DNA of 37,436 bases from an uncultured Dorea sp. (GCA_947645355.1 CANSCI010000016.1:1-37436), one strand, 5' to 3'; shown: positions 1-37,436, counted from the first letter of the stretch. Numbers and translations are program-made. The notes: generated by a model from the letters alone, not told the origin.

Positions 1-315
1 CATGTACCGTACATAGTGGGCGCAGAGTCCGCTCTGCCGGATCAGCTGGTCCAGTTTTTTGCATTGTTCTTCTTCCTGGCGCTCTTTGGCGTCCAGAAGA
101 AAGGACATTTCTTTGCTGAACATAGATAACAGGACTTCATTGTTGTTTTCCAGCATCCGCTTCATATGCAGCTGCTCCCTTGTTCTTTTGATGTCTGGAA
201 TCAATGCCTTTAATTCTGAAAAAGGTACTCCCTGCTCATATAATTCTTTGATGCAGCCGTATAGCTTGAGATCATCCTTTGTTTCCCGTTTTAATTGTTC
301 CAATGCATTGCCCAT
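1..315 (-). CDS. Hypothetical protein, partial (runs off the left edge)
   Basis: A minus-strand frame stays open from an ATG at 313-315 to base 1, giving 105 codons with no stop, so the C-terminus lies outside the window. A purine-rich site (AAGGGGG) lies just upstream of the ATG. The visible protein is strongly helical and charged: it starts MGNALEQLKRETKDD, has a central segment rich in Lys, Arg and Glu, and shows a heptad-like run (around residues 70-95) that could be a coiled coil. A part near residues 25-45 (EQGVPFSELKALIPDIKR) could be a helix-turn-helix, but this is weak. I do not recognise the family. It lies downstream of its own promoter at 402-429 and is separated from the ferredoxin gene by a terminator. 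Confidence 0.6.
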   Translation of the reverse strand, partial: MGNALEQLKRETKDDLKLYGCIKELYEQGVPFSELKALIPDIKRTREQLHMKRMLENNNEVLLSMFSKEMSFLLDAKERQEEEQCKKLDQLIRQSGLCAHYVRYM

Positions 316-401
316 AATAAAACCCCCTTATTAAATGCTGTGCTTGTCTGCTTTGGCAGGATGTTACTGTTTATTTTACTATAAACAATAACGGCAGGTT
401 C

Positions 402-429
402 ATCATAGCACATGCAGACCGCGAAACAA
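402..429 (-). promoter_or_regulatory. Probable promoter of the partial minus-strand gene
   Basis: Read on the minus strand: TTGTTT (424-429), a 16-base spacer, then TATGAT (402-407) preceded by TGC, an extended -10. It lies about 90 bases upstream of the ATG at 315. Assignment rests on consensus match only. Confidence 0.4.
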
Positions 430-450
430 GTCAAAACCCGTCAGGCAAAT

Positions 451-498
451 AAAAAAGCATTATCCTGAAATTTAAAGACATCAGGACAATGCTTTTTT
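451..498 (-). terminator. Intrinsic terminator after the ferredoxin gene
   Basis: An 18-base inverted repeat (451-468 and 481-498, one G-T wobble) with a 12-base loop. On the minus strand it ends in six T residues, as expected for a factor-independent terminator just after the ferredoxin stop at 515. The A-run on the other side means it could also act in the opposite direction. Confidence 0.85.
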
Positions 499-514
499 AT
501 TTCCCGAAATATTA

Positions 515-685
515 TTAGCCCTGAGAGATAGCTCCTGTTGGACACTGAGCTGCACATGCACCACAGTCAACACAAGCATCAGCATCGATCTCATAATGGT
601 CTGCGCCCTGAGAGATAGCGCCTACTGGACATTCAGCTTCGCAAGCTCCGCAGCTAACACATTCATCACTAATTACGTGTGCCAT
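515..685 (-). CDS. 2[4Fe-4S] ferredoxin, 56 aa
   Basis: A small clostridial-type bacterial ferredoxin that carries electrons between cytoplasmic oxidoreductases (for example hydrogenase or pyruvate:ferredoxin oxidoreductase). It has two CxxCxxCxxxCP motifs, CVSCGACEAECP near residues 10-21 and CVDCGACAAQCP near 39-50. These supply the eight cysteines for two 4Fe-4S clusters, and the two halves are clear internal duplicates, each ending in GAISQG. The start at 685 (MAHVISDEC) is chosen over upstream in-frame codons because AGGAGGT sits about eight bases before it and because ferredoxins of this class are about 55 residues. It is monocistronic, with its own promoter (737-765) and terminator (451-498). 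Function of the family is well established; the specific redox partner cannot be told. Confidence 0.95.
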   Translation of the reverse strand: MAHVISDECVSCGACEAECPVGAISQGADHYEIDADACVDCGACAAQCPTGAISQG

Positions 686-736
686 TGGTATGTACCTCCT
701 TTTTGTGATTATAAGACGTTTTTGCCTTTCCATATC

Positions 737-765
737 ATCATACTAAAAATTAAGAAATTTTTCAA
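737..765 (-). promoter_or_regulatory. Promoter of the ferredoxin gene
   Basis: On the minus strand: TTGAAA (760-765), exactly 17 bases, then TATGAT (737-742). It sits about 50 bases upstream of the ferredoxin start and is a good sigma-A match. Confidence 0.65.
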
Positions 766-834
766 GATTTTTTCAAGAATATGGTGTATAGTGGTTGTTG
801 TTTGATATGATTAAAAAAATGGGAGAGAAGAATA

Positions 835-2055
835 ATGAAAAAAGGAAAAAAATGGATTGCAGCTGCGCTGTGCCTGTCTCTGCTGTCAGGAGGGTGTGCG
901 GCCAAAGGTGATGCAAATAACGTTAGTGTTCAGGATACAAAAGAAGATGAGAAAAAAGAAGCCGCGCCGGAAAAAGCATATCAGGCAAAGCTTCGTGTGA
1001 TTGAGCCGGCGGCATACAGTAATGCGGAAGGGCTGCCGTTGGAAAAGGGCTCCTATATTTCGATCATTGGAAAGGCGGAGGATGGGCAGTACTGGAAGGA
1101 AGTGCAGAAGGGAGTCAAACAAGCGGCGGAGGATCTGAATGCACAGCTTGGATATGAGGGGAAGGATAAGGTAAAAGTGACTTATATCGCCCCGTCCCAG
1201 GCAAACAGTGTGGATGAGCAGGTCAATATTTTGGACGAAGAACTTGCAAGGTACCCGGTGGCACTTGGCATCTCTATCGTAGATGAACAGGCCTGCGGCG
1301 TGCAGTTTGACCTTGCATCGGACAGCGGAATACCGGTGGTGGCTTTTGACTCGGGCAGTGATTATCAGGGGCTTATGGCCACTGTCTCTACCAACAATGC
1401 AGAGAGTGCGAAGGTTGCTGCGGATCAGCTTGCTGATCAGATGAGTGCGTCCGGGGAGGTCATAATATTTGCCCATGATTCTAAGTCAAAGACGGCAAAA
1501 GAAAGGGAAAGTTGTTTTGCAGACCAGATCCGGCAGAACTACTCAGGGATATCTATTGTGGATGTATTTTACATGGATGATCTCAGGCCATGGCAGGATG
1601 CCATGGCAGCAGAGGTGGATGCAGGCACTTATAAAAGGGGCGAAGAAGAAGGAGGCCTTTTGGGCGGAGAAGAGACAGTGGATCCGGAGAGTATCACGGA
1701 GGAAGAGGTGATAGATTATATTTTGTCGAAGCATCCGGATCTGAAGGGATGTTATGGTACGAGCGCGGATGCTGTAGGGGCCATCGTTCATGGGTTGGAC
1801 CGTATTGAGAAAGAGGATGTTATGGTGGTAGGGTTTGATGCCAATGATGAGCAGATTGAAATGCTGAAGGATGGAAAAGTGGACGGCCTGGTTGTGCAGA
1901 ATCCGTTCGGAATGGGTTACGCCGCCGTAATTGCTGCTTCCAGAGCGGCGCTGTCTATTGGGAATGAAGCATATGTTGATACTGGATATGTGTGGGTCAC
2001 AAAAGAAAACCTGAGTGATAAAGAAGTGAAGAAAATGCTGTATTCCGGGAAATAA
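835..2055 (+). CDS. Sugar-type ABC substrate-binding lipoprotein, solitary
   Basis: A 406-residue extracytoplasmic binding protein of the ribose/galactose-binding (Peripla_BP_4, RbsB-like) type. Residues 1-21 form a lipoprotein signal (basic start, hydrophobic core, lipobox LSGGC with Cys21). A charged linker follows to about residue 50, then the two-lobed sugar-binding domain: the start GSYISIIGKAEDGQYWKEV, the middle GIPVVAFDSGSDYQG and the C-terminal VVGFDANDEQIEMLKDGKV all fit the family. It is longer than a usual RbsB (about 300-330 residues) because of the linker and an acidic, Gly-rich insert near residues 263-285. A GGGAGAGAAG site precedes the ATG. No permease or ATPase gene lies beside it, so it may serve a transporter elsewhere or act as a sensor subunit. 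Ligand unknown. Confidence 0.85.
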   Translation: MKKGKKWIAAALCLSLLSGGCAAKGDANNVSVQDTKEDEKKEAAPEKAYQAKLRVIEPAAYSNAEGLPLEKGSYISIIGKAEDGQYWKEVQKGVKQAAEDLNAQLGYEGKDKVKVTYIAPSQANSVDEQVNILDEELARYPVALGISIVDEQACGVQFDLASDSGIPVVAFDSGSDYQGLMATVSTNNAESAKVAADQLADQMSASGEVIIFAHDSKSKTAKERESCFADQIRQNYSGISIVDVFYMDDLRPWQDAMAAEVDAGTYKRGEEEGGLLGGEETVDPESITEEEVIDYILSKHPDLKGCYGTSADAVGAIVHGLDRIEKEDVMVVGFDANDEQIEMLKDGKVDGLVVQNPFGMGYAAVIAASRAALSIGNEAYVDTGYVWVTKENLSDKEVKKMLYSGK

Positions 2056-2147
2056 TGAACTTCACATTCCACAGGTTGTATGTTACAATTATGCCCAGAA
2101 ACAGATGATCCGGGAGAAATAGAGGATCTACGCAGGAGGGATTTGAG

Positions 2148-2711
2148 ATGAACAGGGAACAGGCGCATGAGATCTTAATGAAATATATGGAAGGTGAAAA
2201 TTATATCGTACATTCTTATGCAGTGGAAGCAATTATGAGAGGGCTGGCAAAACGGCTTGCACCGGATGACGTGGAATATTGGGGGATCGCAGGGCTTCTG
2301 CACGATCTGGACGAAGAGCAGTGTGACTGGCGCAGTGATATGAGCGTGCATGGCCCTACATCAGTGGAGATCCTCAAGAAAGAGGGTGTGGAGGATAAGG
2401 TGTTGTTCGAGGCTATCTGTGCACATAATCCAAAGTGCGGCAAAAAGGCGAAGACTAAGATTGAATACGCACTCTTGGCCGCAGATCCGATGAGCGGTTT
2501 TGTAAAAGCCGTGGCCCAGATCTATCCGGATAAAAAGATTGCAAGCGTAAAGCACAAGTCTGTTATGAAGCGCTTTAATGAGATGAGATTTGCGTCCGGG
2601 GCGAACAGAGATTATATGGAAGCGATTGAATTTACCGGTCTTAGTCTGGATGACCTGATTGATGTGGCGCTGGAGGAGATGGGAGCAATCGCGGATGTGC
2701 TTGGGTTATAA
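2148..2711 (+). CDS. HD-domain (HDIG-type) phosphohydrolase-like protein
   Basis: A 187-residue cytoplasmic protein with the metal-binding HD fold. His22 (in VHSYAVEAIM), the doublet His52-Asp53 (in GLLHDLDEE) and later acidic residues near LLAADPMSG fit the HDIG subgroup used in small single-domain phosphohydrolases. The full length agrees with many clostridial HDIG proteins. Substrate is unknown: members act on nucleotides, deoxynucleotides or phosphoesters. The ATG is preceded by GCAGGAGGGA. It lies 92 bases after the binding protein and 57 bases before the nucleotidyltransferase start, so the three may be cotranscribed, though nothing shows that they share a pathway. Confidence 0.85.
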   Translation: MNREQAHEILMKYMEGENYIVHSYAVEAIMRGLAKRLAPDDVEYWGIAGLLHDLDEEQCDWRSDMSVHGPTSVEILKKEGVEDKVLFEAICAHNPKCGKKAKTKIEYALLAADPMSGFVKAVAQIYPDKKIASVKHKSVMKRFNEMRFASGANRDYMEAIEFTGLSLDDLIDVALEEMGAIADVLGL

Positions 2712-2768
2712 AAGGAGTGTGGATGGAGCCGGCTTGAGAGTATGGCAAGGCTCGGAAAGGGACAAGGC

Positions 2769-3689
2769 ATGAAAACTACATTGGTGATTCTGGCAGCAGG
2801 CATCGGATCCAGATATGGGGCCGGAATTAAGCAGCTTGCTGCGATGGGGCCGAACGGCGAAATCATTATGGACTACTCTATATATGATGCAAAGGAGGCC
2901 GGATTCGACAAAGTTGTATTTATCATACGGAATGATATAAAAGAAGAGTTTGAGCAGGTGATTGGTGAGCGTATCAGGAAGCATATAGATGTAGAGTATG
3001 TGTATCAGGAGATCTCGGATGTCCCGGCGCCCTATGAAGGGCTTGCAAAGGAGCGTGAAAAGCCATGGGGGACCGCCCAGGCAGTGCTGTGCTGCAGGGA
3101 TGCAGTAAGAGAGCCGTTTGTCGTCATTAATGCAGATGATTATTACGGAAAAGAGTCTTTTGTAAAGCTGCATGATTTTCTGGTTTCCGGCGAAGAGGCG
3201 GGAGCGGAGCTTGGCATGGCGATGGCCGGGTTCTGTCTTAAAAATACACTCAGTGATTATGGAACGGTTACAAGAGGTGTCTGTGTTGCCGAGCAGGGCT
3301 TTCTGGCTCATGTGATAGAGACCTATGGGATACGGATGGATGGAGGCGGGCAGATCATCTGTGATAATCAAGATGTCCAGCGGTGGATTACGCCGGAGGC
3401 CAGGGTTTCTATGAATATGTGGGCAGCCGGGCTGGAGTTTATCGGGTACCTTGAAGCTGGATTCAAGGAGTTTCTTGAGAGTCTGGGTGAGCATCCGGGG
3501 AAGAGAGAATATCTTTTGCCGACCATGGTGGACCGGCTGATCCAGAAAGGAGCGGCAAGAGTAAAGGTGTTGGAGACCGGGGATAAATGGTTCGGCATTA
3601 CATACAAGGAGGATAAAGTACCTGTCCAGAATGCTTTTCGAAAGCTCATTGAGGACGGCGTCTATCCGGCCGATCTTTGGGGAAAGTAA
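2769..3689 (+). CDS. Nucleotidyltransferase (sugar/NTP transferase family)
   Basis: A 306-residue protein with the nucleotidyltransferase signature LAAGIGSRYGAGIKQL close to its start (consensus LAAGxGxR followed by a Lys) and a second family motif VINADDYYGKESF near residues 120-132, where the Asp residues should bind the metal-NTP. Such enzymes join a nucleotide to a sugar-phosphate or alcohol-phosphate. The acceptor here is not evident, and no choline-kinase-like partner lies next to it. The start at 2769 (MKTTLVILAAG) is preferred over an ATG 27 bases upstream because the family normally begins just before the beta-strand leading into LAAG, and a GGAAAGGG site precedes it. It ends just before an inverted repeat (3697-3758). 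Confidence 0.85.
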   Translation: MKTTLVILAAGIGSRYGAGIKQLAAMGPNGEIIMDYSIYDAKEAGFDKVVFIIRNDIKEEFEQVIGERIRKHIDVEYVYQEISDVPAPYEGLAKEREKPWGTAQAVLCCRDAVREPFVVINADDYYGKESFVKLHDFLVSGEEAGAELGMAMAGFCLKNTLSDYGTVTRGVCVAEQGFLAHVIETYGIRMDGGGQIICDNQDVQRWITPEARVSMNMWAAGLEFIGYLEAGFKEFLESLGEHPGKREYLLPTMVDRLIQKGAARVKVLETGDKWFGITYKEDKVPVQNAFRKLIEDGVYPADLWGK

Positions 3690-3696
3690 AGGCATC

Positions 3697-3758
3697 ATTG
3701 AGCCGTACAGTATTCAAATCGCAGCTTTGCTGCAGTGTTTGACGCTGTACGGCTCAAT
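3697..3758 (+). repeat. 14-base perfect inverted repeat, possible terminator
   Basis: A perfect inverted repeat with arms 3697-3710 and 3745-3758 (left arm ATTGAGCCGTACAG) encloses a smaller hairpin (GCAGC, 3721-3725, with GCTGC, 3729-3733). It starts seven bases after the nucleotidyltransferase stop and lies upstream of the rpsL promoter. There is no long T-run after the right arm (TGTTGTTGAA follows), so it is not a textbook intrinsic terminator, although it may still end or protect the upstream transcript. Confidence 0.6.
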
Positions 3759-3793
3759 TGTTGTTGAACTTGATAAAAAACAGGCGAAATCCC

Positions 3794-3822
3794 TTGACAA
3801 CCGCGAAATTTCGTAATACACT
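3794..3822 (+). promoter_or_regulatory. Promoter of the str operon
   Basis: A full-consensus TTGACA (3794-3799), exactly 17 bases, then TACACT (3817-3822). The expected start is near 3829, leaving an 80-base leader before rpsL. That leader holds a small hairpin (TGCAT, loop GAAA, ATGCA at 3832-3845) followed by a T-rich stretch, which could attenuate transcription but is short. Confidence 0.75.
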
Positions 3823-3912
3823 AGTTGAGCGTGCATGAAAATGCATTGTGTTTTTATGCGCCGATATTTATTAAATCAAGCAGCTTATTAAATTCATAGG
3901 AGGTGAAAGAGA

Positions 3913-4335
3913 ATGCCAACATTTAACCAGTTAGTTAAGAAAGGACGTCAGACATCTGTAAAGAAATCTACGGCCCCGGCACTTCAGAAAGGTTACAACT
4001 CTTTACGGAAAAGGAGTACAGATACATCTGCTCCCCAGAAGAGAGGTGTATGTACAGCTGTTAAGACAGCAACACCAAAGAAGCCGAATTCAGCGCTTAG
4101 AAAGATTGCCAGAGTACGTCTGTCTAACGGTATCGAAGTAACAAGCTATATTCCGGGTGAAGGACATAACCTTCAGGAGCATAGTGTTGTCCTGATCCGC
4201 GGCGGAAGGGTAAAAGACCTTCCAGGTACACGTTATCATATCGTTAGAGGAACACTTGATACAGCAGGTGTTGCAAAGAGAAGACAGGCACGTTCTAAAT
4301 ACGGTGCAAAGAGGCCGAAAGACGCTAAGAAGTAA
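3913..4335 (+). CDS. rpsL: Ribosomal protein S12
   Basis: A 140-residue component of the 30S decoding centre. The sequence begins [12 protein letters not shown] and contains [13 protein letters not shown], with both lysines of the streptomycin-relevant PKKPNS loop in the wild-type form, and [13 protein letters not shown], which carries the conserved Asp that is methylthiolated in many bacteria. The usual Val of LPGVRYH is Thr here. The C-terminus ends in the usual basic tail ([15 protein letters not shown]). AGGAGGTGA precedes the ATG. It is the first gene of rpsL-rpsG-fusA-tuf. The upstream neighbour is a nucleotidyltransferase rather than rpoC, so this operon is driven from its own promoter at 3794-3822. 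Confidence 0.99.
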
Positions 4336-5020
<685 letters not shown>

Positions 5021-5037
5021 ATTATTAGGAGGCAACA

Positions 5038-7155
5038 ATGGCAGGAAGAGAATACCCATTAGATAGAACTAGAAATATCGGTATTATGGCTCATATCGAT
5101 GCTGGTAAAACAACAACGACAGAGCGTATCTTATATTATACCGGTGTTAATCACAAGATTGGTGATACTCACGAAGGTACTGCTACCATGGACTGGATGG
5201 CTCAGGAACAGGAGAGAGGTATTACGATCACTTCCGCGGCTACAACATGTCACTGGACGCTGCAGGAGAACTGCAGGCCGAAAGAGGGTGCGTTAGAGCA
5301 CCGTATCAACATCATTGATACTCCGGGACACGTTGACTTCACAGTAGAGGTAGAGCGTTCACTTCGCGTACTTGACGGCGCAGTAGGCGTATTTTGTGCA
5401 AAGGGCGGAGTTGAGCCGCAGTCAGAGAATGTATGGCGTCAGGCAGACACATACAATGTACCGAGAATGGCATTTATCAACAAGATGGATATCCTGGGTG
5501 CCAACTTTTATGGTGCAGTAGAGCAGATTAAGACCAGATTAGGGAAGAATGCAATTTGTATCCAGCTTCCGATCGGAAAAGAAGATGAATTTAAGGGAAT
5601 CGTTGATCTTTTCGAGATGAAGGCCTACATCTATAATGATGATAAGGGAGACGACATCTCTATTGTAGATATTCCGGACGATATGGCGGATGATGCAGAG
5701 CTTTACCATACAGAGCTGGTTGAAAAGATCTGCGAGTTAGATGATGATTTGATGATGGCATACCTGGAAGGGGAAGAGCCGTCGATTGATGAGTTAAAGG
5801 CAGTTTTGAGGAAGGCTACCTGTGAGTGTACAGCTGTTCCGGTATGCTGCGGAACAGCTTACCGAAACAAAGGCGTTCAGAAGCTTCTGGATGCGGTAGT
5901 TGAATTTATGCCGTCTCCGCTTGACATTCCGCCGATTCAGGGCGTGGATGAGGACGGAAATGATGTTGTAAGACATTCCTCTGACGAGGAACCTTTCTCA
6001 GCGCTTGCATTTAAGATTATGACAGACCCGTTTGTAGGCAAGCTGGCATACTTCAGGGTGTATTCCGGTACGATGAATTCCGGTTCTTATGTACTGAATG
6101 CGTCAAAAGGAAAAAAGGAGCGTGTAGGACGTATCCTTCAGATGCATGCAAACAAGAGGGAAGAGCTTGCAAAGGTATATTCCGGAGATATCGCAGCTGC
6201 GATCGGATTTAAGTTTACATCCACAGGAGATACACTTTGTGATGAACAGCATCCGGTTATTCTGGAGTCCATGGAGTTTCCTGAGCCGGTTATCGAGTTG
6301 GCAATCGAGCCTAAGACGAAAGCTTCACAGGGCAAGCTCGGCGAGTCCCTTGCAAAGCTTGCAGAGGAGGATCCGACTTTCCGTGCCCATACCGATCAGG
6401 ATACCGGCCAGACAATTATTGCCGGAATGGGTGAGCTTCATCTGGAGATCATCGTAGACAGACTTCTGCGTGAGTTCAAGGTTGAGGCCAACGTAGGTGC
6501 TCCGCAGGTTGCATATAAGGAAGCATTTACAAAAGCAGTTGAGGTTGACAGCAAATATGCAAAACAGTCCGGTGGACGTGGACAGTACGGACACTGTAAG
6601 GTGAAATTCGAGCCAATGGACATTAATGGTGAGGAGACTTTCTTCTTCGAGTCTACCGTAGTAGGAGGAGCTATTCCAAAGGAGTATATCCCGAAGATCG
6701 GAGAGGGTATCGAGGAGGCAATGCAGTCAGGTATACTCGGCGGTTTCCCGGTTGTAGGATTGAAGGCGAACGTATATGACGGTTCCTACCATGAAGTCGA
6801 CTCCAGTGAGATGGCGTTCCACATCGCGGGATCTCTGGCATTCAAGGATGCTATGAAGAAGGCGGCTCCGGTGCTTCTTGAGCCTATCATGAAGGTTGAG
6901 GTTACCATGCCGGAGGAGTACATGGGTGATGTGATCGGTGATATCAACTCACGCCGCGGACGTATTGAGGGAATGGATGACCTTGGCGGCGGCAAGATCG
7001 TGCGTGGATATGTCCCGCTGTCGGAGATGTTTGGATACTCTACGGACCTTCGTTCCAGAACACAGGGACGCGGAAACTACTCAATGTTCTTTGAGAAGTA
7101 CGAGCCGGTTCCGAAATCTGTACAGGAAAAAGTGTTATCCAGCAAAAATGATTAA
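5038..7155 (+). CDS. fusA: Elongation factor G
   Basis: A 705-residue translocation GTPase. The G domain shows G1 [16 protein letters not shown]3 DTPGHVDF and G4 NKMD. Domains II to V follow, with the C-terminal EF-G signature region near [17 protein letters not shown]. The protein is about ten residues longer than the E. coli form because of a short insert between G2 and G3 (around residues 72-85, [12 protein letters not shown]), which I believe is common in clostridial EF-G. It sits third in the str operon, with TAGGAGGCAAC before the ATG. Confidence 0.99.
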
Positions 7156-7172
7156 ATAAATAGTAAAAAGGC

Positions 7173-7201
7173 TTGAAAAACTGCCTGATTTGAAATATAA
7201 T
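7173..7201 (+). promoter_or_regulatory. Probable internal promoter for tuf
   Basis: TTGAAA (7173-7178), exactly 17 bases, then a perfect TATAAT (7196-7201), about 70 bases upstream of the tuf ATG. A second, similar pair (TTAAAA 7228-7233 and TATAAT 7251-7256) lies downstream, but its start point would fall inside the tuf ribosome binding site, so only the first looks usable. Confidence 0.65.
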
Positions 7202-7272
7202 CAGAAATAGCCGAGTAACGTATATTATTAAAAACTGCCTGGTAAGGCGCTATAATAAGGAGGATATTCAAA

Positions 7273-8466
7273 ATGGCAAAGGCTAAATTTGAAAGAACAA
7301 AACCACATTGTAATATTGGTACAATCGGTCACGTTGACCACGGTAAGACAACACTTACAGCTGCTATTACAAAGACACTTTCTGAGAGAGTAGCTGGTAA
7401 CGCTGCTGTAGATTTCGAGAACATTGACAAGGCTCCGGAAGAGAGAGAGCGTGGTATCACGATTTCTACCGCTCACGTTGAGTATGAGACAGAGAACCGT
7501 CACTATGCTCACGTTGACTGTCCAGGACATGCTGACTACGTTAAAAACATGATTACAGGTGCTGCTCAGATGGACGGCGCTATCCTTGTTGTTGCAGCTA
7601 CTGACGGTGTTATGGCTCAGACAAGAGAGCATATCCTGCTTTCCCGTCAGGTAGGTGTTCCTTATATCGTAGTATTCATGAACAAATGTGACATGGTTGA
7701 TGATGAGGAGCTTCTTGAATTAGTAGAGATGGAGATTCGTGAACTTCTTGACGAGTATGAGTTCCCGGGAGATGACACACCGATCATCCAGGGTTCTGCT
7801 CTGAAGGCTCTTGAGGATCCGAGCGGAGAGTGGGGCGACAAGGTTATGGAGCTTATGGCTGCAGTTGACAGCTATATCCCAGACCCGCAGCGTGCAACAG
7901 ATCAGCCGTTCCTGATGCCTGTAGAGGACGTATTCTCTATCACAGGCCGTGGAACAGTTGCTACTGGTAGAGTAGAGCGTGGTGTTCTTCATGTATCTGA
8001 TGAAGTAGAGATCGTTGGTATCAGCGAGGAGACAAGAAAGACTGTTGTAACAGGTGTTGAGATGTTCCGTAAGCTTCTTGACGAGGCTCAGGCTGGAGAC
8101 AACATCGGTGCACTTCTTCGTGGTGTTCAGAGAACAGAGATCGAAAGAGGACAGGTTCTTGTTAAACCAGGTTCTGTAACATGCCACAAGAAATTCACAG
8201 CTCAGGTTTACGTACTGACAAAGGACGAGGGTGGACGTCATACACCGTTCTTCAATAACTACCGTCCACAGTTCTACTTCAGAACAACAGACGTTACAGG
8301 TGTATGTAACCTTCCAGAAGGCGTAGAGATGTGTATGCCTGGTGATAACGTAGAGATGTCTATCGAACTGATTCACCCGGTTGCTATGGAGCAGGGACTT
8401 CGTTTTGCTATCCGTGAGGGCGGCAGGACTGTAGGTTCAGGAAGGGTTGCTACAATCGTTGAGTAA
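7273..8466 (+). CDS. tuf: Elongation factor Tu
   Basis: A 397-residue GTPase that brings aminoacyl-tRNA to the ribosome. [14 protein letters not shown] (G1), RGITIS (G2), [12 protein letters not shown] (G3) and NKCDMVDD (G4) are all intact, followed by the two beta-barrel domains ending in [10 protein letters not shown]. Codon use is very regular, as expected of a highly expressed gene. AAGGAGGA precedes the ATG. It is 117 bases downstream of fusA, with a likely promoter in the gap, and is closed by the terminator at 8491-8523. Confidence 0.99.
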
Positions 8467-8490
8467 TTAGTAAAAAGGTTAGATTTTATG

Positions 8491-8523
8491 GGGCTTTCCT
8501 AAGAATAGGGAAGCCCTTTTTTA
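8491..8523 (+). terminator. Terminator of the str operon
   Basis: An 11-base stem (GGGCTTTCCTA, 8491-8501, with 8506-8516, one wobble pair) with a four-base loop, then TTTTTT. It sits 25 bases after the tuf stop. Confidence 0.92.
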
Positions 8524-8690
8524 ACTTTTTTAGTTTCAGTGTTCTTCTCTATTCCCCTTTTTTTGCAATTTCATAGTAGAGCCTTGTGTATCTGACCGCA
8601 TTATTATTTGGCGCTTACGGAAAAAGAATGGTATTAGTGGGAATATTGTCAATTTAATTACGCAGAATGGTACTATATGCAGGATATTCT
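8524..8690. other. Non-coding AT-rich gap upstream of the AbiL-like cassette
   Basis: No gene is seen between the tuf terminator and the cassette promoter. The only structure noted is an imperfect direct repeat: AGAATGGTATTA (8625-8636) and AGAATGGTACTA (8664-8675), each followed about ten bases later by GAATATT or GGATATT. These lie just upstream of the promoter at 8691-8719 and could be operator sites. Confidence 0.4.
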
Positions 8691-8719
8691 TTGACAAAAA
8701 GTATTGAAAATGATAAAGT
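8691..8719 (+). promoter_or_regulatory. Promoter of the AbiL-like cassette
   Basis: TTGACA (8691-8696), 17 bases, TAAAGT (8714-8719), placed 75 bases upstream of the ATPase start. Confidence 0.6.
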
Positions 8720-8794
8720 ATAAATTAAATCTTATTATGTGATTTTTGGAGAAAAAAGTCCGAAATTTCTATTAATAATCCAGGAGGTAACTAT

Positions 8795-10036
8795 ATGCTG
8801 ATACAGTACTCTGTGAGAAATTACAAATCAATAAGAGATGAGATTATTATTAATTTTACTGTAACGGAAAAAAAAGGTGATAATAATATGCCTATTTTCA
8901 ACAATGGATTAGATAGGCCTTTATATAGGTGTGTTGGTTTGGTAGGACCCAATGCGAGCGGTAAAAGTAATATAATCAGTTCATTATTTTTTGCATTACG
9001 TTTTATCAATTCTACGATAGAAAGAAAACAAAAATCAAAAATTAGTATAGAAATGTTTATGCTTGATAAGCATAGCAGAGAAGACGGAAGTTCATTTGAG
9101 TTTATCTTTTTAGAGGATAATATAAAATATGTTTATGGGTTTACAGTGAATACAGAGCGCGTATTGGAGGAATATCTTTTAGCATACTATTCCAAAAAAG
9201 CAACGACGCTTTTTGAAAGGGAGATAAATTCAGATCCAGAATATAATTTTAGGGGAAATGATGTTAAAATCCAAACAGAAATATCTAAGAAAACGAATCC
9301 AAACAGGTTATATTTGCCGGTTGCAGCAGAATGGGGATATGAAAAAGTGAAAATACCATACAAATGGTTTGAAAAAATGTATAGGCAATATAGTGATATG
9401 AATGTTAGTCAAGTAATTGCTGATGTATTAAGGGAGGATATACAAAAAAGAGTATTGTTAGAGGCTCTTTTAAAAGCGGATTTTAATATAAAAGATGTAT
9501 ATATAAAAAATAGGAAGCTGGAAAAACAGCATAGGGATGCGTTTGTACAATTCCTTGCAAATATGTTGGGGGAAGGAGAGGTGCCGGAAAATCTAGTGCC
9601 GGAGGATACCCCTGAGATTTGGCTTACTCACGTAAGCCGGAATGGGGAAACATTTGATATTGAGATTAACGATGATTCATCTGGTATTCGTGATATTATC
9701 GATAATATTGCTGAATTGCTTTTTATCAGTAAAGAAGGAGGATTATTTATTGAAGACGAGTTGGGGAGAAATTACCATACAAAGTTAACAGAGTATTTTT
9801 TGGGATTGTTTAATTGTAATAAAGTAAATAATGGAAGAGCGCAGTTGCTTTTTAGTACACATGATACAAAAATTCTTAATATATTGAACCCTGAACAAGT
9901 GTATCTGGTAGATAAGGATGAAGATGGCGGAACATATGTGAAGCTTTTAGATGATTATTTGATTCGAGAAAAAGACAATGTTGAATTGGGATATTTAAAA
10001 GGGAGATATGGAGCTGTTCCGAATATTAAGGAGTAG
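8795..10036 (+). CDS. AAA/ABC-type ATPase, AbiLi/RloA-like
   Basis: A 413-residue SMC/RecF-like ATPase of the COG1106 type. The N-terminal strand MLIQYSVRNYKSIRDE leads to Walker A GPNASGKSN (residues 51-59). The C-terminal half has a signature-like region (DDSSGIRDIIDNIAEL), a Walker B/acidic segment FIEDELGRNYH (318-328) and an H-loop STHDT (354-358). AGGAGGTAAC precedes the ATG. The stop lies seven bases before the start of the RloB-like gene, so the two are almost certainly translated together. ATPases of this kind paired with RloB proteins form the AbiL abortive-infection system and related rlo modules of restriction loci. Base composition is visibly more AT-rich than in flanking genes, which suggests transfer. 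The defence role is inferred from the pair, not shown. Confidence 0.85.
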   Translation: MLIQYSVRNYKSIRDEIIINFTVTEKKGDNNMPIFNNGLDRPLYRCVGLVGPNASGKSNIISSLFFALRFINSTIERKQKSKISIEMFMLDKHSREDGSSFEFIFLEDNIKYVYGFTVNTERVLEEYLLAYYSKKATTLFEREINSDPEYNFRGNDVKIQTEISKKTNPNRLYLPVAAEWGYEKVKIPYKWFEKMYRQYSDMNVSQVIADVLREDIQKRVLLEALLKADFNIKDVYIKNRKLEKQHRDAFVQFLANMLGEGEVPENLVPEDTPEIWLTHVSRNGETFDIEINDDSSGIRDIIDNIAELLFISKEGGLFIEDELGRNYHTKLTEYFLGLFNCNKVNNGRAQLLFSTHDTKILNILNPEQVYLVDKDEDGGTYVKLLDDYLIREKDNVELGYLKGRYGAVPNIKE

Positions 10037-10043
10037 ATGGGAT

Positions 10044-10688
10044 ATGCGTACAAGAGCAAGAGGAAAAGAACAAAAAGGCAAGAGCACGAAAGATAAACCA
10101 TGCAAAATATATATATTTACAGAGGGAGATACAGAAGAGATTTATTTAAAGCATTATGACAATAGAAAAAGGGGAATCGAAGTTATTCCAGTTGATTCAG
10201 GACATACCGATGCGGTAGGAATTGTAAGATATGCGAAAACATATATAGATGAGCATGATGTAGATGTAGAATTGGGAGATAAATGTTATTGTGTGTTTGA
10301 CTCAGATCCCAAGTCTAATCCTAATATTAGTGAGGCATTTGATTTGATAAGGGGATATAAACATAAAGGATTAGAATGTATATTTTCTAATCCGTCATTT
10401 GAAATATGGTTTATATTGCATTACAGACAAGCACCCTATGGAAAAAGTGCTGAAGATGTAAAAAGAATAGTGAGGGATTTAGTAAAAGAGGAGATGCCAG
10501 AATATAAAGAAACAACAGATATATTTGATATATTGAAAGCTAAACAGGATAGGGCTTTTAAGGAGGCAATACTGCTGCATAAAGCGCAATCGAAAGTACA
10601 TGAAAATGTTTTATCGCATAAATGTAATCCTTACACTAATATTTTTGAGTTTATCTCATATATAAGAGAAGTAAAGAAAGATATTTAG
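10044..10688 (+). CDS. RloB family protein, AbiLii-like
   Basis: A 214-residue protein with the RloB layout: a basic N-terminus, the strand and acidic motif IYIFTEGDTEEIYL (near 22-35), VFDSDPK (84-90) and the strongly diagnostic SNPSFEIWFILH (115-126). The Glu and Asp-x-Asp spacing resembles a TOPRIM-like metal site, so nuclease activity is plausible but is an inference. The start at 10044 (MRTRARG) is chosen because AAGGAG (10028-10033) precedes it. An earlier ATG at 10008 would overlap the ATPase gene and lacks a site. With the upstream ATPase this makes the two-gene AbiL/RloAB arrangement, in which the RloB member is thought to be the effector. AT-rich like its partner. Confidence 0.85.
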   Translation: MRTRARGKEQKGKSTKDKPCKIYIFTEGDTEEIYLKHYDNRKRGIEVIPVDSGHTDAVGIVRYAKTYIDEHDVDVELGDKCYCVFDSDPKSNPNISEAFDLIRGYKHKGLECIFSNPSFEIWFILHYRQAPYGKSAEDVKRIVRDLVKEEMPEYKETTDIFDILKAKQDRAFKEAILLHKAQSKVHENVLSHKCNPYTNIFEFISYIREVKKDI

Positions 10689-10712
10689 TTTTCAGGAAGA
10701 ATGGAGGTTCCC

Positions 10713-11939
10713 ATGCAGGAAATTAAATGCCCAAACTGCGGCAAGCTTTTTCAGGTAGACGAAACAGAATATGCACAGATCGTCCGGCAGATCCGGGACG
10801 AAGAGTTTAAAAATGAACTGGAGCGCCGAGCACGGGATCTCGCCGAGAAAAAGGAAAGCGACTTAAGGCTTGCCTGCATGGAGCAGGAGAAGGAATTCGA
10901 CAAGGCTTTGTCCTCCAAAGAATCCGCGCTTGCCAAAAAAGACCGGGAGATCGAACAGTTAAAGATGCAGCTTTCCGGAAGTGAGACGGAGAAAGAGCTG
11001 GCAGTTGCCCGTGCGGTGCAGGAGAAGGAAAAGGAACTGTCCGGGAAGCAGACAGAGATCACAGAGCTGAAAAGCCGGATATCGAATGAGGAGACACGGC
11101 GAAAGCTTCAGGAAAAATCCCTGAAGGAGCAGTATGAGGCCAAGATTAAGCAGAAGGATGAACAGATTGAGTATTATAAGGACTTCAAGGCCAGGCAGTC
11201 CACGAAGATGGTCGGGGAGAGCTTAGAGCAGCATTGTATGACACAGTTTAATTCCATTCGCATGACTGCGTTCCCCACAGCTTATTTTGAAAAAGACAAT
11301 GACTCAAGAAGCGGAAGCAAAGGGGATTTTATTTTCAGGGAAGCGGCATCGGACGGGACAGAGTTTATTTCCATTATGTTCGAGATGAAGAACGAGATGG
11401 ATGAGACCGCGACGAAGCATAAAAATGAAGATTTTTTTAAAGAGCTTGACAAAGACAGGAGGGAAAAGGGATGCGAGTATGCAGTGCTGGTATCCTTGCT
11501 GGAGATTGATAATGAGTTGTACAACAACGGGATCGTGGATGTTTCCTATAGATATGAAAAAATGTACGTGATCCGTCCGCAGTTCTTTATCCCGATGATT
11601 ACGTTGCTGCGCAATGCGGCGCTGAATTCCCTGAAGTACCGCCAGGAACTTCAGGTAGTGAAGAACCAGCAGATTGATATTCTTCATTTTGAAGAAAATA
11701 TGAACAGCTTTAAGGAAGGATTCGCCAGAAACTACCGTCTGGCAAGTGAACGGTTTAAAACAGCCATTGACGAGATCGATAAAACGATCAGTCATCTGCA
11801 GAAAACGAAGGACGCACTGCTGTCCTCGGAGAATAATCTCCGTCTGGCAAATAATAAGGCGGACGACCTCAGCATCAAGAAGCTGACTAAGAATGCACCG
11901 GCTGTGAAGGAAATGTTTGAGCAGCTAAAAACCAACTGA
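10713..11939 (+). CDS. DUF2130 domain protein with zinc-knuckle start and coiled coil
   Basis: A 408-residue protein. It opens with a CPNCGK knuckle (residues 5-10). A long charged coiled coil follows to about residue 155, rich in Glu, Lys and Arg. The DUF2130 core begins near TKMVGESLEQHC and includes GSKGDFIFRE and, after a short gap, FEMKNEMDET. That GD...ExK pattern resembles the catalytic core of PD-(D/E)xK nucleases, so a nuclease role is possible but unproven. The C-terminal part is helical again. The start at 10713 (MQEIKCPNCG) is preferred because GGAGG lies just upstream, whereas the ATG at 10701 has no site. Base composition returns to that of the core genome, so it may not belong to the AbiL-like cassette even though only 24 bases separate them. 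Confidence 0.8.
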   Translation: MQEIKCPNCGKLFQVDETEYAQIVRQIRDEEFKNELERRARDLAEKKESDLRLACMEQEKEFDKALSSKESALAKKDREIEQLKMQLSGSETEKELAVARAVQEKEKELSGKQTEITELKSRISNEETRRKLQEKSLKEQYEAKIKQKDEQIEYYKDFKARQSTKMVGESLEQHCMTQFNSIRMTAFPTAYFEKDNDSRSGSKGDFIFREAASDGTEFISIMFEMKNEMDETATKHKNEDFFKELDKDRREKGCEYAVLVSLLEIDNELYNNGIVDVSYRYEKMYVIRPQFFIPMITLLRNAALNSLKYRQELQVVKNQQIDILHFEENMNSFKEGFARNYRLASERFKTAIDEIDKTISHLQKTKDALLSSENNLRLANNKADDLSIKKLTKNAPAVKEMFEQLKTN

Positions 11940-11969
11940 GGATAAAGGTGAGATGGAAAGGTGATGGAC

Positions 11970-12842
11970 ATGAAGGAAAGGCAAGGAAGATTCACCATAG
12001 GAGAACTGTCAAAGATGACCGGAATCAGTATAACAGCGCTGCGTTATTATGACAGGGAGAAGATCCTGGTTCCAGAGATCCGGAATGAAGATAATGGTTA
12101 TCGGTATTACTCTGTAAAGCAGCTGGAAAAGGCTCAGACGATCAGGGATCTCAAGGCAATCGACCTGTCTCTGGAGGAGATTAAGGATATTATCGAGAGA
12201 AAGAGCCAGAGGCATCTGGAGGAACTTCTATATGGCAAGATACAGGGACTTGAACAGGAGATCGATATTTTAGAGCGCAAGCTTTTATCTGCACAGCATG
12301 CCTATCGGAAAATGATAAGAGGCAAAACTTATATGGATGCGGACAGTTCGCCGGCTGTAGAGCAATACTACCCGGTGGATGTTGCACCCATCAAGGAAAT
12401 GTGGGTTCTCTATACCAGATACCCAAGCAATGTCAACGCCAAGAGCCTGTTTTCCGACAGATGTCTGGAACTTCAGAAAATCAGGAGCAAATATAATCTG
12501 TATCCTGTCGGTTCTTATATTGGGATCTTCCACGACGGTTACAAATCCCAGTTCCATTCGGAAAGAGGAGATCTGGAGCTCTGTCTTCCTGTGATCAAGC
12601 CGGATGGATTCTGGTGTAAGGAGATGAGAAGATTCGGGGGAATGCTGGCGGCAAGTACAGTAAGCATTGGATCCTATCAAAATATGGAAAAAGTCTACAG
12701 GTATCTGGAAAAGTGGATTGAAGAAAACGGGTATAGAATTATAGGTCCGCCCCACGAATACTATCTGATGGATATCAGTAATACCTTCAGTGAAGAGCAG
12801 TATATGACAAAGATACATTTTCCGGTAGAAAAGATAAAATGA
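11970..12842 (+). CDS. MerR family regulator with GyrI-like effector domain
   Basis: A 290-residue transcription factor. Residues 5-75 are a MerR winged helix (FTIGELSKMTGIS, then ALRYYDREKILVP and YRYYSVKQL). A dimerisation helix follows to about residue 115, and the C-terminal half (from about 120) fits a BmrR/GyrI-like small-molecule binding domain. The start at 11970 is best spaced from AAAGGTGAT; the GTG and ATG at 11961 and 11964 are too close to that site. It ends just before a terminator, and the next gene cluster has a promoter with MerR-type features (12954-12985). I infer that this protein is its activator. Effector unknown; GyrI-like domains generally bind organic, often hydrophobic or cationic, ligands. 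Confidence 0.9.
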   Translation: MKERQGRFTIGELSKMTGISITALRYYDREKILVPEIRNEDNGYRYYSVKQLEKAQTIRDLKAIDLSLEEIKDIIERKSQRHLEELLYGKIQGLEQEIDILERKLLSAQHAYRKMIRGKTYMDADSSPAVEQYYPVDVAPIKEMWVLYTRYPSNVNAKSLFSDRCLELQKIRSKYNLYPVGSYIGIFHDGYKSQFHSERGDLELCLPVIKPDGFWCKEMRRFGGMLAASTVSIGSYQNMEKVYRYLEKWIEENGYRIIGPPHEYYLMDISNTFSEEQYMTKIHFPVEKIK

Positions 12843-12857
12843 CAAAGAGGAGTAAGT

Positions 12858-12915
12858 AAATAACATATTCCATGATGTGGATTGTGACATGTCATGGAAT
12901 ATGTTATTTTTTCTG
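12858..12915 (+). terminator. Terminator after the MerR gene
   Basis: A perfect 18-base inverted repeat (12858-12875 and 12892-12909) with a 16-base loop, continuing into a T-run. It separates the regulator transcript from the gcvPA-like operon. Confidence 0.9.
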
Positions 12916-12953
12916 CTTTTTTATAAGAATATACAAAAAAATCAGAAAAATGC

Positions 12954-12985
12954 TTGACTGTCTACTTAAGTTCAGGGTTTAAGAT
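12954..12985 (+). promoter_or_regulatory. MerR-type promoter of the gcvPA/gcvPB-like operon
   Basis: TTGACT (12954-12959) is separated by about 20 bases from TAAGAT (12980-12985). The spacer holds the perfect palindrome ACTTAAGT (12964-12971) close to its centre. Over-long spacers with a central dyad are the hallmark of MerR-activated promoters, and a MerR gene ends 110 bases upstream. A further dyad, TTGTC (12985-12989) with GACAA (12998-13002), lies at the expected transcription start. No ordinary 16-18 base pairing gives a good -10. Confidence 0.5.
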
Positions 12986-13095
12986 TGTCAATAGATAGAC
13001 AACGCGCGAGGTCTTAATGAATTTTATGTGCGTGATGCCGGTGCAGGGATGCAGCCGGAAAGAGCAATGTAATCAACAAACAGGAGGAAGCGGAT

Positions 13096-14502
13096 ATGAG
13101 CAATAAAACAATTTTCCCGTACATTCCAAACTCCGTTCCGGAGATACAGGAGGCAATGCTTAAGGAAGTAGGGGCGTCGGATGTAATGGATCTTTATGAA
13201 GAGATCCCGAAGGAGCTTCGTGTAAAGGGAATGCTGGATCTTCCGGAGCCTATCAGGGATGAGCTTGGGATCAAACGTCACATTGATAAGATCCTGAGCA
13301 AAAACAGAAACTGTAATGAGTATGACAATTTTTTGGGTGCAGGCTGTGCACAGCATTATGTGCCCGCAGTGTGCGATGAGATCGCAGGAAGGGGGGAACT
13401 TTTGACCTGCTATGGGGCGGAGACCTGGGCAGATCACGGGAAATACCAGATTTTCTTCGAGTACCAGAGTATGATGGCTGAGCTCCTTGAGATGGATTTC
13501 CTTACGGTGCCCTGTCACTGTGGAGGCCAGGCGGTATCGACAGCCTTTTGTATGTCGAACCGCATTACCGGGCGTAAGAAGATCCTTGTGCCCAAGACCA
13601 TGACACCCCAGAATCTTATGATCGCAAAGAACTATGTAAAATCAGCCATCGAGGAGCAGGCGCTTATCATCGAGGCAGTGGAGTACGATCCTGAGACCGG
13701 GGAAATGGATCTGGCAGATCTGAGGGCGAAGCTTGATGATAAGACAGCAGCAGTCCTGATTGAAAACCCTAATTATCTGGGGGTGATCGAGAGCCAGGGG
13801 GAAGAGATCGGGAGACTGGCCAGAGAAGCAGGGGCAGAGTTCATCGTGTATGCAGATCCGATCACTTTGGGGGTGATGGAAGCGCCGGGAAACTACGGAG
13901 CGACCATCTGCGTCGGAGATCTTCACGGCCTTGGCCTTCACCTTCAGTGCGGCGGCGCCCAGGCAGGGTATATCGCCTGCAGGGATGATATGAAATATAT
14001 GATGGAATTCAAAGAGCTGGTAGACGGAGTAGTGGAGACGACTGTTCCGGGAGAGATCGGATATACCGTTGTTCTTATGGAGCGTACTCATTATGCGATG
14101 CGTGAGAAGGGCAGGGAGTTCACTGGAACACAAAATAACCTGTGGACAGCGCCGATAGCTGTGTATCTTTCCCTGATGGGGCCGAAAGGAATGCAGGAGA
14201 TCGGTGACACGATCATGACCAAGAGCCAGTACGCAGCAATGAGGTTCTCACAGATCCCTGGTGTGAAGGTAAGATTTACAGGGACATTTTTTAAAGAGTT
14301 TGTACTTGATTATAACGATACCGGAAAAACAGAGGCAGAGATCAGACAGGCAATGCTTGAAGAAAAGATATTCTCAGGAGCTGCTCTTAAGGAGGATTAC
14401 CCGGAACTTTCAGAATGTGCACTTGTGTGTGTGACAGAGATGACCACGATGGAGGCAGTCGACCATATGGCAGAGGCGCTTCAAAAGGCAGTGCAGGGAT
14501 AA
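13096..14502 (+). CDS. GcvPA-like protein (divergent glycine decarboxylase subunit 1 homologue)
   Basis: A 468-residue protein of the fold-type I PLP family that aligns with glycine dehydrogenase subunit 1. FPYIPN at the start, EYDNFLGAGCAQHYVPAV (near 75-92) and FFEYQSMMAELLEMD (120-134) are recognisable. However, stretches that are close to invariant in true GcvPA are changed. The YTPYQPE-type motif is replaced by CYGAETWADHGKYQ (105-118). The YDGGTALAEA motif is replaced by PCHCGGQAVSTA (139-150), which adds Cys residues at what should be the cofactor/substrate pocket. CAGGAGGAAG precedes the ATG, and the gcvPB-like gene starts ten bases after the stop. No gcvT or gcvH gene is near. It is probably one half of an alpha2-beta2 PLP enzyme with a non-glycine substrate. 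The fold assignment is safe; the reaction is not. Confidence 0.85.
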   Translation: MSNKTIFPYIPNSVPEIQEAMLKEVGASDVMDLYEEIPKELRVKGMLDLPEPIRDELGIKRHIDKILSKNRNCNEYDNFLGAGCAQHYVPAVCDEIAGRGELLTCYGAETWADHGKYQIFFEYQSMMAELLEMDFLTVPCHCGGQAVSTAFCMSNRITGRKKILVPKTMTPQNLMIAKNYVKSAIEEQALIIEAVEYDPETGEMDLADLRAKLDDKTAAVLIENPNYLGVIESQGEEIGRLAREAGAEFIVYADPITLGVMEAPGNYGATICVGDLHGLGLHLQCGGAQAGYIACRDDMKYMMEFKELVDGVVETTVPGEIGYTVVLMERTHYAMREKGREFTGTQNNLWTAPIAVYLSLMGPKGMQEIGDTIMTKSQYAAMRFSQIPGVKVRFTGTFFKEFVLDYNDTGKTEAEIRQAMLEEKIFSGAALKEDYPELSECALVCVTEMTTMEAVDHMAEALQKAVQG

Positions 14503-14512
14503 GGAGGATGTT

Positions 14513-16090
14513 ATGCGTAGAGATTATAAAACATATCTGAGACGTTTCCATGAAGCAAAGTGGGACGAGGAAATTATATTTGATTTGAGTGTTCCGGGGC
14601 AGCGGGGGATTATAGTACCGGCGGCGGAAGCTCAGATGGTGGAGGCAGTCGGAAAGGGCAGCAGCAAGATCCCTCAGGGCATGAAGAGAAAGAAACTGCC
14701 GAATCTTCCGGAGGTGCACCAGATGAGAGTAAACCGTCATTTCATGCGTCTTACACAGGAGGTTATGGGCGCGGATGTTACTCCGGATCTCAGCCAGGGT
14801 ACTTGTACGATGAAGTACAGCCCGAAGGTACAGGAGCATACCGCGGCAAGAAATGAAAACCTTATTGACGTACATCCGCTCCAGGACGTCTCCACCATTC
14901 AGGGAATTCTTGAGATCTATAAAAAGACAGAGGAGATGGTATGTGAGATCTCTGGGATGGATGCATTCAACTTCCACGCAGGCGGAGGCGCTGCGGCCTG
15001 CTATGAGGGGGCCTGTGTCGTGCGGGCTTATCATAAGTCCAGAGGCGATGATAAGAGAGACGAGATCATTACGACGATCTTCTCCCACCCCTGTGATGCG
15101 GGAGCTCCTTCCACGGCTGGATATAAGGTGGTTACACTGATGCCCAATGAAGACGGGATTCCAGATCTGGAGGCTATGAAGGCGGCATTGTCTGAGAGGA
15201 CAGCTGCAATATTTATTACAAATCCGGAAGATACAGGCATCTTTAACCCAAGGATCAAGGAATATGTGGATGCAGCCCATGAAGCGGGGGCGCTTTGCTA
15301 CTACGACCAGGCAAATGTAAACGGAATCATGGGAATTACAAGAGCCCGGGAGGTCGGCTTTGACATCATTCATTACAACCTGCACAAGACATTCTCATCC
15401 CCCCACGGAGGCATGGGACCAGGCTGCGGAGCACTGGGAGTAAGAGAATTCCTAAAGCCATTCCTGCCGGTTCCGCGAGTGGAAAAGGATGGGGAACATT
15501 ATTACCTGGATTATGATTGTCCGGAGAGTATCGGAAAGATTCGTACATTTATGGGAAATGCCCATGTAGTTCTGAGAACCTATATGTGGATTAAGCAGAT
15601 GGGGGCGGAAGGGATCCGTGAGGCAGCAGTCTGTTCCGTATTAAATAACCAGTACCTGATGAAGCAGGTCAGCAAGATCAAGGGCGTAGAGGTATACTAT
15701 GCACTGGGCAAACGAAGGATCGAGCAGTGCAGGTATAGCTGGAATAAGCTGAAAGAAGATACCGGCTTCGGGACAGTGGATGTGACGAAACGGCTTATTG
15801 ATTTTGGTATGCAGCATTACTGGCAGTCTCACCATCCCCATATCGTACCGGAACCATTTACACTGGAGCCGACGGAGTCCTACAGTAAGGACGACCTGGA
15901 TGAATATGCTGCAATCCTGACAGAGATATCCAGAGAGTGCTATGAGGAGCCGGAGGTTATCCGTTCGGCGCCGCACAATGCGCCGATCCACGCGATCCTT
16001 ACCGACGAAGTCGATGATTTTGACAAGATTGCGGTGACATGGCGGCAGTGGCAGAAGCGGATTCAGGCAGGAACCATGAAGGATGCATAG
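14513..16090 (+). CDS. GcvPB-like protein (divergent glycine decarboxylase subunit 2 homologue)
   Basis: A 525-residue PLP enzyme subunit, about 40 residues longer than usual GcvPB. The overall path is conserved: GTCTMKYSPK (96-105), a C-terminal EPTESYSKDDLDEY, and the PLP-lysine motif NLHKTFSSPHGG with Lys292. Two core motifs differ from glycine decarboxylase: QPAAGAHGE becomes HAGGGAAACYE (155-165), and the AHGTNPASA segment becomes SHPCDAGAPSTA (191-202). These residues line the active site in P-protein structures, so a changed substrate is likely while PLP chemistry is kept. AAGGAGGATGTT precedes the ATG. It follows the gcvPA-like gene by ten bases, and the next protein is most likely translated from a GTG 22 bases after its stop. 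Confidence 0.87.
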   Translation: MRRDYKTYLRRFHEAKWDEEIIFDLSVPGQRGIIVPAAEAQMVEAVGKGSSKIPQGMKRKKLPNLPEVHQMRVNRHFMRLTQEVMGADVTPDLSQGTCTMKYSPKVQEHTAARNENLIDVHPLQDVSTIQGILEIYKKTEEMVCEISGMDAFNFHAGGGAAACYEGACVVRAYHKSRGDDKRDEIITTIFSHPCDAGAPSTAGYKVVTLMPNEDGIPDLEAMKAALSERTAAIFITNPEDTGIFNPRIKEYVDAAHEAGALCYYDQANVNGIMGITRAREVGFDIIHYNLHKTFSSPHGGMGPGCGALGVREFLKPFLPVPRVEKDGEHYYLDYDCPESIGKIRTFMGNAHVVLRTYMWIKQMGAEGIREAAVCSVLNNQYLMKQVSKIKGVEVYYALGKRRIEQCRYSWNKLKEDTGFGTVDVTKRLIDFGMQHYWQSHHPHIVPEPFTLEPTESYSKDDLDEYAAILTEISRECYEEPEVIRSAPHNAPIHAILTDEVDDFDKIAVTWRQWQKRIQAGTMKDA

Positions 16091-16112
16091 AAGGCCGAAA
16101 GAGGTGAGGGAC

Positions 16113-17225
16113 GTGAAGAAAATCGGTTTTCTGGTAAATCCGGTGGCCGGAGTCGGAGGTCGGGTAGGCTTAAAGGGAAGTGACGGAGCCAGGATACAGG
16201 AGATGGCCAAAAAGCTGGGTGCGGTTCCGGAGGCGTCTCTTCGTGCCCTTGCCGCCCTCCAGAAAGCTTCCGGACTGACGGATCAGATCGTGTTTCTGAC
16301 CGCTCCCGGTGTCATGGGGGAGGATGTGGTAAAGCAGACGGCATTTCCCTATGAAGTGGTGGGAACGCTGCCGGATGGGGCTACAACCGCAGAGGATACG
16401 ATCCGCATTGCAAGAGAAATCCTGGAGTCCCAGGCGGATCTTCTGATGTTTGCCGGCGGAGACGGTACTGCCAGAAATGTGTGTGAGGCGGTGGGCATGG
16501 AGCTTCCTGTACTTGGCATTCCGGCAGGAGTAAAGATTCACTCTGCTGTATACGCGTACAATACGAAAAATGCCGGGGAGGCTCTGGAATACTTCTGCAA
16601 TGAAAGCAGAAATCGTTATGAAGAGGCGGAAGTGATGGACATCGATGAGGAGGCCTTCCGGGGCGGGACAGTCCGGGCAAAGCTCTATGGATATATGAGG
16701 ATCCCGGTTCTGCACCGCTGTATGCAAAGTGTAAAAAGCGGGGGATATTCTGAGAAGGAGCATGTTGCGGGGATCGCGGAAAGTGTAGTTTCCCAGATGA
16801 CGCCCGGGGCATACTATGTCGTGGGGCCGGGCACTACGACCATACCCATCATGGACAGGCTAGGGCTTCCCCATACACTTCTGGGAATGGATATTGTGAA
16901 GGACGGAAAACTAATAAAAGCAGATGCGGCAGAGAAAGACATATATGACCTTACGAAGAAAGGAGAGGTCTATGTGATCCTGACTGTGATCGGGGGGCAG
17001 GGACATTTGTTCGGCAGAGGGAACCAGCAGATCAGCCCGAGGATCCTGCGGGCAATCGGACGGAAACACTGTATGATCGTGGCCACAAAGAGCAAGCTTC
17101 TTAGTATTGCGGCCGGAAGGCTTACGGTGGATACCGGGGACATTGAGCTTGATATGGAACTGGCCGGATATGTGAGGATCATCACAGGCTACCAGGATAG
17201 CGTTATGTTTAAAATTGAGTCTTAA
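16113..17225 (+). CDS. COG3199-type ATP-NAD kinase-like protein (AcoX-like)
   Basis: A 370-residue protein related to NAD kinase and to AcoX. It begins MKKIGFLVNPVAGVGGRVGL, typical of the COG3199 subgroup. The nucleotide-binding motif FAGGDGTARNV is at 113-123, followed by VLGIPAGVKIHSAVYA. The C-terminal half is the extra domain that distinguishes this subgroup from ordinary NadK. Predicted role: phosphorylation of NAD or of a related nucleotide or small molecule. The start is taken as GTG at 16113, with GAGGTG six bases upstream; the ATG at 16083 overlaps the previous gene and adds an atypical basic extension. Close linkage to the GcvP-like pair suggests that it serves the same pathway, as AcoX does with acetoin genes, but its real substrate is unknown. 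Confidence 0.8.
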   Translation: MKKIGFLVNPVAGVGGRVGLKGSDGARIQEMAKKLGAVPEASLRALAALQKASGLTDQIVFLTAPGVMGEDVVKQTAFPYEVVGTLPDGATTAEDTIRIAREILESQADLLMFAGGDGTARNVCEAVGMELPVLGIPAGVKIHSAVYAYNTKNAGEALEYFCNESRNRYEEAEVMDIDEEAFRGGTVRAKLYGYMRIPVLHRCMQSVKSGGYSEKEHVAGIAESVVSQMTPGAYYVVGPGTTTIPIMDRLGLPHTLLGMDIVKDGKLIKADAAEKDIYDLTKKGEVYVILTVIGGQGHLFGRGNQQISPRILRAIGRKHCMIVATKSKLLSIAAGRLTVDTGDIELDMELAGYVRIITGYQDSVMFKIES

Positions 17226-17241
17226 AGGAAGGAGAACAATT

Positions 17242-18653
17242 ATGGAAAACCAAGAAAGATATGACCGGAAACTTCCAATGACCGTAAAGATGGGATTTGG
17301 TATTGCAAACCTTGGAGATACGATTATCACGGAATTTGTAGGGCATTCCTGATATTTTTCCTGACAAATATTGCGGGAATCAGGCCGGCGCTTGCAGGAA
17401 CCATTGTTTTCATCGGTGTTATGTGGGATGCCGTCAGTGACCCTGCAATCGGAACCATGTCTGACCGATGTAAACTGAAGGCAGGGCGAAGAAGGCCGTT
17501 TCTGTTGATATCCGTTATTCCGATTATCGTTTTTACAATGCTTTTGTTTACTGCGGTGAATGTGTCGGCGGGCATGAAATTCGTATATTTTACAGTTATG
17601 ACTATTTTCTATTGGACATCCTATACACTGTTTAATATTCCGTATCTGTCGCTTGGCTCGGAGTTAACGACTAATAATGACGAGAAGACAAGGGCGTCCT
17701 CCATCAGGCAGGTGTTCGGTACCTTCGGGCTTTTATTTGCAAATGCACTTCCCCTGCTGTTGGTGACGGCATTTAAAAATATGGGTGTAAGCGAAGTGCG
17801 GGCGTGGATGCTGGCGGCGCTGACACTGGGATTTATCGCAGGTCTCGCGATCCTGATCACATGGCGGACAACCAGAGGATGGGAGATCAAGTACCGGCCC
17901 TCGGATAAGAGTGAGCCGCTGCTTAAGAGCCTTGGAAAGGTGCTTACCTATAAACCGTATATTTTAATCATTGCCGCATCCTTCCTGTTCTACTTTGCAT
18001 TTAATACCTGTAATGCGACAGTTATTTACAATGCGCTGGTTGTGGTAGGCGCAACAGAGGCCGATACGGCCATTGTGTATACTTCGGGTACGATCGTGGG
18101 AGTCATCTTATCTATGTTGATCGGAAAACTTGCAGTAAAATATGATAAGAAGTACGTGTTTATTATATTTATGGCAATCGCAGGTATTGCGCTGAGTGCA
18201 TTTAAACTGATCGGGTTCCACAGCATTACCATGCAGGCCGTACAGTTCTGTATGGCGCACTTCGGGATCATCAGCTTCCTGGTACTGAGCTACAATCTTT
18301 TGTATGATACCTGCGAGGTATATGAGTTCCGGTGCGGGGAGATGCTGACGGGAGTTATGATCTCATACTTCTCTTTCTTTATTAAATTAGGTAAGGCAAC
18401 GGCGCTCCAGGTAGTCGGGCTTATCCTGGAGGCCAGGGGATATCAGGCAGAATTGGCAGTGCAGCCGGACAGTGCGAAGGCGGCAGTTACAGACATGTCC
18501 TCATGGATCCCCGGAGTATTGATGCTTCTCTGTGCACTGGTCATCTGGAGATATCCGATTACAAGGGAGAAATTCCGGGCAATGCAGGAGGCGAAGAAGC
18601 TGAAACTGGCAGGGCAGGACTATTCCACGGAGGGATTTGAAGATATCTTATAA
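17242..18653 (+). pseudogene. GPH-type (MFS) sugar:cation symporter, single-base frameshift
   Basis: The gene begins at 17242 (AAGGAAGGAGAACAATT before ATG) and reads MENQERYDRKLPMTVKMGF to EFVG, then hits TGA at 17350-17352. The family sequence continues in the next frame as AFLIFFLTNIAGIRPALAG, then WDAVSDPAIGTMSDRCK, to the end at 18653. One missing base in the GGG at 17341-17343 (expected GGGG) explains this exactly: with it restored the protein would be 470 residues, the usual length for glycoside-pentoside-hexuronide symporters. Twelve hydrophobic segments are visible overall. It may be a real inactivation, a G-tract slippage site, or an assembly error. It is the last gene of the gcvPA-like operon and would import the pathway's substrate. 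An internal ATG at 17421 would yield a truncated carrier lacking the first helices. Confidence 0.85.
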
Positions 18654-18657
18654 AACA

Positions 18658-18715
18658 GCCCCTTTATAGATGCCTGAGTGTACGGGAGGATGCTTCCTCC
18701 GGCACATTCGGGGCA
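18658..18715 (+). other. Nested inverted repeats after the transporter gene
   Basis: Three coaxial helices can be drawn: GCCCC (18658-18662) with GGGGC (18711-18715), GAGTGT (18677-18682) with ACATTC (18705-18710), and GGAGGA (18686-18691) with TCCTCC (18696-18701). No T-run follows directly. It precedes the true terminator and may stabilise the 3' end or act with it. Confidence 0.4.
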
Positions 18716-18717
18716 GC

Positions 18718-18765
18718 TCCTTCCTGGCAGGAATCTATACTTCTTGTCAGGAAGGAGTGTTTTTT
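18718..18765 (+). terminator. Terminator of the gcvPA-like operon
   Basis: An imperfect stem (CTCTTCCTGGCA, from 18718, with TGTCAGGAAGGAG, ending near 18757; one bulge) followed by TGTTTTTT (18758-18765). Confidence 0.8.
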
Positions 18766-18790
18766 ATGCTCAGAGCGCAGTCTGCTTAAA

Positions 18791-18819
18791 TTGACAGATA
18801 GATTCTCGATTGATAGAAT
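18791..18819 (+). promoter_or_regulatory. Promoter of the pfkB-family kinase gene
   Basis: TTGACA (18791-18796), 17 bases, TAGAAT (18814-18819), about 40 bases upstream of the ATG at 18861. Confidence 0.7.
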
Positions 18820-18860
18820 AATAAGTATTACTGAATATGCGACGGAGGTGGGGAATATCT

Positions 18861-19787
18861 ATGGATAAATATAAGGACACATCAGAATCACAGCCGGAGA
18901 TTATTGTTATAGGTGCCGCGGTCATCGATACGCTTGTCTGTCCGGCAGAGCCTGATGTGTTTGAGGCAGGTTCTTTTCCCGCGGAGAATATCAGCATGTC
19001 TCCGGGTGGGGATGCACTGAATGAGGCGACGGTTCTGGCAAAGCTTGGAAAGAAAGTGCGGCTTGAGACCGTGATCGGAGACGACGAGGCAGGGAGATAC
19101 CTTTTGGAGCATTGTGCCCGGTGCGGCATTGAAGTGCCGGAAGACGCTGTACGCGGAGAGTATGTGACAGGAATCAATGTAGTGCTGGTCAGAAAGGACG
19201 GGAGAAGGAATTTCCTGACCAATGCCAACGGTACGCTGAGGAAACTTCTGTTATCAGACATCCACATGCCGTTTGCGGACAGCGCCGGGATTATATCCTT
19301 TGCCAGCATATTTGTGTTCCCGCACATAGGGGCAGCGGAGTTAAAAACCATATTTTCTCAGGCGAAATCCCATGGTAAGACTGTGTGTGCCGATATGACA
19401 AAACGCAAAAACAACGAGACGGCGGCAGATCTTCGCCCGGCGCTTCAATATGTAGATTATCTGCTGCCCAATGATGAGGAGGCTATGCTCTTAACCGGAA
19501 AGGATACTGTGGAGGATGCAGCGGCGGAGCTTGAGAAGGCCGGAGCCCTGCATGTAGTTATAAAAGCCGGGGCCCGGGGATGTTATGTAAAGGACGACAG
19601 ATACAGCAGGTGGATTCCTGCGGAACAAGGGGTTTGCTGCCTGGATACTACAGGTGCCGGAGACAGCTTTGCGGCAGGTTTTATCTATGCCTTGTCCGAG
19701 GGGAAGGATATCCTCTCGTGTGCAGAATATGCCAATCACTGCGGTGCAAAAGCAATTCAGGTGATTGGTGCTGTCAAATGGCTGTAA
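18861..19787 (+). CDS. PfkB-family carbohydrate kinase (ribokinase type)
   Basis: A 308-residue sugar or nucleoside kinase. The N-terminal strand EIIVIGAAVIDTLV leads to the substrate-binding GG motif in SPGGDALNEATVLAKLGK. The C-terminal signature DTTGAGDSFAAGFIYAL supplies the anion hole and the catalytic Asp. DYLLPNDEEAMLLTG and VIKAGARGCYV are also typical. The exact sugar cannot be told; ribokinase, fructokinase and 2-keto-3-deoxygluconate kinases share these motifs. The start at 18861 is preferred over an ATG 24 bases upstream because GGAGGTGGGG lies between them. It has its own promoter (18791-18819) and is followed by an AraC regulator with a separate promoter. Confidence 0.88.
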   Translation: MDKYKDTSESQPEIIVIGAAVIDTLVCPAEPDVFEAGSFPAENISMSPGGDALNEATVLAKLGKKVRLETVIGDDEAGRYLLEHCARCGIEVPEDAVRGEYVTGINVVLVRKDGRRNFLTNANGTLRKLLLSDIHMPFADSAGIISFASIFVFPHIGAAELKTIFSQAKSHGKTVCADMTKRKNNETAADLRPALQYVDYLLPNDEEAMLLTGKDTVEDAAAELEKAGALHVVIKAGARGCYVKDDRYSRWIPAEQGVCCLDTTGAGDSFAAGFIYALSEGKDILSCAEYANHCGAKAIQVIGAVKWL

Positions 19788-19799
19788 ATGTGCTATAAT
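19771..19799 (+). promoter_or_regulatory. Promoter of the AraC regulator, with direct repeats at the start site
   Basis: CTGTCA (19771-19776), 17 bases, TATAAT (19794-19799) preceded by TGC, an extended -10. The -35 lies inside the end of the kinase gene. Just downstream, CATTGGT occurs twice (19809-19815 and 19817-19823), flanked by GTGCA and TGCAC, a possible autoregulatory operator. Confidence 0.6.
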
Positions 19800-19878
19800 A
19801 AAGTAGTGCATTGGTACATTGGTGCACGGGTGTATTCAAGATATGTAAGGTACTTGTTAGTAGTAAGGAGGAAGATAT

Positions 19879-20712
19879 ATGGAATATTCGCACGAGATTA
19901 TTATGCCCAACGATGATATCCCTTTTAAAATGTTCGTCTTTGAAGGCAGAGACGGCAATTATATCCGTGAAAAGCACTGGCACCGTTCGGTGGAGATCTT
20001 TGCACTCTTTGAGGGGGAACTTGAGTTTTATGTCAATGAGATCCGATATCCGTTAAATCCCGGGGAGTTTATGCTTGTCAATTCTAATGAGGTTCATTCG
20101 ATCCATTCTCCCAGGGAGAATTTTACGGTTGTACTTCAGATCCCGCTGTCGACCTTTGAGAAGTATTATACAGATGAGAAATTTATCTATTTTTCCCACA
20201 GCAGCCGTATTCAGGATGAGGAGGTGATGCGGCTGATCCGGGATATGTACGAGACCTATGCGGAAAAAGGGGTTGGCTATGAACTGAAGGTACAGAGTCA
20301 GTTTTTTATGCTGATCTATCTGCTTGTGAGCAAATACCGGGAGACAGATGTGGATGAGGAGACAGTAAAGAGCAATAGAAAGCTCAACCGGCTGTCGGCT
20401 ATAACGGCATATATGAAGGACAACTACAAAAAGGAACTGTCTCTTGACAGTCTGTCAAAGACCTTCGGCTACTCGCCGACGTACCTGTCCAGGATGTTCC
20501 AGAAATACGCAAAGATGAACTACAAAAGTTATCTGGACAACCTTCGGCTGGAACACGCGTATAAAGATCTTGTCAACAGTGACCTCCCGATTGCGATTAT
20601 TGCGAGTCAGAATGGGTTTGCAAACAGTAAGGCCTTTACGAAGGTGTTTCAGAAAAAGTATAAAAAGCTGCCGAGTGAGTTCCGCAGAGATATCTGGAAA
20701 AATAACAGATAG
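19879..20712 (+). CDS. AraC family transcriptional regulator
   Basis: A 277-residue regulator. Residues 1-140 are a cupin-type sensor: KHWHRSVEIFALFEGELEF carries the usual His-rich strand, and PGEFMLVNSNEVHSI completes the barrel. Residues from about 170 hold two helix-turn-helix units: LSLDSLSKTFGYSPTYLSRMF and LPIAIIASQNGFANSKAFTKVF, ending in KLPSEFRRD. AAGGAGGAAG precedes the ATG. It sits between the pfkB kinase and the DUF4867/isomerase/xylulokinase genes, so it likely senses a sugar and controls those genes. The ligand is not known. Confidence 0.93.
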   Translation: MEYSHEIIMPNDDIPFKMFVFEGRDGNYIREKHWHRSVEIFALFEGELEFYVNEIRYPLNPGEFMLVNSNEVHSIHSPRENFTVVLQIPLSTFEKYYTDEKFIYFSHSSRIQDEEVMRLIRDMYETYAEKGVGYELKVQSQFFMLIYLLVSKYRETDVDEETVKSNRKLNRLSAITAYMKDNYKKELSLDSLSKTFGYSPTYLSRMFQKYAKMNYKSYLDNLRLEHAYKDLVNSDLPIAIIASQNGFANSKAFTKVFQKKYKKLPSEFRRDIWKNNR

Positions 20713-20841
20713 ATGGTGACATACGATTTTGCAAGAGCCGGAGATACAGACGCAACACTTTCTGCATTTCCGGTTTTTATTTTGAAATATTTTATAGTAA
20801 TACAAGGATAAAAAAATGCCATGAATGGGCTAAATATTTGG

Positions 20842-20870
20842 TCGAAAGAAAATAGGAAAATTGTTATAAT
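20842..20870 (+). promoter_or_regulatory. Probable promoter of the DUF4867-isomerase-xylulokinase genes
   Basis: A perfect TATAAT (20865-20870) preceded by TGT (extended -10) lies 27 bases before the DUF4867 ATG. The -35 region at 17-base spacing (TCGAAA) is poor, as expected of a promoter that needs an activator such as the AraC protein encoded upstream. Confidence 0.5.
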
Positions 20871-20897
20871 GATAAAAGGAGATAAGGAGGTTACGTC

Positions 20898-21515
20898 ATG
20901 AAAATTCAAAAGATAACGGAGAAGGCATTTGCGCCGTATGGGAGAGTACTGGAGGGGTATCCTGTCGGTCCGCTGTTAAAGGTCATGGAGCATATGCCGC
21001 TTCCTGAGGGGGAAGTCATCTACGAGCCGTCGGTGGAAGAACTGGAGGAGCTGCCGGTGGCCAGACAATTCAGAGACCGGGCGTTCGGCGGCATGCCCAT
21101 ACAGATCGGATATTGCAACGGGCAGAATAAGCTGTTGAATGCGCTGGAGTATCATCGTTGTTCGGAGGTCAATATTGCTGTTACGGATGTGATCATATTG
21201 TTGGGGAGGCAGCAGGATATTGAGGAAGGATATGTGTATGATACCAAAAAAGTGGAAGCGTTTTTTGTTCCGGCGGGGACTGTCATAGAGGTGTATGCAA
21301 CAACACTTCACTATGCACCGTGTATGGTTTCAGAGAATGGATTCCGCTGGGGTGTTATCCTTCCGTATGGTACGAATATGGAGGCGCCGCAGCTTCCAGA
21401 AGTGCAGGGGGAGGACAGACTGTTGGCTGCCGGCAACAAATGGCTGATCGCACACGAGGACGCAGGGATCGAAGGGGCGTTCTGCGGGCTGAAAGGTGAA
21501 AATCTTTCTGTTTAG
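20898..21515 (+). CDS. DUF4867 family, cupin-like protein
   Basis: A 205-residue protein beginning MKIQKITEKAFAPYGRVLEG, a start reminiscent of ureidoglycolate lyase (AllA) and other double-stranded beta-helix enzymes. Residues near 85-100 (HRCSEVNIAVTDVIILLG) and 115-140 (EAFFVPAGTVIEVYATTLHYAP) look like cupin strands, with the His and Glu residues that could hold a metal. It matches what I recall of DUF4867. Its function is not established to my knowledge. Position just before a fucose-isomerase-like enzyme and xylulokinase suggests a role in the same sugar pathway, for example as an epimerase, isomerase or lyase, which is inference. A strong AAGGAGGTTACGTC precedes the ATG. Confidence 0.75.
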   Translation: MKIQKITEKAFAPYGRVLEGYPVGPLLKVMEHMPLPEGEVIYEPSVEELEELPVARQFRDRAFGGMPIQIGYCNGQNKLLNALEYHRCSEVNIAVTDVIILLGRQQDIEEGYVYDTKKVEAFFVPAGTVIEVYATTLHYAPCMVSENGFRWGVILPYGTNMEAPQLPEVQGEDRLLAAGNKWLIAHEDAGIEGAFCGLKGENLSV

Positions 21516-21624
21516 GCGTGACACACATACATAAGAATGAAAAATATCCGCAGCTTCCATCGAGTCGGATTCTGCGGGAAGGACGGGATTCGTCCGAAAA
21601 ATAAATCTAAGGAGGATTTACAAT

Positions 21625-23109
21625 ATGAGCAACATGCCAGAAGTGAAAATCGGGGTTGTAGCAGTAAGCCGTGACTGCTTCCCGGAAAGCTTGTCCGTGA
21701 ACAGGAGAAAGAACCTGATGGATGCGTACAAGAGCAAATACGGTGAGGAAGGTATCTATGAGTGTCCGGTCTGTATTGTGGAAAGTGAGATCCACATGGT
21801 ACAGGCGCTTGAGGATGTGAAGAAAGCGGGCTGCAATGCGTTGGCGGTATATCTGGGGAACTTCGGGCCGGAGATCTCCGAGACTCTGCTTGCAAAGCAT
21901 TTTGACGGACCGAAGATGTTTGTTGCAGCGGCAGAGGAGACGGGGGATAATCTTGTTCAGGGGCGCGGCGATGCGTATTGCGGTATGCTTAATGCAAGCT
22001 ATAACCTTAAGCTTCGCAATATCAATGCGTATATTCCAGAGTATCCGGTTGGGGACGCACAGGAATGTGCAGATATGATCCATGAATTCCTTCCGATCGC
22101 AAGGGCTGTCATCGGGCTCAGTGACTTAAAGATTATCAGCTTCGGGCCGAGGCCGCTGAATTTTCTGGCATGTAATGCGCCGATTAAACAGTTGTATAAT
22201 CTTGGTGTTGAGATTGAAGAGAATTCCGAACTTGATCTTTTTGAGGCATTTCATAAGCATGCGGGAGATGACCGTATTCCGGCCATTGTAAAGGAAATGG
22301 AAGAAGAACTTGGCGCAGGCAACAAGAAGCCCGAGATCTTAAGCAAGCTTGCACAGTATGAGCTGACATTGAAGGATTGGATAAAAGAGCACAAGGGATA
22401 TCGAAAATATGTGGCAATTGCAGGAAAATGCTGGCCGGCTTTTCAGACTCAGTTTGGGTTCGTGCCATGCTATGTCAACAGCCGTCTGACTGCGCAGGGC
22501 ATTCCGGTATCCTGTGAGGTTGACATCTACGGGGCATTGAGTGAGTTTATCGGGACATTGATCAGCAGCGATACAGTGACGCTTCTCGATATTAATAATA
22601 CGGTTCCCAAAGACATGTTTGAGAGTGAGATCAAGGGAAAATATAACTATACCCAGAAGGATACGTTTATGGGCTTCCATTGTGGAAATACGGCGTCCGA
22701 AAAGCTTACGTCCTGTGAGATGAAGTATCAGATGATTATGGCAAGAGCCCTTCCGGAGGAGGTAACCCAAGGAACGCTGGAGGGAGATATTGTACCCGGA
22801 GACATTACCTTCTACCGTCTCCAGAGTACAGCCGATGGAAAGCTGCGTGCATATATTGCACAGGGTGAGGTACTTCCGGTTGCAACCCGCTCTTTCGGCG
22901 GCGTCGGCGTATTTGCAATTCCTGAGATGGGAAGGTTCTACCGGCATGTATTGATCGAGGGCGGCTATCCGCACCACGGTGCGGTGGCGTTCGGACATTT
23001 TGGCAAAGAGCTGTATGAGGTATTTAAATATATCGGAGTGCCGGTGGAGGAGATTGGCTATAATCAGCCGGCAGGTGTGAGATACAAGACAGAGAATCCA
23101 TTTGCATAG
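21625..23109 (+). CDS. L-fucose/D-arabinose isomerase-like protein (COG2407)
   Basis: A 494-residue aldose-ketose isomerase homologue. Likely Mn-binding residues are Glu298 (in SCEVDIYGALS), Asp322 (in TLLDINNTVP) and His450 or His451 (in GGYPHHGAVAFGHFG), matching the Glu-Asp-His triad of L-fucose isomerase. It is shorter than E. coli FucI (about 590 residues) and belongs to the broad fucose/arabinose isomerase-like group whose substrates vary. The xylulokinase just downstream (15 bases) suggests that it converts an aldopentose, or an aldose of similar shape, into a ketose that is then phosphorylated at C5. AAGGAGGATTTAC precedes the ATG. Confidence 0.87.
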   Translation: MSNMPEVKIGVVAVSRDCFPESLSVNRRKNLMDAYKSKYGEEGIYECPVCIVESEIHMVQALEDVKKAGCNALAVYLGNFGPEISETLLAKHFDGPKMFVAAAEETGDNLVQGRGDAYCGMLNASYNLKLRNINAYIPEYPVGDAQECADMIHEFLPIARAVIGLSDLKIISFGPRPLNFLACNAPIKQLYNLGVEIEENSELDLFEAFHKHAGDDRIPAIVKEMEEELGAGNKKPEILSKLAQYELTLKDWIKEHKGYRKYVAIAGKCWPAFQTQFGFVPCYVNSRLTAQGIPVSCEVDIYGALSEFIGTLISSDTVTLLDINNTVPKDMFESEIKGKYNYTQKDTFMGFHCGNTASEKLTSCEMKYQMIMARALPEEVTQGTLEGDIVPGDITFYRLQSTADGKLRAYIAQGEVLPVATRSFGGVGVFAIPEMGRFYRHVLIEGGYPHHGAVAFGHFGKELYEVFKYIGVPVEEIGYNQPAGVRYKTENPFA

Positions 23110-23124
23110 AAGGAGGTAAGCGGT

Positions 23125-24582
23125 ATGTTATATATCGGTGTGGATCTGGGAACATCTGCAGTCAAATTGTTGTTGATGGATGCAGAGGGGCAGATTAAGA
23201 AAATCGTTTCAAGAGAATATCCGTTGTTTTTCCCGAAGCCGGGCTGGTCTGAACAGCAGCCGGAGGACTGGTTTACCCAGTCTATGGAAGGGATAAAGGA
23301 ACTGACGGAGGGCTGTGACAAGGCGCAGGTGGCAGGAATCAGCTTTGGCGGTCAGATGCACGGGCTGGTTGCTCTGGATGCAGATGACAATGTGATCCGT
23401 CCGGCGATCCTCTGGAATGACGGAAGGACCGGCGAGGAGACAGACTATCTGAACCAGACTGTCGGAAAAGATAAGCTGTCGCAGTATACGGCCAATATCG
23501 CATTTGCAGGCTTTACGGCTCCGAAGATCCTATGGATGAAGAAAAATGAGCCGGAGAATTTTGCAAGGATCGCAAAGATCATGCTGCCCAAGGATTACCT
23601 GGCATATAAGCTGTCAGGTTCCTTCTGTACAGATGTATCGGATGCTTCCGGCATGCTCCTTATGGACGTTAAGAACCGCTGCTGGTCAAAAGAAATGCTG
23701 GAGATCTGCGGCATTACAGAGGATAAGCTGCCGAAGCTGTATGAAAGCTATGAAGTGGTGGGGACCCTGAAAGCAGAGATTGCAGACGAACTTGGACTGC
23801 ATGGGGACGTAAAGGTTATTGCAGGCGCAGGGGACAATGCTGCAGCAGCGGTGGGGACAGGAACAGTCGGAGAAGGGATGTGCAATATTTCTCTCGGAAC
23901 ATCAGGGACGATCTTTATTTCCAGCCGCAAATTTGGCGTCGATGAAAATAATGCACTTCATTCCTTTGCCCACGCAGACGGGTACTATCATCTGATGGGA
24001 TGTATGCTGAGTGCTGCATCCTGCAATAAGTGGTGGAATGAGGAGATCTTGAAGACGAAAGATTTTGCTGCGGAGCAGGAAGGAATCTGTAAGCTGGGTG
24101 AAAATCCTGTCTTTTACCTGCCGTATCTGATGGGTGAGCGTTCGCCTCACAATAATCCGGATGCACGTGCCATGTTTATCGGGATGTCCATGGACACTAC
24201 CAGGGAGGATATGACCCAGGCTGTGTTAGAAGGTGTGGCATTTGGGCTTCGGGATTCCCTGGAGGTTGCAAGGAGCCTTGGGATCCATATTGAACGCACC
24301 AAGATCTGCGGAGGCGGTGCTAAGAGCCCTCTTTGGAAGAAGATTATTGCCAATGTTATGAACATGAAGGTGGATGTCATTGAGAGTGAGGAAGGACCTG
24401 CCCTTGGCGGAGCTATGCTGGCAGCAGTAGGCTGCGGCGAGTATCCGGATGTGGAGACGATTGCAGGGAAGCTTGTCAAGGTAGTGGATACGGTAGAGCC
24501 GGATCAGGAACTGGTAGAGAAATACGAGGAGAGATACCAGAAGTTCAGAAGGATCTATCCGACAGTGAAAGAATTATTTTAA
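23125..24582 (+). CDS. xylB: Xylulokinase (FGGY family)
   Basis: A 485-residue FGGY kinase. It starts MLYIGVDLGTSAVKLLLMDAEG (phosphate-1 motif) and has SFGGQMHGLVALD (sugar recognition, near 73-85), ILWNDGRTGEE, GAGDNAAAAVGTG (near 234-246) and GGGAKSPLWKKI near the adenosine site. The QMHG and WNDGRT motifs favour D-xylulose as substrate, giving D-xylulose 5-phosphate for the pentose phosphate pathway. Relatives with the same motifs may act on D-ribulose or L-ribulose. AAGGAGGTAAG precedes the ATG. It is last in the DUF4867-isomerase-kinase unit and is followed by a terminator. Confidence 0.9.
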   Translation: MLYIGVDLGTSAVKLLLMDAEGQIKKIVSREYPLFFPKPGWSEQQPEDWFTQSMEGIKELTEGCDKAQVAGISFGGQMHGLVALDADDNVIRPAILWNDGRTGEETDYLNQTVGKDKLSQYTANIAFAGFTAPKILWMKKNEPENFARIAKIMLPKDYLAYKLSGSFCTDVSDASGMLLMDVKNRCWSKEMLEICGITEDKLPKLYESYEVVGTLKAEIADELGLHGDVKVIAGAGDNAAAAVGTGTVGEGMCNISLGTSGTIFISSRKFGVDENNALHSFAHADGYYHLMGCMLSAASCNKWWNEEILKTKDFAAEQEGICKLGENPVFYLPYLMGERSPHNNPDARAMFIGMSMDTTREDMTQAVLEGVAFGLRDSLEVARSLGIHIERTKICGGGAKSPLWKKIIANVMNMKVDVIESEEGPALGGAMLAAVGCGEYPDVETIAGKLVKVVDTVEPDQELVEKYEERYQKFRRIYPTVKELF

Positions 24583-24597
24583 GAGGAACATCGTGAG

Positions 24598-24644
24598 AAA
24601 CGGGGAGAAGGTAGCTGCTGTCAGCCGTCTTCTCCCCGTTTTAG
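24598..24644 (+). terminator. Terminator after xylB
   Basis: A perfect 13-base inverted repeat (AAACGGGGAGAAG, 24598-24610, with 24629-24641) ending in a short T-run (TTTT). It is weaker than the others here because of the short tail. Confidence 0.75.
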
Positions 24645-24749
24645 GACGTTTTAGGGGTATTTGTGGGCGAAGTCAAAATAAAGTGTAGGCAAATTTCTTC
24701 CGGGTATGATAAAATAGAAAAAGTGAAAGTTTTCAAAAGGAGGGAACAG

Positions 24750-26009
24750 ATGGGAAATCGGAGTATTATTCAGGTGGAGGACAGGGTGCCTTTTAAGCTC
24801 CTTGTGCCTCTTAGTATCCAGCATATGTTTGCAATGTTCGGGGCATCGGTCCTGGTGCCTTTTATTTTCGGGATTAATCCGGCGATTGTGCTGTTTATGA
24901 ACGGTATCGGTACCTTGATCTTTATTGCGGTGACGAAGGGACAGGCTCCGGCGTATCTTGGCTCCAGTTTTGCGTTTCTTGCTCCGGCGGGGATCGTAAT
25001 CAGTGAGATGGGGTATGAGTATGCGCTGGGAGGATTTGTGGCGGTAGGATTTTGCGGGTGTGCGCTTTCCTGTATAATCTACAAATGTGGGACAGACTGG
25101 ATTGATATTGTCCTGCCTCCGGCAGCAATGGGACCGGTAGTAGCGCTGATCGGGCTGGAGCTTTCCGGTTCTGCGGCGAGTAATGCGGGGCTGCTGGATG
25201 AAACAATAGATATGAAGAATGTGATTGTGTTTGCAGTTACGCTGGGGACAGCAGTGTTCGGCAACATTTTGTTCCGGGGATTCTTGTCTGTAATCCCGAT
25301 TCTGGTCGCAGTGATTGCAGGTTATATTGCCGCTCTGTGCTGTGGAATCCTGGATTTTTCACAGGTGGCTTCGGCATCCTGGTTTGCGCTGCCGAATTTT
25401 CAGACGCCGAAGTTTGATGTGGGAGCAATCGTGATGATTCTTCCGGTACTTTTGGTCATTGCGTCTGAGCATATCGGCCACCAGGTGGTGACGAGCAAGA
25501 TCGTAGGGCGTGATCTTCTGAAGAAACCGGGGCTTCACCGTTCTTTGTTCGGAGATAACTTTTCTACGATGCTGTCGGGTATGATCGGTTCCGTACCGAC
25601 AACTACGTATGGGGAGAATATCGGTGTCATGGCGGTTACAAAGGTATACAGTGTCCGTGTCATCGGCGGTGCAGCGGTGCTCTCTATTATCTGTTCCTTT
25701 GTGGGGAAGCTGTCTATGCTGATCCAGACCATTCCCGGGCCGGTGATCGGTGGTATTTCCTTCCTGCTCTATGGTATGATCGGTGCATCAGGAATCCGTA
25801 TCCTGGTGGATGCAGGAGTTGACTATGGGCGTTCCAGGAACCTGACACTGACTTCTATTGTGTTTGTTGCGGGTCTTTCCGGGATTGCGGTGAGCTTCGG
25901 GGATATCCAGCTGACCGGGATGGTGCTTGCATGTGTGGTCGGAATGATCCTGAGCCTTATCTTCTATATTTTGGACAAGCTGAAGCTGACGAATGACAGA
26001 GATGAATAG
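24750..26009 (+). CDS. uraA: Uracil permease (NCS2 family)
   Basis: A 419-residue membrane protein with about 12-14 hydrophobic segments that imports uracil with protons. The NCS2 signature SEHIGHQVVTSKIVGRD (near 241-257), with the substrate-binding Glu, and the later TTTYGENIGVMAVTKVYS match UraA closely. The start at 24750 (MGNRSIIQVEDRVPFKLL) follows AAAAGGAGGGAACAG; an upstream in-frame ATG or GTG would add a basic, non-membrane tail absent from the family. A TATGAT at 24705-24710 may be its -10, but no convincing -35 or PyrR attenuator is visible. It is followed, 62 bases on, by the PHP gene. Confidence 0.93.
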   Translation: MGNRSIIQVEDRVPFKLLVPLSIQHMFAMFGASVLVPFIFGINPAIVLFMNGIGTLIFIAVTKGQAPAYLGSSFAFLAPAGIVISEMGYEYALGGFVAVGFCGCALSCIIYKCGTDWIDIVLPPAAMGPVVALIGLELSGSAASNAGLLDETIDMKNVIVFAVTLGTAVFGNILFRGFLSVIPILVAVIAGYIAALCCGILDFSQVASASWFALPNFQTPKFDVGAIVMILPVLLVIASEHIGHQVVTSKIVGRDLLKKPGLHRSLFGDNFSTMLSGMIGSVPTTTYGENIGVMAVTKVYSVRVIGGAAVLSIICSFVGKLSMLIQTIPGPVIGGISFLLYGMIGASGIRILVDAGVDYGRSRNLTLTSIVFVAGLSGIAVSFGDIQLTGMVLACVVGMILSLIFYILDKLKLTNDRDE

Positions 26010-26071
26010 TCTTTTGAGCAGACCATTGACTGCAAGTTGGAGATAAAATTATTTCTGAACAGGAGCGAACT

Positions 26072-26935
26072 ATGGGACAGATAACTTGTGACCTGCATGT
26101 ACACACTACTTGCTCAGATGCTTCAAGAAGTGTTCAGCAGGTGATGGAATATGCGAAGATGATCGGTCTTACCCATATTGCGGTGACAGATCATGATACG
26201 ATGAAAGGTGTAGATCCGGCGCAGGAGATCGGACAGAAAATGGGGATCCGGGTCATTCCGGGAGTGGAGATCACCACAAGAGATGAGGAGACTGGAAGAA
26301 GTGTGCATATGCTGTGCTACCTTCCGAAAAAACGGGATGTGCTGGAAGCTTTTCTGAAAAATACGCTGAAAAACAGGCGGGAACAAAAGCTTGAGATGGC
26401 GGCGAAGCTTCGGAAGCTGTACCCCTTTTTAACTTCCAGGCTGATAGAGGCTTATGCAAAAGACAGCGCTTCCATCCACGAATGTCATATTATGCAGCCA
26501 TTGTGCGATATGGGCTACACAAACACTGCCGTCGGAAGCCTGATGGAGTCCCTGATCTCCTCAAAGGGAAGCTGTTATGTTCCCAGCCGTTATCCGGCTT
26601 CAGAGGAAGCGGTTCGAGTCATCAGGGAGGCCGGCGGAATTGCAGTGGTAGCCCACGCGCAGCAGTTTGATTCCTTTGATCTGATCGAAAGATACGCTGT
26701 AAGGGGTCTTATTCAGGGAGTGGAGGTGTGGCATCCGAGAAACGACGAGGTCTCAAGGAAAAGGCTGGAGGCGCTGGCCAAGGCCCATAATCTCCTGAAG
26801 ACCGGAGGCAGTGATTACCATGGTCAATACGCCAGAAATCCAAGACCTCTGGGGTACTGTGGATGCACGCAAGAGGAGGTGAATGCTCTGCTGGAGGCAG
26901 GGCTTAATAAAACAGATTTTTCTTCCTCAAAATAA
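26072..26935 (+). CDS. PHP-domain phosphoesterase
   Basis: A 287-residue metal-dependent phosphoesterase of the YciV/RNase AM-like PHP group. All metal motifs are present: DLHVHTTCSD (7-16), AVTDHDTMKG (38-47), PGVEITTRDE (63-72), VVAHAQQF (near 195) and GGSDYHG (near 251). Related enzymes release the 3' phosphate from 3',5'-bisphosphonucleosides or trim RNA ends. The precise substrate here is not certain. AGGAGCGAAC precedes the ATG. It lies on the same strand behind uraA, possibly in one transcript, and ends at a bidirectional terminator shared with the converging kinase gene. Confidence 0.9.
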   Translation: MGQITCDLHVHTTCSDASRSVQQVMEYAKMIGLTHIAVTDHDTMKGVDPAQEIGQKMGIRVIPGVEITTRDEETGRSVHMLCYLPKKRDVLEAFLKNTLKNRREQKLEMAAKLRKLYPFLTSRLIEAYAKDSASIHECHIMQPLCDMGYTNTAVGSLMESLISSKGSCYVPSRYPASEEAVRVIREAGGIAVVAHAQQFDSFDLIERYAVRGLIQGVEVWHPRNDEVSRKRLEALAKAHNLLKTGGSDYHGQYARNPRPLGYCGCTQEEVNALLEAGLNKTDFSSSK

Positions 26936-26975
26936 AAAGGTAACCGCTCTCCATGAAGGGTGCGGTTACTTTTTT
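26934..26975. terminator. Bidirectional terminator between converging genes
   Basis: An inverted repeat (AAAAAGGTAACCGC from 26934, with GCGGTTAC at 26962-26969, then TTTTTT). It has an A-run on the left and a T-run on the right, so it can end both the PHP transcript (plus) and the kinase transcript (minus, stop at 26994). Confidence 0.9.
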
Positions 26976-26993
26976 GGAATTTAAGTTTTATCT

Positions 26994-28457
26994 TTACAGT
27001 AATTTAAGAAATCTCTGGTACTGCACGTTCCATTCATCCGCATGCGCCGGCAGATATTCCTTTGTCTGAACGGCCGGCGCCATCATCATCTTCGCCTCCT
27101 CAAGCGTAGAGGCAGCCCCCACCGCGATCAACTGAACGGTAATATTGCCGATGGCAGTGGCCTCCTCCGGTCCCGCAATTACCTTCTTGCCGGAAGCATT
27201 GGCAACAAACTGGCAGAGGATCCCTGCCTTAGAACCCCCGCCCATCATATTGATAACCGGAAGGATCTTTCCAGATGCCCTCTCCAACTGTTCAACGGTC
27301 CAGCGGAACTTCATGGCCAGACTTTCGTATATGGAGCGGACGATTTCTCCCGTTGTCTCAGGCCGGCTGTGGTAATGTTCCATGCAGTAATTCTGTATCT
27401 TTACCGGTATATTCCCAGGGTCATAAAACATCGTATCATCCGGGTCGAAAAGATATCGGAATGGTTCTGAGGCTTCGGCCATATCTCCTAATTCACTAAA
27501 ACTATAATCTTTCCCGTGTTCTCTGTAATAACGTCTGGTTTCCTGAATAAACCAGGAACCCATGACATTGCGCAGGAGTCTGTGGTGTCCAGGATAACCG
27601 CCCTCGTTGGCAAGATTGGCGGCGTATCCCTCCGGGGTAATCACGCAGTGTTCAAGCTCTGTGCCGATCAACGCCCAGGTTCCGCAGCTTGCGAGGGCGC
27701 AGTCTGTGGTCAGCGGGGAAGACAGATAGGCGGAGGCTGTATCATGCTCACATACCACAGACACAGGAAAGCCCCTGGTCTCCAGCATCCGGTTGTAGCT
27801 TTCCTGGGTGCCGCCCAGCAAGGTGCCGGGTTTTGTAAGCCTGCCGAACAGGCGGCGGGGAATGTTGTATGTATCCAGAATCTCTTGGCACCAGTCATCC
27901 TTGTGAAAATCATACATCTGGCTTACAGAAGACAGGGTATATTCCGAGATTGCCCTGCCGGTCAGGAAATAGATCAAAAGATCCGGGATAAAGAGCATTT
28001 TGTATGCATTGTCAAGGATAAACCCATGGCCGTCCTCACGCATGGCAGCCAGCTGCATCAAGGTGTTGAAAAGAGCATTCTGGTTGCCGCTTAAGCTGTA
28101 AAGCTGCTCCCTGGACAGTTTGCCATAGATCTTGTCTGCGTGACGTTCGGTTCGCTTGTCTCGGTAACAGCGGACGGGAGTGAGCAGAGTGCCGTGTTTG
28201 TCTATAAAACCAAAATCATTAGAAAAGGAATCAATTGCAAAGGAATCAATCTGGTCACCGGTGAGTGCAATTGCTTTCTTGATTCCCACATTCATTTCTT
28301 TATAAATCGCAATAATATCCCAGAAAAGTGCGCCGTTCATGGAACAGGAGACATTTTCAAACCGATGGATATCCTGAATGGAAACACGTTCGCCGTCAAT
28401 CGTGGCAAGAAACAGCTTGCCGCCGCTTGCGCCGAGGTCAAAAGCTAATATATTCAA
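26994..28457 (-). CDS. rhaB: Rhamnulokinase-like FGGY kinase
   Basis: A 487-residue FGGY carbohydrate kinase closest to RhaB. It begins with the phosphate loop AFDLGASGGKLFLATIDGE, with DSFSNDFGFID, CEHDTASAYLSSP, ASCGTWALIG (near 260-269) and the nucleotide-site motif NMMGGGSKAGILCQF. RhaB phosphorylates L-rhamnulose at C1, feeding a class II aldolase; the aldolase is in this operon. However, no rhamnose isomerase gene is near, so the true ketose may differ. The start is TTG at 28457, because AAGGAGG lies eight bases upstream and the family begins right there. It is last in the minus-strand operon, 12 bases after the DeoR gene. Confidence 0.85.
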   Translation of the reverse strand: MNILAFDLGASGGKLFLATIDGERVSIQDIHRFENVSCSMNGALFWDIIAIYKEMNVGIKKAIALTGDQIDSFAIDSFSNDFGFIDKHGTLLTPVRCYRDKRTERHADKIYGKLSREQLYSLSGNQNALFNTLMQLAAMREDGHGFILDNAYKMLFIPDLLIYFLTGRAISEYTLSSVSQMYDFHKDDWCQEILDTYNIPRRLFGRLTKPGTLLGGTQESYNRMLETRGFPVSVVCEHDTASAYLSSPLTTDCALASCGTWALIGTELEHCVITPEGYAANLANEGGYPGHHRLLRNVMGSWFIQETRRYYREHGKDYSFSELGDMAEASEPFRYLFDPDDTMFYDPGNIPVKIQNYCMEHYHSRPETTGEIVRSIYESLAMKFRWTVEQLERASGKILPVINMMGGGSKAGILCQFVANASGKKVIAGPEEATAIGNITVQLIAVGAASTLEEAKMMMAPAVQTKEYLPAHADEWNVQYQRFLKLL

Positions 28458-28469
28458 TGTGAATCCTCC

Positions 28470-29294
28470 TTAGTTGGTGATGATCCGGACGTTGTGCTTT
28501 TTAGAGATTGTCCGGACAGTCTCAGCTGTCTCGGGCGTATATTCATACTTGTCAGTGATAATATAATCAATTCCATTAAAATCAGACAAATAGAAGGGTC
28601 CGTTAATCTCAAATTTCGTATGGTCTACCAGCAGGTAAGTCTCTTCGGATTTGTTGATCATAACCTGTTTGGTATCTACCTCATTTAAACTGATGTCGGT
28701 AAGCCTTTTGTCCAGAGTGACGCCGGTGCAGGAAATAAAAGTCTTATTAGGGAAAAATTCCTCGGCACTCTTAATGGTACGCATGCCATAGAGGGAGTAA
28801 TTGTTGCAGTTGTAAAATCCGGCAAGGGAGATCAGAGAAAGGTTAGGGTTCTCGATTTTTGCAGCCTCAAGTAATACTTTGATTGAATTGGTGATAATGG
28901 TAAGGTGCATTTCCCTTGGGATGTAGTCAAGCAGGAACAAAGTGGTGGAACTGTTGTCAATGAAGACGGTGTCCCTGTTCTGGATGAAAGAAGCCGCCTT
29001 TTGTGCGATCATTTTTTTCTGTGGGATATTGCGTATATGCCGCAGGGCAAAAGGATATTCATTGTTAAGGACTGCGTCCCCATATTTGGCAGCTGCACTG
29101 ATATTCGGTGTGTTCACATTTAAAATAGCGCCGCCGTGGGTGCGGGTCAAGATTCCTTCTGACTCCAGTTCTTTTAAATCGCGTCGGATCGTCTCCTTTG
29201 AAGTGTGAAGCATATCGGCGAGGATATTGACGCTGACTGAAGACTGCGCTCCCAGCAGATCGATGATTTTGGCTTTTCTTTCCTGGCTGTACAT
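28470..29294 (-). CDS. DeoR family transcriptional repressor
   Basis: A 274-residue regulator. The N-terminal winged helix contains VSVNILADMLHTSKETIRRDLKELE and is followed by GILTRTHGGA, the classic DeoR signature. The C-terminal sugar-phosphate sensor has DNSSTTLFLL, ITNSIKVL and VDHTKFE. Such proteins are released from DNA by a phosphorylated sugar of the pathway. The start at 29294 (MYSQERKAKI) fits the family; another ATG at 29306 is four codons upstream but would sit against the AAGG site. It lies between the aldolase and the kinase and probably controls both this operon and the divergent ABC transporter through sites at 30980-31250. Confidence 0.93.
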   Translation of the reverse strand: MYSQERKAKIIDLLGAQSSVSVNILADMLHTSKETIRRDLKELESEGILTRTHGGAILNVNTPNISAAAKYGDAVLNNEYPFALRHIRNIPQKKMIAQKAASFIQNRDTVFIDNSSTTLFLLDYIPREMHLTIITNSIKVLLEAAKIENPNLSLISLAGFYNCNNYSLYGMRTIKSAEEFFPNKTFISCTGVTLDKRLTDISLNEVDTKQVMINKSEETYLLVDHTKFEINGPFYLSDFNGIDYIITDKYEYTPETAETVRTISKKHNVRIITN

Positions 29295-29318
29295 AGTTTT
29301 TACCATCCTTATTTATAT

Positions 29319-29927
29319 TTAGATGAGGTTTTTGGTAATGGTACAGAAAGCGTCGCATTCAATTCTCTCAAGCATACTGTAGGCAAGATAGATGCTTGGC
29401 CCGGAAACTACAACTCCATGCTTCGGCATGATCATGCCGATCGGTTTTTTTACTGCCAGCTCTCTGTGGTCTTCAAAATACTGATATACATTCCTGCTGA
29501 GTTTCTCGGAGTAAGCCTTTGTCCATTCGATGCATCCGACTTCGCCCCGGCCCATCGTAGCCTCTGTGACGTTCGGGATTGGCTTTGCCTGTGCAACGAA
29601 CGGCATGCAGTAGAAAGGATGTGCGTGGATCGTGCATTCAATCTCCTTAAGGTTGCTTAAGATCAGTACATGCATGAGCCCTTCTCTTGAAAGCTTGCCT
29701 TCTCCTTCCAGAATGTTCTGGTCGTAGTCGATCAATAAAAAATCTTCCGGCAGCATCTCGCAGTGTTTCCGTTCGGACATAAGAGAAGGGGAAATCAAAA
29801 TACGGTTCTCGTCCACGCGCACTGCGAAGTTGCCTCCGGCAGCGTTGGTGAGCCTGCGGTCCCACATCAGCTTTGCCACTTTTACCATTTCCTGTCTCAT
29901 TTCATAGTAAGATAAATTGCTCATCAT
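29319..29927 (-). CDS. Class II aldolase/adducin family protein (L-fuculose-phosphate aldolase type)
   Basis: A 202-residue zinc aldolase. The family landmarks are LTNAAGGNFAVRVDEN (near 27-42), LISPSLMS, SREGLMHVLILS with the catalytic-type Glu, the zinc pair in IHAHPFY (near 99-105), and HGVVVSGPSIYLAYSMLE with the third zinc His. Members split ketose 1-phosphates into dihydroxyacetone phosphate and an aldehyde, which matches the FGGY kinase and the sugar genes here. L-fuculose 1-phosphate, L-rhamnulose 1-phosphate and ribulose 1-phosphate are all possible substrates. AAAGGAG lies five bases before the ATG at 29927; a second ATG follows immediately at 29924. 24-base gaps on each side link it to the neighbouring genes. 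Confidence 0.9.
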   Translation of the reverse strand: MMSNLSYYEMRQEMVKVAKLMWDRRLTNAAGGNFAVRVDENRILISPSLMSERKHCEMLPEDFLLIDYDQNILEGEGKLSREGLMHVLILSNLKEIECTIHAHPFYCMPFVAQAKPIPNVTEATMGRGEVGCIEWTKAYSEKLSRNVYQYFEDHRELAVKKPIGMIMPKHGVVVSGPSIYLAYSMLERIECDAFCTITKNLI

Positions 29928-29951
29928 TCATTCTCCTTTAGTTTAATATAT

Positions 29952-30893
29952 TTATTTTATTTTTTCAATTGTTACCATGCTTTTCAGTTCCAGGGCGCGG
30001 GAAAGATTATAGCCCACGGAAATGTTGGATTCAGCCGTGGCGGCAGATACTGCGGTTGCGATCCGAAGAATATCCTCTGTGCCGTACCCGTTGGCCGTCC
30101 CGTACACGAAGCCCGCCAGGAAACAATCTCCGCAGCCGATCGTATTATGTACGTCTACCTTCGGCGGGTGTACGCGATAGAACCCGTCTGCGGTTTTGAC
30201 GATGGAACCGTCCCCGCCCAGAGATACGGCTATGACTTCGACGCCATAAGGATCCAGGGAACGGATGGCTTTTATAATAGAATCGTCGTTATTAGGGACA
30301 GCGTAGCCGGCCAGGGTGGAGAGCTCGTCCAGATTAGGCTTAATCATGTAGGGCGCTTCCTGAATGCATTCTTTTAATGATTTTCCGCTGGTATCCAGAA
30401 AGATCCTGAGGTCCCGGTCTTTGAAGGTATGGAGGATCCTGTTGTAGATGGAAGGATCCGGTGAGTTGGAGGCGTCGCCGGAGAAGATAAGATAATCTCC
30501 CGGGCATATGACCTGCCCCATCATTTCCAACAAGTCTGATAATTCCGCCTCTTCCAGCCTTACGCCGCTTTCGGCGGCAATCGTACAGTCGGTAGTGTCT
30601 TCGATCAGGAGATAGTTGGTACGTGTCTCCCGGGAACTATCCGTATAGTGCTGAAATTGTACGTGGATGCCGTATTCCTTAAGCATATTTATAACACGCA
30701 GTCCGTTTTGGCCGTGGCAGATGCCAAAGGCGGTATTATCCTGCCCTAAAAGCTTCAGATTAATTGATACATGGGTGCCTTTCCCTCCGATTGTATCCAG
30801 TGTCTCCCTGATCCGGTTGGTGACGTTTTTTTCAAAGTGATTCAGATAAAGGATCCTGTCAATGGCAGGGTTAAGCGTGAGTGTGTGAATCAT
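29952..30893 (-). CDS. PfkB-family kinase, LacC/FruK-like
   Basis: A 313-residue kinase of the tagatose-6-phosphate / fructose-1-phosphate kinase branch. The start MIHTLTLNPAIDRILYL is typical of this branch, as is IGGKGTHVSINLKLLG (near 35-50). The C-terminal catalytic motif is NTIGCGDCFLAGF, where the usual GAGD is GCGD but the catalytic Asp is kept. The start at 30893 is chosen because GGAAGGGG precedes it; longer in-frame extensions run into AT-rich promoter DNA. Predicted role: phosphorylation of a sugar phosphate to a bisphosphate. It is first in the minus-strand operon, behind the promoter at 30933-30961. Confidence 0.9.
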   Translation of the reverse strand: MIHTLTLNPAIDRILYLNHFEKNVTNRIRETLDTIGGKGTHVSINLKLLGQDNTAFGICHGQNGLRVINMLKEYGIHVQFQHYTDSSRETRTNYLLIEDTTDCTIAAESGVRLEEAELSDLLEMMGQVICPGDYLIFSGDASNSPDPSIYNRILHTFKDRDLRIFLDTSGKSLKECIQEAPYMIKPNLDELSTLAGYAVPNNDDSIIKAIRSLDPYGVEVIAVSLGGDGSIVKTADGFYRVHPPKVDVHNTIGCGDCFLAGFVYGTANGYGTEDILRIATAVSAATAESNISVGYNLSRALELKSMVTIEKIK

Positions 30894-30932
30894 AGAATAC
30901 CCCTTCCTTATGTAAATATGTTCTATAAAGTA

Positions 30933-30961
30933 AAAATAACACATAAACGGAAGTAAATCAA
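30933..30961 (-). promoter_or_regulatory. Probable promoter of the minus-strand sugar operon
   Basis: On the minus strand: TTGATT (30956-30961), 17 bases, TATTTT (30933-30938), about 40 bases upstream of the LacC/FruK-like kinase start. Confidence 0.5.
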
Positions 30962-31102
30962 CATAAAAATAAATAAAGTTAAGAAATAAACAAATATAAA
31001 CAGATAATAATATGAATAAAATATGAACTAAAAATAGACTGTTATTAAACATATAGGATGTGAAAAGATAAAAAAGGACTCTTGATAGGTCAAAAAAATT
31101 AC

Positions 31103-31131
31103 TTGACTATATAAGGACAGGATAGTAAAAT
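31103..31131 (+). promoter_or_regulatory. Promoter of the ABC transporter operon
   Basis: TTGACT (31103-31108), 17 bases, TAAAAT (31126-31131). It leaves a leader of about 150 bases before the ATPase start, which contains the ATGCA/TGCAT dyad and an ATAAACAAAA copy. Confidence 0.65.
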
Positions 31132-31290
31132 CTAGTATATACAATGCATATTGCATGAATAAGTGGTCGAATAAATAAGAAATATTATATAAAATGCCCA
31201 TAAATAAATATTTGGTGATTAGAAACAGTCGTAAACGGGTATAAACAAAAGTATTTACAAGAAAGCAAATATATAAGGGAGGAAAGAAAA

Positions 31291-32772
31291 GTGGAGAACA
31301 TCAAAATGCGTGTCAGCGGAATTAATAAGTCTTTCCCAGGTGTAAAAGCTTTGGACAATGTTAATTTCGCCGTCAGAAAGGGAACCGTCCATGCCCTTTG
31401 TGGAGAGAATGGGGCTGGAAAATCCACATTGATGAAGATCATTAATGGGATTTACAAGGCAGATTCAGGGCAGATCTTCCTGGACGAGCAGCCGGTAGAG
31501 ATTAAAAATCCAATCCAGGCGAAGGAACATGGAATAGCCATGATTGCCCAGGAACTGAATTATGTGCCTGAGATGTCAATTGAGGAGAATTTGTTTTTGG
31601 GCCGTCTTCCGGTGAATAAGTTGGGGAAAGTGGACTGGAAGACTGTGCGCAGGGAGACGATCAAATTCCTGGAGCAGGAGAATCTTCCGTACAGCCCGAC
31701 ACAGAAGCTCAAAACTCTTACTGTATCCGATATCCAGATGCTGGAGATCATCAAGGCAATTTCTTACAACGCGGAGATTGTAATTATGGACGAGCCGACA
31801 TCGGCCATCACAAACAGAGAGGTCGAGGTGCTGTTTGAGAAGATAGAGCAGTTAAAGCAGAGGGGCGTAAGCATGGTCTACATATCTCATAAGATGGATG
31901 AGGTGTTCCGGATCGCGGATGATATTACCATTCTCCGTGACGGGAAGACAGTGGAGACCCATCCGGCATCCGAGATGAATCTGGATCAGGTTATTGCGCT
32001 TATGGTTGGCCGTAAGATGGACAATGTATACCCGAAGGAAGAGGTGGAGATCGGAGATCCTATCCTGGAGGTAGAAGGCCTTGGAAGCAAGGGTGTGTTC
32101 AAGGATATCACCTTTAATGCGAAGAAGGGCGAGATCGTTGGATTTGCGGGACTGATGGGTGCAGGACGTACCGAGACGATGCGGGCGGTCTTTGGACTTG
32201 ACCCTTATGATGAAGGTACGATTAAGGTTCACGGGAAACCAGTGAATATCAAAAAGGTAAGTGACAGTATTGACCAGAAGGTAGTAATGCTTTCTGAGGA
32301 CAGAAGGCGCTACGGCATTATACCGATCAGAAGTGTTATGGAAAATGCCAGCGTATCAAGTCTTGATAAGATCTTTTACGGTGGGAAGAGCCATCCGAAG
32401 GTGGAAAGAGAACTGGTCAGTAAATATTTTGAGAAAATGAATGTAAAAACTCCGTCCTTGGAGACAGCAATTCAGGCGCTCAGCGGCGGCAACCAGCAGA
32501 AGGTGCTTCTGGCAAAATGGATGCTTCGGGATCCGGATGTACTGATTCTCGATGAGCCTACAAGAGGTATTGATGTCGGTGCTAAGTTTGAGATTTACAG
32601 ACTGATGACAGATATGGTGGAAGAGGGGAAGACGGTAATCATGGTTTCTTCTGAGCTTCCGGAGCTTATCGGAATGTGCGACAGGATCTATGTTATGAAT
32701 CAGGGGAGGATCACAGGTTGTCTTGAAAAAGAGGAATTCTCCCAGGAAGCAATAATGAGATATGCAATGTAG
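31291..32772 (+). CDS. Sugar ABC transporter ATP-binding protein (RbsA/MglA type)
   Basis: A 493-residue protein with two fused ABC domains, as in RbsA. The first has Walker A GENGAGKSTLMK (near 38-49), a signature-region LTVSDIQMLEI and Walker B IVIMDEPTSA. The second has a degenerate Walker A (GLMGAGRTETM), as usual in this family, with ALSGGNQQKVLLAKW and VLILDEPTRGIDVG. It energises uptake of a monosaccharide or alditol with the permease and binding protein encoded next. The start is GTG at 31291, placed after AAGGGAGGAAAG. First gene of the plus-strand operon. Confidence 0.95.
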   Translation: MENIKMRVSGINKSFPGVKALDNVNFAVRKGTVHALCGENGAGKSTLMKIINGIYKADSGQIFLDEQPVEIKNPIQAKEHGIAMIAQELNYVPEMSIEENLFLGRLPVNKLGKVDWKTVRRETIKFLEQENLPYSPTQKLKTLTVSDIQMLEIIKAISYNAEIVIMDEPTSAITNREVEVLFEKIEQLKQRGVSMVYISHKMDEVFRIADDITILRDGKTVETHPASEMNLDQVIALMVGRKMDNVYPKEEVEIGDPILEVEGLGSKGVFKDITFNAKKGEIVGFAGLMGAGRTETMRAVFGLDPYDEGTIKVHGKPVNIKKVSDSIDQKVVMLSEDRRRYGIIPIRSVMENASVSSLDKIFYGGKSHPKVERELVSKYFEKMNVKTPSLETAIQALSGGNQQKVLLAKWMLRDPDVLILDEPTRGIDVGAKFEIYRLMTDMVEEGKTVIMVSSELPELIGMCDRIYVMNQGRITGCLEKEEFSQEAIMRYAM

Positions 32773-32794
32773 AAAAAGGCGGAGGGATTGAAAA

Positions 32795-33796
32795 ATGAAA
32801 AAATCACATACAAGAGACATTATACAAAAATATTCCATTTACCTGGTACTGTTGGCTATGTTTATCTTATGCGCAGTGGTAAATGAGAACTTCTTATCAG
32901 TACGCAACCTGACAAACGTTGCCAGACAGTTGTCGGTTGGAACAATTATTGCATATGGCGAGATGCTGTTAGTCATTGCAGGTTTGATCGACTTATCCGT
33001 GGGCTCTGTGCTTGCCCTTGCAGGCGTGCTTTCGATCGCCACCTATCAGGGAACCGGCTCACTTGCTCTTGGTTTTCTTGTGGCAATTGTTGTAGGTGTG
33101 CTGTGCAACCTGATCAATGCAGTGCTTGTCACCCATTTTGATGTGCCTGCTTTCATTGCGACACTGGCAGTACAGATGTCGGCCAGAGGTGCGGCTTTGT
33201 TCTATACAAAGGGCCAGAACCTGCTTCAGCTTAAGGACTATACTATTTTCGGGCAGGGAAGTGTGGGTCCGGTTCCGATGCCGATTATCTTTATGGTCGT
33301 GCTGACGATTATCACATGGTACATTATGAACCACACCAGATACGGGCGCTCCCTGTATGCCATCGGCGGCAATGAGGGTGCGGCAATCGCATCCGGTATC
33401 AATGTGAAAAGGAATAAATATATTACATATGTTATCAACGGTGTATTTGCAGGTATTGCAGGTGTGCTCTTTATGTCCCGTGTAAATGCAGGACTTCCGA
33501 ACGGGGCTGTCGGGTATGAGATGGAAGGTCTTACTGCAACCATCGTCGGCGGCACCAGCTTCTCCGGTGGTGTTGGTACTACAATGGGAACGCTGGCCGG
33601 TGGATTTATCATTGGTTTCCTGAACAATATTATGAACCTGACCGGTGTGGATTCATACGTACAGCAGATCGTAAAGGGCGGTATTATCGCATTAGCGGTT
33701 GTAGTAGATATCCGTTCCAAGAATAAAAAGACTCAAAAGGTTATCCTGGCAGCAGATGATAACGAGAAAGAGAAAGAAAAAGAAGCGGCAAAATAG
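32795..33796 (+). CDS. Sugar ABC transporter permease (RbsC type)
   Basis: A 333-residue inner-membrane protein with about ten hydrophobic segments. The family motif GLIDLSVGSVLALAG (near 62-76) and the loop AIGGNEGAAIASGINVKR (near 189-206), which contacts the ATPase, are clear. GATVGGTSFSGG-like sequence follows as IVGGTSFSGGVG. The C-terminal tail is highly charged (Lys/Glu). AGGCGGAGGGATTG precedes the ATG, 22 bases after the ATPase gene. It forms the channel of the importer; specificity is set mainly by the binding protein. Confidence 0.95.
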   Translation: MKKSHTRDIIQKYSIYLVLLAMFILCAVVNENFLSVRNLTNVARQLSVGTIIAYGEMLLVIAGLIDLSVGSVLALAGVLSIATYQGTGSLALGFLVAIVVGVLCNLINAVLVTHFDVPAFIATLAVQMSARGAALFYTKGQNLLQLKDYTIFGQGSVGPVPMPIIFMVVLTIITWYIMNHTRYGRSLYAIGGNEGAAIASGINVKRNKYITYVINGVFAGIAGVLFMSRVNAGLPNGAVGYEMEGLTATIVGGTSFSGGVGTTMGTLAGGFIIGFLNNIMNLTGVDSYVQQIVKGGIIALAVVVDIRSKNKKTQKVILAADDNEKEKEKEAAK

Positions 33797-33865
33797 CTTC
33801 ATAATTAATGCATGCACAAAGTGCAGAACTTTTACAATATAAAATAATAAGGAGGACATGAATCT

Positions 33866-34873
33866 ATGAAAAAGAAAGTTTTAAGCGCACTTCTTTGCGT
33901 GGCAATGATTGCTACAATGTTGGTAGGCTGCAGCAGCGGCGGCGGATCATCAGAGGATAAAGGCGGAGATGATTCCGGTGATAAGAAAGACGGCTACAAG
34001 GTTGCGTACATCGCAAGAGCTCAGGAAGACTCATTCGCAGCATGGCTTGCTGATGAGATGAAGGCAGCATTTGAAGAGTATGATGATATGACACTGGAAG
34101 TTTTCGACGGTGAGGCTAATGATGAGAAAGAGAACTCTATGATCGAGAACTGTATTGCAAGCGGATTTGACGCTATTATTATCCAGGCAAATAACGGTGA
34201 GGCTCAGCTTCCATATATTCAGCAGGTTGTTGATGCTGGAATCCCATGTATCACAACAAACCCGCGTGTTGAGTGTGAAGGCACAGGCTCTATCGACGCT
34301 GATCCATATGAGCAGGCAAAAGTTAACTGTGATATTGCTGTTGACCAGATCCCGCAGAATGCAAAAGTTGTTGTATTGTTAGGACCTGCCGGCAACTTCC
34401 ACAGCACAGAGAGAAGAAATGCATGGGAGAAAGAGTTCTTCGAGAAGAGGACTGACGTACAGATCGTTGCAGAAGATATTGCTAACTGGAACAAAGATGA
34501 GGCTATGGCACTCATGGAAGACTGGGTACAGGCTAACGGCAAGATTGACGCAGTTGTTTCTATGAATGACAACATGGCAGCAGGCGCGATCGAAGTTGTA
34601 AAAGACAATCCGGATTTCAAAGATATGCTGGCATACGGCGTTGACGGAACAGCAGAAGCTTGTCTCTTAATCAAAGACGGTTTGATGACATCTACAGGCC
34701 TTCAGTCAGCAATCGACCTGGCTAAGATGAATACAGAAGCTGTTCATGCTGTACTGGCAGATGGAAAAGACGTTACTGAAATTAATGACAACGTTCCGGC
34801 ACCACTCATTACAGCTGATAATGTAGATGAGTACATCCAGATGTACAAAGATAACGGACAGATCAAAGAATAG
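33866..34873 (+). CDS. Sugar ABC transporter substrate-binding lipoprotein (RbsB type)
   Basis: A 335-residue lipoprotein. The signal peptide ends in LVGC with Cys22 as the lipid site, followed by a Gly/Ser/Asp-rich linker to about residue 42. The Peripla_BP_4 domain has YKVAYIARAQEDSFAAWLADEM, DAIIIQANNGEAQLPY, AGIPCITTNPRVE and VVVLLGPAGNFHSTERRNAWE. The Arg and Asn residues typical of sugar binding are present, but the ligand is not evident. TAAGGAGGACATG precedes the ATG. A short hairpin (TGCAC-AAA-GTGCA, 33823-33835) lies in the 69-base gap after the permease and may help raise expression of this gene over the membrane parts. Confidence 0.95.
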   Translation: MKKKVLSALLCVAMIATMLVGCSSGGGSSEDKGGDDSGDKKDGYKVAYIARAQEDSFAAWLADEMKAAFEEYDDMTLEVFDGEANDEKENSMIENCIASGFDAIIIQANNGEAQLPYIQQVVDAGIPCITTNPRVECEGTGSIDADPYEQAKVNCDIAVDQIPQNAKVVVLLGPAGNFHSTERRNAWEKEFFEKRTDVQIVAEDIANWNKDEAMALMEDWVQANGKIDAVVSMNDNMAAGAIEVVKDNPDFKDMLAYGVDGTAEACLLIKDGLMTSTGLQSAIDLAKMNTEAVHAVLADGKDVTEINDNVPAPLITADNVDEYIQMYKDNGQIKE

Positions 34874-34920
34874 TTCTGAAAATCGAATGTCAGTGAGAAA
34901 GAATATATTGTAAGAGTAGT

Positions 34921-34956
34921 TAACTGGCAGGTTGCTTTAACTTGCCAGTTATTTTA
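34921..34956 (+). terminator. Terminator or attenuator after the ABC genes
   Basis: Stem TAACTGGCAG (34921-34930) with TTGCCAGTTA (34942-34951) around an 11-base loop, followed by TTTTA. The T-run is short, so some read-through into the dehydrogenase genes is likely. Confidence 0.7.
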
Positions 34957-35058
34957 TACCCTCAGAAGCAGGTTTGCGTTATTCTTCCTCTCTGAAATGC
35001 AAGGCGGATTCAAATTAAGAAAGGAGATATAGTGCTGCGGCGCTATAGGGAAATCAAA

Positions 35059-36099
35059 ATGAAAAACAGAGCAGCTTATATGACAGGTTTGGACAAAATG
35101 GAGATTCGCGAGATTGAGATGCCTTCTCCGAAAGCAAAAGAGGTTCTCGTTGAGCTGGAGTACGTAGGGATCTGCGGATCAGATGTGCATTATTTCCATG
35201 ACGGAAGATGCGGAAGCTATGTGGTAGACGGAGATTTTATGCTGGGACATGAATGTGCAGGTACCGTTGTCGGACTTGGAGAGGGTGTAGAGCATCTGAA
35301 GGTGGGAGACAAGGTGGCCCTGGAGCCAGGCATCACCTGCGGCCAGTGTGAGTTCTGTAAGAGCGGACGCTACAACCTTTGTCCGGATGTTCAGTTCCTT
35401 GCAACTCCTCCGGTACAGGGATGCTATGAGAATTATATTGCCTTCCCGGAAAATATGTGCTTCAAGCTTCCGGAAAATATCAGCACAAAAGAGGGTGCAT
35501 TGGTTGAACCGTTGTCTGTCGGCATGCATGCGGCAAACCAGGGGAATGTGCAGCTCGGTGATTCTGTAGTGATCCTTGGAGCAGGATGTATCGGACTGGT
35601 GACCCTGCTTGCATGTAAGGCTCACGGCGCGACAGATATTACAGTTGTTGATGTGATTCCGAAACGTCTGGACTATGCAATGAAACTGGGCGCTACCCGT
35701 GTGATCAACGGCAAGGAAGTTGATGCGGTGGAAGAAGTAAAGAAGATTACGAACGGTGCAGGTATGGATAAGGTAATGGAAACCGCAGGGTCTCCGTTTA
35801 CGATCAAACAGACGCCGTTTATGGTTAAGAGAGGCGGAACTATTGTATTGGTAGGTATTTCTGCCCAGGAAAATATTGAATTTAACTTTGCACAGATCAT
35901 GGATAAGGAGCCGGAGATTAAGTCTGTATTCCGCTACCGCAACATTTATCCGCAGGCAATCGCAGCAATTGCAGACGGTATGATTGATGTGTCCGGTATC
36001 GTGACTCATGAATTTGATTTTGACGATATCCAGAAGGCATTTGACTGTGCGATCAATAACAAGGACGACGTCGTAAAAGCAGTGATAAAGATTAAATAG
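35059..36099 (+). CDS. Zinc-binding polyol dehydrogenase (L-iditol/sorbitol dehydrogenase type)
   Basis: A medium-chain zinc dehydrogenase of about 346 residues that oxidises polyols to ketoses with NAD(P). The catalytic zinc site is in GICGSDVHYFHDG (Cys) and GHECAGTVVG (His-Glu). The structural zinc loop has the four Cys of CGQCEFCKSGRYNLC. The Rossmann motif is VVILGAGCIGLV, followed by an Asp-containing strand (VVDVIPKR) that favours NAD. The start at 35059 (MKNRAAYMTGL) fits the family and follows AGGGAAATC. A GTG at 35032, with a stronger AAAGGAG site, would add nine basic residues, so the start is not settled. It lies 16 to 28 bases before the SDR gene, and both probably serve one pathway. 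Confidence 0.92.
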   Translation: MKNRAAYMTGLDKMEIREIEMPSPKAKEVLVELEYVGICGSDVHYFHDGRCGSYVVDGDFMLGHECAGTVVGLGEGVEHLKVGDKVALEPGITCGQCEFCKSGRYNLCPDVQFLATPPVQGCYENYIAFPENMCFKLPENISTKEGALVEPLSVGMHAANQGNVQLGDSVVILGAGCIGLVTLLACKAHGATDITVVDVIPKRLDYAMKLGATRVINGKEVDAVEEVKKITNGAGMDKVMETAGSPFTIKQTPFMVKRGGTIVLVGISAQENIEFNFAQIMDKEPEIKSVFRYRNIYPQAIAAIADGMIDVSGIVTHEFDFDDIQKAFDCAINNKDDVVKAVIKIK

Positions 36100-36127
36100 G
36101 CCGGATGAATCGGATATGGAGGACATC

Positions 36128-36898
36128 ATGATAGATTACAGGAATTTTAATGAAGATTTCAGCCTTGCAGGCAAGACTGCAGTCATCACAGGCGCTGCCA
36201 GCGGTATCGGATATGAGATTGCAAAGATGTATGCAAGAAAGGGCGCCGATGTTGTAAGCTTTGACATGCATGAGGCAAAGGATCTGGGAGACTACGTAAA
36301 AGAGCAGGGGAGAGGTTATCTTGCATATGTGGGTAATATCACAAAGACGGAAGATATTGATGCGTGCATAGCCCAGACAGTAGAGAAATTCGGGAAGCTG
36401 GATATCCTGGTGAACTGTGCAGGTATCGGAGTAGTAGAGAGTGTATTGGAGCATGATGAAGATCTCTGGGATAAGACCATCGCTGTTAATCTTACAGGTA
36501 CTGTACGTTTTGGCCGTGCAGCTGCAAAGGTAATGAAAGAAAACGGCGGCGGAAAGATTATCAATATGGGTTCTCAGGCCGGGATCGTAGCACTTGACGG
36601 GCATCTTACATATGGAAGCTGCAAGGCGGCTGTAATCTATGCTACGAAGCAGTTTGCAATGGAGCTTGCCCAGTATAACATCAATGTAAATGCAATCTCA
36701 CCTACCATTATCCTGACTCCTATGGGTGAAGAGAACTGGAACAATGAAAAAGGCGTGGAGTTCAAAAAGAAGATTCCGGCCCGCCGTTTCGGATACCCGG
36801 AGGAAGTGGCCGCATGTGCAGTCTTTCTGGCAAGCGATGCCGCAAGCCTCATCAACGGCGCAAACCTCGTAATCGACGGCGGGTTTACCATATGCTAA
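36128..36898 (+). CDS. Short-chain dehydrogenase/reductase (SDR)
   Basis: A 256-residue classical SDR. The cofactor motif TGAASGIG is at residues 21-28, NCAGIG is the NAG-type motif, and the catalytic residues are the Ser in NMGSQAG plus YGSCK with Tyr and Lys. The ending SLINGANLVIDGGFTIC is the usual C-terminal strand. Asp in VVSFDMHEA at the end of beta-2 suggests NAD rather than NADP. The start at 36128 (MIDYRNFNEDF) follows GGAGG five bases upstream; an earlier ATG at 36116 overlaps that site. It likely oxidises a polyol or reduces a ketose alongside the zinc dehydrogenase. Confidence 0.92.
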   Translation: MIDYRNFNEDFSLAGKTAVITGAASGIGYEIAKMYARKGADVVSFDMHEAKDLGDYVKEQGRGYLAYVGNITKTEDIDACIAQTVEKFGKLDILVNCAGIGVVESVLEHDEDLWDKTIAVNLTGTVRFGRAAAKVMKENGGGKIINMGSQAGIVALDGHLTYGSCKAAVIYATKQFAMELAQYNINVNAISPTIILTPMGEENWNNEKGVEFKKKIPARRFGYPEEVAACAVFLASDAASLINGANLVIDGGFTIC

Positions 36899-36913
36899 CC
36901 TGTTAAGCCGTGC

Positions 36914-36973
36914 GCCGTCATCTACAGGGCAGGAAAATAAGCTTGCTTATTTTCCTGCCCTGCAGGTGACGGC
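36914..36973 (+). repeat. 29-base near-perfect inverted repeat after the SDR gene
   Basis: Outer arms GCCGTCATCT (36914-36923) and AGGTGACGGC (36964-36973, one wobble), one mismatch, then a perfect 18-base inner stem (36925-36942 with 36945-36962). No T-run follows, so it is not a standard terminator. It leads directly into the tandem repeat array. Confidence 0.85.
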
Positions 36974-37150
36974 ATAGGGCGCGCAGCGCCCAGTGAGGGC
37001 AGAAAGCCCGAACTGCACGGCTGTCCGGCGGAGAAAGCATAGGGCGCGCAGCGCCCAGTGAGGGCAGAAAGCCCGAACTGCACGGCTGGCTGCCCGGTAG
37101 AGAGGTCATAGGGCGCGCAGCGCCCAGTGAGGGCAAAAAGCCCAAACATG
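36973..37150 (+). repeat. Tandem array of three GC-rich hairpin repeats (REP-like)
   Basis: Copies start at 36973, 37038 and 37107. The first two share an identical 51-base core that starts CATAGGGCGCGCAGCGCCC. The third keeps about 37 bases with two changes (CAAAAAGCCCAAAC). Each copy has two small hairpins, GGGCGC-GCA-GCGCCC and GGGC-AGAAA-GCCC. Linkers differ (14 and 18 bases). AGCCGTGC (36906-36913) is complementary to the GCACGGCT that ends copies 1 and 2, so the large inverted repeat and the first copy could fold into one branched structure. Confidence 0.85.
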
Positions 37151-37194
37151 AGTATATACAACTAGATCAAATACAAATTCATGGAGGTCTGATG

Positions 37195-37436
37195 ATGGAA
37201 GAAAAAAGAGTGAAGGAGCTGGCTGTCCAGGCGGCAAAGGTACGCAGGACGGCTCTGGAAGCAATTGAGGCTGCGCAGTCGGGACATGTCGGCGGTTCCT
37301 TTTCGGTGGCTGATATATTAACGGTATTATACTGGGAGAAGATGAACATAGACCCAAAGAACCCAAAGGATCCGGACAGGGACCGGTTTGTCCTGTCCAA
37401 AGGCCATTGTACGCCGACGATGTACGCGACACTGGC
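37195..37436 (+). CDS. Transketolase N-terminal subunit, partial
   Basis: The first 80 residues of a split transketolase; the rest lies beyond the window. SGHVGGSFSVADILTVLYW and RDRFVLSKGHCTPTMYATL match the thiamine diphosphate domain, where the GH and SKGH histidines bind the cofactor and substrate. The enzyme moves two-carbon units between ketoses and aldoses. GGAGG (37183-37187) precedes ATG codons at 37192 and 37195; the second is better spaced. It is on the same strand as the ABC and dehydrogenase genes, which suggests that the sugar handled here enters the pentose phosphate pathway. Confidence 0.92.
   Translation, partial: MEEKRVKELAVQAAKVRRTALEAIEAAQSGHVGGSFSVADILTVLYWEKMNIDPKNPKDPDRDRFVLSKGHCTPTMYATL

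What the first reader, a model, noticed from the sequence alone, without database searches (positions are those of the whole stretch)
13096..16090. GcvPA/GcvPB-like pair with rewritten active-site motifs and no glycine cleavage partners
Seen: both proteins keep the GcvP fold signs and the PLP lysine (NLHKTF, Lys292), but motifs that are near-invariant in glycine decarboxylase are replaced: YTPYQPE by CYGAETWADHGKYQ and YDGGTALAEA by PCHCGGQAVSTA in subunit 1; QPAAGAHGE by HAGGGAAACYE and AHGTNPASA by SHPCDAGAPSTA in subunit 2. Known: those segments form the glycine/PLP pocket, and the cycle needs T-, H- and L-proteins. None is encoded within the window. Inference: a PLP decarboxylase or lyase acting on another amino compound, in an operon with a COG3199 kinase-like protein and a GPH transporter. 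This is the strongest candidate here for an undescribed pathway.
Basis: partly seen in the sequence, partly recalled or inferred. Interest (0 to 1): 0.78.

Follow-up and report, generated by a model that had tools for sequence, protein, structure and literature searches.

The report
Glycine-decarboxylase look-alike paired with a kinase
A pair of genes that databases label as glycine decarboxylase belongs to a separate, very widespread enzyme family that keeps the vitamin-B6 site, has a rebuilt pocket, lacks the usual glycine-cleavage partners and travels with an uncharacterised kinase, so it probably breaks down some other amino compound.

Summary
Window 13096-14502 and 14513-16090 encode a GcvPA/GcvPB-like heterodimer with the PLP lysine kept (Lys292) and canonical active-site motifs replaced. 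It is not a degenerate one-off. It belongs to a clade found in many bacterial phyla and in archaea, separated from canonical GcvPB by one branch (support 100/100), and both kinds often occur in one genome. The clade has its own invariant residues (subB E239/D240, R402, E404, Q405, R407, S439-H440; subA D113, T345). In this bacterial family all 25 canonical GcvPB genes sit beside gcvH; none of 7 clade copies does. Two family genomes carrying only clade copies, one 99% complete, lack GcvH and GcvT. Instead the clade travels with a COG3199 kinase-like gene (47 of 55 well-flanked loci; 0 of 11 canonical), often also an SDR. NCBIfam 'equivalog' models still call it glycine dehydrogenase. Best explanation: an inducible, H-protein-independent PLP lyase/decarboxylase for another amine, coupled to COG3199, perhaps through a phosphorylated hydroxy-amino substrate. 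The substrate is unknown.

The parts
11961..12842 (+). MerR-family regulator with GyrI-like ligand domain; a regulator of this family stands next to the trio in five other loci
   Evidence: Pfam MerR_1 E 7e-18 and GyrI-like E 9e-8; MerR family also in L044, L046, L056, L057, L061
12860..12907 (+). terminator-like hairpin that separates the MerR gene from the trio
   Evidence: 20-pair stem plus T run; pattern match only
12954..12985 (+). candidate MerR-type promoter TTGACT-N20-TAAGAT
   Evidence: long-spacer promoter found in 6 of 6 loci with an adjacent MerR gene and in neither of 2 loci without; 12-34% of shuffles per MerR locus have such a site; criteria chosen after seeing the window
13096..14502 (+). 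GcvPA-like subunit (subA), 468 aa, with clade-specific D113, H114, E341, G344, T345
   Evidence: NF001696 426 bits (cut-off 364); residues
14513..16090 (+). GcvPB-like catalytic subunit (subB), 525 aa, PLP Lys292, with clade-specific E239, D240, Q266, R402, E404, Q405, R407, S439, H440, H441
   Evidence: NF003346 545 bits (cut-off 441); residues; AlphaFold model closest to GcvPB 9a73_B and 1wyt_B
16083..17225 (+). COG3199 kinase-like protein (NAD kinase / diacylglycerol kinase superfamily), the conserved partner
   Evidence: Pfam NAD_kinase E 3e-17; GGDGT in 87 of 87 homologues; fold matches NAD kinase, DgkB and sphingosine kinase over its N-terminal domain, Z about 10
17242..18653 (+). GPH-family symporter, apparently with a one-base frameshift near 17342 (open frame listed from 17421)
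   Evidence: MFS_2 E 2e-64; upstream coding frame read; homologues beside the trio in L044 and L046
18716..18758 (+). terminator-like hairpin closing the subA-subB-COG3199-GPH unit
   Evidence: 18-pair stem plus T run; pattern match only

Best explanation
SubA and subB form a PLP-dependent heterodimer descended from the glycine decarboxylase P-protein that no longer does lipoyl (H-protein)-coupled glycine cleavage. SubB Lys292 holds PLP. SubA completes a pocket whose substrate and lipoyl side has been rebuilt. The COG3199 protein is its dedicated kinase-type partner. Together they process a small amino compound that a MerR-type activator senses and a transporter brings in. Shown here by sequence: family membership, separation from canonical GcvP, kept PLP residues, new invariant residues, no H/T partner, and the COG3199 link. 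Inferred, at roughly 0.35 for this specific scheme: COG3199 phosphorylates a hydroxyl of an amino acid or amino alcohol; the anion is held by the new Arg402/Arg407/His440 cluster; the PLP enzyme then decarboxylates or cleaves it; SDR or MDR dehydrogenases and CoA-activating enzymes at many loci pass the products to central metabolism. The substrate probably differs between paralogues.
For: Clade: 42 clade against 38 canonical sequences (Bacillota, phylum of Desulfospira, T. thermophilus, actinobacterial fused GcvP) split by one branch, UFBoot/SH-aLRT 100/100; 89 against 30, SH-aLRT 100. NF003346 scores do not overlap within: clade about 500-583 bits, canonical split GcvPB 604 or more, apart from contig-truncated pieces and the two fused GcvP. 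No H/T: 25 of 25 canonical GcvPB beside GCV_H, 0 of 7 clade copies; G057 (99% complete) and G000 have clade copies only, with no GCV_H over cut-off and no GCV_T; G208 has no GCV_T and only a weak GCV_H hit inside a 1160-aa frame. COG3199 within 5 kb in 47 of 55 well-flanked clade loci, 0 of 11 canonical; paralogous trios in G202 and G205 (three each) all have their own COG3199, besides a shorter NAD kinase gene; subB-COG3199 distances correlate, r 0.67, 0 of 2000 permutations. PLP residues kept (D265, N289, H291, K292, subA T345) and new invariant R402, R407, S439, H440, D240 (PLP contacts from PMC7850488). COG3199 fold: NAD/diacylglycerol/sphingosine kinase superfamily. Glycine riboswitch at 3 of 5 canonical loci tested, at none of 15 clade loci. 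Catabolic context: SDR in 27 of 55, D-serine ammonia-lyase, hydantoinase/carbamoylase, succinate CoA-transferase plus methylmalonyl-CoA mutase.
Against: No biochemistry exists and no substrate is identified. NCBIfam equivalog cut-offs for GcvPA and GcvPB are exceeded. G000 is only 88% complete. Many carriers also have canonical GcvP and H-protein, so use of H-protein in trans is not excluded there. COG3199 is absent near 8 of 55 well-flanked loci. The kinase-first order and the anion role of Arg402/407 are inference; no liganded heterodimer was modelled.
Confidence: 0.6

Rival explanations
1. Ordinary or divergent glycine decarboxylase that uses an H-protein encoded elsewhere or in trans.
For: Same fold and PLP lysine; scores above the NCBIfam GcvPA/GcvPB cut-offs; many carriers also have canonical GcvH.
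Against: No GcvH or GcvT in G000 or G057; separate clade; canonical pocket residues replaced; the modelled H-docking Arg (human R373, PMC7259800; position Thermus-311 of subA by my alignment) is Arg in 31 of 32 canonical but variable in the clade and Met335 here; no glycine riboswitch at 15 clade loci.
Confidence: 0.08
2. H-protein-independent glycine (or sarcosine/alanine-type) decarboxylase that hands the aminoalkyl carbanion to a small thiol, an aldehyde or a proton, with COG3199 supplying NADP(H) or phosphorylating the product.
For: PLP site intact; glycine-related genes near some loci (SHMT-like gene in L066; UPF0340/YwlG-like gene near several; divergent canonical gcvPA-gcvPB-lipA beside L172 and L173).
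Against: No common acceptor enzyme at the loci; varied feeder genes (hydantoinase, deacylases, D-serine ammonia-lyase) argue against one glycine-like substrate; no riboswitch.
Confidence: 0.17
3. The PLP pair is a decarboxylase or lyase for a non-glycine amino acid, while COG3199 acts as a dedicated NAD(H) kinase feeding NADP(H) to the SDR/MDR dehydrogenases rather than phosphorylating the substrate.
For: COG3199 matches NAD_kinase Pfam and NAD kinase folds; plasmid copies are annotated NAD(+)/NADH kinase; SDR genes are the next commonest neighbours.
Against: A second, shorter NAD kinase gene is present in the genomes tested; COG3199 goes with the PLP pair even where no SDR is adjacent; each paralogous trio in G202 and G205 keeps its own copy.
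Confidence: 0.2
4. Decaying paralogue without activity.
For: The window's GPH gene carries a frameshift; the window's subA lacks the clade Asp at 142.
Against: Both subunits full length; clade-invariant residues kept; 81% identical full-length relatives in other genomes; conserved operons across phyla and on plasmids.
Confidence: 0.03

Closest known systems
GcvPA/GcvPB glycine dehydrogenase (P-protein), e.g. T. thermophilus 1wyt/1wyu, GCSPA-GCSPB model 9a73
   Same: Heterodimer gene order, fold, PLP lysine, Asp265, Asn289, His291; passes NCBIfam NF001696 and NF003346.
   Different: About 34% identical; separate clade; glycine and lipoyl side of the pocket replaced by other invariant residues; no H/T partner genes; COG3199 partner.
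COG3199 / 'ATP-NAD kinase family' proteins (AcoX-like)
   Same: GGDGT motif, NAD_kinase and NAD_kinase_C Pfam domains.
   Different: A second kinase besides the shorter NAD kinase gene of the genomes tested; no PDB relative by profile; no paper holding the term COG3199 in the library searched; function unknown.
Kinase plus PLP-enzyme couples: PduX/CobD (threonine kinase and threonine-phosphate decarboxylase), sphingosine kinase/S1P lyase, hydroxylysine kinase/phospholyase (from general knowledge)
   Same: A kinase of a hydroxyl paired with a fold-type-I PLP enzyme; sphingosine kinase is in the same kinase fold family as COG3199; S1P lyase is among the next fold matches of subB after GcvP, mixed with cysteine desulfurases.
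   Different: No shared recent ancestry shown; here the PLP enzyme is a P-protein-type heterodimer. This is an analogy, not membership.

Membership tests
Aminomethyl-transferring glycine dehydrogenase (GcvPA/GcvPB) | Curated family score | tested here: met
   NF001696 426 bits (cut-off 364), NF003346 545 bits (cut-off 441)
Aminomethyl-transferring glycine dehydrogenase (GcvPA/GcvPB) | Fold-type-I PLP site with catalytic lysine and PLP contacts | tested here: met
   D265, N289, H291, K292 and subA T345 kept; model matches GcvPB
Aminomethyl-transferring glycine dehydrogenase (GcvPA/GcvPB) | Canonical pocket residues (YTPYQPE.SQ, YDGG.A.AE, AAGAHGE, AHGTNP, HEF, YFP) | tested here: not met
   Replaced; most replacements invariant in the clade
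Aminomethyl-transferring glycine dehydrogenase (GcvPA/GcvPB) | Phylogenetic place among canonical P-proteins | tested here: not met
   One branch separates clade from canonical, 100/100; canonical sampling limited to Bacillota, the phylum of Desulfospira, Thermus and two actinobacterial fused GcvP
Aminomethyl-transferring glycine dehydrogenase (GcvPA/GcvPB) | Lipoyl H-protein and T-protein available | tested here: not met
   Absent in G000 (88% complete) and G057 (99% complete); present elsewhere in the genome of many other carriers
Aminomethyl-transferring glycine dehydrogenase (GcvPA/GcvPB) | Glycine decarboxylation with H-protein | not testable with these tools
   Needs purified proteins
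COG3199 / NAD kinase superfamily | GGDGT nucleotide-binding motif and kinase fold | tested here: met
   87 of 87 homologues with GGDGT; Z about 10 to NAD and diacylglycerol kinases over the N-terminal domain
COG3199 / NAD kinase superfamily | Phosphorylates NAD(H) | not testable with these tools
   Needs an assay
Kinase/PLP-lyase couple (functional kind) | Kinase product is the PLP enzyme's substrate | not testable with these tools
   Only genetic linkage and new invariant basic residues support it

The most novel reading that the evidence does not exclude
A widespread, undescribed class of PLP enzyme evolved from the glycine decarboxylase P-protein. It dispenses with H-protein and works with a COG3199 kinase on phosphorylated hydroxy-amino substrates, as a modular, plasmid-mobile catabolic cassette in bacteria and archaea.
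Probability: 0.4. Interest if true: 0.86.

Novelty: new variant of a known kind. Interest (0 to 1): 0.7.

Why it matters
Automatic annotation calls these genes glycine dehydrogenase, so genomes are credited with glycine cleavage or a reductive glycine route they may not have. Both its substrate and the function of COG3199, long listed only as a predicted NAD kinase, become testable together. It also offers a natural experiment in how a P-protein changes once it stops using a lipoyl partner.

Tried and rejected
Ordinary GcvP: rejected on tree, partners and pocket. Chance or decay of motifs: rejected, the changes are invariant across phyla. GPH, PfkB, fucose-isomerase-like and xylulokinase genes as part of the system: GPH kept only for close relatives, the rest rejected (separate unit after the hairpin at 18716-18758; GPH and PfkB not found at the first related loci). 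COG3199 as the only NAD kinase: rejected, a second NAD kinase gene is present in the five genomes tested. Natural subA-subB fusions in actinobacteria: apparent 990-aa ORFs are only open-frame extensions without subA similarity. A fold relative for COG3199's C-terminal part: not found, which proves nothing. Literature: nine searches found no paper on this clade; a search that included 'AcoX' returned only acyl-CoA oxidase papers; the Thermus and Synechocystis P-protein structure papers are not held. Substrate guess from neighbours: candidates noted (D-serine/D-threonine, hydantoin-derived amino acids, galactosides of amino compounds, hydroxyproline-like), none consistent across loci.

Full report
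WHAT IS THERE. The two ORFs are as described. SubA (13096-14502) scores 426 bits against NCBIfam GcvPA (cut-off 364) and subB (14513-16090) 545 bits against GcvPB (cut-off 441), so an automatic pipeline would call them glycine dehydrogenase. Their closest solved structures are the T. thermophilus P-protein subunits, and an AlphaFold model of subB (pLDDT 75, monomer without its partner) finds GcvPB 9a73_B and 1wyt_B first. SubB is followed by a COG3199 kinase-like gene (16083-17225) and a GPH symporter, with a MerR regulator upstream. Terminator-like hairpins at 12860-12907 and 18716-18758 bracket subA-subB-COG3199-GPH.

IT IS A SEPARATE CLADE. In 200 genomes of the window's family the subB search gives two groups: about 50% identity (6 further copies in 4 other genomes) and about 39% (25 genomes with canonical GcvPB). 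A scan of named genomes returned 80 loci, all 54-81% identical, from Clostridia, Syntrophomonadaceae, Desulfobacterales, Vagococcus, Chloroflexota, Acidobacteria, Aminicenantes, Actinomycetota and archaea (Nitrososphaerota, Bathyarchaeota, Brockarchaeota, Lokiarchaeota). Trees put all clade members on one side of one branch: 89 against 30, SH-aLRT 100; 42 against 38 including Thermus, the phylum of Desulfospira and two actinobacterial fused GcvP, 100/100. The root was not tested. NF003346 scores are bimodal: clade about 500-583 bits, canonical split GcvPB 604 and up; contig-truncated pieces and the fused actinobacterial GcvP (467-474 bits) fall outside this. Many genomes carry both kinds; in L172 and L173 a clade trio lies next to, and divergent from, canonical gcvPA-gcvPB.

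THE POCKET IS REBUILT, NOT ERODED. Searches compare 82-91 clade with 32 canonical sequences. Kept: PLP contacts D265, N289, H291, K292, the Ser/Thr at 97, and subA T345 (the published PLP contacts are D732, N756, H758, S562, T388, K759 in mouse GLDC, PMC7850488; the mapping is mine). Switched to new, nearly invariant residues: subB S191-H192-P193, E239-D240, Q266, R402, E404, Q405, R407, S439, H440; subA one-residue deletion in YTPYQPE with D113 and H114, E341, G344. The Arg modelled to dock H-protein (human R373, PMC7259800) is Arg in 31 of 32 canonical sequences and variable in the clade (Met335 here).

NO GLYCINE-CLEAVAGE PARTNERS. The own genome (88% complete) has no GCV_H and no GCV_T. 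Control: in the 200 genomes all 25 canonical GcvPB genes lie within about 3 kb of a strong GCV_H; none of the 7 clade copies does (Fisher about 3e-7 by my arithmetic). G057, 99% complete with clade copies only, has no GCV_H over cut-off (one weak hit, 20.9 bits) and no GCV_T; G208 has no GCV_T and only a weak GCV_H hit inside a 1160-aa frame. Glycine riboswitches lie at 3 of 5 canonical loci tested and at none of 15 clade loci.

A KINASE-LIKE PARTNER. COG3199 lies within 5 kb of 47 of 55 well-flanked clade loci and of 0 of 11 canonical ones. Paralogous trios in the genomes of L056 (G202) and L084 (G205), three each, all have their own COG3199, besides a shorter NAD kinase gene. SubB and COG3199 distances correlate (r 0.67; subA-subB 0.87; 0 of 2000 permutations), though in several paralogues the nearest neighbours differ, so the link is strong but not lock-step. 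COG3199 keeps GGDGT in 87 of 87; its model (pLDDT 88) matches NAD kinase, diacylglycerol kinase and sphingosine kinase over the N-terminal domain, Z about 10; no PDB relative was found by sequence profile.

CONTEXT. SDR genes stand at 27 of 55 loci. Others: MDR threonine-dehydrogenase-like, APC permeases, ArgE/DapE deacylases, CN-hydrolases, succinate CoA-transferase and methylmalonyl-CoA mutase (L097, L118), D-serine ammonia-lyase (L133), hydantoinase and carbamoylase (L130), GH42/GH2 beta-galactosidases in actinobacteria and Chloroflexota. On plasmids of Rhodococcus, Sphingomonas, Gemmobacter, Paracoccus, Antarctobacter and Roseicitreum a more distant branch (43-46% identity) has COG3199-gcvPA-gcvPB in a row; Natronosalvus has the pair without an annotated COG3199 nearby. 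That branch keeps K292, R402, E404, R407, S439 and H440 but has Met for Asn289. A canonical plasmid locus (Priestia) has gcvT-gcvH-gcvPA-gcvPB. The window's subgroup (also L044, L046 and, with APC instead of GPH, L042, L043, L045) shows that the transporter is exchangeable. Six of six loci with an adjacent MerR gene have a TTGAC-N19/20-TATAAT-like promoter, as MerR activators use (pattern chosen after the fact).

HOW IT MOST LIKELY WORKS. Shown: a P-protein-type heterodimer with intact PLP chemistry residues, altered substrate side, no H/T, a COG3199 partner. The inducible catabolic setting is read from the neighbours. Inferred: a hydroxylated amino compound is phosphorylated by COG3199 and then decarboxylated or cleaved on PLP, new basic residues holding the anion, SDR/CoA enzymes completing the route. 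I put about 0.35 on this specific scheme, about 0.6 on the general claim as worded, and about 0.08 on plain glycine decarboxylase.

NOVELTY. I found no description of this clade in the papers searched; subscription literature is mostly not held. It is a new variant of a known fold family, with a possibly new reaction.

Noticed in passing
window 17242-18653: The GPH symporter gene appears to start at 17242 and to carry a one-base frameshift near 17342; the listed ORF at 17421 is only the in-frame remainder. Sequencing error or pseudogene not resolved.
   Followed up: partly
window 8795-10688: An AAA_21 ATPase (AbiLi-like, PADLOC E 3e-69) overlaps an RloB-like gene (AbiLii-like, Pfam RloB E 6e-30): an Abi-L/RloAB-type defence pair next to a DUF2130 gene.
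   Followed up: partly
L172, L173 (phylum of Desulfospira): A clade trio with two SDRs and, in L173 and L174, a HemL-like class-III aminotransferase; in L172 and L173 it is transcribed divergently from canonical gcvPA-gcvPB-lipA: two P-protein kinds side by side.
   Followed up: partly
L175-L181 (plasmids): A deeper branch of the family on plasmids, with MLHKTF instead of NLHKTF (a PLP-phosphate-contact Asn lost) and SHEP instead of SHHP, still mostly with COG3199; annotated gcvPA/gcvPB.
   Followed up: partly
L035:6772-8013 and L097:7244-8458: DUF819-like membrane protein next to the trio in two Bacillota: a possible transporter for the substrate (Pfam checked for L035 only).
   Followed up: partly
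L049, L054, L055, L133: UPF0340 (YwlG-like, recognised by eye) family gene close to the trio in four loci; function of that family unknown.
   Followed up: no
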